A DNA stretch of 64,000 nt, from assembly GCF_000970455.1 (NCBI RefSeq), contig NZ_LAJG01000014.1, forward strand, positions 496,001-560,000, given 5' to 3'. The stretch comes from Devosia soli. Lineage in GTDB: Bacteria > Pseudomonadota > Alphaproteobacteria > Rhizobiales > Devosiaceae. A program made the position numbers and the translations under genes. A model generated the notes under the pieces. The model was given only the letters and a program-made list of their open reading frames with translations. It ran no database searches and was not told the DNA's origin. How positions within the stretch are numbered: position 1 is the stretch's first letter; each line of letters starts with the position of its first letter. Of the stretch, positions 1 to 64,000 are shown in pieces.

Positions 1-609
1 GATTTCCATGTCGTCGCCATCGATTACGGCGCCAAGCGCAACATCCTGCGCTGCCTGGCCGATCAAGGCGCCAAGGTGACCGTCGTTCCGGCCACGGCCT
101 CGGCCGCCGACGTCCTCGCCCACAACCCTGACGCCATATTTCTCTCGAACGGCCCCGGCGATCCGGCTGCGACCGGCAAATATGCCGTGCCGACAATCCA
201 GAAGCTGATGGAAACGGGCAAGCCCATGTTCGGCATTTGCCTTGGCCACCAGCTCCTCGGCCTCGCCCTCGGCGGCACCACCAGCAAAATGCACCAGGGC
301 CACCACGGCGCCAATCACCCGGTGAAGGACTTGACGACGGGCAAGGTGGAAATCACCTCGATGAATCATGGATTTGCCGTGGACGCCGAGACGCTTCCCG
401 CTGGCGTCACCCAGACCCACATCTCGCTGTTCGACAATTCCAACGCCGGCCTCGCCGTCGATGGCAAGCCGATCTTCTCGGTGCAATACCACCCTGAAGC
501 CAGCCCCGGCCCACAGGACAGCCACTATCTCTTCACGCGCTTCCTCAATTTGGTGCGCAAGGAGAAGGGGCTCCCCGAAAAGCCAGAATTTCAAGCGCCA
601 GCAGCCTGA
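1..609 (+). CDS. carA: Carbamoyl-phosphate synthase small subunit (glutaminase), 3' part
   Basis: The reading frame is open from base 1, so the gene begins before the window and only the class I glutamine amidotransferase domain is seen. This subunit hydrolyses glutamine and channels ammonia to CarB for arginine and pyrimidine synthesis. The start of the domain ([16 protein letters not shown]) is followed by the nucleophile motif [10 protein letters not shown] and the histidine-glutamate motif [10 protein letters not shown], so the Cys-His-Glu triad is intact. The protein ends EFQAPAA. carB lies about 17 kb downstream on the same strand, so the two subunits are not co-transcribed. The identification is very secure. 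Confidence 0.97.
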
Positions 610-620
610 AAACGTTGATC

Positions 621-649
621 GGCGGCCCTTGTGGCCGCCATTTCTCTTA
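621..649 (+). terminator. Intrinsic terminator after carA
   Basis: A 7-bp GC stem (GGCGGCC, loop CTTGT, GGCCGCC) is followed by ATTTCTCTT. It lies 11 nt after the carA stop and between convergent genes, so it may act on both. Confidence 0.6.
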
Positions 650-2182
650 GGCCGTTCGTTCCGGCCGGGTCGTGATTGCGACCTCATTGGCAAGGGCACA
701 AACCTCAAACCCCTTGTCCCGCGCCATAAGGCAAAAAGCCTCGACATCGAGATGAAACTTATAGGGTTCCGCTGCGAACCGAACGCCAGCTGCGACGACC
801 TTCTTCCGGATCAGCATCAGATCTGCCCCGACCGAGGTCAACGGCGCGATGTCGAGGTAGCGGAAGAAGCTCAGTGAAAACGGCGCCCGATTGGCGATCG
901 GTGGGACGGTTCCATGCTTTTGCACCGCCCGATAGAGCCGCTTGAAGGCATCGCGGTGGTAAAGGAAGCTGCTCTCGTTGCGCTCGCTGCCATCCGCCGC
1001 GTGCACATTGATCCCGACAACTGGCCGGCGCGCCGCCAGCATCAACCGCAACGCATCCTTTGGAATATGGGTCAGCCGCCCATCTATGAGCACGACCGCC
1101 TTATAGGCGTCCCCCGCCTCCAACATCGCATTATGCCGTTCGGCGCTGGCGGCCGGCGCGCGATGGACTTCAACGCTGAAGCCAATCGCCGCCAGCTTCC
1201 CCGCAGCCTCGGTTGCATCATCAGTAGCGAACAAGCCGAACGCCAGCCGATCCCGCGGATAGTCCACTCCGGCAAGCGCCGCAACCACATTACCAGAGCT
1301 CCCTTCGCTCAGGTCCACGGCCACATAAAGCGACGGCAGCTCATCGACCGGCTTGAAGTCTTGCAGGTCATAATCGACCGTCGGCGGAGTGAAGCGTACC
1401 CGCGAAATCTCGCCCGACCGCCTCTGCCGCCAGGCCCACTGCAAGCTGTTGGGAATCTTCCAGAATGCGGGCCCCTTATAGGGAATCGGCATGAACCAGG
1501 AATTGCGCCAGAGGTGCGACACCAGCGCCGGCTCGCCGCGCCCCACAAGCCGGAAATGCTTTTCGAGCGCTGCACAATAAGTATCCGGCGTCGGATACTT
1601 CCGCCCATCCCCGGCCAGTGGCGACCAATAACTCGGCGGCAGCGCGTCCGGCCGCTGCTCTCGCGGAATGGTCAGTGCGACCCCATTTACGAAGCGCGGT
1701 CCCGTGGCATCGACGACATCGGTGCAGACGCAGCGCGCCAGCGCCTCGAAACAGCGTTCCCAAAAGACATGGCCCGGCACCGACCCCATGAAAGCATTGC
1801 ACAGCGACATCGGCATGCCGCGCAGATACTCGTTATCGCGCACGTGCTTTTCCGGCTCCGCACCGACAAAGCATTCAGTCCGCTCCACTAGTTCATTGAT
1901 GTTGCGATAGGGCAGCACGTCGAGGTCGGCGTAAACGCCGCCAAACTTGTGCAGCACGAAAAAGCGGAACGCGTCTGCGCGGAAAATTCCGGACGGGTAG
2001 CTGTCGAACGTTTCGAGGTGCTGCGGATAATGTTCTGCGACAAGCGCTCGAATCTCCGCATCATCCCAGAGCCGTAACTCCCAGTCGGGATTCGTCTTTT
2101 CCCATTCCCGCCAGATCCGCTGCGCAAAGCGCGTCAGCGTTTTTGTTTTCCATGTGAAGTGGACGATCTTGGGAATAGCCAT
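647..2182 (-). CDS. Two-domain glycosyltransferase (GT32-like plus GT62/Anp1-like)
   Basis: Residues 1-250 look like a GT32 sugar transferase of the OCH1/capsule type. The start AIPKIVHFTW is typical, and the DxD-type metal and nucleotide-sugar site is in FGGVYADLDVLPY. Residues about 280-511 look like a second GT-A fold resembling the fungal Anp1/GT62 family (RHNAMLEAGD early, a late EAFCLMARDKGF segment); this second assignment is weaker. There is no signal peptide or clear membrane segment, so a cytoplasmic role in making a surface polysaccharide or glycan is inferred. The ATG is preceded directly by a terminator U-tract and has no Shine-Dalgarno sequence, although the protein clearly begins here. 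The substrate is unknown. Confidence 0.75.
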   Translation of the reverse strand: MAIPKIVHFTWKTKTLTRFAQRIWREWEKTNPDWELRLWDDAEIRALVAEHYPQHLETFDSYPSGIFRADAFRFFVLHKFGGVYADLDVLPYRNINELVERTECFVGAEPEKHVRDNEYLRGMPMSLCNAFMGSVPGHVFWERCFEALARCVCTDVVDATGPRFVNGVALTIPREQRPDALPPSYWSPLAGDGRKYPTPDTYCAALEKHFRLVGRGEPALVSHLWRNSWFMPIPYKGPAFWKIPNSLQWAWRQRRSGEISRVRFTPPTVDYDLQDFKPVDELPSLYVAVDLSEGSSGNVVAALAGVDYPRDRLAFGLFATDDATEAAGKLAAIGFSVEVHRAPAASAERHNAMLEAGDAYKAVVLIDGRLTHIPKDALRLMLAARRPVVGINVHAADGSERNESSFLYHRDAFKRLYRAVQKHGTVPPIANRAPFSLSFFRYLDIAPLTSVGADLMLIRKKVVAAGVRFAAEPYKFHLDVEAFCLMARDKGFEVCALANEVAITTRPERTA

Positions 2183-2183
2183 G

Positions 2184-2215
2184 AAAAAACTCGGGCACCA
2201 GGGATGCCCGAGTTT
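2184..2215 (-). terminator. Strong terminator fused to the start of the glycosyltransferase gene
   Basis: On the - strand a 10-bp stem (AAACTCGGGC / GCCCGAGTTT, 9-nt loop) is followed by six T. It ends the metallopeptidase transcript. The T run is followed, after a single C, by the ATG of the next gene at 2182. Confidence 0.8.
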
Positions 2216-2243
2216 CTAAGCGCCTTGCGCTGGGCTGAAAAGC

Positions 2244-3164
2244 CTAGACGTTGCCACTAAAGGTATCGCAGTCGCTCGGATCGCCCGATTGGTAACCGCG
2301 CTCAAACCAGTTCTTCCGCTGCGCCGAGGTGCCGTGGTTGAACGTCTTGGGCACGGCATAGCCTTGCATGCGCTTCTGCAGCGTGTCGTCGCCGATCTGG
2401 TTTGCCGCGTTCAGCGCTTCTTCGACATCGCCGGAATCGAGCAAGTTCTGCTGGCCCGCATAGTTCGCCCAGACGCCGGCGTAGCAATCCGCCTGCAGTT
2501 CGACGCGCACGGAATAAGCGTTGGCCTCCTCCTCGCTCATGCTTTGGCGGCGCTCGTTGAATTCGGGCAGCACGCCGGTCAGGTTCTGCACATGGTGGCC
2601 AACCTCGTGAGCCAGCACGTAGGCCTGTGCGAAGTCGCCAGGTGCGCCGAACTCCCGATGCAGCTGATCGTAGAAGCTGAGGTCGATATAGACCTTTGAA
2701 TCGACTGGACAATAGAAAGGACCCATGCGCGCATCCGCGACGCCGCAACCCGACTCCGTCTGGCCGGTGAAGAGCACAACTGGCGGCTTGGGATAGGTCT
2801 CACCCGCATTGGCAAAAACCTCGGTCCAGAGATTTTCTGTTTCCTTGACAACCACACCAACGAAGTCGGCGAGCTGATCCTCACCCTCTGCCGGCAACTC
2901 GCGAGACGACGACGTCGAGCTTGGCACGCTGGAACTTGATCCACCAGTCAGGGTGTCTAGAGGATTCTGCCCCGTGGCAAACCAGATGATCCCGAGCAGG
3001 ATCACGATACCAATAACGCCACCTATGCCCCCACGCGATCCACCACCCATGGGAATGCGGATTGGTCCACTTCGACCGAGCGACGGGCCACCAAATCCGC
3101 CCATACCGCCCTGTCCGCGGCGATCTTCAATATTGCTGCTGCGTTCGCGACCTTGCCACTTCAT
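2244..3164 (-). CDS. Membrane-anchored neutral zinc metallopeptidase, YpfJ family
   Basis: The protein has a glycine-rich, positively charged N-terminal tail (residues 1-40), one membrane segment (IGGVIGIVILLGIIWFATG), a serine-rich linker and a putative neutral zinc metallopeptidase domain with the HEVGHH zinc site. The family has a type II membrane topology with the catalytic domain outside the cytoplasm; its substrate is not known. The start was placed at MKWQGRE because a strong GGAAGGGGG ribosome site precedes it, and this tail is typical of the family; a frame 29 codons longer lacks such support. It is followed by a strong terminator. Confidence 0.85.
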   Translation of the reverse strand: MKWQGRERSSNIEDRRGQGGMGGFGGPSLGRSGPIRIPMGGGSRGGIGGVIGIVILLGIIWFATGQNPLDTLTGGSSSSVPSSTSSSRELPAEGEDQLADFVGVVVKETENLWTEVFANAGETYPKPPVVLFTGQTESGCGVADARMGPFYCPVDSKVYIDLSFYDQLHREFGAPGDFAQAYVLAHEVGHHVQNLTGVLPEFNERRQSMSEEEANAYSVRVELQADCYAGVWANYAGQQNLLDSGDVEEALNAANQIGDDTLQKRMQGYAVPKTFNHGTSAQRKNWFERGYQSGDPSDCDTFSGNV

Positions 3165-3428
3165 CGACGCCCCCTTCCGGTCCGGCCATTGTGGTATCAA
3201 CAAGCCGCGAGGCATGGAACGGGTTGCATCGTGACAGTTCCTGTCATCCAATTGTCACAAATCGGGCATCCGTTAAATCCTCGATAGCCTTCATACGCAG
3301 CGTCATGCCAGCGTCACCGTGGAGGCGCATGTCCATAACGCCTCCTTTATGGCGGCGTCCGATCAGCCGCGAACAGCCGGCGAACGGGTTATCTGCCCAA
3401 GCTTTTACAATTCACTTGGAGACACTCG

Positions 3429-5405
3429 ATGAATTTTCTTCCCAGGATTTCGCGTCGCGGCTTTTTGGCCGGTTCTGCCAGTCTGGGCGCCATGGTGGCC
3501 ATGCACCCATTTGCCGTTCGCGCCCAGGCAAACCAGGCGCACCTGCGTATCATCGAAACCACCGATCTCCACGTTGCCGTCTTTGCTTATGACTATTATG
3601 CCGATGCCCCTAACGACACGATGGGCCTTGCACGCACCGCGAGCCTGATCGAAGCTATCCGTGCTGAAGCCGGCAATTCCATGCTGCTCGACAACGGCGA
3701 CATCATCCAGGGCAACCCGATGGGCGACTATATCGCCTATGAAAAGGGTCTCGAAGGCAATATTCACCCCATCATCGCCGCGATGAATACCCTGGGCTAC
3801 GAGGCCGGGACGCTTGGTAATCACGAGTTCAACTACGGCCTCGAATTCCTCGATAAGGCCCTTGAAGGGGCGAAATTTCCCTTCGTCTCCGCCAACCTCG
3901 TGCGCGGCGATCTTGCAGCCGACGTGTTGAGCGACGAGACCTATCTCCCGCCCTACCGCATCGTTGAAAAAGAACTGACCGATGGCTCGGGCGCCGCCAA
4001 GATCATCAAAGTCGGCCTTATCGGCTTCCTGCCGCCCCAAATCAAGACCTGGGACGCGACGCACCTGGCCGGCAAGGTCAATACGCGCGATATCGTTGAA
4101 ACCGCCAAAGCCTACGTGCCCAAGATGAAGGAAGAAGGCGCTGACATCATTGTCGCCCTCTCCCACTCCGGCATCGCGGCAGACCAGACGACGGGGGCTG
4201 AAAACGCTTCGCTCCAGCTTGCTGCCGTGGATGGCATCGACGTCGTTCTCACCGGCCACCAGCATCTTGTCTTCCCCGGCCCCGACTATGAAGGCATCGA
4301 AGGCGCCGACATCGAGGCCGGCACGCTAAGCGGCAAACCCGCGGTAGTGCCTGGCTTCTGGGGCTCCCACATGGGCCTCATCGACCTGCTGCTCGAACAG
4401 GATGCCGACGGCAAGTGGACCATTGCCTCGCACACCTCCGAAGCTCGCCCGATTTTCGAGCGCGTCGAAGGCAAGGTCACGCCTTTGGTGGAAGACGAAA
4501 CCGACGTCACCGGCGCCGCGGAAACTGATCACAAGGAAACCATCCAATATATCCGCCGCCCAGTCGGTGAAACCGCCGCGCCGCTTCACTCCTACTTCGC
4601 GCTCGTAGCCGATGACCCGTCCGTCCAGATCGTCTCGCAGGCTCAGACCTGGTATATCGAGCAAATGATGAAGGGCACCGAATGGGAAGCCCTGCCGCTT
4701 CTGTCGGCTGCCGCACCCTTCAAGTCCGGCGGCCGTGGCGGCCCGGACTATTACACCGACGTTCCCGTCGGCCCGGTCGCCATCAAGAACGTGGCTGATC
4801 TCTACCTCTATCCCAATACCATCCAGGCGGTTTCCATCACCGGCGCCGACGTCAAAAACTGGCTCGAGCGCTCGGCCGGTATCTTCAATCAGGTCGAACC
4901 CGGCGCAAAAGACGCCGAACTCATCAACCTCGACTTCCCGTCTTATAATTTCGATGTCATCGACGGCGTTAGCTACAAGATCGACCTCACCCAGCCGTCG
5001 AAATACTCGTCAGACGGCAAGGAAGAGATCCATCCCGACGCCAACCGCATCGTCGACCTGATGTACGATGGCAAACCGATCGACCCGGCGCAAAAGTTCG
5101 TCGTCGCCACCAACAATTATCGCGCCGGCGGCGGTGGCACCTTCCCGGGCATCGGCGCCGATAAAATCATCTTCAAAGGGCCCGATACTAACCGCGACAT
5201 CATCGTCCGGTTTATCATTGAAAACGGCACCATCGACCCCAAGGCCGACAGCAACTGGTCCCTTGCCCCGATCGGCGACACGACAGTGCTGTTCGCGACC
5301 GGCCCCAAGGCAGCCGAGCATGTGGCCGACGTCACAGCGGTCAAGATCGAACCGACCGGCGAAACCGACGATGCAGGTTTCGGCATCTACCGCATCACGC
5401 TCTGA
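3429..5405 (+). CDS. cpdB: 2',3'-cyclic-nucleotide 2'-phosphodiesterase / 3'-nucleotidase
   Basis: This exported enzyme hydrolyses 2',3'-cyclic nucleotides to 3'-nucleotides and then to nucleosides plus phosphate. The N-terminus is a twin-arginine signal ([14 protein letters not shown], then AVRAQA). A calcineurin-type metallophosphatase domain follows with metal-binding motifs [17 protein letters not shown] and LTGHQH, and the C-terminal half is the 5'-nucleotidase substrate domain ([11 protein letters not shown]). The length of 658 residues is usual for CpdB. Tat export suits a metalloenzyme that folds in the cytoplasm. The next gene on the same strand is an RNase T2, whose 2',3'-cyclic products are CpdB substrates, so together they likely scavenge phosphate and nucleosides from RNA. 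Confidence 0.93.
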
Positions 5406-5417
5406 AACGCTGATCTA

Positions 5418-5442
5418 CACCACCGGGCTTGTCCCGGTGGTG
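5418..5442. repeat. Palindromic repeat with CTTGT loop, copy 1
   Basis: A perfect 10-bp stem, CACCACCGGG / CCCGGTGGTG, surrounds the loop CTTGT. A second copy with the same core (CCGGG-CTTGT-CCCGG) lies at 33247-33269. It looks like a REP-type intergenic element and may also act as an RNA hairpin after cpdB. Confidence 0.7.
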
Positions 5443-5511
5443 CCTGGGGTGAATAGATGTCTCTCCCGGACATACCGGTATCACCAACAGCTTGAACTTT
5501 AGGCAGGGCAA

Positions 5512-6486
5512 ATGCTGCGGATTATTTCTACCCTGCTGCTCTTCTTGCTCGTGCTGCCGACCCACGCCGAGGTGCCGCTCACGGGATTTTTCACCGCCAC
5601 CAAGGCATGCCCGGCCCTGCAGTCGATCAGCCGCGAAACAAATCCGGGCGGGATCACCACCAAGCCCGGCACGACCTACGATCTTATTGCCGGCAACAAA
5701 GCCGCACCCACCCATCTCTGGATCCTCGTGCCTGGCGCGGACCCCGACCGCCGCTGGGTATCGGTCGATTGCGGCACACAATCCGCCCAGACTGCTGGCC
5801 AAACGCCTCCCGCCGCACAGCCGAGCTATCGCGGCACCCAATACATTCTGGCAGTCAACTGGCAGCCCGCCTTTTGCGAGACAAGCCCGAGCAAATCCGA
5901 ATGCCGCACACAAAGAGCCAACAGCTTCGAGGCGACCAATTTCACTTTACACGGCCTCTGGCCGCAGCCGCGAGACAACGAATATTGCAATGTCTCTCGG
6001 TCCGACCGGTACGCGAGTGAGGAAGGTCGCTGGCGAGACCTGCCGCCTCTGGATCTGACGCTCGCCCTTCGGCGCGAGCTCGACGAAGTCATGCCCGGCA
6101 GCCAGTCGAACCTCGACCGGCACGAATGGACCAAGCACGGCACCTGCTACGGCACCGACCAGCGCACCTATTTCAGCGATGCACTCGACCTGATGCGGGC
6201 GCTCAATGCGTCAAAGGTGGCCGAGCTTTTTGCCAACAGTATCGGCAGGCGCATCACCCTCACGGAAATTCGAGCCGCCTTCGATCAGAGTTTCGGTTTA
6301 GGTGCGGGAGAACGCGTCAGCATAACCTGCGCGGAGGACGGCAACCGCATTCTCATCACCGAACTGACAATAGGGCTGACCGGCCATATCGATGGTTCGG
6401 AGTCATTCGGCAACCTGATTGCCGGCGCAAGCCCGGCTGATGGCGGCTGCCGCTCCGGACAAGTCGACGCCGTGGGCTTCCGCTGA
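5512..6486 (+). CDS. Secreted ribonuclease T2 family protein
   Basis: The signal peptide (LRIISTLLLFLLVLPTHA) predicts export. Residues about 22-105 form an N-terminal extension of unknown role, and the T2 ribonuclease domain starts near YILAVNWQPAFC. Both catalytic segments are present: FTLHGLWPQ (CAS I) and EWTKHGTCYG (CAS II), with the active histidines. T2 enzymes cleave single-stranded RNA with little base preference through 2',3'-cyclic phosphate intermediates. It lies 106 bp downstream of cpdB on the same strand, which supports a joint periplasmic RNA-degradation route. Several cysteines suggest disulfides. Identification is strong; the role of the N-terminal extension is open. Confidence 0.9.
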   Translation: MLRIISTLLLFLLVLPTHAEVPLTGFFTATKACPALQSISRETNPGGITTKPGTTYDLIAGNKAAPTHLWILVPGADPDRRWVSVDCGTQSAQTAGQTPPAAQPSYRGTQYILAVNWQPAFCETSPSKSECRTQRANSFEATNFTLHGLWPQPRDNEYCNVSRSDRYASEEGRWRDLPPLDLTLALRRELDEVMPGSQSNLDRHEWTKHGTCYGTDQRTYFSDALDLMRALNASKVAELFANSIGRRITLTEIRAAFDQSFGLGAGERVSITCAEDGNRILITELTIGLTGHIDGSESFGNLIAGASPADGGCRSGQVDAVGFR

Positions 6487-6487
6487 T

Positions 6488-6937
6488 CTATTCTGCCGCA
6501 TCCAGCCTCTCGCGAAGCACGTGCAGAGCGTCGCGGAGCTGGTCACCGTCCTCTTTCTTCCCGCCGAGCGCTTTACCGACTGCTAGCGGCACGGCCAGCG
6601 CTTTTTTACGCAGCGCCCTGCCCTCGTCCGTAAGAAAAATACGCACAAGCCGTTCGTCGTCCTCGTCGCGCTGGCGCCGCACCAAGCCCCGGCTCTCAAG
6701 CCGCTTGAGCAGCGGCGTAACGGTGCCGGAATCGAGGAACAATTTGTCCCCCAGCGTCTTAACGGTTAGTCCGTCCTGTTCCCAGAGAACCAGGAACGCC
6801 AGATATTGCGGATATGTCAGGCCAAGCGCGTCGAGCCGCGGCTTGTAGAACCGGGTGAAGGCGTGCTCGGCAGCGTACACGGCGAAGCACAGCATGGAAT
6901 CGAGTCTCAGTGGATTGTCCGTCGTCGCCATGGTCAA
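6488..6937 (-). CDS. ohrR: MarR-family organic-peroxide sensor repressor
   Basis: This 149-residue winged-helix protein matches OhrR: the N-terminal segment LRLDSMLCFAVYAA contains the conserved single-cysteine region (C17 here) that organic hydroperoxides oxidise in this family, and the YPQYLAFLVLW and RDEDDERLVRI wing segments are typical. It is divergent from ohr, with a 93-bp gap holding a CAATT-N-AATTG dyad, which fits direct repression of both genes. Two ATGs (codons 1 and 3) are possible starts. It ends 2 bp from the convergent RNase T2 gene. Confidence 0.92.
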   Translation of the reverse strand: MTMATTDNPLRLDSMLCFAVYAAEHAFTRFYKPRLDALGLTYPQYLAFLVLWEQDGLTVKTLGDKLFLDSGTVTPLLKRLESRGLVRRQRDEDDERLVRIFLTDEGRALRKKALAVPLAVGKALGGKKEDGDQLRDALHVLRERLDAAE

Positions 6938-6981
6938 CGCCTTTCGTTAGGCAAAACTATCATACAAAATTCGCTTGCACG

Positions 6982-6992
6982 CAATTCAATTG
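6982..6992. promoter_or_regulatory. Probable OhrR operator
   Basis: The dyad CAATT-C-AATTG is an exact inverted repeat in the ohrR-ohr gap. OhrR sites are AT-rich dyads built on AATT half-sites, so this is the likely operator; binding is inferred. Confidence 0.65.
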
Positions 6993-7030
6993 TGCACTAT
7001 CAAATTTTCACGTAACCAAAGGAGCCTGTC

Positions 7031-7468
7031 ATGGCCATCAAGTCCGCAGTTTATACCGCCCACGCTCACACCACCGGTGGCCGCACCGGCACCAGCAAGA
7101 CCGATGATGGCCGTCTCGCCGTGACGCTCGATACGCCCAAGGCCATGGGCGGCAATGACGGTCCGGGCACCAATCCCGAACAGCTCTTTGCAGCCGGCTA
7201 CTCTGCCTGCTTCCTTGGCGCGCTTAAGGCCGTCGCCCGTGGCGAAAAGGTCAAGATCCCCGATGAAGCCACGATCGACGCTTCGGTTTCCTTCGGTGAA
7301 AACGCCAATGAAGGCGCTAAGGGCTTCAACATCGCCGTCGAACTCAAGGTGACCATCCCCGGCTTTGATCGCGCTCAGGCTGAAGACCTCGTTCATAAGG
7401 CCCACGAAGTCTGCCCCTATTCCAATGCCACCCGCGGCAATGTCGACGTCAAGCTGACTGTCGCTTGA
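7031..7468 (+). CDS. ohr: Organic hydroperoxide resistance peroxidase
   Basis: Ohr reduces organic and lipid hydroperoxides to alcohols using a reactive cysteine recycled by lipoylated proteins. The 145-residue length is exact for the family. The catalytic cysteine lies in GYSACFLGALK and the second in HEVCPYSNATRGNVDV. An AAAGGAGCC ribosome site precedes the ATG. The divergent ohrR and the shared operator region complete a standard peroxide-inducible switch. Cytoplasmic. Confidence 0.96.
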   Translation: MAIKSAVYTAHAHTTGGRTGTSKTDDGRLAVTLDTPKAMGGNDGPGTNPEQLFAAGYSACFLGALKAVARGEKVKIPDEATIDASVSFGENANEGAKGFNIAVELKVTIPGFDRAQAEDLVHKAHEVCPYSNATRGNVDVKLTVA

Positions 7469-7477
7469 AAACAATTA

Positions 7478-7500
7478 GGGCGCCCCTTGGGCGCCCTTTC
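7478..7500. terminator. Bidirectional terminator between ohr and the MFS gene
   Basis: A 7-bp stem GGGCGCC / GGCGCCC is followed by TTTC on the + strand and by an A/T-rich stretch on the other. The flanking genes converge on it. Confidence 0.6.
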
Positions 7501-7502
7501 CT

Positions 7503-8723
7503 CTATTCCGCCGGTATCGCGTCCGGCGTCCAATCGCTGTCACGCCGTTCGAGCCAGACAGAGACAGCGAAGAGAGCCAGCCCGGCAACCGCCATCAGTG
7601 CCCCAACCGGCCCCGTGGACGCCCAGCCCATTCCGGCAGCAATGGCCATGCCCCCAAAGAGCGCGCCGAGCGCATTGGCTATGTTGAATGCCGCATGGTT
7701 GAGCGTTGCCGCAAGCGTCTGCCCGTCCGCCGCAACATCCATCAGCCGCGTTTGCAGCGCTGTACCGATCGCCACGGTGAAGCCAACACCGAGAACACTG
7801 ATAGAAGCCGTTGGCCAGGTCAGCGCCATCCATGGCACGGCAGCGAGGCTGACAATGTTGAACGCCAGCATGCCGCCAATGGTCCGCATCAGCGCCCGAT
7901 CCGCCATATAGGCGCCGAGTACGTTACCGAGCGTCATGCCGACGCCGAAGAGTGCTAGCACCAGCGGGACCCACACAGCCGGAACGCCGGTAACTTCCGT
8001 CAGAAGCGGCACGATGTAGGTAAAGACCGAGAACATGCCGCCACAGCCCGTCGCGGCTATACCAAGCGTCAGCCAGACCTGGGGTCGCCTGAGCGCCCCC
8101 AACTCACGCAGCGGGCTCGCGCCTGACGCAGCGCGTATGACCGGTACGAACCGCATCACCATCAAGACAGCCAAGGCACCGATCATACCGACCGCCAAAA
8201 ACGTTGGTCGCCAGCCAAGGCCCTGTCCCAGCCAGGTTTCAAGCGGCATGCCGATGAGCGTTGCGAGCGTCAGGCCCAGCATGACCCGGCCGACGGCGCG
8301 CGCTCGATAACCGACATCGACCATGGATGCAGCAATTAGTGCAGCAATGCCAAAATAGGCTCCGTGCGGGAGGCCGGAGATGAACCGCATGACGATGAGC
8401 GAGAGATAGTCCGGCGCCACAGCGCTGCCAAAATTCCCCAGCGCAAAAAGCCCCATCAAGCCCAGCAACAGCGGCTTGCGCGGCACCCTGGCGAACAACA
8501 CCGCGATCAGCGGCGCTCCGACAACGACCCCCAGCGCATAGGCAGAAATCACATGCCCCGCTTCCGGTTCGGTTACCGCGAGATCGCGCGCGAGGTTGGG
8601 CAAGAGCCCCATGATCGCGAATTCGCCGGTCCCGATGCCAAACGAACCGATCGCCATCGCGAATATCGCGAGCTTTGTCGCCAGCCCGCTAAGGCCGGTT
8701 TGTGCGGCAACGCCATTCGTCAT
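7503..8723 (-). CDS. MFS drug/sugar efflux transporter, AraJ/YdhP-like
   Basis: A 406-residue protein with about 12 hydrophobic helices. It starts AIFAMAIGSFGIGTGEFAIMG, typical of the DHA1 subgroup that includes AraJ and YdhP, and carries the second-helix signature FARVPRKPLL. It probably exports small molecules by proton antiport. The ATG at 8723 follows a TGGAG ribosome site; the longer frame reaching 9017 overlaps the divergent ABC gene and reads as non-coding, so it was not used. The substrate is unknown. Confidence 0.88.
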   Translation of the reverse strand: MTNGVAAQTGLSGLATKLAIFAMAIGSFGIGTGEFAIMGLLPNLARDLAVTEPEAGHVISAYALGVVVGAPLIAVLFARVPRKPLLLGLMGLFALGNFGSAVAPDYLSLIVMRFISGLPHGAYFGIAALIAASMVDVGYRARAVGRVMLGLTLATLIGMPLETWLGQGLGWRPTFLAVGMIGALAVLMVMRFVPVIRAASGASPLRELGALRRPQVWLTLGIAATGCGGMFSVFTYIVPLLTEVTGVPAVWVPLVLALFGVGMTLGNVLGAYMADRALMRTIGGMLAFNIVSLAAVPWMALTWPTASISVLGVGFTVAIGTALQTRLMDVAADGQTLAATLNHAAFNIANALGALFGGMAIAAGMGWASTGPVGALMAVAGLALFAVSVWLERRDSDWTPDAIPAE

Positions 8724-8940
8724 GGACAACTCCAGGAAGCAAGAAGCTCCGCCAGGCGGCGGGCAGAAAGAACCGAGCGTCACTCTTGACGGCTCCATTG
8801 CCTTCAAGCCTTGCCGTACCCGCCGGTTCGCGACAATCCGCCATTCATGCAACCCTGCTTCCCGCACATGTCGATGTTTCCGATTCACCAGCCAGCAAGG
8901 CGGCCGATCTAGTCTGGCGGCATTCGCTTTCGGAGTGTCC

Positions 8941-9684
8941 ATGTCCACGCCTGCGCTCGCTATCCGGAACCTTTCGAAAAGCTTCGGCCGCCCCGTCGTT
9001 ATCGGCCTTGATCTCACTATTTCTGCCGGCGAATTTTATGCACTCCTCGGTCCCAATGGCGCCGGCAAGACCACGATCCTGCGCATGGTCGCTGGCCTCC
9101 TTGCGCCCGATACCGGCACCATCGAAATTTTTGGCATCGACGTTGGTGCGGCCCCTGTTGCCGCCAAGCGTCTACTTGCCTGGGTGTCGGACGAGCCCAT
9201 GGTCTATGATCGACTGACGCCACTCGAATATCTCGATTTCGTCGCTGGACTTTGGCAGGTCGAACCCTCGAAAGCCCGTAAAGAGGCAGAATCCCTTCTC
9301 GATCTACTCGGCCTCACCGCCCACGCGCACGAACTCTGCGGCGGCTTTTCCAAGGGCATGTTGCAAAAGGTGGCACTGGCCGGCGCCCTGATCCACGATC
9401 CCAGGCTCATCATCCTTGACGAGCCTCTGACCGGACTCGACGCCGGCTCGGCCCGACAGGTCAAGGACGTGCTGCTCGAGAAAGTAGCGCAGGGCGTCAC
9501 GATCATCATGACGACGCACATTCTTGAAGTAGCCGAGCGCATGGCCCAGCGCATCGGCGTCATTTCCAGCGGCAAACTAGTCGCAGAAGGGACGCTCGCT
9601 CAGCTGCGCAGTGCCATCGGCCGAGAGTCGACCTTGGAAGAAATCTTCCTCGAACTCGTCGCGCCGCCACCGGCAACTCCATGA
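8941..9684 (+). CDS. ABC transporter ATP-binding protein
   Basis: This 247-residue ATPase has Walker A GPNGAGKTT, signature region GGFSKGMLQKVALAGAL and Walker B LIILDEPLTGLD, the pattern of ABC-2 export ATPases (the signature is FSKGM rather than LSGGQ). The ATG at 8941 has GGAG upstream at good spacing. The stop overlaps the start of the permease gene (ATGA), so the two are translationally coupled. It powers an exporter of unknown substrate. Confidence 0.93.
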   Translation: MSTPALAIRNLSKSFGRPVVIGLDLTISAGEFYALLGPNGAGKTTILRMVAGLLAPDTGTIEIFGIDVGAAPVAAKRLLAWVSDEPMVYDRLTPLEYLDFVAGLWQVEPSKARKEAESLLDLLGLTAHAHELCGGFSKGMLQKVALAGALIHDPRLIILDEPLTGLDAGSARQVKDVLLEKVAQGVTIIMTTHILEVAERMAQRIGVISSGKLVAEGTLAQLRSAIGRESTLEEIFLELVAPPPATP

Positions 9685-11213
9685 TGCTTCGCCCCGCCAC
9701 CCTCCCCTGGTTCGCCCGTCACGAACTGCGACTTGCCTGGCGCGACTTCATCGCCATGATTTCTGGTGGCCATCGCATTCGCCTCGTTGGCTTCTTTGCG
9801 GGCGGCATCGGCGTTTATGCCCTGCTTCATCTGATCGCCGGCTCGCTGATCGGCCCTGCCGTAGCGGCCGGAATTCCGGACGACAAACCAACACTCGCCA
9901 TGGTCGCAGGCGTCGGGCTTCTCTTCTTTTCGGTCATGCTGTCTCAAGCTCTCGAAGCGGTCACTCGCGTCTACTATGCCCGCTCGGACCTTGATCTGAT
10001 CCTCTCCTCCCCTGCCTCGACGCGCACGCTCTTTGCCGTCCGAACCGGGGCCGTCGCCTTTTCTACGGCGCTCCTCAGCGCTCTGCTCGCCAGCCCCATC
10101 GTCAATATGCTGGTAGTCTTTGCCGGTCCGCACTGGCTCTGGGCCTATCTCGTCCTGCCCGCCTCCTCGGCCCTGTCGGTCGCAATCGCAATTTTGCTGA
10201 CCATCGCCCTCTTCCGCCTCGTGGGTCCAAAACGAACGCGACTCATCGCCCAGATCCTGGCCGCCATCATCGGCGCCGGCTTCGTCATCGGTATGCAGGC
10301 AGTCGCCATCCTGTCCTTCGACAGCTATTCACGCTTTGCCGTCTTCGGCTCAGCCGATTTCATTGCGGTTTTACCCGGTCTCGACAATTGGCTTTGGCTG
10401 CCGGCCAAGGCCGTCATGGGCGATGGCACCGCTGCTCTTGTCACAGCCCTTATCGGCTCTGCAATCCTCGCTGCCGTGACAGCCTTTTCCTCACTGAGCT
10501 ACGGCCAACTCGCCGTCGCTGCAGCTGGCGTGGGTCAAGCCCGGGGCCGCCTCGCAAAAACTAAAAACCTCTTCTTAGGTCGAAGCTCGCGCGATGTTCT
10601 TCGCCGCAAGGAATGGCGACTGCTGCAGCGCGACCCTTGGCTGCTCTCGCAGACGCTGATGCAGATGCTTTATTTGCTGCCGCCTGCCCTTCTCCTCTGG
10701 GTCAATTATGGTGAGGGCGCTGGCGCCTTCGTCGTGATTGTCCCGGTCATCGTCATGGCAGCCGGGCAATTGGCAGGCGGGCTCGCCTGGCTCGCCCTTT
10801 CCGGCGAAGATGCCTACGATCTTGTCACCACAGCGCCGGTTTCGGCCGGTCAAATCCTTCGCGCCAAGATCGAAGCCGTGCTGGCCGTCGTCGGCGTCGC
10901 GCTCCTCCCGCTCTTGTTGCTTCTCGCGCTCAATGATTGGGCCATTGCCTTAGTCACCTGCTTCTGCGCGGTGCTTTCTGCCACCTCGGCAACCGCGATC
11001 CAGATTTGGTTTCGCGTGCCCATGCGTCGCGCCATGTTCCGCCGCCGCCAGGTCGCATCACGCGCCGCTACCATCAGCGAAGCGCTCGTCTCCATCATGT
11101 GGGCCGGCACAGGGGCATTACTGGCCATTTTCTCCTGGATGGCGCTTGTGCCTGCCGTGATTGCTCTGCTTGTGCTAGGGGCTGCGCGAGCGCTTTCACC
11201 AAAACGAGGCTGA
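9681..11213 (+). CDS. ABC-2 type exporter permease
   Basis: A 510-residue, strongly hydrophobic protein with about a dozen membrane segments. It overlaps the ATPase gene by 4 bp and is thus the membrane partner of that exporter. A cytoplasmic loop contains the basic segment RDVLRRKEWRLLQRDPWLL, a pattern common in permeases of this kind. No substrate can be deduced. It may also be co-transcribed with the GNAT gene, which starts just after the stop. Confidence 0.85.
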   Translation: MMLRPATLPWFARHELRLAWRDFIAMISGGHRIRLVGFFAGGIGVYALLHLIAGSLIGPAVAAGIPDDKPTLAMVAGVGLLFFSVMLSQALEAVTRVYYARSDLDLILSSPASTRTLFAVRTGAVAFSTALLSALLASPIVNMLVVFAGPHWLWAYLVLPASSALSVAIAILLTIALFRLVGPKRTRLIAQILAAIIGAGFVIGMQAVAILSFDSYSRFAVFGSADFIAVLPGLDNWLWLPAKAVMGDGTAALVTALIGSAILAAVTAFSSLSYGQLAVAAAGVGQARGRLAKTKNLFLGRSSRDVLRRKEWRLLQRDPWLLSQTLMQMLYLLPPALLLWVNYGEGAGAFVVIVPVIVMAAGQLAGGLAWLALSGEDAYDLVTTAPVSAGQILRAKIEAVLAVVGVALLPLLLLLALNDWAIALVTCFCAVLSATSATAIQIWFRVPMRRAMFRRRQVASRAATISEALVSIMWAGTGALLAIFSWMALVPAVIALLVLGAARALSPKRG

Positions 11214-11214
11214 C

Positions 11215-11685
11215 ATGCCTGATCTGATCTTTCGCGACGCCCGACCAGAAGATATCGCGACCATCCTGACCCTTTGTCACGCTGGCGACGCGCGCGGGGC
11301 CGATACGCCGCCATTCGATCAGGATACCCTCAACGATCCTCGTTATCGCGCTGCCTTCGATGAAATCGCGGCCGATCCAAATCATCGGCTGATCGTCGTT
11401 GAACAGGCTGGCGAAACCGTCGGCACGCTGCAGATCAGCTTTCTACCGGGCCTGCCGCGCTTCGGCATGAAGCGGGGTATCTTGGAAAACGTCCACATCC
11501 GCAGCGATCGCCGCGGCCAGGGCCTCGGCTCTGACATGGTGCACTGGGCCGTCGAGCGTTGCCACGAAGCTGGCTGCGGCATGGTCCAGCTGACGTCGAA
11601 CAAGATTCGTGTCGATGCCCATCGCTTCTATCGCAAGCTTGGCTTCGAACAGAGCCATGAAGGCTTCAAGCTGCTGCTAGAATAG
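11215..11685 (+). CDS. GNAT-family N-acetyltransferase
   Basis: A 156-residue single-domain GNAT protein: the acetyl-CoA loop is in HIRSDRRGQGLGSDMVHWAV (R-x-x-G-x-G), with the typical final strand region HRFYRKLGFEQSHEGF. It probably acetylates an amine on a small molecule. It begins 2 bp after the ABC permease stop and is likely the last gene of that operon. Its 3' end overlaps the convergent DUF1328 gene by 9 bp. Confidence 0.88.
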   Translation: MPDLIFRDARPEDIATILTLCHAGDARGADTPPFDQDTLNDPRYRAAFDEIAADPNHRLIVVEQAGETVGTLQISFLPGLPRFGMKRGILENVHIRSDRRGQGLGSDMVHWAVERCHEAGCGMVQLTSNKIRVDAHRFYRKLGFEQSHEGFKLLLE

Positions 11686-11850
11686 GATCGCAAGGCCCAT
11701 CATCGCAAGGATGACGATCAGGCCGATGCCGAGCAGCATCAGCACGAAGATGATCTTGGCCAGGCCCGCCGCGCCTGCGGCGATACCGGTAAAGCCCATG
11801 GCACCCGAAACCAGGGCGATGACGATGAGGATAAGCAAAAGCTGCAACAT
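11677..11850 (-). CDS. Small DUF1328 (YtjA-like) membrane protein
   Basis: About 57 residues, almost wholly hydrophobic with two helices around a glycine/alanine-rich turn (GFTGIAAGAAGLAKIIF). This is the DUF1328/YtjA pattern, common in Proteobacteria and of unknown function, sometimes stress-induced. The start at MLQLLLILIV (11850) is preferred over an ATG four codons earlier. The tail overlaps the end of the GNAT gene on the other strand. Confidence 0.8.
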   Translation of the reverse strand: MLQLLLILIVIALVSGAMGFTGIAAGAAGLAKIIFVLMLLGIGLIVILAMMGLAILF

Positions 11851-11921
11851 GACGCTTCTCACGAATGGTGTGAGAAATTCAAACGTGCAACGGACACGGC
11901 GCGTTCCGCGCCCTGTCGCCT

Positions 11922-12842
11922 TTACGGCTTGAGGCTGGCCGGCACGGGTGGCGCAGTCTTCAACACGGTGATTTTGACGCGTTCATTCGCCGCCATATAG
12001 GGGTCGTTCGGGAAAAACGGTTCGTCCGAGGCCCGCCCGGCGACAGACTTGAAGCGATCGTCCGTGACGCCGAATTCGCCAAGCGTCGAACGCACCACAT
12101 TGGCTCGGTCGGCCGACAGCTCCCAAGCCCCATAGCGCGGGTTTTCATATCGACCGCCAGCCGCCGTATGCCCCGAGATCGTCATCTGGGCATTGAGCTG
12201 CTGCAAGTACGGCGCCATTGCCGCGATCGCCGCGCGCGTCGTCTCGAGCGGATACTTCGACCCTTCCGGAAACATGCGCCGGCCCTGCTGGTCGATGATC
12301 TGGATATCGAGACCGTCTTCGGTTTCTTCCACGATCAGATTATCCTGGAACGGCGTTAGTTCGGGCATCGACTGCCAAGCCTGCCGAATGCTGGCTGCTG
12401 CCGAGTGGAATTCCTCGGAGTCAGTCGATTTGAGATTGAATTCGGAATCGCTCGATGCTTCGAGCTCGCTGCCATTTTCGCGCGCCTGGCCGCCGACGCT
12501 GAGCTCGGCCTCTCCAGTCACCGCATCGGCTGCAGCGGCTGGCTCCTGTGCGGTGATGTCGGAAGCCGATCCCGACATGCTCGAGCCCGCATTGTCCATG
12601 GCCTGGCCGCCCATCACGCCGCCCGCGCCGCTCGAAGAAAGACTGATGGAGGGCGGCGAGAAATAATCGGCAAGCCCCTGCTTCTGCTCGGCCGTCGTCA
12701 TGTTGATCAGCCACATAAGCAGGAAGAAGGCCATCATGGCCGTCACGAAGTCGGCATATGCGATCTTCCAGGCGCCGCCATGGTGTCCATGCCCGCCCTT
12801 CTTGACCTTCTTGATGATGATCGGCTGTTCGAAATTGGCCAT
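11922..12842 (-). CDS. motB: Flagellar stator protein MotB
   Basis: A 306-residue MotB homologue: basic, histidine-rich N-terminus, then one membrane helix preceded by WKIAYADFVTAMMAFFLLMW, which carries the proton-binding aspartate. A long acidic and serine-rich linker follows (about 60-180) and a C-terminal OmpA-like peptidoglycan-binding domain (ISGHTAAGG, LSADRANVVR). With MotA it forms the proton-driven flagellar stator. The gene follows motA by 70 bp on the - strand. The linker is long and low-complexity, as in other rhizobial MotB proteins. Confidence 0.92.
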   Translation of the reverse strand: MANFEQPIIIKKVKKGGHGHHGGAWKIAYADFVTAMMAFFLLMWLINMTTAEQKQGLADYFSPPSISLSSSGAGGVMGGQAMDNAGSSMSGSASDITAQEPAAAADAVTGEAELSVGGQARENGSELEASSDSEFNLKSTDSEEFHSAAASIRQAWQSMPELTPFQDNLIVEETEDGLDIQIIDQQGRRMFPEGSKYPLETTRAAIAAMAPYLQQLNAQMTISGHTAAGGRYENPRYGAWELSADRANVVRSTLGEFGVTDDRFKSVAGRASDEPFFPNDPYMAANERVKITVLKTAPPVPASLKP

Positions 12843-12912
12843 GACGTGCCCCTTGGCAGCGTGAAGGCCGCACTATCCGCTCAGGGAATGCGCGGCCTAG
12901 ATAGACGGAAAC

Positions 12913-13776
12913 TTAGGTGGCAGCCGGCAGAGCGGCGGTGGCTTCTTCGACTTCATTGAAGGTCGGACGCACATCGCTCATCAGCGCCTTGCGGGCGAAC
13001 TCCACGGCCATCACCGGCGGCTGGCCGCTGATATGAGCAAGAAGGCCGACCTTCATCGAAAGGAAATACTTGCTCTCGGCTTCAAAGATGCCGCGGAGCG
13101 ATTGCGCCATGGGGCCGAAGAAACCATAAGCCACAAACACGCCGAAGAAGGTGCCGACGAGTGCGCCGCCGATGAGGTGACCGAGAACTTCGGGCGGCTC
13201 GGTGATGGCGCCCATGGTCTTGATAACGCCGAGCACGGCGGCGACGATGCCGAGAGCCGGCGTACCGTCAGCCAGAGCCTGCATGGCGCCGACGAGCTGT
13301 TCCTGTTCCTGGTGATGGGTTTCAAGTTCCTCATCCATCAACGCTTCCATTTCATGGGCATTGTTCGTGCCCATGGTCACCATGCGCAGGTAGTCGCACA
13401 TGAATTCCACCGCGTGGTGGTTCTTGGCAAAGGTGGGGAACCGATTGAAGAGCTCGGAATCGTGCGGATTTTCGATATGCGGCTCAATGGCGAGCACGCC
13501 CTTGGCCTGGATCAGCTTGTAAAGGCTGAACTGCAGGCCCAGCAGTTCCACGTAGGCTGCCTTGTTGTAGCGCGGACCCTTGAACAGCGTGCCGAAGATG
13601 CCGATGGTCGACTTCAGCACACGGCCGCTATTGCCGATGATATAGGCGCCGATGGCAGCGCCAAGAATGATCACGAATTCAAAGGGTTGCCAGAGGACCT
13701 CCACGTGTCCGCCCATCGCCGCATAGCCGCCGAGCACGCACGCGAACACAAAGATAATACCGATAATGAGACGCAT
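12913..13776 (-). CDS. motA: Flagellar stator protein MotA
   Basis: A 287-residue inner-membrane protein with four helices and a large cytoplasmic loop (the HEMEALMDEELETHHQE region). The motifs DGTPALGIVAAVLGVIKTM and ALVGTFFGVFVAYG match the MotA pore helices. It joins MotB to drive flagellar rotation with the proton gradient. No other flagellar genes are in the window, so motAB here is a detached pair. Identity is secure. Confidence 0.95.
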   Translation of the reverse strand: MRLIIGIIFVFACVLGGYAAMGGHVEVLWQPFEFVIILGAAIGAYIIGNSGRVLKSTIGIFGTLFKGPRYNKAAYVELLGLQFSLYKLIQAKGVLAIEPHIENPHDSELFNRFPTFAKNHHAVEFMCDYLRMVTMGTNNAHEMEALMDEELETHHQEQEQLVGAMQALADGTPALGIVAAVLGVIKTMGAITEPPEVLGHLIGGALVGTFFGVFVAYGFFGPMAQSLRGIFEAESKYFLSMKVGLLAHISGQPPVMAVEFARKALMSDVRPTFNEVEEATAALPAAT

Positions 13777-13952
13777 GGACCCGACCTGAACGCAATACCA
13801 ACTAAAGCGGGGAGCCGACCAAACCTGCCTTCTCCGGCCCGCTCAATATGCGGGGCCAGGCTTAACGCCGGGTATATTTTGCCGGGCGACTTGCTCTCGT
13901 CGCGATTTCACCGTCATTCTGGCATTGCCGACCAAGAGGCGGCTTTCGAGGG

Positions 13953-14393
13953 ATGCTTTCCATGCTGCGCACTGCCGCAACCGCGCTCATCGCGCTCGCT
14001 CTGCTCTTGCCCGCCGCGGCCAGCGAAGAAGAAATCTACGCCAATATCGAGAACATCCACGGCGATGCCGACGGCTTCTTCGAGGTCTTCTCAGGTGTTC
14101 AGGACGCGGCCATGTTCAACCCGGTCGACATTGCCGGCTACGGCCTTTATCCGATGACCGTCAATGCCAATGGCGAGACCTACGACATCCTCGAACAGCA
14201 GGACTTCGTCGACAATTTCGATAGCCTGATGCTGCAGGAAACCATCGACGCAATCGCGGGCCAGGATGTTGACGATCTGATCGTCACCTCCGAGGGCGTC
14301 GGCCTCGCCAATGGCGCCATGTGGATCACCAACATCTGTCTCGACGACGCGTGCAACAACACCCAATGGGGCATTCTTTCGATCAACAATTGA
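13953..14393 (+). CDS. Small secreted protein of unknown function
   Basis: A 146-residue protein with a signal peptide (TAATALIALALLLPAAAS, cleavage near AAS-EEE) and an acidic mature part with one pair of cysteines (NICLDDACNN) near the C-terminus, likely a disulfide. The segment EGVGLANGAMWITNICL recalls NTF2-like or 'GMWI' lipoprotein-type folds, but I do not recognise the family. ATG codons 1 and 4 are both possible starts. It stands alone between motA and the RNA methyltransferase. Confidence 0.7.
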   Translation: MLSMLRTAATALIALALLLPAAASEEEIYANIENIHGDADGFFEVFSGVQDAAMFNPVDIAGYGLYPMTVNANGETYDILEQQDFVDNFDSLMLQETIDAIAGQDVDDLIVTSEGVGLANGAMWITNICLDDACNNTQWGILSINN

Positions 14394-14600
14394 TCGAGAA
14401 GGCTTGAGAGCGCGCTGGAGCAGCGACCTCCCCTTTCCGCTATTCGTGGGTTCGACCTGAGGACGCTTCACATCGCCCCGCAATACGCGAAGCGACGACC
14501 TTCGGATGAGCCACTCGGGTGAAACCGAGGGAGCACTCAGACCGTCGGCGTGACAACGCTCCCCATTGCCGTCGCGCCACCGCAAGGCTAGTGCTGGACC

Positions 14601-15704
14601 ATGACCGCCAGCTTCCCTATCTTTCTCGTCTCCACGCCAGGCCTTGAAGCCCCCCTCCGTGCCGAGGCCCTCGAAGCCGGCTTTGCGGGCGTAACCGTCA
14701 ACGACGGCGGGGTCACCTTTCCCGGCAATTGGCCGGACGTCTGGCGAGCAAATCTCGTTCTTCGCGGTCCGACCCGCATCCTCGCCCGCTTCGCCGAATT
14801 TCGCGCCATGCACCTGGCTCAGCTCGATAAGCGCGCGCGAAAGGTCGAATGGGCAAAGGTCCTCCGCCCTGACATTCCGTTGCGCGTCGAGGCCAGTTGC
14901 AAGCGCTCACGGATTTATCACGCGGGAGCCGCCGCCCAGCGCGTGGCAACGGCCATTGCGGAGGAGTTCGGTGCGCCGATAGTCGAAGACGCCGCCTTGC
15001 GGATCATGGTGCGGATCGAGGATGACCTCGTGACCTTGAGCATCGATACGACCGGCGAATCGCTCCACAAGCGCGGCTTCAAGGAAGCGGTCAACAAGGC
15101 GCCGATGCGCGAAACCATGGCTGCCCTTTTCCTCCGCCAGCTCGGCTATGATGGCAGCCAGACTGTCCTCGACCCTATGTGCGGCTCCGGAACATTCGTC
15201 ATCGAAGCCGCGGAGATCGCCACCGGCTTAATGCCCGGCCGCGAGCGCAGGTTCGCCTTCGAACACCTTCCGTCCTTCGATGCCGGTGCATTTGCGGCCC
15301 TTCGCTCTGCAGCCACGCCGAAGTCAACGGACCTCACCTTCTACGGTTCGGACCGCGACCCAGGTGCCATCCGCATGGCGCGCGAAAACGCGATCCGAGC
15401 TGGAGTCGATGGCATCACGCGCTTCGAGCAAACATCAATAGAAGACCTCGAGCCACCCCCGGGCCCGCCAGGGCTTGTCATCCTCAACCCGCCCTATGGC
15501 ACGCGCATCGGCGACAAGGCCCCGCTCGTCACGCTGCATCGAATGCTTGGCGTCGTTTTGAAGACACGCTTCAAAGGTTGGCGGATCGGCATCATCACCG
15601 CGGACAAGAACCTCGCCGGAGCGACCGGCCTCAAATTCGAGGCGGCTCTGCCGCCAGTTCTTCATGGTGGCATAAGAGTCGCGCTTTATCGCGCGCAACT
15701 CTGA
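14601..15704 (+). CDS. THUMP-domain class I RNA methyltransferase, RlmL-like
   Basis: The N-terminus (ASFPIFLVSTPGLEAPLRAEAL) and residues to about 150 form the ferredoxin-like/THUMP region. Residues 165-367 form the methyltransferase with SAM motif I DPMCGSGTFVIEAAEIA and the catalytic motif NPPYGTRIGD, used for N2-guanine methylation. This is the architecture of 23S rRNA m2G2445-type enzymes (RlmL N-terminal half, YpsC). The exact target nucleotide cannot be set from sequence. It is monocistronic. Confidence 0.88.
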   Translation: MTASFPIFLVSTPGLEAPLRAEALEAGFAGVTVNDGGVTFPGNWPDVWRANLVLRGPTRILARFAEFRAMHLAQLDKRARKVEWAKVLRPDIPLRVEASCKRSRIYHAGAAAQRVATAIAEEFGAPIVEDAALRIMVRIEDDLVTLSIDTTGESLHKRGFKEAVNKAPMRETMAALFLRQLGYDGSQTVLDPMCGSGTFVIEAAEIATGLMPGRERRFAFEHLPSFDAGAFAALRSAATPKSTDLTFYGSDRDPGAIRMARENAIRAGVDGITRFEQTSIEDLEPPPGPPGLVILNPPYGTRIGDKAPLVTLHRMLGVVLKTRFKGWRIGIITADKNLAGATGLKFEAALPPVLHGGIRVALYRAQL

Positions 15705-15830
15705 TCCTCGCGCGCGCGTTAGTCGGTCGGATTTTAGTAAAATGCTAACCATGCTGACAGCCATGCACTGTCGGCATGCAACGAACCATGGCATTCCGGC
15801 TTCTTTCCTCGTCTGCAATGGGGAAGCCTG

Positions 15831-16199
15831 ATGCCGCAACTCTCGAAAATCCTGGTCGTCGAAGACAATCCGCTTCTGCTGCTCGACCTTTGCGATCAGC
15901 TGGAAGAGTTGGGCTACACAACTGTGTCGGCCACAAGTGCAGCAACCGGCATGCGTCTCATCGACACTTCCGTTTCCGCCCTGATCACCGACATAGAACT
16001 CGGCAATGGTCCGGATGGCTTGGCGCTCGCCCGTCTTGCCGCCCGTTACCGGCCTGGTTTGCCAATCGTCGTTGTATCGGGCGGCGTGACGCCGACCGCG
16101 GCCGATCTTCCGCCCGGTGCCGTCTTCCTACCAAAGCCCTATTCTCTCGATGCGGTAGTGGCAGCACTTGAAGGCCAGTTGCTCGCCGTCGCGGCTTGA
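15831..16199 (+). CDS. Stand-alone response-regulator receiver protein
   Basis: A 122-residue receiver domain with no output domain: acidic pocket VVEDNPLL, phospho-acceptor aspartate in ALITDIELG, and the conserved lysine in VFLPKPYS. Such single-domain regulators act through protein contacts or as phosphate sinks; in alphaproteobacteria many belong to stress or motility circuits. No kinase gene lies beside it, so its partner is unknown. Confidence 0.9.
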   Translation: MPQLSKILVVEDNPLLLLDLCDQLEELGYTTVSATSAATGMRLIDTSVSALITDIELGNGPDGLALARLAARYRPGLPIVVVSGGVTPTAADLPPGAVFLPKPYSLDAVVAALEGQLLAVAA

Positions 16200-16203
16200 G
16201 CAC

Positions 16204-16232
16204 AAAGCAAAAGCCCCGGCCGAAGCCGGGGC
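16204..16232 (-). terminator. Terminator after the small lipoprotein gene (possibly bidirectional)
   Basis: A perfect 8-bp stem GCCCCGGC / GCCGGGGC with loop CGAA is followed on the - strand by TTTTGCTTTG, 11 nt beyond the lipoprotein stop codon. Confidence 0.7.
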
Positions 16233-16243
16233 GATTGAGCCGC

Positions 16244-16411
16244 TCAGTTTGAAGCGGGAGGCGTCGTCGCCGGCGTCGCCGGATCAGTCGCTGGTGGGGT
16301 TGCGGTAGTGTTAGCTGGTGCATCGGCTGGCGGCGGTGGAGCATCTCCCCCACAAGCTGCCAAAGCCATGGCCGTAACGACAGCAAGAGCAGCAAATCGC
16401 AAGTTCTTCAT
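16244..16411 (-). CDS. Tiny proline/threonine-rich lipoprotein
   Basis: About 55 residues starting KNLRFAALAVVTAMALAACG: a lipoprotein signal with lipobox LAAC. The mature part is only some 35 residues of Pro, Thr and Ala (PPPPADAPANTTATPPATD). An internal ATG at 16411 was chosen, because the 15 codons before it precede a clear signal peptide. Such proteins are common in Hyphomicrobiales envelopes; the function is unknown. A good terminator follows, which supports it being a real gene. Confidence 0.65.
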   Translation of the reverse strand: MKNLRFAALAVVTAMALAACGGDAPPPPADAPANTTATPPATDPATPATTPPASN

Positions 16412-16561
16412 GTCTACCTCGTCTGAAAATTTCTGATCGATAATGATCACGTCCATGTGAGGCGAGCATCAAGGCACTCATTGGGCCACTCTTGGGTCAT
16501 TTATGGGCAGAGCATGCTGCTCATCCCGCCAGCGCTGCTTTAAGGCGCTCCTGATAAAGCA

Positions 16562-17539
16562 CTAGAGCCAACCTTTCCTCTTGAAATAGACGAATGGCAG
16601 CGCTGCCGACAGCACCATTAGTCCAAGGGCGAACGGATAGCCGAAGCGCCATCCGAGCTCGGGCATGAACTGAAAATTCATGCCGTAGATCGAGGCGACA
16701 AGGGTGGGCGGAAGGAAGACCACCGCCGCCACCGAAAAGATTTTGATGATCTGGTTCTGCTCGAGATTGATCGCCCCAAGAGTTGCATCGAGCAGAAAGC
16801 CAAGCCGCGCCGAAAGCGCACGCGCGTGTTCGCCAAGCGAATTCGCATCGCGCTGGATCAGTCGCACCAGATGCTTGCTTTCCTTATCGCCGGCATTTTC
16901 CTCGAGCGCTGCATAGTAAGCGACGAGACGCGAAATGCTTACGAGGCTCTCCTGGATCATGGTCAGAAGTTCGGCCTTGTTGCCGATCAGCGAAATCACG
17001 CTTTCAAGGTCATGGGTCTTGGTGCTGGCCTTGGTCTTTGCCTGCGCCGTCTTGAAGACGCTGCGCGAAAGGCCGTCGGTCTCGTTGCCGATCCGCTCCA
17101 GCGCATCGGCCGTCCGGTCGATCATCGCTTCGATGAGGCCAAGCATGATCTCCTCGCCAGACCGGTGTACAGAGCCATTGGGTTTTTGGGCCCGGTTCGT
17201 GTAGGCGAGAAAAGGCTTGGGCTCGGCATACCGAACTGTAACCAGCGTCTTACCTTTGAGAATGAAGGTGATCGGCGTCTTGATCGGCGTTTCGGTGTCG
17301 AGATAGGCAAGGCCCGTCAGGGTCATGAACAGCGCGCCATTCTCTGCGTAGAGCCGGGCCGAGAGTTCGATCTCTTCCATTTCTGCGCGGCTAGGCACGG
17401 CAACGCCCAGCAATTGCTCGACGCGCGCCACGTCTCCGGCCTCCGGCGAAATCAGGTCGAGCCAGATCGGCAGCCCGCCGCTCTTTTCGGCGTCGAACGG
17501 CACAAGCTTGTCTTCGGTACGCGTGTAGATGCGCAGCAT
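16562..17539 (-). CDS. corA: CorA-family magnesium/divalent cation channel
   Basis: A 325-residue protein with a large cytoplasmic N-terminal funnel domain and two C-terminal membrane helices. The pore signature is YGMNFQFMPEL, and a basic tail follows (YFKRKGWL). It forms pentameric Mg2+ (also Co2+/Ni2+) channels. It is monocistronic and divergent from carB. Confidence 0.93.
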   Translation of the reverse strand: MLRIYTRTEDKLVPFDAEKSGGLPIWLDLISPEAGDVARVEQLLGVAVPSRAEMEEIELSARLYAENGALFMTLTGLAYLDTETPIKTPITFILKGKTLVTVRYAEPKPFLAYTNRAQKPNGSVHRSGEEIMLGLIEAMIDRTADALERIGNETDGLSRSVFKTAQAKTKASTKTHDLESVISLIGNKAELLTMIQESLVSISRLVAYYAALEENAGDKESKHLVRLIQRDANSLGEHARALSARLGFLLDATLGAINLEQNQIIKIFSVAAVVFLPPTLVASIYGMNFQFMPELGWRFGYPFALGLMVLSAALPFVYFKRKGWL

Positions 17540-17861
17540 GGCAGCTCCTCTTGGTCAGGCAATTGCGGCCCACCGGAGCTGACCTTGGTCAGAACGTCAG
17601 GCCGTCAAACACTGTCGAATTCGACTTCGACTGTCGGGGTTCATGATGGTTCTTTCTGAACGGTGAAAACACGCGTCGCACCCGGCTGCATGCGCCTCCT
17701 CGTTACGTCTGTCAACGACCGTTCTTTCCTCTCATCAATGCACTGAAGCCAAGCGTGAGCCCCTTCCCTTATCCCGACTCTTCGGTTAGACAGCCCTCCT
17801 AACCACCATGTCCGGTCTTCTTCCCCGCGTTGCAGCGCTCAGTTGCCGTGCGGGTTTCGCG

Positions 17862-17898
17862 CGGACGGGTGTGTCCGGGCGATTCCTCCCCTCGCCCG
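17862..17898 (+). promoter_or_regulatory. Overlapping hairpins in the carB leader
   Basis: Two hairpins share bases in the 5' leader of carB: CGGAC/GTCCG (17862-17877) and CGGGCGA/TCGCCCG (17876-17898), the second with loop TTCCTCCCC, complementary to Shine-Dalgarno sequences. They could be alternative folds. The rest of the 386-bp corA-carB gap shows no gene that I can support. Confidence 0.4.
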
Positions 17899-17925
17899 CT
17901 TCCAAATTGTTAGAGAGCGAGCGCC

Positions 17926-20900
17926 ATGCCAAAACGTACCGACATCAAATCGATCCTGATCATCGGCGCGGGCCCCATCATCATCGGGCAGGCTTGCGAA
18001 TTCGACTATTCCGGCACCCAGGCCTGCAAGGCGCTAAGGGAAGAGGGCTACCGGATCATTCTGGTGAACTCCAATCCGGCGACGATCATGACCGACCCGG
18101 ATCTCGCCGACGCCACTTACATGGAACCCATCACCCCTGAAGTGGTCGCCAAGATCATCGAAAAGGAGCGCCCCGACGCGCTCCTCCCCACCATGGGTGG
18201 CCAGACAGCGCTGAATTGCGCCCTGTCGCTGCGCAAGATGGGCGTTCTCGACAAGTTCGGCGTAGAGATGATCGGCGCCACCGCTGAAGCCATCGATAAG
18301 GCCGAAGACCGCGAGCTTTTCCGCGATGCCATGAAAAAGATCGGGCTCGATACCCCGCGCTCCATGCTTGCCCACAACACCATCGAGGCGCTACAGGCGC
18401 TTGAGGTGATCGGTCTCCCCTGCATTATCCGCCCGAGTTTCACCCTTGGCGGCACCGGCGGCGGCATTGCCTACAACCGCGAAGAATACCTTGCCATCGT
18501 CGAAAGCGGTGTCGACGCTTCCCCCACCAATGAAGTGCTCGTCGAAGAGAGCGTCCTTGGCTGGAAGGAATATGAAATGGAGGTTGTCCGCGACAAGAAG
18601 GACAACTGTATCATCGTCTGCTCGATCGAAAACATCGATCCGATGGGCGTCCACACCGGCGACTCGATCACCGTCGCCCCGGCCCTGACGCTGACCGATA
18701 AGGAATATCAGATCATGCGCGACGCCTCGCTGGCGGTCCTGCGCGAGATCGGCGTTGAAACCGGCGGTTCCAACGTTCAGTTCGGCATCAACCCCAAGGA
18801 CGGCCGCATGGTCGTCATCGAGATGAACCCGCGCGTCTCGCGCTCCTCGGCCCTCGCCTCCAAGGCCACCGGCTTCCCGATCGCCAAGGTCGCCGCCCGC
18901 CTTGCCGTCGGCTACACGCTCGACGAACTCGAAAACGACATCACGGGTGGTGCCACCCCAGCCTCGTTCGAGCCGACCATCGACTATGTCGTCACCAAGA
19001 TTCCGCGCTTTGCTTTTGAAAAGTTCCCCGGCGCCGACAACCGCCTGACCACGTCGATGAAGTCGGTCGGCGAAGCCATGGCCATCGGCCGCACCTTCCA
19101 GGAATCGTTGCAGAAGGCGCTGCGGTCGCTTGAAACCGGCCTCACCGGCCTCAACGAAATCGGCATTCCGGGCATCGGCGAAGGCGAAGACAAAAACGCC
19201 ATCAAGGCCGCTCTCGGCACGCCGACGCCCAACCGTCTTCTTCACGTCGCCGAAGCCATGCGCCTCGGCCTCTCCAACGAAGACATTTTTGAAGCCTGCA
19301 AGATCGACCCCTGGTTCCTCGAGCAGATGCGCGGCATTGTGGACATCGAAGCCAAGGTCAAGCAGTTTGGCCTACCCCAAGACGCTGCCAACCTTCGCAT
19401 GCTCAAGTCCATGGGCTTCTCCGACGCTCGCCTTGCCCAACTCGCTGGCGTAAAAACTTCGGACGTCCGCAAGCTGCGCCACAGCCTCGAAGTGCGCCCC
19501 GCCTATAAGCGCATCGACACCTCGGCTGCCGAATTCGCGTCGCCGACGGCATACATGTATTCGACCTACGAAGCACCGTTTGGCGGCAAGGTCGACGACG
19601 AAGCACGCCCGTCGGATCGCAAGAAGGTCGTCATCCTCGGCGGCGGCCCCAACCGGATCGGCCAGGGCATCGAGTTCGATTATTGCTGCTGCCATGCGGC
19701 CTTCGCTCTGGCTGACGCCGGCTACGAAACCATCATGGTCAACTGCAATCCGGAAACCGTGTCGACCGATTACGACACCTCCGACCGCCTCTATTTCGAG
19801 CCGCTGACCGAAGAAGACGTCATCGAAATCCTGCTGCGCGAAAAGCAGAACGGCACCCTCCACGGCGTCATCGTGCAGTTCGGCGGCCAGACCCCGCTCA
19901 ACCTCGCCGAAGCCGTGCAGAAGGCCGGCGTGCCGATCCTCGGCACCCAGCCTGACTCAATTGATCTCGCTGAAGACCGCGATCTGTTCATGAAGCTCCT
20001 CAACCGTCTCGAGTTGACTCAGCCCAAGAACGGCATCGCCTACAGCCTTGAACAATCACGCCTTGTTGCCGAGCGCCTCGGCTATCCGCTGGTCATCCGC
20101 CCGTCTTATGTTCTCGGCGGCCGCGCCATGGCCATCGTCCACAGCGCGAACGAATTTGAGCGTTACATTCAGGACACGCTGACCGGCCTCGTGCCGCCTG
20201 ATATCCTGCAGCGCTACCCCAATGACCGGACAGGCCAGATCAACTCTGTCCTCTCCGACAACCCGCTGCTGTTCGATGCTTACCTCTCCGGCGCCATCGA
20301 AATCGACGTCGACGCCCTCTGCGATGGCAAGGACGTTTTCGTTGCCGGCATCATGGAGCACATCGAAGAAGCCGGCATTCACTCCGGCGACTCGGCCTGC
20401 TCCCTGCCCCCGCGCAGCCTCCCGCCCGAAGTCATCGAAGAACTCAAGCGCCAGACCCGCGAGCTCGCTTTCGCCCTCAAGGTCGGCGGCCTGATGAACG
20501 TGCAGTACGCTTACAAGGACGGCACGATCTACCTGATCGAAGTGAACCCGCGCGCCTCGCGCACGGTGCCCTTTGTCGCCAAGGTCATCGGCGAACCCAT
20601 CGCCAAGATCGCCTCGCGCATCATGGCCGGCGAAACACTTGCCAGCTTCAATCTCACCGAGAAGAAGCTCAAGCACATCGCCGTCAAGGAAGCCGTCTTC
20701 CCGTTCAACCGCTTCCCCGGGGTCGATACGGTTCTCGGCCCGGAAATGAAGTCGACCGGTGAAGTCATCGGCCTCGACAACAATTTCGCCATCGCTTTCG
20801 CCAAATCCCAGATGGGCGCCGGCCAAAAGGTCCCGACCGCTGGCAAGGCCTTCATCTCAGTCCGCGACGACGACAAGCAATACATCGTCGACATGGCCCG

Positions 20901-21237
20901 CCATCTCGTCGAAGCCGGTTTTGAAATCCTCGCGACCGGCGGCACCCAGCGCTATCTCGTCGACAACAATGTGCCCGCGACCAAGATCAATAAGGTCCTC
21001 GAAGGCCGCCCGCACATCGTTGACTCTATGAAGAACGGCGGTGTGCAGCTGGTGATCAACACGACGGACGGCCTCAAGTCGATCTCCGACAGCCGCGACA
21101 TCCGCCGTACGGCACTTCTTGCAAAGATCCCCTACTACACGACCATCGACGGCGCCCTCGCCGCCGTCGAAGGCATCGTTGCCCTCCGCGAAGGCGGCCT
21201 CCAGGTCCGCGCCCTCCAGGAATATTTTGCGGCCTGA
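17926..21237 (+). CDS. carB: Carbamoyl-phosphate synthase large subunit
   Basis: A 1103-residue subunit with the internal duplication expected of CarB: two ATP-grasp halves starting [20 protein letters not shown] and [19 protein letters not shown], and a C-terminal MGS-like allosteric domain ([14 protein letters not shown] onward). It makes carbamoyl phosphate from ammonia supplied by CarA, bicarbonate and two ATP. Its length is normal for alphaproteobacteria. It is separated from carA by about 17 kb of unrelated genes. The start follows an AGAGAGCGAG ribosome site. Confidence 0.98.
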
Positions 21238-21252
21238 CACTGGCACGAACTC

Positions 21253-21276
21253 ACCTCCCCCTTCCAAGGGGGAGGT
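21253..21276. repeat. Intergenic palindrome after carB
   Basis: An 11-bp perfect stem ACCTCCCCCTT / AAGGGGGAGGT with a 2-nt spacer lies 16 nt after the carB stop. This is a common kind of C-rich intergenic repeat in Rhizobiales. It could also stop carB transcription, though it has no T run. I see nothing else to call in the 300-bp gap to 21537. Confidence 0.6.
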
Positions 21277-21537
21277 AGCGCCACTAGGCTCAAAGGGTCT
21301 TGGCAACGCTAGGCGTGAGTGAACACTAGACACGCCCCGCTCTCCCGCGCTACCAAACACCCACCATGAAGCTCACAGACCGAAGCAGCTCCATAGCGTT
21401 CCTGCACGCCTGACGCGCCCGAGGGAACGCCTTTTCAACCGGCTCCACGCGCCGGCGTTGGCTGCTGCGCGCCCTCCGGTTCCCCAACAGTCTGTAACCA
21501 CGGTGCCGCCCTGCGGCCGCTGTTTCATGGAACAATC

Positions 21538-22161
21538 ATGAACAACTATTTCGAAAGCCCATTTCTCGGCATCCCGCTCGATCAGCAGGTCACTAATCCC
21601 AACATCGTCGTCGGTCGCTATAGCTATTATTCCGGTTATTATCACGGCCACAGTTTTGATGACTGCGCCCGCTACCTGATGACCACGCCGGGCGTTGATC
21701 GCCTCGTCATCGGCGCCTTCTGCTCCATCGGCTCTGGCGCCGCCTTCATCATGGCCGGAAATCAGGGCCACCGAAACGACTGGGTTTCGACCTTCCCTTT
21801 TGCCTTTGTGCCCAACGCGCCCGAATTTGCCGGCGCCAACAACGCTTACCAACCAGCCGGCGACACGGTCATTGGCAACGATGTCTGGATCGGCTCTGAA
21901 GTCGTCGTCATGCCAGGCATCAAGGTAGGCCACGGTGCCGTCCTCGGCACCCGCGCCCTCATCACCAGGGATGTCGACCCCTACACCATCGTCGGCGGCA
22001 ACCCCGCCAAGCCGATCCGCAAGCGCTTCTCGGAAGAGGACATCGCGCTCCTTCTCGAAATGAACTGGTGGGATTGGTCCGTTGAGCGCCTTTCAGCCGC
22101 AATGCCGCTCCTGACGGCTGGCGACATCAGGGCTTTGCACGCGTACTGGCGTGCCGGCTAA
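21538..22161 (+). CDS. CatB/Vat-type hexapeptide acetyltransferase
   Basis: A 207-residue left-handed beta-helix enzyme of the xenobiotic acetyltransferase group: start [18 protein letters not shown], hexapeptide turns in [19 protein letters not shown], and the closing segment [17 protein letters not shown]. Family members acetylate chloramphenicol, streptogramins or other hydroxyl compounds. Chromosomal homologues are frequent in soil bacteria, so resistance should not be assumed. It ends 4 bp into the convergent gene. Confidence 0.9.
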
Positions 22162-22769
22162 CGAGAGCAATCGTGCGTCGTCGTTTCGGCCGAAAGTGCT
22201 CCTTCGACGACGCGCACCACGCTCGCTTCGATACTGCGCTGGCCGGCGCTGGCATCGCAACTGTCGATATAAACATCGGGAAGCGTTTGTACCACTTCAG
22301 GCGCTTCACCAACCTTGATCGCGCTCAGCCCGATTGCTAGCGTGCCCATGTTGTAAAAGCTGCCCTCGACCACGATCTCGTCGATGCCGTCACCATCGAA
22401 ATCAGTAGCGGCGACCGGGCGCGCGAACGCAGAATCTTCCGGTAATGCCCAATCAGCGACCTCCGCATTCCCGTTAAAAATGACCAACCGCTGGTCGAGT
22501 TTCGGAAACGGGTCCGCAGCAACTGGCGCACCGTGGCTGACGAGATACGCGACCTGCTCAACGCCACCAGCCGTGAACGATCCGGTGACCTCACCCAAAA
22601 CGCTGACGTCGCCGCCAATCTCGTCGGCAATGTCGCTCCATTGCTGAGGATCGGCCGATTCGAGCGCACTCGAGGCATTGTAGTCGATCAGGACATCCTC
22701 CTGCCCCAAGCCCGGTGTAGCCACCAGACCTATTGCGGAAACTACGCTCATGACCCGAAAGATCATCAT
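22158..22769 (-). CDS. Secreted protein with FG-GAP/VCBS-like segment
   Basis: About 203 residues with a signal peptide ([17 protein letters not shown]). The mature protein contains [18 protein letters not shown], a calcium-loop sequence typical of FG-GAP or VCBS-like beta-propeller repeats. Two cysteines (in YIDSCDAS and THDCSR) may pair. The start is one of two adjacent ATGs (22769 or 22766) after a GAGGAGTAGGG ribosome site. Function unknown; periplasmic or secreted. Confidence 0.65.
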
Positions 22770-22835
22770 CCCTACTCCTCTTCGTTTATCGAGATGTTGA
22801 TGAGTGAAGTGGCAAAAACGCGGTGGCATGCGATC

Positions 22836-23201
22836 TTAGCGTGGAAAGTTGCCAGCAAGGACGATGAGCCAGCTCAAGACTGCGCCCACCCACAAGACGC
22901 TCATATAAGCCGCTCGGCGCGGCCAATCGCCCAACCCGCGTCGCTTGAGGGCGAAGCCGACCGGACCCGCCAATAGAAAGCTTAATGGCCAGATCAGCCC
23001 GACACCAACCAGCACGGGCCAGACCCAAGGTCCGTTCCATTCAGCCAGTGGCGGATAGAACAGCGAGACAACAGGAAAAGTGACGCCGTAAAGCGCCATG
23101 CCCAGCATCCCGAGGCTCGCAAACCCACCGATTAGGAACAAGACGAAGGCGATAATCGACCACTTGATCGCGCTAAGATAGACAAAAATCGCTTTGAGCA
23201 T
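22836..23201 (-). CDS. Small integral membrane protein, unknown family
   Basis: A 121-residue protein with about four hydrophobic segments (for example SIIAFVLFLIGGFASLGMLG and VWPVLVGVGLIWPLSFLLAG) and a basic loop (LKRRGLGDWPRR). It lies upstream of the secreted FG-GAP-like gene on the same strand with a 66-bp gap, so co-transcription is possible. I do not recognise the family. Confidence 0.6.
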   Translation of the reverse strand: MLKAIFVYLSAIKWSIIAFVLFLIGGFASLGMLGMALYGVTFPVVSLFYPPLAEWNGPWVWPVLVGVGLIWPLSFLLAGPVGFALKRRGLGDWPRRAAYMSVLWVGAVLSWLIVLAGNFPR

Positions 23202-23277
23202 GGGCCCATTCGTGTCGCTGCGCCGAGAACCCTAATGCAGAGTGCGGCGGTAAAGCTGCCCGGGTTTCTGCCTTCCC

Positions 23278-24297
23278 TTACGCCAAGAACCGGTCGACGA
23301 GGTCCAGCGCCCGTTCGATATCCTCATCGCTGACATCGAGATGCGTCACCCACCGCTGCTGACCATAGCGGCCTGTGATGCCAACTCCATTGTCCCTGAG
23401 ATAATCGCCTAGCCTTTCACCCAGCTCTGGCTCTGCCTCGACCCACAAAATATTGGTGTCCGGCGCCGTCACCTTCAGCACCTTATGCTGCATTAGCCCG
23501 TCCGCCAGCAGTTTCGCCCGCCGATGATCGTCAGCCAGCCGCCCGACATTGTTCTCGATCGCATAGATCCCGGCTGCGGCCAAAATTCCCGCCTGACGCA
23601 TGCCGCCGCCGAGCATTTTCCTATAGCGCCGCGCCTTGTCGATCAGGTGTCTATGGCCCACGAGCACCGAGCCGACCGGCGCCCCAAGTCCCTTCGAAAG
23701 ACAGATGGAAACGGTATCGAAAGGCTGCGCAAACTCGGAGATGCCAACGCCAAGCCGCACCACGGCGTTGAACGCGCGGGCGCCGTCAAGATGCAGACCC
23801 AAGCCATGCTTGCGTGCGATCGCGCCAACCTCGTGCATATAGTCGAGCGGCAATACCCGTCCGCCAAATGTATTTTCGAGCGCAATCACCCGCGTGATGG
23901 CAAAATGGCTGTCGCCCGGCGCCTTGATCGCCGCTTCGATATCCTTGGGGTCCATGGTCCCATCAGGTCGATGCGCGATCGGCTGCGGCTGGATCGAGCC
24001 GAGTACCGCGGCGCCTCCGCCCTCGTACTTGTAAAGATGCGCATTCTGCCCGGCGATGAATTCATCGCCCCGCTCGCAATGGCTCATCAGGGCCAGAAGG
24101 TTCGACTGCGTACCCGAAGGCACAAAGACCGCCGCTTCCTTGCCGACCAATCCTGCCATTTTCTGCTCGAGCAGATTGACGGTCGGATCGTCGCCAAAGA
24201 CATCGTCGCCCACCTCGGCCGCAGTCATGGCCGCGCGCATGCCGGCGCTCGGCTTGGTAACGGTGTCAGAGCGAAAATCGTGGCGAATGCTGTTCAT
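23278..24297 (-). CDS. ltaE: Low-specificity L-threonine aldolase
   Basis: A 339-residue PLP enzyme that cleaves threonine or allo-threonine to glycine and acetaldehyde. The start RHDFRSDTVTKPSAGM and the lysine segment SICLSKGLGAPVGSVLVG (Schiff-base lysine) are diagnostic, with GDDVFGDDPTVNLLE near the N-terminus. Cytoplasmic homotetramer in the family. It is followed downstream by small membrane and secreted genes on the same strand. Confidence 0.93.
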   Translation of the reverse strand: MNSIRHDFRSDTVTKPSAGMRAAMTAAEVGDDVFGDDPTVNLLEQKMAGLVGKEAAVFVPSGTQSNLLALMSHCERGDEFIAGQNAHLYKYEGGGAAVLGSIQPQPIAHRPDGTMDPKDIEAAIKAPGDSHFAITRVIALENTFGGRVLPLDYMHEVGAIARKHGLGLHLDGARAFNAVVRLGVGISEFAQPFDTVSICLSKGLGAPVGSVLVGHRHLIDKARRYRKMLGGGMRQAGILAAAGIYAIENNVGRLADDHRRAKLLADGLMQHKVLKVTAPDTNILWVEAEPELGERLGDYLRDNGVGITGRYGQQRWVTHLDVSDEDIERALDLVDRFLA

Positions 24298-24347
24298 GCG
24301 GAGCCTCCAGTCGGACGCTCCCTTGTGCCAAGCGAAGAGAGATTTGG

Positions 24348-25325
24348 CTAGGCCGCGACGTGGTCGCCAGCCTCACAGTCGTTGGCAGCCGTCAGCTCGA
24401 CAGCCGGCTTTTGTGCCACGACAAGAATGCCGGTAATCGGAGCGCCACGATCCATGCGTAACACAGCGGTTTCGAACCGCAGAATATCGAGCCCCGCCAC
24501 CACCAACGCATCCCGCGTGGCTGCAATCCCATGTGCATAGCGAAGGCTCGGCCGCAAGAAGAGCGCCTCGTCCCCATCGTGCGCCTCGAGTGAAAAGGCC
24601 ACGAGTCCGCCCGGTTTGAGCGCCGGCACGAGAGCCGCCAACACCGGCTGCAACGCACCGCAATAAATGAAGACATCCGCAGCCGTCATCAGGTCAGCCT
24701 CGGCGCGCCGCGTATTGAGCGCTGCTACCAGCTCAGCCTTTTGCAGGCTATCATAAATCCCTTTTCGTGCCGTTTCGGCAATCATCGCGGCCGAAATGTC
24801 GACGCCCTCGAGAAAATCGACCTTTGCCCGCAGCCGCTCTCCCATGAGGCCCGTTCCGCATCCGAGGTCGACTGCCTTGGCAAACCGCACGATCCCCAAA
24901 CGCGCCATTTCCTCGCTCACCATCGCGTCCAGAATTTCCGGCACGCGATAGCCGAGCTTGCCGACCAACGCATCTTCGAACTGGGGTGCATATTGATCGA
25001 AGAGCGCTTCGACATAGCTCACCGCGGTACCCTCGCTCGCAGCGCCCGCATCATGCGCCGCAAGCTTCAATTGCGCGCCGAAAACGCCCTCGTCGTCGAG
25101 CGCCTCGAGCCGCCGCCAGGCCGAAATCGCGCCCGAAACGTCGCCGCTTTTTTCGCAATAGCTACCTAGAAGGTCCCAGCCCGCCGCCCATTCCGGCGCC
25201 AGTTCGAGCGCCTGGCCCATGAGCTCGGCCGCCGCGGCATGGTCGCCGCCTTCGGCCAGCATTCGGGCATAATCTGCCCGTCGGTCGGCAAGGACATCGC
25301 CGGATGAGTAAAACGCCTTGGCCAA
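24348..25325 (-). CDS. TPR-containing SAM-dependent methyltransferase
   Basis: Residues 1-85 form about two TPR-like repeats (AELMGQALELAPEWAAGWDLL). Residues 115-310 form a class I methyltransferase with motif I AVDLGCGTGLMGERL and an acidic residue in FLEGVDISAAMI for SAM binding. This is the 'predicted TPR-repeat methyltransferase' family; targets are unknown. It starts 50 bp upstream of the ltaE start and reads the same way, so they may share a transcript. Confidence 0.82.
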   Translation of the reverse strand: MAKAFYSSGDVLADRRADYARMLAEGGDHAAAAELMGQALELAPEWAAGWDLLGSYCEKSGDVSGAISAWRRLEALDDEGVFGAQLKLAAHDAGAASEGTAVSYVEALFDQYAPQFEDALVGKLGYRVPEILDAMVSEEMARLGIVRFAKAVDLGCGTGLMGERLRAKVDFLEGVDISAAMIAETARKGIYDSLQKAELVAALNTRRAEADLMTAADVFIYCGALQPVLAALVPALKPGGLVAFSLEAHDGDEALFLRPSLRYAHGIAATRDALVVAGLDILRFETAVLRMDRGAPITGILVVAQKPAVELTAANDCEAGDHVAA

Positions 25326-25469
25326 GACGACGATCTTTCAAGAAAACCGCCCATCTCGGCGGCGCGCGGGATGTGCCGGAAATCGTCGACATTGGCAAGT
25401 CAAATGCTTGCGTTCAACTGCGTAAAGTCGAGGAAGGGACTTTTGCTCGCGAACCCACTGCGTTACAGT

Positions 25470-25627
25470 TGCAGTCATCTTCGTGGAGCACATTGCTCCT
25501 GGGAACACGCACCTCCCTTTTCGGCGTGTTGCATCCACCAGTCTCGCCCCGCCCAGGGAACCGAGATGTTACGATCCGGCGTCAAGTAGTCCTCGGCAGA
25601 AAGCTAGTTCTGCCGAGCCTTTTTTGT
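25470..25627 (+). ncRNA. Candidate trans-acting sRNA with CCTCCC loop, upstream of cspA
   Basis: This gene-free stretch ends in a textbook intrinsic terminator (10-bp stem CTCGGCAGAA/TTCTGCCGAG at 25592-25617, then CCTTTTTT), yet no + strand protein gene precedes it. Upstream are two more hairpins: GGAGCA/TGCTCC (25485-25499) and AACACGC/GCGTGTT (25504-25530), whose 13-nt loop ACCTCCCTTTTCG offers an anti-Shine-Dalgarno sequence. Two stem-loops plus terminator with a C-rich loop is the build of Hfq-dependent alphaproteobacterial sRNAs such as AbcR/alpha-r15, but I cannot prove homology. The 5' end is a guess. The rest of 25326-25823 is presumed cspA promoter and leader. Confidence 0.6.
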
Positions 25628-25823
25628 TGCAAAAAGCGCATATTGATGCTCCGAACTTTTCACGCTAGGGTGACCGGATCGAATATTGCGGCCGACTGAT
25701 CTATAAACGCGAATGCCATTCGCCGTTGCTGACGTCATCTTCCGATATTTCGATATGATCTAGGTCTCAGTCAGGTGCATTGACGGGGACCTTCCAGAAG
25801 CGACTGCACGAGGGAACGCGCAT

Positions 25824-26033
25824 ATGGCAACGGGCACAGTTAAGTGGTTCAATGGCCAAAAGGGTTATGGCTTTATTCAGCCTGATGAGGGTGGGGCTGA
25901 CGTTTTCGTCCATATTTCCGCTGTCCAGCGTTCGGGCCTGAACGGCCTGGATGAAGGCCAGAAGGTGAGCTACGAAATCGTCAAGGACAAGCGGACCGGC
26001 AAGTCCGCTGCCGACAATCTGACAGCCTCCTGA
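25824..26033 (+). CDS. cspA: CspA-family cold-shock RNA chaperone
   Basis: A 69-residue single cold-shock domain with both RNA-binding motifs: [16 protein letters not shown] (RNP1 KGYGFI) and VFVHISAV (RNP2). It melts RNA structure and is probably induced by cold or stationary phase. It has nearly 200 bp between the upstream sRNA terminator and its ATG, room for a long leader of the kind that controls cspA genes. A terminator follows at 26059. Confidence 0.95.
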
Positions 26034-26058
26034 GCCTGAAGGTCTTCAGCTTTGTGAG

Positions 26059-26090
26059 GGGCGCGTCCTTTGGGTCGCGCCCTTTCATTT
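26059..26090 (+). terminator. Terminator after cspA
   Basis: A 7-bp stem GGGCGCG / CGCGCCC with a 10-nt loop, then TTTCATTTT. Confidence 0.75.
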
Positions 26091-26109
26091 TGCCGTAAAG
26101 GGCTAGCCG

Positions 26110-26548
26110 GGCAAAAGCGCAATCGTCGAGGCGCTGTTGCGGCAAGCCATTGGTGGATGATCAGGTCTTGCGGCCAGCCCGGATCAATCTGCGGAAGCTC
26201 AGATCAAGGCGTCGGTAGGCGGGCTGGTGAAAACGGGGCCTCGCCAATCGAGACCTAAGCCGGCTCTTGGACGAAATACGGAGCTTTTCCAATCACGATC
26301 CCGAGCTGGCCGGCGTCCGAGACCATGTCGCTTCGGAACACGCTGAAGCCGCGTCGAGCTTTGCGGCTATGCAGGCGACCGGAGCCGTTCGCAAGCTGCC
26401 TTTTTCCGTGGCCCACGCGCTTATGCTCGGTCCGGCCTACGATTACCTCCACTACGCCTCTCCACCCGAAGCCTCCGAGGCCGAACGGATCGCATCCCTT
26501 TTTGCCGATGCCGCCTGGTCGAGCGTTGCGCCTGACTACGCTTCTTGA
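26110..26548 (+). pseudogene. Remnant of a TetR/AcrR-family regulator
   Basis: Bases 26229-26548 read as the ligand-binding half of a TetR-type regulator (NRDLSRLLDEIRSFSNHDPE, then VRKLPFSVAHALMLGPAYD), but there is no helix-turn-helix domain and no good start or ribosome site. In another frame, bases 26110-26157 read GKSAIVEALLRQAIGG, which would fit just after a recognition helix. The gene seems to have lost its 5' part and been frameshifted. A short real gene with a TTG start at 26267 is the alternative; I think decay more likely. Confidence 0.5.
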
Positions 26549-26804
26549 AAGCATCGGTGGAGGACCGAAGTCCTCATCACACACCGGCTTGACCGCAGAG
26601 CACTTGGCGGGCAAGTTGCGGTGCATCTCCCCCAAGACTTATCGTGACGCTTTGGCCGAACGCGTTTGGCGGGAGACATCATGCCAGGCGCCGGTCGAGG
26701 GACCGTCGCCACCCACAACTTGATCATGGCGCGCGGCGGTCTTTCCAGCGGAAATGCCAAGGCGCGCCGGATTCATTTGCCGATGCCTTTGGAGGCGAGA
26801 CGAC

Positions 26805-27278
26805 ATGGATAAGATCCCGATGACCGTGCAGGGTCACAAGGCCCTGACTGCAGAATTCGAGCACCGCACCAGCAACGAGCGTCGTCGCATCATCGACGCT
26901 ATTGCGGAAGCCCGCGCCCATGGCGATCTGTCCGAAAATGCCGAATACTCGGCCGCCAAGGAGCAGCAGAGCCTCAACGAAGGCCGCATCAAGGAACTCG
27001 AGACCATTCTGGCGCTCGCCGACATCATCGATGTCACCAAGCTGTCCGGCAAATCCGTCAAGTTCGGCGCCACTGTCACCTATGTCGACGAAGATACCGA
27101 AGAAGAAAAGACCTTCCAGGTCGTGGGCGACCCCGAAGCCGACGCTTCGGCCGGCCGCATCTCGATTTCCTCTCCCCTCGCCCGCGCCATGATCGGCAAG
27201 GCGGAAGGCGATTCGTTTGAGGTCGCGGCCCCCGGCGGCTCGCGCAGCTACGAAATCGTCAAGATCCGGTATATCTGA
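26805..27278 (+). CDS. greA: Transcription elongation factor GreA
   Basis: 157 residues: an N-terminal antiparallel coiled coil with the acidic tip in [16 protein letters not shown] that enters the RNA polymerase channel, and a C-terminal FKBP-like domain ([14 protein letters not shown]). It rescues backtracked polymerase by stimulating transcript cleavage. The start at 26805 follows GGAGGC; a frame 17 codons longer begins in non-coding sequence. The order greA-trxB-lsrB is shared with other Hyphomicrobiales. Confidence 0.97.
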
Positions 27279-27433
27279 CGCGCCGATCGCGCGTCCCGAT
27301 CCAATATCCTGTGTCTTTCCGGCACAATCGCGGATCTTCGGACAGCGCACGAGAACGAGTGCCTTGAATCATATCCCCTTCGGCTCTTAAGTAGAGCCCG
27401 AGGGAGTTTTCCTTATTGTCGAGAGGCGTCGCG

Positions 27434-28384
27434 ATGCACGCGAAAGTCGTCATCATTGGGTCCGGCCCGGCCGGCTACACCGCAGCGATCTATGCCGCGC
27501 GGGCAATGCTCGAACCTGTGATGATTCAAGGCCTTCAACCAGGCGGTCAGCTGACAATCACCACCGATGTCGAAAACTATCCCGGCTTTGCCGACGTCAT
27601 TCAGGGCCCCTGGCTCATGGACCAGATGAAGGCACAGGCCGAGCATGTCGGCACCAAGATGGTCAACGACATCATTACCCATGTCAATTTCGATCGCCGC
27701 CCCTTCGTACTCACCGGCGACAGCGGCGACACCTACACTGCCGATAGCCTGATCATCGCGACCGGCGCTCAGGCCAAGTGGCTCGGCCTGCCCTCAGAGC
27801 AGAAATTCCAGGGCTTCGGCGTCTCCGCCTGCGCCACCTGCGATGGCTTCTTCTATCGCGGCAAGGAAGTGCTCGTAGTCGGCGGCGGCAACACGGCCGT
27901 CGAAGAAGCGCTGTTCCTCACCAATTTTGCCGAGAAGGTGATCATGGTGCATCGCCGCGGCGAATTCCGCGCCGAGCGCATTCTGCAGCAGCGCCTGTTC
28001 AAGCACCCAAAAATCGAAGTTCGGTGGCATCACGAGGTCGTCGAAGTTGCTGGCCAGGCCATGCCGCCATCGGTCAATGCCGTGATGCTCAAGGACAACG
28101 CGACCGGACGCGTCTATGAACAGAAGATCGACGGCGTCTTCGTCGCCATCGGCCACGCTCCGGCCACCTCGATCTTCTCCGGCAAGCTCGACATGAAGCC
28201 CGGTGGCTATCTGCAGGTCAAGCCGGGCACGACCCAGACCAATATCCCCGGCGTCTTTGCGGCCGGCGACGTGACCGACGATGTTTATCGCCAGGCGGTG
28301 ACTGCCGCCGGCATGGGCTGCATGGCCGCGCTCGATGCGGAACGTTACCTTGCCGAACACGAACTTGCAGAAGCAGCGGAATAG
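27434..28384 (+). CDS. trxB: Thioredoxin reductase
   Basis: 316-residue flavoprotein that reduces thioredoxin with NADPH. FAD-binding GSGPAGYTAAIYAARA, redox-active disulfide ACATCDGFFY, NADPH-binding VVGGGNTAVEEALFL and the C-terminal FAD motif GVFAAGDVTDDVYRQAVTAAG are all present. The ATG at 27434 is chosen over an upstream TTG because it begins the dinucleotide fold directly. The next gene is an LsrB-like regulator. Confidence 0.97.
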   Translation: MHAKVVIIGSGPAGYTAAIYAARAMLEPVMIQGLQPGGQLTITTDVENYPGFADVIQGPWLMDQMKAQAEHVGTKMVNDIITHVNFDRRPFVLTGDSGDTYTADSLIIATGAQAKWLGLPSEQKFQGFGVSACATCDGFFYRGKEVLVVGGGNTAVEEALFLTNFAEKVIMVHRRGEFRAERILQQRLFKHPKIEVRWHHEVVEVAGQAMPPSVNAVMLKDNATGRVYEQKIDGVFVAIGHAPATSIFSGKLDMKPGGYLQVKPGTTQTNIPGVFAAGDVTDDVYRQAVTAAGMGCMAALDAERYLAEHELAEAAE

Positions 28385-28498
28385 GCTGCAACAGTATGTT
28401 CTGTGAAATGCGTAACTTCGTCATAATCCCTGCCCGACTTTTCGCTAAGTCGGGCGGCCTGCTGACTGGCTGACCGTTAACGAGAAAGCGTCAAGAAC

Positions 28499-29392
28499 AT
28501 GCTCGATTGGGACAAGCTCCGCATTTTCCACACGGCCGCCGAGTCGGGCAGTTTCACCCATGCCGCTGAAAAGCTGGGCATGAGCCAATCAGCCGTCAGC
28601 CGGCAGATCTCGGCACTCGAGGACGATCTCGGGCTCAAACTCTTTATTCGCCACGCCCGCGGCCTTGTGCTCACCGAAGTCGGCGAGCAGCTCTTCCGCA
28701 CTGCGCACCGCATGCACTGGGAGCTGCAGCAGGTCGAAACCCAGATGTCGGAAAGTCAGGATGAGCCCACCGGGCCCCTGATCGTTACGACAACGGTCGG
28801 CATCGGCTCCACCTGGCTCTCGTCCCGCCTCGACGAGTTTCTCAAGCTTTATCCGCTGATCCAGCTCGAAATCCGCCTCAACGACTCCGAGCTCGACCTC
28901 GCCATGCGCGAGGCGGACGTCGCCATTCGTTTGCACCGTCCAAATCAGTCCGAAATGATCCAGCGCAAGCTGTTCACGGTGCACAACTACTTCTACGCCA
29001 GCAATTCCTATGTCGACGAACATGGCATGCCGCGCTCGCTTGATGATCTCGATAATCACCGCATCATCAGTTTTGGCGAGCCGGTGCCCTCATATCTCGG
29101 CGACATCAATTATCTCGAGCGGCTTGGGCGCTCGGAATCGAGCCCGCGCCGCGCTGTCCTCAAGGTCAATGCCATCTACGGCATGATGCAGGCCTGTCGG
29201 GCCGGCATAGGCCTTGCCATGCTGCCGGCCTACGTCACCGAAAAGGAAGACGGGCTCATCCAGGTCCTGCCCGAGGTCGAGCTGCCGGCCTACGAAGCCT
29301 ATTTCGTTTATCCGCCGGCCCTCAAGAACTCCAAGCGCGTCGGCGTCTTCCGCGACTTCTTGGTCTCGAAGGCCAGGGAATGGAGCTTCTGA
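28499..29392 (+). CDS. lsrB: LysR-type regulator of the LsrB/VtlR group
   Basis: 297 residues: an N-terminal winged helix (MLDWDKLRIFHTAAESGSFT, SQSAVSRQISALE) and a periplasmic-binding-like effector domain. The opening residues and the position after trxB match LsrB of Sinorhizobium and VtlR of Brucella/Agrobacterium, which control oxidative-stress, envelope and sRNA (abcR) genes in those species. Orthology is inferred from memory of the family and synteny. Just at the stop a hairpin GTCCG-TCCTCCC-CGGAC (29394-29410) is seen. Confidence 0.85.
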   Translation: MLDWDKLRIFHTAAESGSFTHAAEKLGMSQSAVSRQISALEDDLGLKLFIRHARGLVLTEVGEQLFRTAHRMHWELQQVETQMSESQDEPTGPLIVTTTVGIGSTWLSSRLDEFLKLYPLIQLEIRLNDSELDLAMREADVAIRLHRPNQSEMIQRKLFTVHNYFYASNSYVDEHGMPRSLDDLDNHRIISFGEPVPSYLGDINYLERLGRSESSPRRAVLKVNAIYGMMQACRAGIGLAMLPAYVTEKEDGLIQVLPEVELPAYEAYFVYPPALKNSKRVGVFRDFLVSKAREWSF

Positions 29393-29532
29393 GGTCCGTC
29401 CTCCCCGGACTTGAATTACATAAAGCCACCCCGCCAAGGCGGAGGGCAGAGGCTGGTTTTCCCAAATCCCCCGCTTTCTCCCTATGAGCGCGCGCCCGAG
29501 GGTCTGGCGGGCCCGAAACCGCGAGTCAGCAA

Positions 29533-30240
29533 TTGCCCCGCATCACCACTATCGCCTTCGACGCCGATGACACGCTCTGGCAAAACGAACAGTTCATCCG
29601 CCTTACCGAGCAGCGTTTCGCCGATCTTCTGGCGCCCTATACGGACACCCCGGACCTCAACGATCGCCTCGTCGCTGCCGTAACGCGCAACCTGCAGTTC
29701 TATGGTTTCGGCATGAAGGGCTTCACTCTCTCCATGGTCGAGACCGCCCTTGAGGTCACCGCGCACCGCGTCCCCGGCACGATCATCGCCGAGATCCTGG
29801 CCTCCGGCCGCGAACTGCTGAGCTATCCCATCGAAACCTTGCCCTATGTCGATCAGACGCTGGACCATCTCCAGTCGCGCTATCGCCTGATCCTTGTGAC
29901 CAAGGGAGACATCTTCGATCAAGAGCGCAAGCTCGCAGCCTCAGGACTTGCCGAATATTTCAGCGCCATCGAAATCGTCACCGACAAGACAGTCGCCACC
30001 TATGAGCGAATTTTCGCCCAGCACACCGACGGCGCGGCGCATACCGTCATGGTCGGAAATTCATTGCGCTCCGACATACTGCCGGCCCTCGGCGCGGGAG
30101 CCTTCGCTGTCTATGTGCCACACGACCTCACCTGGTCGTATGAGCACGCCGAAGAACCAACGAATGATCCACGTTATCGCCGCGTCGAGCATCTGGGCCA
30201 CTTCGAGACGGCACTCGCCGAATTTGCCGCGCTGGATTAG
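29533..30240 (+). CDS. HAD-superfamily hydrolase
   Basis: 235 residues with nucleophile motif ITTIAFDADDTLWQN, motif II in LILVTKGDIFDQERKL and the acidic motif region MVGNSLRSDILPAL. It is a haloacid-dehalogenase-type phosphatase with a helical cap (residues about 20-90); the substrate is unknown. The start is TTG (29533), directly before the conserved first strand, and no better upstream start is seen. It follows lsrB by 140 bp. Confidence 0.85.
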   Translation: MPRITTIAFDADDTLWQNEQFIRLTEQRFADLLAPYTDTPDLNDRLVAAVTRNLQFYGFGMKGFTLSMVETALEVTAHRVPGTIIAEILASGRELLSYPIETLPYVDQTLDHLQSRYRLILVTKGDIFDQERKLAASGLAEYFSAIEIVTDKTVATYERIFAQHTDGAAHTVMVGNSLRSDILPALGAGAFAVYVPHDLTWSYEHAEEPTNDPRYRRVEHLGHFETALAEFAALD

Positions 30241-30276
30241 GCTGAGCGCCCAGGGAGGCAGACGACGAAAATTGGT

Positions 30277-30765
30277 ATGACCATAGCCTGCGCGCCGCTT
30301 TTGCTGATGCCACTCGCGGCGCATGCGGCAGGTCCAGAGACGCCAGAGGCCTTCGGCCAGCTCTTTTGCAAAGCGAGCGTCGCTGGCGACATGGCTGAGG
30401 TTGAAGCCAACCTTACCCCGTGGTTAGCGGGTCTCATCGCTGAAGCCCGCGCAAGGAACGCCGCGGCAGAAAGGGCGTTCCCGGACGAAAAGCCACCGCT
30501 CGGTGATGGCCTTCCGTGGCGTAGTTGGCAAGACTATGCGGATGGCTGCGCCGTTGGGCCCGTGACCAAGACAGCTGATCGGGCAGGCGTCGAGATCCGG
30601 TACAGCTTCGCTTCCTCCCCTGATGCGAACTACACCGACAAACTCGTCCTCGTCCCGTCAAACGACACGCCGTCGTTTTGGCAACTCGACGATATCGAGC
30701 TGATCGACCAGACAACGATGCGCACAAATTTGGCAGCTGCTTTGCCCACATCGCCCAGCAATTAG
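30277..30765 (+). CDS. Secreted protein of unknown function
   Basis: 162 residues with a signal peptide (ACAPLLLMPLAAHAAG) and a mature domain with two cysteines (in GQLFCKASV and YADGCAVGPV). The last third (YTDKLVLVPSNDTPSFWQLD) is a beta-rich segment like DUF3828 or NTF2-type secreted proteins; I cannot name the family with certainty. It begins 36 bp after the HAD gene and is the last gene before the small RNA cluster. Confidence 0.65.
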   Translation: MTIACAPLLLMPLAAHAAGPETPEAFGQLFCKASVAGDMAEVEANLTPWLAGLIAEARARNAAAERAFPDEKPPLGDGLPWRSWQDYADGCAVGPVTKTADRAGVEIRYSFASSPDANYTDKLVLVPSNDTPSFWQLDDIELIDQTTMRTNLAAALPTSPSN

Positions 30766-30836
30766 GCTGCGTCAGCACGTCACACCGTGTGGCTTTGCCA
30801 TTGAATTTGTTATGGTATTCGCTCCAGCATGCACAA

Positions 30837-30894
30837 AATGCATGCCTGACATGTCAGATACCTGGTTGGCGAATAAGCAAGCCGCCCATATATC
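30837..30894 (+). promoter_or_regulatory. Upstream element and promoter of sRNA unit A
   Basis: AATGCAT (30837) leads into the perfect 12-bp palindrome CTGACATGTCAG (30846-30857). Eight bases later come TTGGCG (30866), a 17-nt spacer and TATATC (30889). A CCCATAT overlap could also fit an RpoH-type -10. The same element, at the same distance from the -35, precedes units B and C. Confidence 0.65.
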
Positions 30895-30900
30895 GAGCAC

Positions 30901-31018
30901 ATCACAGCGCGGTTGTTTCTCCTCCTCCCTTGCATCGCGCTGCGTTCCCTCCTTCGGGTTTCGGCCCGACCCTCCTAATGGCTTCGCTCTCCCCTCGGGC
31001 GAAGCCATTTCTTTTTCT
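30901..31018 (+). ncRNA. Small RNA unit A with anti-Shine-Dalgarno loop
   Basis: Hairpin 30905-30942 (7-bp stem CAGCGCG/CGCGCTG) presents CTCCTCCTCCC in a 24-nt loop. A short hairpin TCGGG/CCCGA follows at 30954-30969, then a terminator (10-bp stem ATGGCTTCGC/GCGAAGCCAT, 30978-31008) whose own loop is TCTCCCCTCGG, and TTCTTTTTCT. It could pair with ribosome-binding sites of many mRNAs. The plan is that of CcsR/cuckoo-type alphaproteobacterial sRNAs. The 5' end is predicted from the promoter; there is no plausible protein in the interval. Confidence 0.75.
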
Positions 31019-31091
31019 CCTTTCATCAATCCATGTTCTGGCTGCATCGGTGGGCGCGTCTTCCGCCGCTTTGCGCCGCGAGCCCTGCAAA

Positions 31092-31149
31092 AATGCATGG
31101 CTGACATGTCAGTCACGGGATTGCCTACTAAGTCAGTAGAGTACATATA
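31092..31149 (+). promoter_or_regulatory. Upstream element and promoter of sRNA unit B
   Basis: AATGCATGG then CTGACATGTCAG (31101-31112), eight bases, TTGCCT (31121), 17-nt spacer, CATATA (31144). The palindrome is identical to that of unit A, and the spacing to the -35 is identical. Confidence 0.65.
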
Positions 31150-31155
31150 GGGCGT

Positions 31156-31344
31156 GTCGCTGAGACGCGCTCCGAACTCCTCCTCCCTCGGACCCCGTAT
31201 CGCGACACCGAGCTGCGGGTCTCTCCTCCTCCCTGACCCAAGGCTCACGGCAGACGGCATACCCTCCTCCCTTGCCTCTGCCCCACTTTCGATTTGGCTT
31301 CGGCCCAGTCATCAGGCCCCAACTTCGGTTGGGGCCTTTTTTTT
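31156..31344 (+). ncRNA. Small RNA unit B with three anti-Shine-Dalgarno hairpins
   Basis: Three hairpins each expose CCTCCTCCC in a 12-13-nt loop: TCCGA/TCGGA (31171-31192), GGGTC/GACCC (31217-31239) and GGCAGA-C-GGCA/TGCC-TCTGCC (31249-31282). A conserved spacer with GATTTGGCTTCGGCC follows, then a UUCG-capped 10-bp terminator AGGCCCCAAC/GTTGGGGCCT with eight T. Stem sequences differ between hairpins while the loop core stays fixed, so the loops are what selection holds. Role inferred: sequestering or competing for Shine-Dalgarno sequences. Confidence 0.8.
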
Positions 31345-31519
31345 CTGGCAAGCAACCGATCGAACGACCACTGATTGAAACGACACCGGTTTGGATACGC
31401 CTGCATCCGCCTCACCGCGTCCTTACTTGCACAAACAACGTTTCCGCTTCAGAACGCCGCCATTCCCTCTGCCCTACCATACAAGCTGCCCAATTTTTGG
31501 ACAGATTGTCGCTGTGCCT

Positions 31520-31577
31520 AATGCATAGCTGGCATTCCCGCTCATGCATTGCTGACCAACGGGTCAAAATCTATATT
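31520..31577 (+). promoter_or_regulatory. Upstream element and promoter of sRNA unit C
   Basis: AATGCAT (31520) with the degenerate follow-up AGCTGGCAT lies exactly 29 nt before TTGCTG (31549), as in units A and B. A 17-nt spacer and TATATT (31572) complete the promoter. The palindrome's second half is lost here. The 31345-31519 spacer has no recognisable gene. Confidence 0.6.
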
Positions 31578-31583
31578 CGGTCT

Positions 31584-31778
31584 TGTCGATGCGGCGCCGC
31601 TCCTTATCCTCCTCCCTAGGACCCGCGACGCTCGGCACCGGGTTGTAACCGAATCCTCCTCCCTCGGTTGTAGCCCACCGGTCTGACGCAAATCCTCCTC
31701 CCTTGCGTCCGGGCCATACTTTGCGATTTGGCTTCGGCCTTAAGCATTCAGGCTCCAGCTTCGGTTGGAGCCTTTTTT
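31584..31778 (+). ncRNA. Small RNA unit C with three anti-Shine-Dalgarno hairpins
   Basis: Same plan as unit B: loops with CCTCCTCCC in TCCT/AGGA (31601-31621), AACCGA/TCGGTT (31647-31669) and GACGCAA/TTGCGTC (31685-31709). The spacer GATTTGGCTTCGGCC is repeated, and a UUCG-capped terminator GGCTCCAGC/GTTGGAGCC (31751-31772, one G-U pair) ends in six T. Units B and C are clear paralogues of each other, while their stems have been replaced by compensating changes. Confidence 0.8.
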
Positions 31779-31819
31779 CTTTCCAATTCTGCATGGCAGA
31801 CCTTCCGATTGCGCGTTTG

Positions 31820-31947
31820 TGTGCGCATCACCGGCGGCGGATAGTAGTGCGTGAAGGCGGTGTACGTGGTGCCCGCCCCTCCAAGGTCAGCGGCTTGCCG
31901 TTGTCCCCTGGCCCCACCCATCCCCTCGGGTGGGGCCTCTTCATTTC
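31820..31947 (+). ncRNA. Possible fourth small RNA unit (D)
   Basis: A 10-bp terminator-like stem GGCCCCACCC/GGGTGGGGCC (31910-31937) has loop ATCCCCTC, like the terminator loop of unit A, and is followed by TCTTCATTTC. Upstream, CCGCCCCTCC is single-stranded in my reading. No clear copy of the promoter element is present and there is no CCTCCTCCC, so this unit is weak and its 5' end arbitrary. Confidence 0.3.
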
Positions 31948-32041
31948 AGCAGCCCGACAGATTTGACCCGGCAAAAACTGCCGCTTGCTCATCCTCCGCA
32001 ACTCAGAGCATTGATACCACTACGGAATTTTTCGGCATAAC

Positions 32042-32066
32042 CCTTGCTTAACTCTCTTCAGCAAGG
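32042..32066 (+). promoter_or_regulatory. Leader hairpin touching the ribosome site of the 376-aa gene
   Basis: CCTTGCT (32042-32048) pairs with AGCAAGG (32060-32066). The latter contains the start of the AAGGAG ribosome site (32063-32068) of the gene at 32078, so the fold would partly hide it. Confidence 0.4.
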
Positions 32067-32077
32067 AGAATGCCCCT

Positions 32078-33208
32078 ATGGTCGCCATAACCGCTGCCAC
32101 CTATTACTCGGCCTATTCGACCACGAGCTCGAACCAAGCGACGAGCGCAGGCCAGACGACGGCCATGAGCGCTTCTGCCGCCGGCGCGGCTTCTTCCAGC
32201 ACCACGAGTGCCGCAACCTCGATCACGCTCTCCGATGCCGCAAAGGCAGCCTTGGGGGAGCGGTCTTATGCAAGCGTTCTCGTCGACGCGCGGGAGAAGC
32301 TCACCGCACTCCTGGAAGCCGCCGGCCGAAAATCCCCGCTGCAAAACGGCGAGCTGGCGCTCGATGTCTCGAGTCTTGATTCCCGCGAGATTTACGCCAT
32401 CGCCAGCGACAGCACGTTCACCGCCGATGAGCGCGAAGCCGCCAAGCTCGAAATGCAGCGCCGCATGGAGGCGGCCCTCGCCGGACCGTTGGCAATCGCC
32501 CGCGTCACTGGCAGCTACACCAACCTCTACACCGCCGCCGCTAGCTTTCTTGATTCCTTGGGGCCTGAAGAAAAGGCCAGCGACGACTGGAAGGCGGCGC
32601 GTGCGGCGGTTACCGAAGGCCTCAAGCAACTCGACAAGGATCCAAAAGCCTTGCCGGAAGCCGGCGAGAACGATCCGGTCGCAACTTATATCGACCTGCT
32701 TGAAACCCGCGGCGCGCTCGATCAGTCGATGGCGACGCTCGCCACCAATGCCCGTGCCGCCATCGACAAGCGCATCGCCGAAATCCACGCAGCGGGCCGC
32801 GTCCCTTCGTTCAAGGCAAATGCCGCAGCCGGCACCTATGTAGATCTCTCGGGTCTCTCCAGTCGATCGCTTTCCGCCATCGTGCTCGATGAGGAAGGCC
32901 AGTTTTCGTCCCAGGAAGTCGCCGCTGCCAAGGCGCAGCTGCGCAGCAAGTCGAGCGCTGTGCTCATGGCCGGGCTCAAATCGGCTGGCCAATCGAGCGA
33001 CCCGACAGCCTTCAGCCAGAACGTCATATCTGCCTTTTCCTCGCTTAGCCCCGAGGAACGCCAGGCCGCAGGATGGTCCGACAAGCTCTATGAAGCCGCT
33101 GTCGCGAACTATTCGACCTCCAACAAGCTGCTCGAAATGTTCAACCAGCTCAGCTCCAACACCTCGGCCAACTCAAGCTCCGGCGGACTCGTGGGACTTT
33201 TGGGCTGA
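32078..33208 (+). CDS. Serine/alanine-rich protein with internal repeat, unknown function
   Basis: 376 residues with no signal peptide. The N-terminus (1-50) is low-complexity Ser/Thr/Ala, the middle is helical and charged, and the end is again Ser/Asn/Gly-rich. Two similar segments, LDVSSLDSREIYAIASDS with TFTADEREAAKLEM and VDLSGLSSRSLSAIVLDE with QFSSQEVAAAKAQL, show an internal duplication (around residues 102-145 and 252-295). The composition recalls secreted or flagellum-associated proteins exported without a cleavable signal; this is speculation. AAGGAG precedes the ATG. I do not recognise the family. Confidence 0.75.
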   Translation: MVAITAATYYSAYSTTSSNQATSAGQTTAMSASAAGAASSSTTSAATSITLSDAAKAALGERSYASVLVDAREKLTALLEAAGRKSPLQNGELALDVSSLDSREIYAIASDSTFTADEREAAKLEMQRRMEAALAGPLAIARVTGSYTNLYTAAASFLDSLGPEEKASDDWKAARAAVTEGLKQLDKDPKALPEAGENDPVATYIDLLETRGALDQSMATLATNARAAIDKRIAEIHAAGRVPSFKANAAAGTYVDLSGLSSRSLSAIVLDEEGQFSSQEVAAAKAQLRSKSSAVLMAGLKSAGQSSDPTAFSQNVISAFSSLSPEERQAAGWSDKLYEAAVANYSTSNKLLEMFNQLSSNTSANSSSGGLVGLLG

Positions 33209-33246
33209 AGCCCGGCCGGAACAACGCCCTCCCCACCATCGTCATT

Positions 33247-33269
33247 ATCGCCGGGCTTGTCCCGGCGAT
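33247..33269. repeat. Palindromic repeat with CTTGT loop, copy 2
   Basis: 9-bp stem ATCGCCGGG / CCCGGCGAT with loop CTTGT, the same core and loop as 5418-5442, between two convergent genes. Confidence 0.7.
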
Positions 33270-33328
33270 CCATCTCGCCTCCGCATCCGCCGACCTAAGT
33301 CACCATGCGGCTGCAGCAGCGCCAGAGC

Positions 33329-35030
<1,702 letters not shown>

Positions 35031-35168
35031 GATCTTGGCCTCCTGCCATGCAACGGCGTCACAGTTTCGCCACCAAATCGTCAGGCCGTCACCCTATTGG
35101 GTCACAGTGGAACCCCATTTCCATGGTGTCCTGAGATCATTGCTAGTGAACTGCGAGACGCTGGTCCC

Positions 35169-35474
35169 ATGTCTTTATCTACGTCCCCTGCCCGTAAAAG
35201 TTTCAAACGCCCTCTGGCGATTGTCTCCGGTATTCTTGGGTTCGCTGCAGCCGCCGCTGCCATCGCATCGACTGTCAGCCCGGCCGTGGCTGCCGATATC
35301 GCCGCTCAGCCTGATACGCAGGTCGCCGTGTTCATGGTCCCGGTCACGCTGCTGATCCTCGCTATGATGTTCGAGGTCGGCCGATCCGTCTGGCGCAATC
35401 ACATTCCCTCGTCAGCACCTGCCCGCCGCCGCGTTGCCTTATCCACTGGCAATACGCCGCGCGCCGGCCGCTAA
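35169..35474 (+). CDS. Small two-helix membrane protein
   Basis: 101 residues with two hydrophobic segments (PLAIVSGILGFAAAAAAIAS and VFMVPVTLLILAMMFEVG) and a basic C-terminus. The start SLSTSPARKSFKRP at 35169 is preferred over a longer frame, since the 24 codons before it lack a ribosome site. Function unknown. A strong terminator follows at 35508. Confidence 0.6.
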   Translation: MSLSTSPARKSFKRPLAIVSGILGFAAAAAAIASTVSPAVAADIAAQPDTQVAVFMVPVTLLILAMMFEVGRSVWRNHIPSSAPARRRVALSTGNTPRAGR

Positions 35475-35507
35475 GGTGCGACTACTTCTTGCCCTCCAAA
35501 GCCTTAT

Positions 35508-35532
35508 AGCCGGCCTATGCCGGCTTTTTTTT
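35508..35532 (+). terminator. Strong intrinsic terminator
   Basis: 7-bp stem AGCCGGC / GCCGGCT with loop CTAT, then a T run of eight interrupted by no other base. Confidence 0.85.
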
Positions 35533-35599
35533 GTGTCCGCGTCGCACCGCGGCCAGCGATCCGTGACAGCACGCCTCGATGTTCGGCGCAAAAAGCAAA

Positions 35600-35622
35600 C
35601 GCGGCGGGAAACACCCGCCGCG
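35600..35622 (-). terminator. Terminator of the first SH3/crystallin-like gene
   Basis: 9-bp stem CGCGGCGGG / CCCGCCGCG; on the - strand it is followed by TTTGCTTTTTG. Confidence 0.7.
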
Positions 35623-35650
35623 TTTAAAAATTTTGGCTCGAATAAACCCG

Positions 35651-36223
35651 CTAGTAGACGCGGATCGAAGAAAGGTTGCGAGCAAGATATTGGTGCAGCA
35701 CCGGCTGGCTCTCGATGATCCGCTCGCAATAGGATTGGAAGCCGCGATCCCGGCACGCCGCTGCCGAAACGTTGCCGTTGATTTCGACCGACAAGAAGCG
35801 GTTGTCATAACCATAAAGCTTGAGGTCAGTGAAAACTTGGCCCGATTTCGCGCAGAGAGAAGCGCCGGTAAAATTGCGACCTTCGTAGAAGCACACGCTG
35901 CCCGGGCCGCCGGCAGGATAATCCGGCTGGATTGAAAAAAGCGGGCCTTCAGGCGTTTTACCGAAACCGACGCGCTCGCGGCTCGTCCAGCCGCGATCGG
36001 GGCCATTGTCCACGAGACACCAGTTCACCTGGCAGCGGAGAACCCGAATGGCGCTATTTTCCGCAACTTCACCGGAAACTTCGTAGGCCGCCCCCGGCCC
36101 CGTGCGCAGCGTCAAATCCTGCAGTGCCCAGCCGTGCGATCCGACATCGGAAAACGCAAAAGCCGGTATCAGCAAGGAAAGGCCGAAACCGACGGAAAGA
36201 ACAGCGCGGAGAAACGACTTCAT
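35651..36223 (-). CDS. Secreted SH3-type domain plus crystallin/I36-like domain, paralogue 1
   Basis: 190 residues: signal peptide (AVLSVGFGLSLLIPAFAFS), a bacterial SH3 type-3 domain (LTLRTGPGAAYEV, WCLVD, GWTSRERVG), then a beta/gamma-crystallin-like C-terminal part (VCFYEGRNFTGASLC, NRFLSVEIN, ending LSSIRVY). Four or more cysteines suggest disulfides. SH3b domains often bind peptidoglycan; the crystallin-like part resembles I36-type inhibitors. First of three tandem relatives, each with its own terminator, so they seem separately transcribed. The start at 36223 is preferred over one five codons upstream. Confidence 0.75.
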   Translation of the reverse strand: MKSFLRAVLSVGFGLSLLIPAFAFSDVGSHGWALQDLTLRTGPGAAYEVSGEVAENSAIRVLRCQVNWCLVDNGPDRGWTSRERVGFGKTPEGPLFSIQPDYPAGGPGSVCFYEGRNFTGASLCAKSGQVFTDLKLYGYDNRFLSVEINGNVSAAACRDRGFQSYCERIIESQPVLHQYLARNLSSIRVY

Positions 36224-36303
36224 CACAGAATCCACCAAGCGAGACGCCGTGACACTATCTTATCGCTGGGGGCCGGCCAAGCCTTGGCGGTAAAGACAAA
36301 AAC

Positions 36304-36325
36304 GGCGCCGCATCTCTGCGGCGCC
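36304..36325 (-). terminator. Terminator of the second SH3/crystallin-like gene
   Basis: 8-bp stem GGCGCCGC / GCGGCGCC with a 6-nt loop, then GTTTTTGTC on the - strand. Confidence 0.8.
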
Positions 36326-36332
36326 GCTTTGA

Positions 36333-36998
36333 TTACTGAACGCGAATGGAGGCGATGTAATCGTCGAAATCGTTGAGCGAGCTGGCGCTCGTCGTATATG
36401 TCCGGCAATTACGATAGCGTGGCTCGGAGCAGACCTGCACGGCAAGACCATCCTCGTTCTCGATCGAGGAGATCCGATCGGTCCAGGCGGCAAGATCGCC
36501 GACATTGTCGCCGCTCTCAAGACAGAAGCTCTCGCCGCGGAAACGGCTGCGATCATAAAAGCACACTTCGCCAAAGGTCGGCTGCGGTGGCTGCACTACC
36601 GGCGGGCGCGGCGGACGCGGCGGCTGCTGGTTGCCGACACCGATGTTCACGTTCGGACCATTGGGGCCGAGATTGAAGCCAAACGAGATACCCGGCTGAC
36701 CCGGATTGACCGGAGCGCCGCCTGCGGCAGCCAGATACTGCGCCGAAATCCAGCCATCGGGGCCGGGCTTGGCGATATAGCACCAGGAGCCCTGACACTG
36801 CTGCACGTCGACCTGCTGGCCTCGGCGAACCGTGTCGACCACGGCATAGTTCGTGCCCGGACCCTGACGCACGTTGACGTTGCTGGTCACGGTGCCCGGA
36901 GCAGCCTGCGCAGCGGGCAGGAAGACGACCAGCGCAGTCGCTGCCACCGCAACGGCGGTGGTCACATTGAGCAGGGTTTTGCGGGTATGGCGGTTCAT
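36333..36998 (-). CDS. Secreted SH3-type domain plus crystallin/I36-like domain, paralogue 2
   Basis: 221 residues: signal peptide (AVAVAATALVVFLPAAQAAP), SH3 domain (VNVRQGPGTNYAVVDTVRRG, GSWCYIAKPGPDGWIS), a Pro/Gly/Asn linker with two short repeats (QPPRPPRPPVVQPPQP) and a C-terminal crystallin-like domain (VCFYDRSRFRGESFC, SSIENEDG, DYIASIRVQ). Its SH3 half is closest to the protein at 60270. Same plan as its two neighbours. Confidence 0.78.
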   Translation of the reverse strand: MNRHTRKTLLNVTTAVAVAATALVVFLPAAQAAPGTVTSNVNVRQGPGTNYAVVDTVRRGQQVDVQQCQGSWCYIAKPGPDGWISAQYLAAAGGAPVNPGQPGISFGFNLGPNGPNVNIGVGNQQPPRPPRPPVVQPPQPTFGEVCFYDRSRFRGESFCLESGDNVGDLAAWTDRISSIENEDGLAVQVCSEPRYRNCRTYTTSASSLNDFDDYIASIRVQ

Positions 36999-37075
36999 GA
37001 CGTTTCCCTCTTAAACCGTGTCCGGATGTTTGACGCTCTAACGTGCCGGCACGGTAATTCTTTGCGATCAAGAAA

Positions 37076-37105
37076 CGGCCCGGACAATCAAAGAGTTCCG
37101 GGCCG
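37076..37105 (-). terminator. Terminator of the third SH3/crystallin-like gene
   Basis: 9-bp stem CGGCCCGGA / TCCGGGCCG, then TTTCTTGATC on the - strand. Confidence 0.65.
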
Positions 37106-37121
37106 CTTCAGAATCAGGACT

Positions 37122-37754
37122 TCAATAGACTTCTAGCGAAGACACGCGACGATCGATGCCGCTCGGCAGGCGCGACGTGTCGCGACGCAGCGTCACGCAA
37201 TTCCCATAGAGATTGTTGTCGGCGCAAAGATCGACCCGCGCACCGCCAAAAACCTCGACCGACCGGATGCGATCATTCCATTCGCGCGGCAGCCGCGAAT
37301 ACTCGTCTCCTTCATCGAGGCAGAACGATGCCCCGTTGAAATTGCGCTCGGTGTAGAAGCACGCACCTGCCTCCTCGTACACCGGCGGCTGGGGCCGGGG
37401 CGGCTGAGGCTGGGGCCACGGTTGCGGCTGCGGCCAGGGCTGCGGCTGTGGACGCGGCGGTTGCGGCTGGGGCTGGGGCTGAGGCTGAGGAGGTGGCGCG
37501 CTGAAGCTTAGTGCATTCTCGGCCATCCAGCCCGAAAGCCGGCCGCCCATGCCGCTGATCTGGCACCAGCCACTGCCGTTGCAATTGGCATCGACTGGCG
37601 TGCCCTTCGTGATCGAGCCGGCATATTGATATTGGGTGCCTGGACCCTGATAGAGATCGGTTGAGCTATTGGCAAAGGCCGGCGCCGCGTTGGCGGCGGA
37701 AACCCCGGCCAGCAGAGCAAAAGCTGTGGCAGCAGCGACGAAAATGGATTTCAT
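37122..37754 (-). CDS. Secreted SH3-type domain plus crystallin/I36-like domain with PQ-repeat linker, paralogue 3
   Basis: 210 residues: signal peptide (AAATAFALLAGVSAANAAP), SH3 domain (STDLYQGPGTQYQYAGSITK, GWCQISGMGGRLSGWM), a tandem Pro-Gln/Pro-Trp linker of about 40 residues (PQPQPQPQPQPPRPQPQPW), then the crystallin-like part (ACFYTERNFNGASFCLDEG, RRVSSLEVY). The linker is encoded by degenerate short repeats at about 37380-37495, which may vary in copy number. Likely cell-envelope. Confidence 0.78.
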   Translation of the reverse strand: MKSIFVAAATAFALLAGVSAANAAPAFANSSTDLYQGPGTQYQYAGSITKGTPVDANCNGSGWCQISGMGGRLSGWMAENALSFSAPPPQPQPQPQPQPPRPQPQPWPQPQPWPQPQPPRPQPPVYEEAGACFYTERNFNGASFCLDEGDEYSRLPREWNDRIRSVEVFGGARVDLCADNNLYGNCVTLRRDTSRLPSGIDRRVSSLEVY

Positions 37755-37836
37755 GGGATCAGCCCTCCGGGCATAGTCTCAGGTGTGGCGCCAGTTCTCG
37801 CGCACGCTGCCTGAACGCAGGCTGAATGGGAAAGTT

Positions 37837-38226
37837 TCAGTCGCGCGGTATGGGCCGCTTCTGCCCGTCTTCGTCGAGCGAAACATAGACGAACCGCGCT
37901 TCCGTCACCTTCTTCCGATCATCGAGCCGGTTGCGCCGCACCCACGCTTCAAGCCCGATGGTGATCGACGTGTTCCCCACCTTTTCCACGCTCGTATAAA
38001 CGCAAAGCACATCGCCAACCTTGACCGGCGCGATAAAGGTCATGGCTTCGACAGCCACCGTCACCACCCTGCCCTTGGCACGCTCGACGGCCGAAATGGC
38101 GCCCGCAATGTCCATCTGGCTCATTACCCAGCCGCCAAAGATATCGCCAGCCGGATTGGTGTCCGCCGGCATAGCGAGCGTGCGGATCGTGAGCTGTCCC
38201 TTGGGTTCTTTTGCAAGCGTTTCCAT
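37837..38226 (-). CDS. yciA: Acyl-CoA thioesterase, YciA type
   Basis: 129-residue hotdog-fold enzyme: TLAMPADTNPAGDIFGGWVM contains the catalytic aspartate, and the KGRVVTVAVEAMTFIAPVKV segment follows. It hydrolyses acyl-CoAs of broad chain length in the cytoplasm. The ATG overlaps the tdk stop by one base (TGATG), so translation is coupled with the upstream thymidine kinase gene. Confidence 0.93.
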   Translation of the reverse strand: METLAKEPKGQLTIRTLAMPADTNPAGDIFGGWVMSQMDIAGAISAVERAKGRVVTVAVEAMTFIAPVKVGDVLCVYTSVEKVGNTSITIGLEAWVRRNRLDDRKKVTEARFVYVSLDEDGQKRPIPRD

Positions 38227-38822
38227 CAATCGGGTCCTTTCACTGGCCAGCGCCCCACCGCCTCTTCCCAATGTTTGCGGCAGAGCGAAAGATAGACCGA
38301 TTTTTCGATCGCCACCTGATCGCCATCGGTAAGCACGCGTCCGTCCATGCCTTGGCGCACCACCATGGTCGCCTTGGCGCCACAGGTGCAGATCGTGCGG
38401 ATTTCGCGCAACACATCGGCAATGGCCAAAAGCTCCATGGAGCCGGGAAACAGCTTGCCCTGAAAGTCCGTCCGCAACCCAAAGCACATCACGGGAATGC
38501 GGAGGCGATCCGCAACGCGCGCCAGCTGCCAAACCTGATCTCGCGCTAAAAACTGCGCTTCGTCTACGAAAACGCAATCGACCTTGGACTCTTCCTCGAA
38601 GTCGCGGATCGATTGATAAAGATCGTCGCCCGGCGAATAGAGTTCGGCCTGTTCGCTGATCCCGAGCCGCGACGAAATCAGCCCCACTTCGCCTTCCGCA
38701 TAGAGCGCCGAGGTGTAAAGCAGCGGCCGCATGCCACGCTCGCGATAGTTATAGGCGGCCTGCAGAAGCAAGGTCGACTTGCCCGCATTCATCGCCGCAT
38801 AGGAAAAATAGAGCTTGGCCAT
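38226..38822 (-). CDS. tdk: Thymidine kinase
   Basis: 198 residues: P-loop YAAMNAGKSTLLLQ, DEAQFL Walker B, lid region CFGLRTDFQGKLFPGS and a zinc-site cysteine pair in RTICTCGAKA. It phosphorylates thymidine for salvage. The start MAKLYFSY (38822) is the family start; the 25 codons before it are not conserved in character. Forms a two-gene unit with yciA. Confidence 0.95.
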   Translation of the reverse strand: MAKLYFSYAAMNAGKSTLLLQAAYNYRERGMRPLLYTSALYAEGEVGLISSRLGISEQAELYSPGDDLYQSIRDFEEESKVDCVFVDEAQFLARDQVWQLARVADRLRIPVMCFGLRTDFQGKLFPGSMELLAIADVLREIRTICTCGAKATMVVRQGMDGRVLTDGDQVAIEKSVYLSLCRKHWEEAVGRWPVKGPD

Positions 38823-38894
38823 CGTCTGCCCCGAAAAGGTCCCCCCTTTTGGCGCAGCGGCGGCGCGGGGGCGAGGTCGATTCTGATCGCTCCA

Positions 38895-38919
38895 CAAAAA
38901 AGGCCGCCCGCAGGCGGCC
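38895..38919 (-). terminator. Orphan terminator upstream of tdk
   Basis: 7-bp stem GGCCGCC / GGCGGCC (38902-38919), then TTTTTTG on the - strand, about 75 bp before the tdk start. No - strand gene precedes it for 290 bp. Just upstream CGCCTCGC/GCGAGGCG forms an 8-bp hairpin (38956-38984). It ends either a small RNA or an attenuated tdk leader. Confidence 0.6.
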
Positions 38920-39114
38920 AGGCTTCACGCGGCAAAGGCCATCGGACCCTTGGGTCGCCTCGCGGTCCTGGGGCGTGCGAGGCGTCTCCGGCATGCATGG
39001 GGAACCCGGAGTCGGTGTAGGTTAAATCGCTTTGATGACGCCCTGATGACCGCCCTCGTTCAGCCGGCATTCAGGCAGCGGCAGTCAGTATCGCAGCATC
39101 GGTGGAGATTGTTG

Positions 39115-39504
39115 ATGTTCCGTTTTACCCGTCATTTCGCCTTTGCTCTCGCAGCCCTCATCGCGGCGCCTGCGTTGGCCTCTCCCGCTGGCATCTGGGA
39201 GATCGAGATGCGCGACTCGCGCTACGAAGTCACCCTGTGCGGCGATGGCAGCCAGCTCTGCGCCAAGTTAATCTGGCTCGGTAACGGCGCAGACAATGCC
39301 GAGAACCTGCCATATCTGAACACCATGCTCATCGATCATGCGCGCCAGACCAAGCCCAATCAGTGGAAGGGCGACCTCAGCATCTATGGGCAGAAGGCCG
39401 GCGGCACGATCACTATGGTCGGCCCCGACCAGATCACGCTCAAGGGCTGTGTCGCTTTTATCGTCTGCCGTACGTACCAGATGTATCGTTACGCCGGCCA
39501 GTGA
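39115..39504 (+). CDS. Secreted DUF2147-family protein
   Basis: 129 residues with a signal peptide (ARHFAFALAALIAAPALAS-like, ending ALAS) and the DUF2147 domain: PAGIWEIEMRDSRYEVTLCG, CAKLIWL, GTITMVGPDQITLKGCV. The domain is a small beta-barrel common in alphaproteobacterial periplasms; its ligand is unknown. The start at 39115 puts the signal at the N-terminus; an upstream extension of the frame overlaps the orphan terminator region. Confidence 0.82.
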   Translation: MFRFTRHFAFALAALIAAPALASPAGIWEIEMRDSRYEVTLCGDGSQLCAKLIWLGNGADNAENLPYLNTMLIDHARQTKPNQWKGDLSIYGQKAGGTITMVGPDQITLKGCVAFIVCRTYQMYRYAGQ

Positions 39505-39507
39505 GCC

Positions 39508-40413
39508 TCAATTAGTCGATCGCGGTTCATGAACTTGGCGCCGGGCGATCAGTGCTGGCACCGTCTCGACCATGACGATCGCGAGAAACATCAGCGCAGC
39601 GCCAAAATAGCCGACAGGCGGCAGGCGGTCGCCCATCACCACGGCTCCGCCGAGCGCGGCAAAAAGGCTTTCTGCCGAAAGAATGATGGCCGCATTGGCC
39701 GGCGGCACATATTGCTGGCCCACGGCCTGGAGCGTGAAGCCGACCGCCGTCGAGAGAACCGCCGCGTAAGCCAATTGCATCCAGGTTCCGGAAATCTGGG
39801 CCAGTGTGGGCGCTTCGGTCGGCACCGCGATAAAGGCCGCCAAAGTTCCTGCCACGAGAAAACTGATTGCCGAAACAAAGATCGGCAGTCCCGTTTCGTT
39901 AGCCAAGTGCCCCAGCGTCAAGACATGCATGGCCCAGAACACGGCACTGCCGACGATCAGCCAATCCCCCGAATTGAAGGTGTGCAGCCCGCCCCCGTTG
40001 AGATAGTAGATGCCCACCAGCGCCAGCGGCACCCCGACATAAACGATCCAGTGCGGCCGCGATCGGAAAACGAAATAGCCGATCAGCGGCACGAAGAAGA
40101 CATATAGCCCGGTTAAAAACCCGCCATTGGTCGCAGTCGTCGTCGAAAGCCCCGCCTGCTGAAGCCAGGATCCAAAAAAGAAGGCAAGGCACAGCACCGC
40201 GATGAGCGACCAATGCCGCGGTGTCAGTGCCACCTTCCGGCGCCGACACTCATATAGCGCCAGCGGCAGCACCAGAAGCCCACCGATTATATAGCGTACC
40301 CCGGCAAAGCTCAGCGGCCCGATGGAATCCATCGCCGACTTCTGCGCCACAAACGCAAAGCCCCAGAACATGGTGCACAACAACAGCAGCAAGGCAGCAA
40401 GTGGACGCGGCAT
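39508..40413 (-). CDS. EamA/DMT-family transporter
   Basis: 301 residues, about ten hydrophobic helices in two EamA halves; it starts LAALLLLLCTMFWGFAFVAQ, the usual start of drug/metabolite exporters. Substrate unknown. It lies downstream of the class V aminotransferase gene's start region in the opposite sense of reading order, separated by a terminator. Confidence 0.85.
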   Translation of the reverse strand: MPRPLAALLLLLCTMFWGFAFVAQKSAMDSIGPLSFAGVRYIIGGLLVLPLALYECRRRKVALTPRHWSLIAVLCLAFFFGSWLQQAGLSTTTATNGGFLTGLYVFFVPLIGYFVFRSRPHWIVYVGVPLALVGIYYLNGGGLHTFNSGDWLIVGSAVFWAMHVLTLGHLANETGLPIFVSAISFLVAGTLAAFIAVPTEAPTLAQISGTWMQLAYAAVLSTAVGFTLQAVGQQYVPPANAAIILSAESLFAALGGAVVMGDRLPPVGYFGAALMFLAIVMVETVPALIARRQVHEPRSTN

Positions 40414-40481
40414 TTTTTAACTCTTGTTTCCCACCGGCCGTCACCGGCGTGCTCTGTACTTTGATCGAGGCCAAGCGAAAC

Positions 40482-40504
40482 GGCCTCGGGATTAGCCCGA
40501 GGCC
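40482..40504 (-). terminator. Terminator after the class V aminotransferase
   Basis: 9-bp stem GGCCTCGGG / CCCGAGGCC, 5-nt loop, then GTTTCGCTTGG on the - strand. Confidence 0.6.
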
Positions 40505-40530
40505 GACGACCTGAGGCGTTGAATCACTCC

Positions 40531-41751
40531 CTAAAGCTCAGCATCCAAGGCCTTGATGAGATTCGAGATTTCCTCGGGACTCGTATAATGCACGAACGAC
40601 AGCCGCAGGACGCCGTGTTGCGGATCGATGCCCAGTGCTTCCATCAAGCGCCAGGCGTAGAAGTTGCCCCCCGACGCCATGATCCCGTGCTTGGCAAGCC
40701 GCTTGGCAACGACCGCACCAGGCTCGGCGTGATGCACCGCAATGGTGGGGGCGCGAACCTCCGGATCTGCGGGTCCGATGAGCTTCACGTCGTTACGCCC
40801 GTTGAGATAGTCGAGCAGCGGCCGTGCCAAAGCAATTTCCTGCGCCCGCATTGCTGCGTGGGCCCGGCGGAACGGGTTGCCCTCACGACCGGCAATCTCC
40901 GCAACCTGTTCGAGATAATCTGCGATGCCGGCCGAAGCCGCGATCTGGGCATGATCAGGTCCCGCAGGTGTCAGTCGATAGCGCGGCTTGGCGTCATTGA
41001 AAAAATGCCCTTGGTTGGGCAACTGCGCCGCAAGTTCAGGCCGCACGGCCATTACGCCCTGATGCGGCCCATAGGTCTTGTAGGCCGAGAACAGATAGAT
41101 GTCTGCGCCGAGTGCCTTGAGATCCGGCAATCCATGGGGCGCGTAGCTGACCCCATCCACCGCAAGCACTGCCCCAAGCGCCCGCGTCCGCTCGGCCACC
41201 GCCTCGACGGGATTGATTTCGCCCACGATGTTTGAACAGTGCGGCATGGCGACGAGCTTGACCTTGCCATCGAGCACTCGGTCGAGGGCTTCGAGCGACA
41301 GCCGTCCAGTCCCGCCGTCGACGTTCCACTCGCGCACCTCGATGCCGCGCGACGCCAGACGGCGCCAGGCGCCGCTATTGGCTTCGTGATCCTGGTTGGT
41401 AACGACGATCGCGTCGCCCTCTTTGAGCCAGCCGCCAAAGGCATGGCCCAGAACATAGCTGTTGGCGGAACTCGATGGCCCGAAATGGATCCAGTCCGCC
41501 GAAACGTTCAGCGCTTCGGCCATGCGCTCATAGGCCAGGTTCATGGCCTCCCCGGCTTCGATCGAAGCGGGATAGACCCCATAGGGCTGGACCTTGGTCG
41601 CGCGATAATAGTGCTCGAGCCGATCGAGCACCGTCTTGGCCGTATATGACCCGCCGGCATTCTCGAAAAACGCCTGACCTTGCAGGCTCGGTTCGGCGAA
41701 GGCGGGGAAAAGCGCGCGGATGCGCTGAGGATCAAGAGGCAGGGAGGTCAT
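40531..41751 (-). CDS. Class V aminotransferase, cysteine-desulfurase-like (VC1184 type)
   Basis: 406 residues. PLP lysine in LFSAYKTYGPHQGVM, the N-terminal segment FENAGGSYTAKTVLDR, and DHEANSGAWRRLASRG. This is the cysteine-desulfurase-like subfamily often annotated as VC1184 family; it lacks an obvious catalytic cysteine loop, and the true reaction is not known. The start TSLPLDPQRIRALFP at 41751 follows GGGAGG; 30 codons upstream are not protein-like. The 240-bp leader is highly structured (see 41807-41986). Confidence 0.85.
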   Translation of the reverse strand: MTSLPLDPQRIRALFPAFAEPSLQGQAFFENAGGSYTAKTVLDRLEHYYRATKVQPYGVYPASIEAGEAMNLAYERMAEALNVSADWIHFGPSSSANSYVLGHAFGGWLKEGDAIVVTNQDHEANSGAWRRLASRGIEVREWNVDGGTGRLSLEALDRVLDGKVKLVAMPHCSNIVGEINPVEAVAERTRALGAVLAVDGVSYAPHGLPDLKALGADIYLFSAYKTYGPHQGVMAVRPELAAQLPNQGHFFNDAKPRYRLTPAGPDHAQIAASAGIADYLEQVAEIAGREGNPFRRAHAAMRAQEIALARPLLDYLNGRNDVKLIGPADPEVRAPTIAVHHAEPGAVVAKRLAKHGIMASGGNFYAWRLMEALGIDPQHGVLRLSFVHYTSPEEISNLIKALDAEL

Positions 41752-41806
41752 GTCGGGTCCGTCATCAGAAGCCCGATTGGTAGTCGACCACGCGACAAAA
41801 GCAAAC

Positions 41807-41986
41807 CCTCCGACCCACCCGAAGGTCAATTCGTCCGGCAAGACGAATTTGGGTCGGAGGCCAGGCGAGCAAATGCTCTACCGGCACCGGCTGTTGAGAG
41901 CCGGGGTCTGGCGACAGGAAGGACCGCTTCGGGGCACAGGCCCCCTGTCGCTCATCGCTCCCCCACCGAAGGAATGCGGGAGCGGA
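41807..41986 (-). promoter_or_regulatory. Structured leader (possible riboswitch or attenuator) upstream of the class V aminotransferase
   Basis: On the - strand, after the preceding gene's stop, come four hairpins in a row: GCTCCC/GGGAGC (41956-41983), GCGACAGG/CCTGTCGC (41911-41951), CCGGCT/AGCCGG (41886-41903), and a long one with outer stem CCTCCGACCC/GGGTCGGAGG and inner stem ATTCGTC/GACGAAT (41807-41860). The last is followed by GTTTGCTTTTGTC, like a terminator, 56 nt before the aminotransferase ATG. Aptamer-like folds followed by a terminator suggest a regulated leader. I cannot match it to a known riboswitch class. Confidence 0.45.
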
Positions 41987-41994
41987 CTTAAGGC

Positions 41995-42591
41995 TTAGCC
42001 GCCGACGCCGTGACGCGGTCCACCCTTGTGGTTCGGGCTGCGCGGACCATCATCGCGACGACCCTGGGGCTGAAGCTGTGCCTTCTGCTCATCGGTCAAA
42101 CTGTCGAAAAACGCCGTCACCGCTGGCTTCACGGCTTCAAGTGCCGTCACATGCGCCTTTTCCATGACGATGCGTGCATCGAGCCGGTCAACGAGGCTCG
42201 GCGGCGTCGGCGTTGCGCCTTCAGCCGAAGGCTGGGGCCGCAGGCCTTCGGTTGCCTTGGCAAAATCGTCGGCAGCTGCCAGCGCATCGGTCTTGAGCGT
42301 ATCGAGCAGACCCTGCTGTTCCTCGGTCAGCGTCAGGCGGTGGCTGAGCCGGACAAGCGCGACCTCGATCGCCTCGCCGCCTCGGCCGAAATCGAGAAGG
42401 TCGCCCGGGCCACCGGGACGACGCGGGCCGCCGTCATGGCGCATCGGGCCGCCTTCCGGACCGGCTTCCGGCTGGCTGGCAGTGGCATCGGGAGCGGGCG
42501 GCACGGGCTGTGCCATGGCAGGAGCTCCGGCGGAAAGGCCGACTGCGGTCAGCATCAGTGCCGCCAGGGTCTTTTTGGAGATCGTGTTCAT
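41995..42591 (-). CDS. Periplasmic Spy/CpxP-like LTXXQ-motif protein
   Basis: 198 residues: signal peptide (KKTLAALMLTAVGLSAGAPA), a Gly/Pro/His-rich stretch (GPMRHDGGPRRPGGPG), then a helical domain with two LTxxQ motifs (RLTLTEEQQGLL and SLTDEQKAQL). Such periplasmic proteins are chaperone or metal-stress related. The C-terminus is again His/Gly-rich (HKGGPRHGVGG). The start at 42591 is chosen because the signal peptide begins there; a longer frame has no ribosome site. Confidence 0.82.
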   Translation of the reverse strand: MNTISKKTLAALMLTAVGLSAGAPAMAQPVPPAPDATASQPEAGPEGGPMRHDGGPRRPGGPGDLLDFGRGGEAIEVALVRLSHRLTLTEEQQGLLDTLKTDALAAADDFAKATEGLRPQPSAEGATPTPPSLVDRLDARIVMEKAHVTALEAVKPAVTAFFDSLTDEQKAQLQPQGRRDDGPRSPNHKGGPRHGVGG

Positions 42592-42929
42592 TGTCTTTCC
42601 TTGCATGGGAAGCCGGCACCACCGGCATGAACGCGACCATAGACCACACTGCCTATTGCTGAGATTGCGAGAGCATGAACACTTGGCAAGATCGGTAATG
42701 TTCGCCCTCAACCCCGTCACAAAATCGCAGCGCCAGATCAACTCGACCGGCCAGACCGGCAACCATCGGCGGCGACGGGTTTGCTTCCCCGGCATCATCG
42801 GGAGACGTCTAAACTCAACGGGTCAGCTCCGGCTGCGTCGCTGGCAAAGTGTTCGCGAAATCGTTATTATGGCTCCGCCGCGCGGATGTTGAGAGTCTAC
42901 TATCCGCCCGGCTTTCGGGGGAAATCATC

Positions 42930-43331
42930 ATGCCTGCAATTTCGCATCTCTTCTTTCGCGCCGGGATTTTGTTCCTGATCGCCGGCATTGGTCTCGGCCT
43001 TGCCATGTCGATCAGCCAGAACCACGACGTCATCGGCGCACATGCCCATATCAATCTGCTCGGTTGGGTCACGAGCGCCATTTTCGGCGGGTACTACGCG
43101 CTCAATCCGGCCAAGGCCGAAGGCCTGCTGCCCAAGATACACTTCTGGATCTATACCGTCGGCGTCGTCATGATGGGCGTTGCGCTCTATCTGCTGCTCA
43201 AGGGCAATACCGGTGCCGAGCCATTCGTCGCGATCGGTTCCTTGCTGACTGCCGCTGGCGTTCTCATCGCGGCCTATGTGTTCTTCGCGCCGGCCCATCG
43301 CGGCAGCGCGCGCATGCAGCCTGCCGAGTGA
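42930..43331 (+). CDS. Small haem-copper-oxidase-like membrane protein
   Basis: 133 residues with about four helices. The segment VIGAHAHINLLGWVTSAIFG carries a His-x-His pattern like helix II of cytochrome oxidase subunit I, and databases often label such proteins 'cytochrome-c oxidase'. It is far too short to be an oxidase, so a haem- or metal-binding accessory role is a guess. The start at 42930 (MPAISHLFF) follows GGGGGAAA; 27 codons upstream are not used. Confidence 0.65.
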   Translation: MPAISHLFFRAGILFLIAGIGLGLAMSISQNHDVIGAHAHINLLGWVTSAIFGGYYALNPAKAEGLLPKIHFWIYTVGVVMMGVALYLLLKGNTGAEPFVAIGSLLTAAGVLIAAYVFFAPAHRGSARMQPAE

Positions 43332-43373
43332 TCGATCACGGCCGCCCGCTGTCAGCGAGCGGCCAACCGTTTT

Positions 43374-44015
43374 CTAGCGAGAATAGATCAGGTGTACGAC
43401 GCCGCTTTCCGCCGTTTCGGACCTGACCGAATATCCAAGCTCCAAGCCACGCAAGTCATCCCAAAGCCGGATGCCACTGCCGAGGATGATCGGCGCTATT
43501 CCCACATGGAGCTGGTCGACGAGCCCTGCCTTGAGAAAAGCACGAACCGTCGTCGGTCCACCACCGATGCGCACGTCCTTGCCACCGGCCACGGCCTGAG
43601 CCTTGGCAAGCGCCTCTTCCGGCGACGCGCTGATAAAATGGAACGTCGTGCCGCCAAGCATCTCGATCGGCGCCATCTGCCTGTGCGTAAGGACGAAGAC
43701 CGGGCACTGAAACGGCGGCTCGTCGCCCCACCAGCCCTTCCAGTCCGGATCGTCCGGATGGTTGTTGAAGCCGAACATGCCAGCGCCCATGATCTCGGCG
43801 CCGATATTCTCAAAATAAGCCCGGGCATACTTGTCATCGACACCCGTCGTGCCCGCGCCACTTTTATCTTTGAACACCCGCTCCTTGAATGTCCGCGTAG
43901 CAACATAGGCCGCAACCAGCCGTCCCCAATCCTCCCCAAATGGATTGTCCGGCGTTTGATCCGTCGTTGTCGCAAAGCCATCCAGCGAGATGTTCAGGTC
44001 TACACGAACAGCCAC
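43374..44015 (-). CDS. Dihydrofolate-reductase-like (RibD C-terminal domain) protein
   Basis: 213 residues: VAVRVDLNISLDGFATTTDQ at the start, a reductase-like core with DVRIGGGPTTVRAFLKAGLVD and HVGIAPIILGSGIRLW. The family binds NADPH; substrates are unknown. The GTG at 44015 is preferred as start, because a GGAGG lies 6 nt before it; an ATG four codons upstream would put that GGAGG inside the gene. It is divergent from the ArsR gene across a gap with two matching dyads, so it is likely in that regulon. Confidence 0.85.
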   Translation of the reverse strand: MAVRVDLNISLDGFATTTDQTPDNPFGEDWGRLVAAYVATRTFKERVFKDKSGAGTTGVDDKYARAYFENIGAEIMGAGMFGFNNHPDDPDWKGWWGDEPPFQCPVFVLTHRQMAPIEMLGGTTFHFISASPEEALAKAQAVAGGKDVRIGGGPTTVRAFLKAGLVDQLHVGIAPIILGSGIRLWDDLRGLELGYSVRSETAESGVVHLIYSR

Positions 44016-44041
44016 TACATCCTCCAACTCTCGTCATCACT

Positions 44042-44055
44042 AAGGTACTTACCTT
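44042..44055. promoter_or_regulatory. ArsR-type operator 1
   Basis: Exact dyad AAGGTA-CT-TACCTT between the divergent DHFR-like and ArsR genes, preceded by T. Confidence 0.7.
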
Positions 44056-44075
44056 CATATTCCTATCTCCACACT

Positions 44076-44089
44076 AAGGCAACTGCCTT
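44076..44089. promoter_or_regulatory. ArsR-type operator 2
   Basis: Exact dyad AAGGCA-AC-TGCCTT, 34 bp (about three helical turns) from operator 1. The shared consensus is AAGGYA-N2-TRCCTT. Confidence 0.7.
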
Positions 44090-44130
44090 TTTATCATTGA
44101 CCGCGCCGAAGCCCCGCCCTACTCTTTCTC

Positions 44131-44484
44131 ATGCCCTATCACTCAACGCCCCTCGACCTTGCGTTTCATGCCCTCAGCGACCCCACCCGTCGCGCGGTGA
44201 TATCTCGCCTCGCCGATGGTGAAATACCGGTCAGCGTCCTGGCCGAACCCTTCGACATGGCGCTGCCGTCCTTCGCGCAACATCTCAAAGTGCTTGAAGA
44301 TTGCGGCCTGATCGCCAGCGAAAAGCGCGGCCGCAGCCGCTGGTGCCGCCTGGTCCAGTCGCGCTTTGACGAAGCGGCCGACTGGATGCAAGCCGAGCGC
44401 CGCCGCGCTGCCGGAAGGCTTGATCGGCTCGAAGCCTATCTCGATAAAACCGATAAGGAAGATCGCCGTGGCGACAATGATTGA
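44131..44484 (+). CDS. ArsR-family repressor
   Basis: 117 residues: winged helix LAFHALSDPTRRAVISRLAD and PFDMALPSFAQHLKVLEDCG. It belongs to the group paired with SRPBCC/AHSA1 proteins, and lacks the metal-binding cysteines of true ArsR, so it probably senses something else. It overlaps the next gene. The two 14-bp dyads at 44042-44089 upstream of it are the likely operators for both this operon and the divergent DHFR-like gene. Confidence 0.9.
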   Translation: MPYHSTPLDLAFHALSDPTRRAVISRLADGEIPVSVLAEPFDMALPSFAQHLKVLEDCGLIASEKRGRSRWCRLVQSRFDEAADWMQAERRRAAGRLDRLEAYLDKTDKEDRRGDND

Positions 44485-44947
44485 CACCTGGTCACTCGAT
44501 CGCGAGATCGTCCTCGTTAAGGTCTTGCGGCATCCGCGAGAAAAGGTCTTCGCCGCCTGGCTCGATCCGCAAGCGCTCGCCCAGTGGTATGGCCCCGACG
44601 GTCTGGAGATCGAAACCCACGAAGCCGATATCCGCGAAGGCGGCCATTGGCGCTTCGACATGGTCGGCGTATTCGAAGGCAAGCCTCAACGCTTTCCCGG
44701 CCTCATGCACTTCGTCGAAATCGTGCCGAACGAACGCATCGTCATGAATTACGGCACGCCAGACCCGAACGATCCCGACCGCTTCCGCGTGACCGTCACC
44801 TTCGATGTCCAGGCCGATGGCAAGACCATCCTCACCATGCGCCAGCTCCACCCGAGCCGCGCGCGCCGCCAGGTGGTCATCGGCTTTGGCGCGGTCGAAT
44901 ATGGAATGCAAACGCTCGATAGCCTCAATCGCTGGCTCTCGCGCTGA
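44468..44947 (+). CDS. SRPBCC/AHSA1-domain protein
   Basis: About 159 residues, Bet v1-like fold: VLRHPREKVFAAWLDPQALA, ETHEADIREGGHWRFDM, ending YGMQTLDSLNRWLS. Such proteins bind hydrophobic ligands and are standard partners of ArsR-type repressors. The start is probably GTG at 44468, which has GGAAG at the right distance inside the arsR end; ATG at 44477 is the other choice. Overlap with the repressor gene implies translational coupling. Confidence 0.85.
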   Translation: MATMIDTWSLDREIVLVKVLRHPREKVFAAWLDPQALAQWYGPDGLEIETHEADIREGGHWRFDMVGVFEGKPQRFPGLMHFVEIVPNERIVMNYGTPDPNDPDRFRVTVTFDVQADGKTILTMRQLHPSRARRQVVIGFGAVEYGMQTLDSLNRWLSR

Positions 44948-44953
44948 CGCGCA

Positions 44954-45703
44954 CTATTGCGCGACCGGTCGAACCTCGGCCAGCCGGCGCTCGGCATAGT
45001 CGTCTTTCCAGCAGACCGTCGCCTCCCATGCCGCCGCTGCCTGTTCGGCTTTGTCGCGCTCGACCCCCACCAGCCCTGCCCCATTATGCGGCAAGACCAG
45101 ATCGAGCTCCGACACATCGACATGCGCCTCGTCCCAGTCGATCAGCGCAACCCGATCCGCCGTCATGCGCACATTGCCCGGATTATTGGGATTGCCGTGA
45201 ACGACGCTCATCGGCCGGCCCCGCATCCGCGCCCATGCCGCACGGCACCGCGTCACCGCCTCAGCCGGCATGGCAGTGAGATCGATACGGGTGCCGGAAG
45301 TCTGGACGAGCAGATCCAGCGAGGATCGCCAGCCCGGCCGCTGCGGCCATGCCCGTGTCAGTTCATGCAGATGCCGGACGGTCGCAGCTACACGCTCCCA
45401 ATCGCCCTCCGTTTCCGGCGGACTGCCTTCCATGTACTGCATGACCACAAGACCATCGACGAACGGTCGGCCATCCGCTGCAGGAATTGGCACCGGCACA
45501 TGAAGGCCGTTGCGATCGAGATGATGCAGCAGTTCGGTTTCCCAGGCGAGGTCGGCGTCGCTCCGCTTGCCCAGCCGGGCCACCGCGAGGCGTCCGCCGA
45601 TCCGCACGCTCCAGACATCGTTGGAACTGCCGCCTGTCAGGCGCTCGACCCGCTCCGCATCCGCGCCCCACTGCCGAAGTGTCTCCCAGCCCGTCTTGGC
45701 CAT
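44954..45703 (-). CDS. Aminoglycoside-phosphotransferase-like kinase
   Basis: 249 residues of the APH/choline-kinase superfamily: VVHGNPNNPGNVRMT takes the place of the usual catalytic HxDxxxxN, here with HGNPNNPGN so that aspartate is replaced by asparagine, and LIDWDEAHV is the metal-binding motif. The Asp-to-Asn change at the catalytic base position may reduce activity. The start at 45703 (MAKTGWETLRQWG) fits the domain. It lies 5 bp after the MarR gene and may be co-transcribed. Substrate unknown; not proof of drug resistance. Confidence 0.8.
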   Translation of the reverse strand: MAKTGWETLRQWGADAERVERLTGGSSNDVWSVRIGGRLAVARLGKRSDADLAWETELLHHLDRNGLHVPVPIPAADGRPFVDGLVVMQYMEGSPPETEGDWERVAATVRHLHELTRAWPQRPGWRSSLDLLVQTSGTRIDLTAMPAEAVTRCRAAWARMRGRPMSVVHGNPNNPGNVRMTADRVALIDWDEAHVDVSELDLVLPHNGAGLVGVERDKAEQAAAAWEATVCWKDDYAERRLAEVRPVAQ

Positions 45704-45708
45704 GAAGC

Positions 45709-46230
45709 CTATCGGCTTTCGCTCGCGAGCGAAGCGCGGCAAATCTCCGCTGTCTCTGCTTCGTCGAGGGGCGGCTTGAACCCTTCGCCCACCCCAGCCA
45801 CGCGAAACAGCCAGGTCTGAAAGAGCTTCGCCTCATCGCCCCCGAGCCGGGCCAAGAGACCGTGCTCAACCGCCTGGACTGCCTTGCTGTGCTGGGCAAG
45901 CGCCTTGACGCCTTGCTCGGTCAGAACGATATGGCGACTGCGCCGGTCGTTGGGATCCGTCACCCGCTTGATAAGGCCCTGCCCTTCGAGCCCATCGAGT
46001 AGATAGGTCAACGTCGTCTTGTCCAGCCCGATCTTTTCGGCGATCGAAATCTGGCTCTGGCACCTTTCGCGATCGACGATCGACATGACCAGAAATGATC
46101 GCGAGCCGCCCGGCAGCCCATTGAGGGCTGCCTCGACCTGCTTTTGATAATCGCGCAGAAGCTTCGCCAACGCCCAACCAAGGCTGGCAGCAGACAAGAA
46201 CTCGTGGTCTTTCGGCTCGGCTTTGCTCAT
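45709..46230 (-). CDS. MarR-family regulator
   Basis: 173 residues: helix-turn-helix in QISIAEKIGLDKTTLTYLLD and wing RVTDPNDRRSRHIVLTEQG. It lies 9 bp after the azoreductase gene on the same strand, and the pair follows a strong dyad at 46957-46977, which suggests autoregulation together with the azoreductase by a quinone or electrophile. Confidence 0.88.
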   Translation of the reverse strand: MSKAEPKDHEFLSAASLGWALAKLLRDYQKQVEAALNGLPGGSRSFLVMSIVDRERCQSQISIAEKIGLDKTTLTYLLDGLEGQGLIKRVTDPNDRRSRHIVLTEQGVKALAQHSKAVQAVEHGLLARLGGDEAKLFQTWLFRVAGVGEGFKPPLDEAETAEICRASLASESR

Positions 46231-46239
46231 GACCTCTCT

Positions 46240-46926
46240 TTAGCGGGCGCCAACCGCCAAGTCGAGAACCGTGCTGTCGGCAAGCCGGCGTGCCAGCGCG
46301 CGGGCCTGCGTTTGCGCGGTCGAATGGGCGTTGGCGAGATTTTCCGCAGCAGCGCCGCGCAGGGCTTCCATCGCTGGCGTGACATCGGCAAGCGTTAGTT
46401 CCACTTCGACGATCTCGAGGTCGAGTTTCAACACATCGGCCAGCATGCGACGATACCAGGCCGTTGCGTGATCCCAGCCATGGCGCGGCGTGCCCGGCCC
46501 GTACCCACCGCCCCGCGTAATGATCAGCTGCGCAGGACGACCCGCAACCGCTGGCGTGGCGCCCGGTGCAAAGCGCGGCTCGGTGAGCAGCAGGTCGACA
46601 TAGGCTTTGAAGTGCTGAGAAACGCCGAAGTTGTAGAGCGGTACGGCGAAGATTACCGCATCGGCGGCTTGCAGTTCATCTGCAAGCTGCCGCGCCAGTG
46701 CAAGACCCTCTGCCTGCTCCGGTGTGCGCTGCTCCGCCGGCACATACGGCCCGAACACTGCCCCAGCCCAAGCGGTCGCCGGCAGAGGCGTCAGCCCCAC
46801 GTCGCGCCTGATGACATCTGCGCCGTTCAGTTCCGCCATGAGTGCGCTTTCAAGCGTATCGGCCACGGCGCGGCTGACGGAACCGTCGAGGCGGATACTG
46901 GCGTCAACGCGGTAAATCGAAGGCAT
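46240..46926 (-). CDS. azoR: FMN-dependent NADH-azoreductase-like flavoprotein
   Basis: 228 residues of the flavodoxin_2/AzoR family: VDASIRLDGSVSRAVADTLE near the start, FAVPLYNFGVSQHFKAYVD and ITRGGGYGPGTPRHGWDHA bind FMN. It reduces quinones and azo compounds with NAD(P)H. First gene of a MarR-controlled operon by its position; cytoplasmic. Start ATG at 46926. Confidence 0.88.
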   Translation of the reverse strand: MPSIYRVDASIRLDGSVSRAVADTLESALMAELNGADVIRRDVGLTPLPATAWAGAVFGPYVPAEQRTPEQAEGLALARQLADELQAADAVIFAVPLYNFGVSQHFKAYVDLLLTEPRFAPGATPAVAGRPAQLIITRGGGYGPGTPRHGWDHATAWYRRMLADVLKLDLEIVEVELTLADVTPAMEALRGAAAENLANAHSTAQTQARALARRLADSTVLDLAVGAR

Positions 46927-46956
46927 CGTCTGCTCTCCATAAAATCTTCAATGCAG

Positions 46957-46977
46957 ATCATCTATTTTATAGACGAT
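46957..46977. promoter_or_regulatory. Probable MarR operator of the azoR operon
   Basis: Near-perfect dyad ATC-N-TCTAT-TTT-ATAGA-N-GAT, 31 bp upstream of the azoR start; AT-rich in an otherwise GC-rich region. Confidence 0.7.
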
Positions 46978-47371
46978 ATTAGGTCAATACCATTTCTGCG
47001 CATCAGCAATGTGGTCAGTCGGTTCTTGAAACGCAGCATTCAGAGGCAGTTCAGCCGATCGGACGCCAGCCGGCCTCAACAAGCGGGAGGGGCGGAGGAC
47101 CTAACCCGCAGTTTGAGGGAAACTGAAACGACCAGGATTTTCACTGTCGCCGCTACCGTCTTGACCGCCAAGGTGCTCATTGGCAGAGGTGCCGCGTTCG
47201 CTTAGCGTGGCAGTGCCACCAGCGGGGCCAATGGTCCGCAAGTTCCTTGGGCATCGGCAACGGCGGCCAACATCGGCCCGTCAAGATCATCGGCACCGGC
47301 AAGGTCAAAATCTGCCGCGAACCAACTTCGCCAGCGGCTGCTCCGTCGACTTCTCAAGCCAATTCCTGGCT
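46978..47371. other. Gene-free interval between azoR and the PilZ gene
   Basis: About 390 bp with open frames on the + strand but without ribosome sites, recognisable domains or alpha-proteobacterial codon pattern. It may hold degraded coding sequence; I cannot support any gene here. Confidence 0.4.
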
Positions 47372-47620
47372 CTACATAAACTCCGCCCCGCTGAACTGCT
47401 CATGGGTCCATACGAGCCGGCAGCTCTGCATCTGCCGTTCGAAGAGCAGCGTGAAGCGTCCTGGCAGCGCCTCGCCTGCCGGCAACTCGATCAGCGCACC
47501 GGCTGGCGACAGGTCGACGATGGCGACGGCCAGGCGCTTCAACCCATCCTCGCTCACCACATTCGCCGGAATATTGACCGCCAGGCGCTTCTGCTTGCGC
47601 CGCTCGATGAAGGTCTTCAT
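47372..47620 (-). CDS. Single-domain PilZ c-di-GMP receptor
   Basis: 82 residues that are just a PilZ domain: RRKQKRLAVN gives the RxxxR motif and VDLSPAGALIE the [D/N]xSxxG motif, both needed to bind cyclic-di-GMP. Stand-alone PilZ proteins relay c-di-GMP to motility or surface-polysaccharide machinery. It is divergent from uvrB; no c-di-GMP enzyme is in the window. Confidence 0.88.
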   Translation of the reverse strand: MKTFIERRKQKRLAVNIPANVVSEDGLKRLAVAIVDLSPAGALIELPAGEALPGRFTLLFERQMQSCRLVWTHEQFSGAEFM

Positions 47621-47702
47621 CCTTTCAAGAGGCGCGCTAGTGGCGAATGTGAACCTAACAGGGGCCGTCGCATTTTATTAAGGTTGCGACTGCCTCTCCG
47701 CC

Positions 47703-47717
47703 GTTCCCTCTCCGTTC
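47703..47717 (+). promoter_or_regulatory. SOS (LexA) box upstream of uvrB
   Basis: GTTC-N7-GTTC, the direct-repeat LexA site of alphaproteobacteria, 102 bp before the uvrB ATG; a third half-site GTTA follows after another 7 bp. It implies DNA-damage induction of uvrB. Confidence 0.75.
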
Positions 47718-47819
47718 ACAATATGTTAACAACTGCACTCCGTTCCCCCTGCTGACATTGGCTGACAGGACCCCCATCTATGGGTTCTCCTGCCCGTCCC
47801 CGTCCTGCTGAGAAGAGCC

Positions 47820-50420
<2,601 letters not shown>

Positions 50421-50470
50421 GCCGCTTTCTCGAATTTTCGAGACTTCGAGGCGTCCGGACAACGTCCGGC

Positions 50471-50493
50471 AAATCGCTCCAGTGGAGCGATTT
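50471..50493. repeat. Palindromic repeat after uvrB, copy 1
   Basis: 10-bp stem AAATCGCTCC / GGAGCGATTT with 3-nt loop AGT. Its core resembles the repeat at 50638-50672 (ATCGC, CCAGTG, GCGAT). Confidence 0.7.
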
Positions 50494-50532
50494 GAGGCGA
50501 GAAGGCCATGAGAGCTGCGCTCGAATGGCCGA

Positions 50533-50604
50533 GCAAGACTGCGCGACGAGGTCAAGCGGCTCCGCGAGATGGAGCTGGACACGTTGTCGGGGGAAGTGGA
50601 TTAG
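50533..50604 (+). pseudogene. Second, silently diverged copy of the uvrB 3' end
   Basis: 72 bp in the uvrB frame encode the last 23 residues of UvrB ([20 protein letters not shown] and EVD) and a stop. They match 50349-50420 residue for residue, but 14 bases differ and all are silent. Upstream, homology stops, and there is no start. It is thus a gene fragment from another uvrB allele, not a simple local duplication. See the findings. Confidence 0.85.
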
Positions 50605-50637
50605 GAATATTCCGGAGTCAAGCGTATGCGGCTATCC

Positions 50638-50672
50638 GTCGACAGATCGCCCCAGTGCAGCGATCTGTCGAC
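50638..50672. repeat. Palindromic repeat after uvrB, copy 2
   Basis: 13-bp stem GTCGACAGATCGC / GCGATCTGTCGAC around CCCAGTGCA. It shares the ATCGC-N-CCAGTG-N-GCGAT core with 50471-50493, and the two flank the uvrB tail fragment. Confidence 0.7.
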
Positions 50673-50710
50673 TGGATTACCTAGTGCGCAAGCGTCATGG
50701 AAAACGCACG

Positions 50711-53182
50711 CTAACTGTTCTGAACTACCAAGCGCGCCCGACGCACTTGTTCGCGCAATTTTGACGTCTCTCCCCGTTGAGATTTTGGCAACTGCTTGTT
50801 ATCGTCTAAAATCGATTTCATCGTGTCTAGAACAATGCCAATTTCAGACATAGTGTTTCTTCCAATCTCGTCTATTTTTGAATCCAACAATTCCAAAATA
50901 TATGTCGCAGATCTGATAGGATATATTTTTGTCTGCAATGGATTTGCCAAGGAGGATGTCAGATCTTCGAGTGCAATAGAAATTTCAGCTTCCTTAATTT
51001 TGTAGGACGGCTGGGCATTTTTCATCAGTAGCAATCGAATTCGCTGATCAATAATTTGGTCGTCATCATAGTCCATCCCCTTCTTTTCAGCTAAACCTAA
51101 GGCAGTGTTGAGATAGGTTTCAGCGTCCGGGATGTCTTTCCTTTCCATACATGACATAGCGTACTGCAACCAGAACTGATCGTTCAGCCGAATTTTTTTA
51201 ACTTTAGACAGCCGACTGTACACGGCCTCAATAGTCTTTGCTGCGTCGCTGCCCTCGCCAAACAAGCGAGTTAGGAAGCGGAACTTCATAAGTTCCTTTA
51301 GATTCTCTCGTGAATCCCCACCTGATCTAGAGTCATTCGAACTATAGGCGGTCTCACGGACGATCCGCGAGTAGACATCAACAATAACGTCTTTATTCAG
51401 ATCGAACCTTCTGAATATGTGATCAGCTAGTTGCGCTGACGTAAACAAGTGCCAATTCCGATTTGGAGAAAGGAAATCGAAAATATCATCTTTCGCTAGA
51501 GCAGATCTAAACCCATCCTCATCAATATTTAGCCAAGCGACAATCTGATCCCAGCGCACGTGCTTCTGACAGAGCGAAGCGACCAGTATTGCCACAAACG
51601 GGGTAAGATGTTCTTCGTTATTCCTGAGGAAAAAATCTACTATATTTGCGATCTTCTTAGAAATGCTGGAACTTTGAAAGACCGAAACGACAATCGATCT
51701 ATTCTCAGCGCCACAATCTTCGCTGAGAAATTTCACTCTCTCAGTTGGGCTCATCTCAATCCGCTGCTCCCAATAACCCCAGCGTTCAAGAAACTGATCC
51801 CACGAGTTTAGTTCATCTGCACTCAACCGATCCAGCGCCACCTCCCGAACAGCACCGGAAAGCAATTCAGTTGCCCTGCCGAACTTCAGCGAACCAAAAC
51901 TATCGCGTGTAGTGCAAACTAAAATTGCGCTATCATGCAGACGCTCTCCAATATATTTTGATATGTTTCGATATCTTATAAGATCATCAACAATAAAGAT
52001 GCATTTTTCTTTTCTTGAAAGAATCGTATCCACATCGCGATAAATTTCAATTAGCGTAGAATCTATTATGTACGCAGAAAATCCATCTTCTATCGCGCAC
52101 ACCGTAAGTTGCCCTAAAAAGGTGGACTTCCCGTTGCCAATATCTGATGTGATCAAAAATCGATTAACGCCACGGGTCTTCGGTGACAAAATCTCCCCAA
52201 TTTTGGACGTATGGTCGACACAGTACACGTCCGAAGGATCTATCTTCCGACGCTGAGCGCTGAAACAATCGCGATTAAATTCGCCTGTCAGAATTAGACT
52301 ATCAACGTCCCCCTTTGTGACTTCAGTCACCGGCTCAGGCCGTTCCACGGCCTTCAGGAACACAAGCCCCGAGTCTCTTATTACCGGCTCGTGCGCTTGC
52401 GCCTCCAAAGCAGCCGCGAGCCCCTCGACACCTATGCCAGCGATATCGCCAAACTTCTGCAAGCGGGCATTCGCGACAGCCCCTTGACCTGGTTTCGCTA
52501 TGACCACGGACTTACGTCGTAGACTGTCGCCTAACGTCACGATCCGGGACGCAATTTCCGTGTCTCGCACAGAATAACCAATAAAGAATATCTGCGAAGC
52601 GGCATGAATTTCATTTACAAATGCCGCGTACAAATCCGAATCTTTACTTCTAACATCAAGATAGTTTGACTCTGAGAGAACTAAGCTAGCAACTCCAGAC
52701 CTCTCTGATAAATCAAGAGCGCGACCATGAAGATAATATAGAGGAATTTTGTCAGTAAGTATAAAATTCGGACGCCTTATGGGAGATACAACTTGTATTT
52801 TGTCCTCCGGCAGCGCGCGCTCGACTATGTCGTCAAAGTTCGTTGTAAAAATTGCACGCCATGGCAGGTTAAGTATCGTTTCCTGCACTGGGGCAGGTTT
52901 GCAAAAGGTGAGACGCTTTCCGAGATAGGCAGCAAGTTCCGCTCCTCGTGAATTCGCCTCAAAGAACTCGGCAATATCCGTAAGGCTAGAACCAGGCTCT
53001 GGCGGAACATTTGCAAGCTTCCAGAGCTCGTCTGTCAATTCAGACGAACTCGGAACTTTCCTGGTCCCACCACTATCTCCCGCAAGCGTTGAGAAACCTG
53101 CCCCCAAGAAACATATCGCCGAGCCCGAAATGGCATGCTCAATAGCTTCGGCTAACCTGTCTTCGTTCACAACATCCCCCAA
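50711..53182 (-). CDS. SIR2-STAND NTPase, candidate antiphage defence protein
   Basis: 823 residues. N-terminal SIR2-like domain (about 10-215): ICFLGAGFS, IFTTNFDDIVE (Asn115) and YYLHGR (His152), the NAD-hydrolysis residues. Central STAND/P-loop NTPase (about 335-560): Walker A TSDIGNGKST and Walker B KCIFIVDDL. The C-terminal 250 residues are helical and TPR-like, a likely sensor. SIR2 fused to STAND is the plan of NAD-depleting abortive-infection proteins such as Avs5 and related systems. Base use is clearly more AT-rich than in its neighbours, and it sits next to the uvrB tail fragment, both signs of horizontal transfer. No partner gene is visible, so it may be a one-gene system. Confidence 0.85.
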   Translation of the reverse strand: MGDVVNEDRLAEAIEHAISGSAICFLGAGFSTLAGDSGGTRKVPSSSELTDELWKLANVPPEPGSSLTDIAEFFEANSRGAELAAYLGKRLTFCKPAPVQETILNLPWRAIFTTNFDDIVERALPEDKIQVVSPIRRPNFILTDKIPLYYLHGRALDLSERSGVASLVLSESNYLDVRSKDSDLYAAFVNEIHAASQIFFIGYSVRDTEIASRIVTLGDSLRRKSVVIAKPGQGAVANARLQKFGDIAGIGVEGLAAALEAQAHEPVIRDSGLVFLKAVERPEPVTEVTKGDVDSLILTGEFNRDCFSAQRRKIDPSDVYCVDHTSKIGEILSPKTRGVNRFLITSDIGNGKSTFLGQLTVCAIEDGFSAYIIDSTLIEIYRDVDTILSRKEKCIFIVDDLIRYRNISKYIGERLHDSAILVCTTRDSFGSLKFGRATELLSGAVREVALDRLSADELNSWDQFLERWGYWEQRIEMSPTERVKFLSEDCGAENRSIVVSVFQSSSISKKIANIVDFFLRNNEEHLTPFVAILVASLCQKHVRWDQIVAWLNIDEDGFRSALAKDDIFDFLSPNRNWHLFTSAQLADHIFRRFDLNKDVIVDVYSRIVRETAYSSNDSRSGGDSRENLKELMKFRFLTRLFGEGSDAAKTIEAVYSRLSKVKKIRLNDQFWLQYAMSCMERKDIPDAETYLNTALGLAEKKGMDYDDDQIIDQRIRLLLMKNAQPSYKIKEAEISIALEDLTSSLANPLQTKIYPIRSATYILELLDSKIDEIGRNTMSEIGIVLDTMKSILDDNKQLPKSQRGETSKLREQVRRARLVVQNS

Positions 53183-53319
53183 TATGAACCTTCAGGTTTG
53201 CATAGCAGCATTTACTAATTTCACAATCACCTCGCAGATTTACTCGGCATTCTCGGAGGTTTCCGCTCATCGCGCGGTATGCGCCGTCATGGGGGGGGTC
53301 AAGGACACGCCTCCCGATC

Positions 53320-53799
53320 TCACCCCAACCAAAGCCTAAACCGCCGATCCACTTCCGCCCCCGGCGCAAAGTCCTGCACCAGTCGCACCAACTCCCGTGG
53401 CTTCACCGCCAGATGGCTCGCCGGCACCAGCACATGGCCGCCATCCTCTAGAAAAATCTCCAGCGTCCAGCCCGAAGACTGGCTGCCGCTGCGATAGCCG
53501 AGCGCACGAAAATGCTCCCAGGGAATGACCTTTGGGACACCAGCCCGATGATCGACTAAGCCGTCCGGCGACATGGTCAGCTGCGGCGAGCGGTCGAGCA
53601 GTTTGATCAGGTCGTAGCCGCCGAACACCGCGCCGCCGGCGATCAACACGACCGCCAGCCACAGCACCTCTCCCGCTTCGCCCCGCGAAAACGCCTGCGC
53701 CAGCAACAAAACCCCGAAAACCACCATCGCGAGTTTTATGACCACCAGCAGGATGCTGATCGGGCTGTGATCGGTATAGATGTGGACGGTCCTGTCCAT
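53320..53799 (-). CDS. Membrane protein with PH-like domain (STM3941-like)
   Basis: 159 residues: two hydrophobic segments (ILLVVIKLAMVVFGVLLLAQ and VLWLAVVLIAGGAVFGGY) then a cytoplasmic beta-rich domain (LTMSPDGLVDHRAGVPKVIP, with WEHFRALGY). This recalls the STM3941/PH-like family of small membrane proteins with no known function. It ends 2 bp from the next gene's frame, and the two may form an operon with the secreted protein upstream. Confidence 0.65.
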   Translation of the reverse strand: MDRTVHIYTDHSPISILLVVIKLAMVVFGVLLLAQAFSRGEAGEVLWLAVVLIAGGAVFGGYDLIKLLDRSPQLTMSPDGLVDHRAGVPKVIPWEHFRALGYRSGSQSSGWTLEIFLEDGGHVLVPASHLAVKPRELVRLVQDFAPGAEVDRRFRLWLG

Positions 53800-53801
53800 G
53801 C

Positions 53802-54281
53802 CTAGTCTGCCGGACAGGCGGCAAGGATCCGGTCGATTTCGCCCTTGCCGCTCTTGGCGTCGAACTTTTGATGCTCCACCCCGTCGAGGGTGACGGAAAA
53901 CCCGCTTTGCAGCAGCGCCGTCAGCTCGGGCCCGAAGCGCGTGATGGTCCCGACTGAAAACCCGTTATAGTCGACAATCGGGCTTTCGAATGCGAAGCGC
54001 GTGCCCTCGTTCTCGAGCACAACCGCAACAGGCGCGGCATCGACCGCCGCTGGCGCGTCGACATAGATCGTCAGCACCACGTCGGCAAAGCCCTCCGAGC
54101 AGCTGACCGCCGCCTTGACGTCGCCTGTGCCCGGTTCGTACCAGGCGAGGATCAGTTCGGGCGCGCCGCCGAAATCGTCCACCTGCAGGTGCCAGCCCTC
54201 GGGCAGCGTCTCTGCCGCGACAGCGCTTCCCGACGCCACGGCAGCGATCGCCAAAAATCCCAGATGCCGCAAACCCCTCAT
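53802..54281 (-). CDS. Secreted protein of unknown function
   Basis: 159 residues with a signal peptide (HLGFLAIAAVASGSAVA) and a beta-rich mature part (VSCSEGFADVVLTIYVDAPA, FESPIVDYNGFSVGTI) with a cysteine pair (VSCSEG and LAACPAD). It sits 2 bp upstream of the membrane protein gene on the same strand. I do not recognise the family. Confidence 0.65.
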   Translation of the reverse strand: MRGLRHLGFLAIAAVASGSAVAAETLPEGWHLQVDDFGGAPELILAWYEPGTGDVKAAVSCSEGFADVVLTIYVDAPAAVDAAPVAVVLENEGTRFAFESPIVDYNGFSVGTITRFGPELTALLQSGFSVTLDGVEHQKFDAKSGKGEIDRILAACPAD

Positions 54282-54397
54282 GTGTGCCTCCTCCGCTCCA
54301 GCCCCAGTTTAGTGCCGGTCCGGCCCGTCTGGCCACGGGATTTATCCCCTCCCCCTCCGGCGCCGCGCACACTCCTCAATCGGCAACGGAGGCAGCA

Positions 54398-54781
54398 ATG
54401 AGCGGCAGACCCATTTTGAGCGATCGGCGCATCGTCAATTACAATCGCCTGCAGAGCGACGTCACGGCGATGTCCTATGTCATCCGCTTCAACAAGCCCG
54501 GCGGCGCCCTGGGCCTCTCGACGATCCGCGCCTGCAATCGCATGATTACGCTGGCCAACCGCCTTTATGCGCGCGAGCATGGCCTGCCGCGCTTTCGCCT
54601 TCTCGTCGAGGACGAAACCTTTACCATGGCCGACCTCGCCATCCTCGTCACCCGGCTCACCGCCGCCGGCCTGACCTTCGAGGAGCGCTATGCCCGCTAT
54701 ACGGCGGACGGGCTGCGGTCGGCGCAGCGCGTCTACGCCCCGGCGCTCGACGCCGACGGCTTTCCATCGAAGCATCTGTGA
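54398..54781 (+). CDS. Conserved hypothetical protein, 127 residues
   Basis: A basic protein (SDRRIVNYNRLQSDVTAMSY, RFRLLVEDETFTMADLAIL) without signal or membrane segment. GGAGGC lies at good distance before the ATG at 54398; a frame 38 codons longer overlaps the divergent gene and was rejected. Good coding bias. The family is unknown to me; the composition suggests a small nucleic-acid or protein-binding helper. Confidence 0.65.
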   Translation: MSGRPILSDRRIVNYNRLQSDVTAMSYVIRFNKPGGALGLSTIRACNRMITLANRLYAREHGLPRFRLLVEDETFTMADLAILVTRLTAAGLTFEERYARYTADGLRSAQRVYAPALDADGFPSKHL

Positions 54782-55163
54782 CGCCAGAAAAGAAACTTAT
54801 GCAGCTTATCCCCGCCCCGGAAAACCTGCGCCATACTGCCCCCGTTCCGTCAGTCACGCGGCCCCTACGCAGGGCCGGGCGGAATGGCCGGTGGGGGAAG
54901 GCGTTCCTCCGGGTGGGGATAAGAATGCGGCAGCCATACCAGAAAAACAGGGTATGCCTGAACCGGACCCGCTGGCAACTCTGGCCTGTGACGGGCCCTT
55001 GGACCGTTCTACCCTAGTCGGAAGGCCCAAAGGCCGCCCGTTACCCGTGTCACCGTAAGCCGCAAGGCCGGGCGGCGTTTCGGCACGTCCGATCAAACGG
55101 CTCAATCACCGCAATAAGAAAGCTTCGTTGGACGCGTCCGGCGGCGCGCGGCACACTCGCCTC
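54782..55163. other. Gene-free interval with long inverted repeats
   Basis: The arms CTTATCCCC (54805) and GGGGATAAG (54915), with flanks extending the match to about 15 of 17 bases, enclose 100 bp. Inside and after are CGGCCC/GGGCCG, CATACC/GGTATG (54935-54956) and GCCGCCCG/CGGGCGGC (55033-55076). The order suggests a folded RNA or a small mobile palindromic element. A 79-codon GTG-started frame over the stretch looks non-coding. Identity unknown. Confidence 0.4.
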
Positions 55164-55457
55164 ATGAGTGACGCTGATTTTTCCGATCGTCTGTCCAATG
55201 GCGGTCCCCCGCTCGACGACGATGCACCACCCTGGGGCCGCAACGGCATCGGCCGCTATTTCGAATGGGCCGCCGCCAAGAAGAAGGCGTTCGACGCCCC
55301 CTACGACATCGCCGTCCTCCGCGCCCGCCGCGCCGCGATGCTGGGTCTCACCTACGAGGAATTCACCCTCGAAATCCTCGAGCGCGGCCGCTATCTCGGC
55401 GCCGGCGACACCGAGCGCATCGCCGAGATCAAGCGCAAGCGCCCGATCCGGTATTGA
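55164..55457 (+). CDS. Small conserved hypothetical protein
   Basis: 97 residues, strongly charged: PPWGRNGIGRYFEWAAAKKK, then RRAAMLGLTYEEFTLEILER and a basic tail. No signal or membrane segment. The ATG at 55164 is the likely start. It lies 65 bp before the secreted SH3 gene on the same strand. Family unknown. Confidence 0.6.
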   Translation: MSDADFSDRLSNGGPPLDDDAPPWGRNGIGRYFEWAAAKKKAFDAPYDIAVLRARRAAMLGLTYEEFTLEILERGRYLGAGDTERIAEIKRKRPIRY

Positions 55458-55522
55458 GGCCGGGCTTGCAACCAGCCCGCTTTGGGGCCATTTACCTCAA
55501 AAGTCGATCCGGAGCGTCCCCG

Positions 55523-55834
55523 ATGCGAACCCTTGCCGCCGCCACCCTTCTCGCCGCCCTCGCCGTCACTCCGGCCATGGCTGAGCCCATCGCCCAGGTT
55601 TCGGGCGGCAATGTCGCCGTGCGCACCGGCCCCGGCTCGCAATACCGCATCATCGGCGCCCTGACCAACGGCACGCAGGTGCTGCTCGATTATTGCACCA
55701 CCGATGACGAATGGTGCCACGTCGCCGATCTCGGCTGGGTAGACGCCGCCTGGATCGTCGGCTGGTCCGCCAAGATCGCCGTCACCCCGCCCGGATTCTT
55801 GTCGAACCCGACAGTCGAGCAGAAGCTGTTCTAG
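55523..55834 (+). CDS. Secreted single SH3-type domain protein
   Basis: 103 residues: signal peptide (AATLLAALAVTPAMA) and one bacterial SH3 domain (GGNVAVRTGPGSQYRIIGAL, WCHVADLGWVDAAWIVG). It is the shortest of the five SH3-type proteins in the window, without a proline linker or crystallin-like part. Probably periplasmic, possibly murein-associated. Confidence 0.75.
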   Translation: MRTLAAATLLAALAVTPAMAEPIAQVSGGNVAVRTGPGSQYRIIGALTNGTQVLLDYCTTDDEWCHVADLGWVDAAWIVGWSAKIAVTPPGFLSNPTVEQKLF

Positions 55835-55837
55835 GCT

Positions 55838-56860
55838 TCAGAGCCAGCCGCTCAGCTCCCGGCGCACCATGGCCTCGATCATGTCCATGCCGCCGGGGCT
55901 GTCGTTGAGGCACGGGATATAGGCATAGTTCTCCCCGCCCGCCTCCATGAATGTATCCTTGCCGCCCATCGAGATCTCTTCGAGCGTTTCGATACAGTCC
56001 GCCGAGAACGCCGGCGCCAGGATCGCGACCTTCTTGATCCCCTTCCCCGGCAACGCTTCCAGCGTCTTGTCAGTATAGGGCTGCAGCCATTCCGTCGGCC
56101 CGAAGCGGCTCTGGAACGTGACCATCAGCTTTTCCCTCGGCCAGCCCAGATACTCCCGCACCAGCCGTGTCGTCTTGTAACACTGGCAGTGGTAGGGATC
56201 GCCCTTCTTGAGATATTCCACCGGCATGCCGTGATATGAGGTGATCACCACATCGGGCTCGAAATCGAGCTTGGCGACGCCGTCACGGATCGAATTGGCC
56301 AGCGCTTCGATATATTTGGGGTCCTCGAAATAAGCCGGCGCCGTGCGCACCGCCGGCTGCCAGCGCATTTCTTTGAGCGCATCGAACGCCTTGTCGTTCG
56401 CCGTCGCGGTGGTCGTCGCCGAATATTGCGGATAAAGCGGCACCAGCAGGATTTTCTGGCACCCCGCCGCCTGCATCTTTTCAAGCACGCTTTTCGTCGA
56501 AGGATTGCCATAGCGCATGGCATATTCGACCATCACGCCGTCACCCGACATCCGCGCCGCCAGCGCCTCGGTCTGCGCCCGTGTGATCACCCGCAACGGG
56601 CTCTCATTGCGCTCTTTGTCCCAGATCTGCGCATAGGCATGCCCCGCCTTTTGCGGCCGGAAATTTAGGATGATCAGGTTAAGGATCGGCCACCAGATGA
56701 ACTTGTTGGTCTCGATCACGCGCGGGTCGGACAGAAATTCTTTGAGATACCGTCGCACGCTCCAGAAATCGGTTGCATCAGGCGTACCGAGATTGAGCAG
56801 CAGCACGCCCACCTTTTGCTTCGGAACGGGCGGATGATCTTTGGGCAGATGCTCGGACAT
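55838..56860 (-). CDS. hemH: Ferrochelatase
   Basis: 340 residues. It inserts Fe2+ into protoporphyrin IX, the last step of haem synthesis. Motifs: VGVLLLNLGTPDATDFWSVR, SYHGMPVEYLKKGDPYHCQC with the catalytic histidine, FQSRFGPTEWLQPYT and the acidic metal site in FSADCIETLEEI. The start SEHLPKDHP (56860) follows a GGGGG-rich leader; an extra 52 codons upstream are not protein-like. Single gene, no other haem genes here. Confidence 0.95.
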   Translation of the reverse strand: MSEHLPKDHPPVPKQKVGVLLLNLGTPDATDFWSVRRYLKEFLSDPRVIETNKFIWWPILNLIILNFRPQKAGHAYAQIWDKERNESPLRVITRAQTEALAARMSGDGVMVEYAMRYGNPSTKSVLEKMQAAGCQKILLVPLYPQYSATTTATANDKAFDALKEMRWQPAVRTAPAYFEDPKYIEALANSIRDGVAKLDFEPDVVITSYHGMPVEYLKKGDPYHCQCYKTTRLVREYLGWPREKLMVTFQSRFGPTEWLQPYTDKTLEALPGKGIKKVAILAPAFSADCIETLEEISMGGKDTFMEAGGENYAYIPCLNDSPGGMDMIEAMVRRELSGWL

Positions 56861-56946
56861 TTTAGGGGGCCGGTCTTGGAATGAGTCCTGAATTTGGCCG
56901 CACCATAGCCGCTTCTCGCCCCGCCGCAAGGCGGCACTGGGTCGCG

Positions 56947-58572
56947 CTAGAGGCTCGCGATCAAGAGTAGAATGCCGAAAAGCAGCACCAAAGCCGCACC
57001 GGCGAGCTCTGCCCACCAGACGATCCGCTGCGCCAACACACTCTCTTCGCCCCCGAGGCGGCCGAGCAACCCCTTGGCACCCACGGCGAGCGAAGCCAGA
57101 ACCGCGACCGTTATGGCCGTGCCGAGCCCCATCAGCAGCACTGAAGCGACACCGGCCGCCAGCAAACCCTGCGACAACGCAAAGACCATGACCACCAACG
57201 CCCCGGAACAGGGCCGCAGCCCCACGGCCAGCACCACGCCAAGTTGCTCACGCCAATTGCCACTCAAATCTGCCGGCGAGACGGCATGATGCATGTGCTC
57301 GGGATGGTCGTGGTCGTGGTGGTGGTCTTCATGTGCGTGATCATGCCAGATGTCCTGCCGCGCCTCCGGCGCATGGTGGTGATGGTGTCCGAGACCGAAA
57401 ATCTTGCGGATCACGAGCCAGGCGCCGAGCGCTGCAACGAGCCCATAGCTCAGAACGCCAACCCAATGCGCTGCATCGCCGATCGCCGTGCTGGTAAGGC
57501 GCAAGAGGCCCGCCAGCACAAGCACGAAAGCGATGGCCACAAGGGACTGAAGCAAAGCCGAGACGGCGCTGAGCGCGATGCCGCGGCGCAGTTGGTGTTC
57601 GTTAGCCAAGACGTAGGACGAGATGACCACCTTGCCATGGCCAGGACCGGCAGCATGGAAGATGCCATAAAGAAAGCTTAATCCACCAAGGACCCAAAAG
57701 GCCGTCCAGTCGTTACGCAAAGCGTCGAGCGAACGCGTCATTGCACCATAAAACGCCCGCTGCTGATCCTGCAGCCAACCAAAAAAACCCGACCGCGGCA
57801 GGTTCAACCCCGGTTCAGGCGGGGGACCGCCAAACGGGGCCGAGGGCCGGCTGACGGCAACCTGTTCCGTCGCTTCGAGGGCTGTCGTTGGTGCCGGTGC
57901 TTCGGCGCAGGAAATAACGATCATCCCCTGTGTGCCGCGCATCGCCGCAGCGAGATCAGGCGGTAGCTCCAGAACTTCAGGACCCAGCGAATAGAGCCGC
58001 TCTTCAGTCGCCTTATCCATCGGTTGCGGCGGTACCAATTCCGCTCCACAACTGGCTGGCGCATTGACGAGAGTCACATCGCCCACATCGGCAAAGCCGA
58101 TCGCGACGTAATACTCGGCGTCATAGACGCCAAGTTCGAAGCGGTGTCCGGGGGCTACCGGCTCTTCGGCGTCGATGGAAAAATCGAGCGTTACGCGATT
58201 GTCCCGGTAGACCATTTTCTGGTCGCCAGCCGCCGCGAAGGCCATGCCATCGCCCGCAAACGTATAAAAACCATAGTCCGCCAGGCCGACCATGTTCTCG
58301 TCGGCAAGCTCCTGCAGTTCGGAGCTGTCGACAGAGCCGTCGTTATTTTTGTCGAGCCCCTGCACTGTCCAGACCGAAAAGGCGCTGTCGAACGTCCAGT
58401 GATGGCGGAGCCCGGTGATCCGGCCTTGCGCATCGAAGACGACGTCAACCTTGGCATCGATGAAGATATGCGGGTGAGCAATCGCGGGCTGAGCGAGACC
58501 GAGGAAAACCACGATCGCGGCAAGAAAGTGTGCCGCTCCTAAAACGAGTCGCGAAAAACTCACGCCAGACAT
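56947..58572 (-). CDS. DUF1007 periplasmic domain fused to a NiCoT-type nickel/cobalt transporter
   Basis: 541 residues. Residues 1-220: signal peptide and a DUF1007 domain (AHPHIFIDAKVDVVFDAQGR) with an EF-hand-like loop DKNNDGSVDSSEL. Residues 260-541: a six-helix RcnA/HupN-like transporter with HAAGPGHGK and GLRPCSGALVVMVFALSQG. A very His-rich loop (GHHHHHAPEARQDIWHDHAH onward) likely binds metal. Many alphaproteobacteria have these as two adjacent genes; here they are one. Probably exports or moves Ni2+/Co2+. Confidence 0.88.
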   Translation of the reverse strand: MSGVSFSRLVLGAAHFLAAIVVFLGLAQPAIAHPHIFIDAKVDVVFDAQGRITGLRHHWTFDSAFSVWTVQGLDKNNDGSVDSSELQELADENMVGLADYGFYTFAGDGMAFAAAGDQKMVYRDNRVTLDFSIDAEEPVAPGHRFELGVYDAEYYVAIGFADVGDVTLVNAPASCGAELVPPQPMDKATEERLYSLGPEVLELPPDLAAAMRGTQGMIVISCAEAPAPTTALEATEQVAVSRPSAPFGGPPPEPGLNLPRSGFFGWLQDQQRAFYGAMTRSLDALRNDWTAFWVLGGLSFLYGIFHAAGPGHGKVVISSYVLANEHQLRRGIALSAVSALLQSLVAIAFVLVLAGLLRLTSTAIGDAAHWVGVLSYGLVAALGAWLVIRKIFGLGHHHHHAPEARQDIWHDHAHEDHHHDHDHPEHMHHAVSPADLSGNWREQLGVVLAVGLRPCSGALVVMVFALSQGLLAAGVASVLLMGLGTAITVAVLASLAVGAKGLLGRLGGEESVLAQRIVWWAELAGAALVLLFGILLLIASL

Positions 58573-58576
58573 TCCG

Positions 58577-59485
58577 TCAATTAATCGGGTGGGTGGCGAA
58601 CCAGTCCACCAGATGGTCGATCAGCGCCCGGACTTTACCAGCCAGATGACGACGATGGGGATAAACCGCCTGCAACGTCTGTCCTGTCGGCAAGAAGCCC
58701 TGCAGCACTGGCACGAGTTCTCCGCTCGCAACCAGCGGATCGGCGAGATAGGAGGGCAATACGACGAAACCAAGACCCATGACCGCTGCCGTGCGCGCGG
58801 CGAGTGGCGAGTTGACCCGCAAGGGGCCGGTTACCGGCACTGAAATGGTTTTGTCATTCTCGATGAAGCGCCAGTTCGACTGACCCTGGAGATTGACGTC
58901 GACGATGCAGGGCAAGTGCCGCAAATCGTCCGGATGCTTTGGCGTGCCTAGCGTTTTGAGAAGGCTCGGCGCCGCCCCCACCACCACATGCATGTCGGCG
59001 ATCTTGCGGGCGATCAGCGAGGAGTCCGCCAAGGTCGAAATGCGCAAGGCAACGTCGATACCCTCATCGACGAGGTCCACATAGCGGTCCTCAAGTCGCA
59101 GATCGAGCGCCACTTTCGGGAACTTTTTGAGATATTCGAAGATTGCCGGCGCCAGCGTCGACTCGCCGAAATTACGGGGCGCCGATACGCGCAGCATGCC
59201 ACGTGGCTCCGCTGTCTGATCGGTAATCGTGGCGTCGAGGTCGTCGAGCTGCTGAAGCAGCGATGAAGCCTCGCGGTAATAGGCCTCCCCTGCTTCGGTC
59301 AGGCTCAATTTCCGCGTCGTCCGATTCATCAGCCTCACGCCGAGGTAATCCTCAAGATCGGTGACGTATTTGCTGAGCAGCGCCTTTGATCGTCCATGCA
59401 ATCTTGCTGCAGAGGAAAACCCCCCCGCGTCAAAGACTTGCACGAAAGCTCGGATGCGGGCGAGATCCTGCAATTTGGCCTCCAC
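58577..59485 (-). CDS. LysR-type regulator, AaeR/PtrR-like
   Basis: 302 residues: winged helix IRAFVQVFDAGGFSSAARLH and RSKALLSKYVTDLEDYLG, then an effector domain (RVSAPRNFGESTLAPAIFEY). It starts EAKLQDLARIRAF. It lies 5 bp upstream of the DUF1007-transporter start on the same strand, so it may be co-transcribed with it or may control a divergent, unrelated gene. Effector unknown. Confidence 0.85.
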   Translation of the reverse strand: MEAKLQDLARIRAFVQVFDAGGFSSAARLHGRSKALLSKYVTDLEDYLGVRLMNRTTRKLSLTEAGEAYYREASSLLQQLDDLDATITDQTAEPRGMLRVSAPRNFGESTLAPAIFEYLKKFPKVALDLRLEDRYVDLVDEGIDVALRISTLADSSLIARKIADMHVVVGAAPSLLKTLGTPKHPDDLRHLPCIVDVNLQGQSNWRFIENDKTISVPVTGPLRVNSPLAARTAAVMGLGFVVLPSYLADPLVASGELVPVLQGFLPTGQTLQAVYPHRRHLAGKVRALIDHLVDWFATHPIN

Positions 59486-59669
59486 TCAAAGATCAGACGC
59501 CTCGCGTCCACCCGCATTCGCCTCGGAGCATTATGCTGCCAGGCCTCGGCAATCCACGCATAACTCATCTGCAAAGAGTGAACAATAACGCCCCTTGGTC
59601 GTTGCCTGATTAACGATAGGATGGAACCGTCATCGACGCGCCACGGGAGTTCGGACTATTTTTCCGCTC

Positions 59670-60092
59670 ATGTCCAAACCGTCACCAAATTCCGCGCTCT
59701 ATCGGCTCATCGCTGCCGGCCAAATGGCGCATAAGGCACTTCTCGTGCCGCTCAAGGAACGTGGTTTGGAGCCTGGCGACGATGCGGTGCTCTTTGAACT
59801 CGGCCGCTCTGGGGCGACGGAAATCGATCTGGCTGAAAAGCTGGGCCTCCCGTCCGAGCACTTGATCAACCGTTTGTCGCGTCTGATCGAGCGGGACCTG
59901 ATCGAACGCCGAGCCGTGGGTCCGGAGTTGGTACCCGGCGTCGCGCTGACGGATCGCGGGATCCGTATCCGGAACAGCCTTGCGGATCACTGGGCGCAGC
60001 TCGAAGAGGCGCTGATGGGCGAACTAAAGCCCAAACAGCGCCGGAAGTTCGGCAACATTCTGCGCCGGTTCACCGAACTTCTACAAATTTGA
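59670..60092 (+). CDS. MarR-family-like regulator
   Basis: 140 residues of winged-helix type (RSGATEIDLAEKLGLPSEHL, then RLIERDLIERRAVGPELVPG), with the wing shorter than in OhrR. No neighbour is an obvious target. Function unknown; DNA binding inferred. Confidence 0.72.
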   Translation: MSKPSPNSALYRLIAAGQMAHKALLVPLKERGLEPGDDAVLFELGRSGATEIDLAEKLGLPSEHLINRLSRLIERDLIERRAVGPELVPGVALTDRGIRIRNSLADHWAQLEEALMGELKPKQRRKFGNILRRFTELLQI

Positions 60093-60269
60093 CGGCGGCC
60101 TTGGGGCCGGGGCAACGCCAACGAGTTTCGCGCATTTTCAATCCAAGCGTTATCGCTTGGTGCCGGAAGGGCTTTCCTGAATCTAAAGGCTCCGTTCAGT
60201 CTGGGTTCATCCGGGATGCGCTTAATAGGTGTCAGGCATAACAAGCTACCACACGTAAGGAGATTTCGA

Positions 60270-60737
60270 ATGGCTCCACATCGCAAACTGCTCGCATCCG
60301 GCCTCGCCACCATGGCCGTGCTCGCGACCACGGCAGCGGCCTTTGCCGCTCCTGCGATTGCAACCGGCAATGTCAATGTTCGCTCCGGCCCGGGCACCGG
60401 CTATGCCGTTGTCGACGCCCTGCGCCGTGGCGAACGGGTCGATATCCAGTACTGCCGAGGCAGCTGGTGCTTTGTTGAAAAGCGCGGCCCGGATGGCTGG
60501 GTCTCGGCAAACTACCTGGCCCAAGGCGGCAACGGTGGTGGTTGGAACGACTATGATCCGCCGCCGCCGCCGCACTGGAACCCGCGTCCACCCCGGCCGC
60601 CGCATTGGAACCCGTCGCCGCGACCGCCGCACTGGAACCCTGGCCCATCGCGTCCTTATCCGACGCCCTACCCGACCCGTCCTGGCGCCAGCTTCTGCTT
60701 CAACGGCCCCAACGGCTACTTCTGCGCCGGCAGCTAA
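60270..60737 (+). CDS. Secreted SH3-type domain protein with PPHWNP repeats
   Basis: 155 residues: signal peptide (ASGLATMAVLATTAAAFAAP), SH3 domain (VNVRSGPGTGYAVVDALRRG, GSWCFVEKRGPDGWVS) nearly the same as that of the protein at 36333, then a proline-rich tail with three PPHWNP units and a short Cys-containing end (ASFCFNGPNGYFCAGS). AAGGAG precedes ATG 60270. Periplasmic or wall-bound; the repeats could vary in number. Confidence 0.78.
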   Translation: MAPHRKLLASGLATMAVLATTAAAFAAPAIATGNVNVRSGPGTGYAVVDALRRGERVDIQYCRGSWCFVEKRGPDGWVSANYLAQGGNGGGWNDYDPPPPPHWNPRPPRPPHWNPSPRPPHWNPGPSRPYPTPYPTRPGASFCFNGPNGYFCAGS

Positions 60738-60756
60738 CCGGCAAACGCAAACTTGC

Positions 60757-60782
60757 AACACCGGGCCGTCGCGCCCGGTGTT
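60757..60782. terminator. Terminator after the SH3/PPHWNP gene
   Basis: 10-bp stem AACACCGGGC / GCCCGGTGTT, then TCAGTCT; between convergent genes. Confidence 0.65.
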
Positions 60783-61220
60783 TCAGTCTACGGTCAGGCG
60801 TTCGACTTCAATGCCGTGCTTTTCAAGCGGAAGCCTCGCCCGCCGCGCAAGAAATTCGCTAAGCCCGTAGGCGACGACCGCGCCCACCGCCATCGTGATT
60901 CCAAACCCGCGCCAACCGTCCTGGCTGGCGATGACGATCGCGGAAAACAACGTGACTGCCCCCGCGCCCAACAAGATCCAACCACGCCGCAGCAGCGCCT
61001 GGCGATAATTGTGCGCGCTGGCATGCAGCAGGTCCCGCAGTTCACTATCGCTCATGGCAACAAGCTCACGGTTGGTGCGCTCTCGCCGGATGGTCTCGAT
61101 GTAAGCATCGACGCGGCGCATCGTCAGGGCCTCGCGCGTTCGCGTGACCTTGCCACGGCTGAGGATGCTCCACCCTCCACCGATCAGCATCAGCACCAAA
61201 GCAATCTGTATGAGCCACAT
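60783..61220 (-). CDS. Membrane protein with cytoplasmic helical linker, unknown family
   Basis: 145 residues: one N-terminal membrane helix (IQIALVLMLIGGGWSILSRG), a basic helical stretch (TRTREALTMRRVDAYIETIR) and two more helices near the end (GWILLGAGAVTLFSAIVIAS, FGITMAVGAVVAYGLSEFLA). Its ribosome site is plausible. I do not recognise the family. Confidence 0.6.
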   Translation of the reverse strand: MWLIQIALVLMLIGGGWSILSRGKVTRTREALTMRRVDAYIETIRRERTNRELVAMSDSELRDLLHASAHNYRQALLRRGWILLGAGAVTLFSAIVIASQDGWRGFGITMAVGAVVAYGLSEFLARRARLPLEKHGIEVERLTVD

Positions 61221-61331
61221 ATATCAGCCCCCTTCTATGACCCATGACATGCCCATTCGTGCGGTGTGGTGCAAGTGATCCACAACGCTTGGCTGGACGT
61301 TCAACTTTCAATTCACACCGAGGGGCTAGCC

Positions 61332-61727
61332 GTGACCAAGTATCTGATCCTTTACGCCGCCGTCGCGCTGGTTTTTTTCCCGCTCGATTTCATCTGGCTT
61401 TCGACCATGGGCAAGAATTTCTACATGCCCGAGCTGGGCGATCTGATGCAGGATCGTCCCAACCTGGTCATCGCCGGCCTCTTCTATCTGGCCTACGTCG
61501 CGGGCGTAGTTGTCTTGGTCGCCGCGCCTGCCGACGGCGACATTGTCAAAGCACTCCTTTATGGCGCTGTCCTCGGCTTTGTTGCCTATGGCACATATGA
61601 CCTGACCAATCTTTCGACCATTTCCGGCTTCTCGCCGAAGGTTGCTGCGGTCGACATGGCCTGGGGGACAACGCTAACCGCCGTCAGTTCAGCCGCCGGC
61701 GTCTGGATTTCGCGCTTTTTCGCCTGA
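61332..61727 (+). CDS. DUF2177-family membrane protein
   Basis: 131 residues with about four helices; TKYLILYAAVALVFFPLDFI and FVAYGTYDLTNLSTISGFSP are typical of DUF2177. The start is GTG at 61332, with GAGGGG before it; the upstream frame is not protein-like. The function is unknown; members are often next to stress or lipid genes. Confidence 0.8.
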   Translation: MTKYLILYAAVALVFFPLDFIWLSTMGKNFYMPELGDLMQDRPNLVIAGLFYLAYVAGVVVLVAAPADGDIVKALLYGAVLGFVAYGTYDLTNLSTISGFSPKVAAVDMAWGTTLTAVSSAAGVWISRFFA

Positions 61728-61728
61728 A

Positions 61729-62652
61729 TTATTCTTCGCCGACTGGCGCCACCCCGACGACCGGTACGCGCTTCTGACGTTCCCGGGCCATCACGATGAG
61801 CCCGGCAATGACAATGATGCCTGCGCCGAGCAGCGAAATGGGATCAATCCATTGCCCGAAGATCACGATGCTGAGGACAATGGCCCAAGGCAGCGAGAAA
61901 TAGTTGAAGGGCTGGAGCACACTGGCTGGCGCCATCGTCAGGGCATAAACCATGAGACCATGGCCTATGCACGTCGTCGCCATGGTGAGGATGACCATGG
62001 CAAAGTCGGGCCAGGCCATTGGCTGCCAGAAGAAGAAGCCCACGGCGCTCGACATAACGAGGCCAACGACGGAAGCATAAGCAAGGCTCGTCGCCGCGCT
62101 ATCGGCCCCCGAAACCTGGCGCGTCAGGACAATATAGAGCGCGTAGAGCGTCGCCGAGGCGAGACCAAAACCTGCGCCCCAATCAAGCGGCACACCGCCT
62201 GGCCGGAGGATGACGAGCGCGCCGACAAGCCCCGCCCCCACTGCCGCAAAACGAAAAATGCCCACCTTCTCGCCGAGCAGAGGAATGGCAAAAACCGTCA
62301 CCAGCAACGGATAGACGATCACGATCGATTGCAACTCGCCCAAAGGAACGGTCTGCAGCGCAATCGCGAAACACCAGATGTCGGCCATCAAGAGGACGCC
62401 CCGCATGATCTGCCGCTTGGGCATCTTCGATCTCAGCGCTTGCCGCAACGGCGCCTGCCTCGCCACGATCACGAGGGCAAAGATGGTAAAGCCCCAATAG
62501 CGCATCATCGTCGTCTGGAACGGGGAATATTCCTGCACCAGCAATTTGGCCACGGCATCCTGGATGCCGAAAGTTGCGATTGTCGTCAGCGTGAGAGCGA
62601 TGGCACGGCCGCGGTTTTCCGCAGCATGAAGCGAAGAGGGAGGCATGGTCAC
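61729..62652 (-). CDS. EamA/DMT-family transporter
   Basis: 307 residues, about ten helices, two EamA repeats (TLTTIATFGIQDAVAKLLVQ, PFNYFSLPWAIVLSIVIFGQ). Probable metabolite exporter (S-adenosylmethionine or amino-acid exporter-like); the substrate is not known. ATG codons 1 and 3 are both possible. It converges on DUF2177. Confidence 0.85.
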   Translation of the reverse strand: MTMPPSSLHAAENRGRAIALTLTTIATFGIQDAVAKLLVQEYSPFQTTMMRYWGFTIFALVIVARQAPLRQALRSKMPKRQIMRGVLLMADIWCFAIALQTVPLGELQSIVIVYPLLVTVFAIPLLGEKVGIFRFAAVGAGLVGALVILRPGGVPLDWGAGFGLASATLYALYIVLTRQVSGADSAATSLAYASVVGLVMSSAVGFFFWQPMAWPDFAMVILTMATTCIGHGLMVYALTMAPASVLQPFNYFSLPWAIVLSIVIFGQWIDPISLLGAGIIVIAGLIVMARERQKRVPVVGVAPVGEE

Positions 62653-62880
62653 CGGAAGGCTATGTGGCGCTTTGCATCCGTGCAGCGCACCCGCACGCTA
62701 CCGCAAGCGCTCAATGCTGACCATCGAGGTTCTCGCCTGAGCTGCGAGGCGCTCACAATGTCCTGCTGCCGGCTTCTGTCAGCGGGCTGGTCCAACACGC
62801 CGTCACGCGTCGGCATGTAGTTGTTCTCCTATCCGATCCATGATTGAAGGGGGCCGGCGAACCGGCCTATTGTCCTGCCG

Positions 62881-63657
62881 ATGTCTCAGCTCAGAACGAA
62901 TCAACCCGGTCCCGCCCTCGTCACCGGCGCCAGTGACCGTATCGGCGCAGCGATCGTCCGTGCTTTGTCCTCCGCGGGCTACCCGGTGGTTATCCATTTC
63001 CGATCGGGCGCCGCAGGAGCGAAGACGCTTGTCGACGAGATCACCTCCCAAGGGGGCCGAGCAGCTTCGCTGCAGGCGGATTTGGCAAACCGTGACGCGC
63101 GGGAAAGCCTCATCGCTAAGGCTGCCGGTTTTTTCGGCCCGCTCACTGTTCTGATCAACAATGCCTCGGTCTTCGAGCCGGACAGTAGCCGCGATGTGAT
63201 CGACGAGACGTGGGACAAACACTTTTCGATCCACGCCGAAGCACCCATATTTCTCTCTCGCGACTTTGCAGGCCAACTGCCCGCTGGCATTGAGGGAAAT
63301 ATCATCAACATGATTGACGAGCGGGTGCTTCATCCGAGCCCGGCTTATTTCAGCTATACCCTCTCCAAATCCGTTCTCTGGACGGCCACCCAGACCATGG
63401 CGCAAACCTTCGCGCCCGCGATCCGGGTCAATGCCATCGGCCCAGGACCTGTCTTGCCCCATTCCGGCCAAAGCGACTCGGACTTCAAAGAGAGCATCCA
63501 GTCGCTACCGCTCAAGCGTCACGCCGATCCCGAAGCGATCGCCCAAGGCGTACTCGCTATTCTTTCCATGTCGTCGTTCACGGGCCAGATGCTCGCGCTC
63601 GATGGCGGCAAGCATTTGGATTATCCGGCCCGTAGGGGCCCAACTCCTCGAAAATGA
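62881..63657 (+). CDS. SDR-family reductase, pteridine-reductase/FolM-like
   Basis: 258 residues. The cofactor motif is [12 protein letters not shown], with Arg where most SDRs have Gly, and INNASVFE, both seen in dihydromonapterin/pteridine reductases. The catalytic tyrosine and lysine are in [12 protein letters not shown]. It is coupled to uvrC by an ATGA overlap; this pairing recurs in Hyphomicrobiales. Reaction inferred from the family. Confidence 0.85.
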
Positions 63658-64000
63658 CCGATACCGAAACGCGCCTTCCCGTCCCCTCCGGTCCGGAGGT
63701 CATCCGAAATTTCGTCCGCACCCTGCCCTCGGCGCCGGGCGTCTATCGCATGCTCGATGAAAACGGCGAGGTGATCTACGTCGGCAAGGCGCGGAGCTTA
63801 AAGTCCCGCGTCACCAATTATACGCGACCCGAAGGCCTCTCCGTACGCATTCAGCGGATGGTCATGGCGACGGTTTCGATGGAGTTCGTGCGCACCGAGA
63901 CCGAGGCAGAGGCTCTGCTGCTTGAAGCCAACCTCATCAAGCGTCTCAAGCCGCGCTTCAACGTCCTGCTGCGCGATGACAAGAGCTTCCCCTATATCCT
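63654..64000 (+). CDS. uvrC: Excinuclease ABC subunit C, 5' part
   Basis: 115 codons to the window edge. The GIY-YIG nuclease domain is in [20 protein letters not shown] and [20 protein letters not shown], which makes the 3' incision in nucleotide excision repair. The ATG overlaps the SDR stop. The gene continues beyond the window. Confidence 0.97.

Follow-up and report, generated by a model that had tools for sequence, protein, structure and literature searches.

Downstream of a LysR-type regulator gene, the Devosia soli sequence analysed here (a 64-kb stretch of 64,000 nt, hereafter the window) carries seven exact + strand copies of CCTCCTCCC, and the locus raises the question of what these repeats are, what controls them and how they came to lie behind this regulator. 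An initial annotation read them as a cluster of cuckoo/CcsR-type multi-loop small RNAs (sRNAs) under selection on the loops, and our results support that reading.

Results

Seven loops in three terminated units

All seven copies fall within 782 bases (30921-31702) and none lies elsewhere in the window, for which 0.93 copies are expected and in which none of 100 dinucleotide shuffles reached seven. Genome-wide (4.14 Mb) we counted 34 copies, 23 on the forward and 11 on the reverse strand, the same number as for the reversed control pattern (34; 25 + 9), so that the clustering and not the genome-wide number is the signal. On folding, each copy forms the loop of its own hairpin, and the loops group as 1+3+3 into units A, B and C, every one closed by a terminator-like hairpin (seven such sites in the window against 1.3 expected). 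Motif count, folding and terminator scan thus confirm the arrangement described in the initial annotation, and its lengths of 118, 189 and 195 nt agree closely with the ~118, 190 and 196 nt predicted from -10-like elements and terminators. The shared promoter element that it reported exists as a 64-nt repeat at 30835 and 31090 (70% identical), and it was right that no DUF1127 gene is adjacent: the genome has three DUF1127 matches above cut-off, and the nearest on the cluster's contig, the only one there, is ~439 kb away. A fourth unit, D (~31791-31945), lies just outside the range that it gave. The features are as follows.

27416-28384, + strand: trxB, thioredoxin reductase (TIGR01292, 403.2 bits; cut-off 343.45)
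28499-29392, + strand: predicted vtlR/lsrB orthologue, LysR-type regulator (best PDB match 9hh1, E 5e-112, residues 2-297)
30830-30852, + strand: VtlR/LsrB box of unit A (TGCA-N6-GCAT at 30830-30843; GCAT-N3-TG-N3-T at 30840-30852)
30887-30892, + strand: -10-like CATATA of unit A (TATAT positions 90-100% conserved in 25 aligned unit A sequences)
30899-31016, + strand: predicted sRNA unit A, ~118 nt, ends inferred from the -10 and the terminator
Parts of unit A, + strand: aSD (anti-SD) hairpin loop 30921-30929; unpaired GTTCCCTCC; terminator 30977-31009
31095-31107, + strand: VtlR box of unit B, GCATGGCTGACAT, an exact pattern match
31120-31149, + strand: core promoter region of unit B, TTG ... 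CTACT-N5-AGTAG ... CATATA (the perfect dyad is seen in the window's own sequence)
31156-31346, + strand: predicted sRNA unit B, ~190 nt, ends inferred
Parts of unit B, + strand: loops starting at 31179, 31225 and 31263; GGC-TTCG-GCC 31296-31305; terminator 31314-31337
31523-31535, + strand: VtlR box of unit C, GCATAGCTGGCAT, which departs from the longer pattern at one position
31549-31577, + strand: core promoter of unit C, TTG; TGACC-N4-GGTCA 31553-31566; CTATAT 31571-31576
31584-31779, + strand: predicted sRNA unit C, ~196 nt, ends inferred
Parts of unit C, + strand: loops starting at 31608, 31655 and 31694; GGC-TTCG-GCC 31730-31739; terminator 31750-31773
31791-31945, + strand: predicted unit D, RNA of ~95 nt from ~31852, terminator 31910-31937, no CCTCCTCCC loop
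Promoter-like parts of unit D, + strand: VtlR-like box GCATGGCAGACCT 31791-31803; -10-like GATAGT 31840-31845

Near-invariant loops and compensated stems in units B and C

For comparison we kept 80 named loci out of 120 that encode a relative of the neighbouring LysR protein (identity 98%-71%), the closest being mostly Devosia, followed by Pelagibacterium, Maritalea and Cucumibacter. A three-loop pattern is found in 78 of 101 genomes of the family and in 39 of 40 of the genus, 37 of the 40 having at least two matches, and its reversed control has none in the 101 genomes. Using an anchor that is independent of the loops, the GATTTGGCTTCGGCC element 3' of the third loop with at most one mismatch, we find the first, second and third loops exact at 74, 73 and 74 of 75 anchors (221/225), whereas the stems of the B and C hairpins have a mean entropy of 0.58-1.20 bits per stem position.

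That these stems nevertheless pair is supported by gapped alignments of 38 distinct B and 38 distinct C units on the window's own fold, which speak for the stems and not for the loops because three exact loops were required. All six aSD helices have 82.3-92.1% of cells paired, each above all 300 shuffles (controls that ignore relatedness among the sequences), and doubly changed pairs, that is compensatory changes, occur in every helix (3-12 each). The weakest hairpin is B3, which only narrowly exceeds its best shuffle (92.1% against 90.8%). An ungapped test, in which the register was picked for best pairing in the real data and not re-picked in the shuffles, agrees for five of the six hairpins and fails for B3 (68.1% against a shuffle mean of 68.3%), because its 5' spacer varies in length. 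Longer-range helices of the window's fold are unsupported, with pairing inside the shuffle range (14 bp in B, 43.9%; 3 bp in C, 25.7%). The GGC-TTCG-GCC segment of B and C follows the third loop and precedes the terminator, inside the conserved GATTTGGCTTCGGCC, and varies so little that the alignment cannot say whether this helix pairs.

The covariance search that had been proposed as a check was run with a model of 16 B and C units only and gave 45 matches at E<=0.01 in 36 sources (656 kb), some of them counted twice since three source pairs overlap. Matches were found in 24 of the 26 named loci searched, none of which had contributed to the model, including Pelagibacterium, Maritalea and Cucumibacter; at this threshold there were none in L158 and L159, nor in four other loci from the window's own genome.

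Unit numbers vary among relatives. An extra three-loop unit (covariance E 2.2e-22) lies on a different contig from vtlR in L059 (genome G083, contig C1). A Devosia MAG (L088) has ten loops arranged 1+3+3+3, apparently by duplication of unit B, with the second copy lacking an exact VtlR box; G074 shows the same spacing. In G274, eight CCTCCTCCC copies follow one another with hairpin-like spacing (C11:600938-601220; not folded), twice the four loops of the published members cited here, and this genome also has an ar15 match beside the LysR gene.

Units A and D vary in the loop

Among 25 aligned loci, 14 have an exact unit A loop and 11 a loop with one mismatch, while the unit A stem pairs better than all shuffles and the unpaired GTTCCCTCC beside the hairpin is nearly unchanged. 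Unit D is found in 44 of 81 loci by regular expression and, with the terminator as anchor, in 34 of 38 loci with LysR identity of at least 88% and 420 nt past the last loop, the four without it being L099, L113, L116 and L117. In the window, GCATGGCAGACCT, one base off the VtlR box, the GATAGT -10-like element and a conserved stretch lie ahead of its terminator. This terminator pairs better than all shuffles and has compensatory changes, and a short GGTC helix also exceeds every shuffle (97.8%, best shuffle 96.3%). The consensus fold lends no support to the first hairpin of the unit. In six loci (L123, L125, L127, L129, L136 and L137) the equivalent unit carries an exact CCTCCTCCC hairpin. These loci form a neighbouring group, and four or more belong to a different GTDB genus within the family (g12). 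The loci closest to the window mostly have a TTCGTGG or TACGTGG type of sequence followed by CCTCCAAGGTC where the loop would be. We read unit D as having lost its loop in Devosia, with a gain in the other group as the alternative. Since units A and D vary in the loop, near-invariant loops are confined to B and C, and the earlier claim that the stems differ while the loops stay constant holds for these two units. The outcome that would have spoken against it, loops varying as fast as stems across relatives, is not seen in B and C; the loops of A and D do vary.

A shared VtlR box and unit-specific promoter elements

The motif GCAT-N3-TG-N3-T, the VtlR box confirmed in Brucella and hypothesized in Agrobacterium (PMC7486931), occurs exactly at 30840, 31095 and 31523, that is 81, 84 and 85 bases before the first loop of A, B and C. 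Unit A also carries TGCA-N6-GCAT, the LsrB form reported for NfeR1, through which LsrB activates that RNA (PMC10746234), and A. tumefaciens VtlR activates sRNAs directly (PMC7486931). The promoter element that the units share agrees with the VtlR/LsrB box in print and so connects the cluster with the regulator gene beside it.

The placement recurs among relatives. An exact box lies 95 to 70 bases before the first loop in 117 of 192 loop groups (named loci plus window), and sliding the search window by 400-900 bases leaves 0-5 of 184-192. By group size, the box precedes 33 of 63 groups with a single loop, 2 of 18 with two, 81 of 109 with three and one of two with four; the exact published form is thus absent from 75 of the 192, including 28 of the 109 three-loop groups. 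Conversely, we took the 155 box-like sites that lie downstream of the LysR gene, in a form chosen after inspecting the loci, and sought a loop 70-99 bases further on: 133 sites have an exact one, 18 have one with a single mismatch and four have neither. In the window's own genome, the longer form GCATNNCTGRCATG is exact twice, both times in the cluster (units A and B), and the unit C box is among 54 sites that differ from it at one position (56 sites in all against 14 for the reversed control).

Between the TTG/-35 and the -10, TGACC-N4-GGTCA is present in 36 of 38 distinct unit C promoters and in 0 of 38 of unit B, and GACA-N2-4-TGYCGC just upstream of the VtlR box shows the same distribution (36/38 and 0/38). 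A TTG...GTAGAG element, defined by regular expression, marks 32 of the 38 promoters of unit B and none of the 38 of unit C. In the analysis that gave these counts and those of the anchored loops, the control region (300-333 nt upstream) runs into neighbouring units and is therefore not a clean one. Since the B- and C-specific elements differ, the common VtlR box pairs with different second elements. Judged by its sequence, the unit C dyad looks like a repressor operator. The sole exact genome match of TTGNTGACC-N4-GGTCA is the unit C promoter, and looking for the dyad's regulator through other genomic sites gave no further exact match and 15 one-mismatch sites (16 in total against three for the reversed pattern).

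The upstream regulator and its linkage to the loops

The gene order is greA, trxB, the LysR gene, a HAD hydrolase gene, a gene for a 162-aa protein, the cluster and a gene for a 376-aa protein; the two proteins flanking the cluster have no family match. On sequence grounds, the product of 28499-29392 is a VtlR/LsrB orthologue because it matches 9hh1, the structure entry of A. tumefaciens LsrB (PMC11975290), over its full length, because it is single-copy (one match at E<=1e-90 in 174 of 199 genomes of the order) and because trxB precedes it, as in Agrobacterium. A. tumefaciens LsrB has cysteines C144, C236, C244 and C273, of which C236 and C244 have been called nonconserved, and a change of C273 gave peroxide sensitivity (PMC11975290). 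The Devosia protein differs in having one cysteine (233), aligned with one of these four, with V, M and V at the others, the residue aligned to C273 being valine. The signal that it senses may differ from that in Agrobacterium.

The 80 loci were picked by the LysR protein and not by the RNA. Within 5 kb downstream on the same strand, all 68 named loci with enough DNA carry at least two CCTCCTCCC copies and 64 carry at least three, the other strand of the same 5 kb has none, and four copies upstream (67 loci with 5 kb) compare with 399 downstream (68 loci). The copies are single and widely spaced in three distant loci, L158, L159 and L160. Of 12 shorter loci, seven have copies; the five that do not (L115, L124, L130, L131 and L132) have 34-2546 bases available. 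Linkage of cuckoo RNAs to vtlR as a feature of the whole order was rejected: a two-loop match occurs in 37 of 199 order genomes, seven Devosiaceae and 30 others, and in these 30 it is never near the LysR match, a comparison made by eye for two-loop matches only, in which the two lie more than 180 kb apart or on different contigs, where nearness is still possible.

In some other genomes of the order the position is occupied by AbcR. Matches to its model, ar15, occur in 12 of 199 genomes and in 10 of them sit, in the orientation of the LysR gene, no more than 0.8 kb downstream of it (the exceptions being G245, with the match on another contig, and G123, without a LysR match), the order described for AbcR1/2 of Agrobacterium (PMC7486931). 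Devosiaceae gave no ar15 match at E<=1e-4 in the seven genomes of the order sample and none at E<=0.01 in 101 family genomes under stricter filters, at which the controls were silent. The best in the window's own genome (E 0.40, 18.6 bits; gathering 40 bits) lies outside unit A and comes from a more sensitive search, whose threshold (E<=10) also rings in 12 of 14 control genomes. By these searches AbcR is likely absent from Devosiaceae, which falls short of proof because the controls are silent and the model finds just 12 of the 199 order genomes. Unit A was also considered as a diverged AbcR and rejected: it scores 17 bits against ar15 (E 1.5), and in 20 relatives no ar15 row reaches E<=5, in a check that left out one lower-scoring match of the same clan. 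Same-clan suhB rows in these relatives are weak (best E 0.058, below gathering), and ar14 weakly matches unit A.

Discussion

Altogether, our results argue for a model whereby units of the cluster are cuckoo-type trans-acting sRNAs with their own promoters, activated by the VtlR/LsrB protein encoded upstream, and their own terminators, whose CCUCCUCCC loops block translation of several mRNAs, a model that we regard as very probably correct. VtlR/LsrB, encoded just upstream, would activate the promoter of each unit, and each transcript would stop at its own terminator. The hairpins would keep CCUCCUCCC open as a redundant seed, so that any free loop could pair with the purine-rich ribosome-binding sites of several mRNAs and thereby block their translation. 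Computation supplies the sequence, the hairpins with compensation, the near-invariant B and C loops, the terminators, the VtlR boxes and the linkage to vtlR; transcription, VtlR binding and target pairing of the units are what we infer.

By analogy with NfeR1 and AbcR, seed pairing of the free loops with ribosome-binding sites is the most likely mode of action: the three redundant aSD motifs of NfeR1 silence mRNAs at translation start (PMC10746234). The targets probably include transport proteins. Sites of the form GGGAGGAG-N4-12-ATG are few genome-wide (15 against seven for the reversed pattern), and seven of the 15 precede frames of at least 150 aa. Two of these seven frames encode solute-binding proteins (SBP_bac_5 and Peripla_BP_4; L177 and L186), a class reported among NfeR1 and AbcR targets (PMC10746234, PMC8844928), and two others a recombinase and a transposase-like protein. 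We regard the two solute-binding genes as candidate targets, a lead and not a test.

It is unlikely, in our judgement, that the cuckoo sRNAs are driven mainly by the stress sigma factor RpoH, with the VtlR-box matches secondary. The TTG ... CATATA of units A and B, which we take to resemble alphaproteobacterial RpoH sites, counts for this explanation, and a simple sigma-70 scan of the window found no promoter. CcsR1-4, moreover, have an RpoHI/RpoHII promoter (PMC10253847), and AbcR2 needs RpoH1 (PMC8844928). Against it, the CTATAT of unit C is as in the sigma-70 promoter of NfeR1 (PMC10746234), the VtlR box is strongly placed relative to the loops, and vtlR is the neighbour gene. We find it harder still to believe that the RNAs act globally as decoys that mimic the 16S 3' end and vie with ribosomes for SD sequences, instead of acting on chosen mRNAs; the anti-SD sequence in the loop and the concentration of seven loops in one locus would suit such decoys, but the relative NfeR1 acts on individual mRNAs through redundant seeds (PMC10746234). 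That the repeats are protein-coding or chance low-complexity CT-rich DNA can practically be dismissed, even though mechanical ORFs overlap the region and the motif is genome-wide no commoner than its reversed form, given the shuffles that never reach seven, the empty reversed three-loop control in 101 genomes, the compensatory stem changes, and loop spacings that differ between species by one-base steps.

Returning to VtlR-activated cuckoo-type sRNAs, we speculate about the history of the locus and offer the following as a possibility, held tentatively. In Devosiaceae, AbcR beside vtlR may have been replaced by a four-unit cuckoo array that shares the VtlR input, with unit-specific second elements (TGACC-N4-GGTCA at C, TTG...GTAGAG at B) integrating several signals on one aSD seed, and with unit D losing the seed or newly functioning in Devosia. 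If this is true, one conserved regulator would keep the job of activating adjacent anti-SD sRNAs while their family shifts from AbcR to cuckoo. The loci also form a comparative set, with near-invariant loops, covarying stems and a unit with and without its loop, for asking why multi-loop seeds are kept. Finally, they point to an annotation gap, as the Rfam families ar14 and CcsR1 miss the window and 20 relatives at curated cut-offs.

Comparison with known systems

The kind of RNA is already known: it is cuckoo/alpha-r14 (NfeR1)/CcsR-like, three- and four-loop forms included. Cuckoo RNAs are described as having 2-4 hairpins with CCUCCUCCC loops, helices conserved in structure and not in sequence, and several copies per genome (PMC4504443, PMC3927594). 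Units B and C have three such hairpins each, all six show compensation, and there are several copies in the genome; units A (one loop) and D (none) lie outside the 2-4-hairpin rule because of their loop count. The suggestion that three-loop units define a new subtype is not supported, since three- and four-hairpin members with CCUCCUCCC in each loop are in print (Reinkensmeier 2011; PMC3927594 section 2.7) and NfeR1 has three aSD loops (PMC10746234). The nearest Rfam families are ar14 (RF02344; 33.9, 30.1 and 21.9 bits, best E 3.4e-4, gathering 58.8) and CcsR1 (RF02791; 26.9 bits, E 4.9e-4, gathering 65.3), and no Rfam family reaches gathering level in the window. Nor do these two in the 20 relatives (best 45.2 of 58.8 bits for ar14, 39.2 of 65.3 for CcsR1), and weak ar14 matches (E<=1) also occur in three of 14 control genomes. 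In the literature on Devosia and Pelagibacterium sRNAs and on VtlR, CcsR and NfeR1 synteny, judged by titles and the start of abstracts with most subscription papers out of reach, the cluster is absent.

Compared with SmelA075, SmelA099 and the cuckoo family (PMC3927594), lineage and linkage to vtlR differ here. The units resemble NfeR1/alpha-r14 of Sinorhizobium and relatives in their three hairpins with identical CCUCCUCCC loops and variable stems, and in a -10 (CTATAT) that is the same in unit C; NfeR1 has an LsrB-dependent promoter with a GCAT-containing box (PMC10746234), and a box of this kind is predicted here. Unlike NfeR1, the locus comprises two tandem three-loop units, a one-loop and a loopless unit downstream of vtlR, whereas NfeR1 and AbcR1 of S. 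meliloti lie ~31 kb apart by table coordinates (PMC7143759). Tandem units with CCUCCUCCC loops are also found in CcsR1-4 of Rhodobacter sphaeroides, which are co-transcribed with the DUF1127 gene ccaF1 from an RpoH promoter and matured by RNase E (PMC10253847), whereas the present units come with a promoter-like region and a terminator apiece, and the DUF1127 neighbour that marks CcsR/CIN1 loci is missing. Finally, AbcR1 is activated by VtlR/LsrB and uses aSD motifs as seeds (PMC8844928, PMC7486931); the present RNAs differ from AbcR in that ar15 (RF02345) does not reach gathering in this genome, and they share with AbcR1/AbcR2 the same genomic slot after vtlR/lsrB (PMC7486931).
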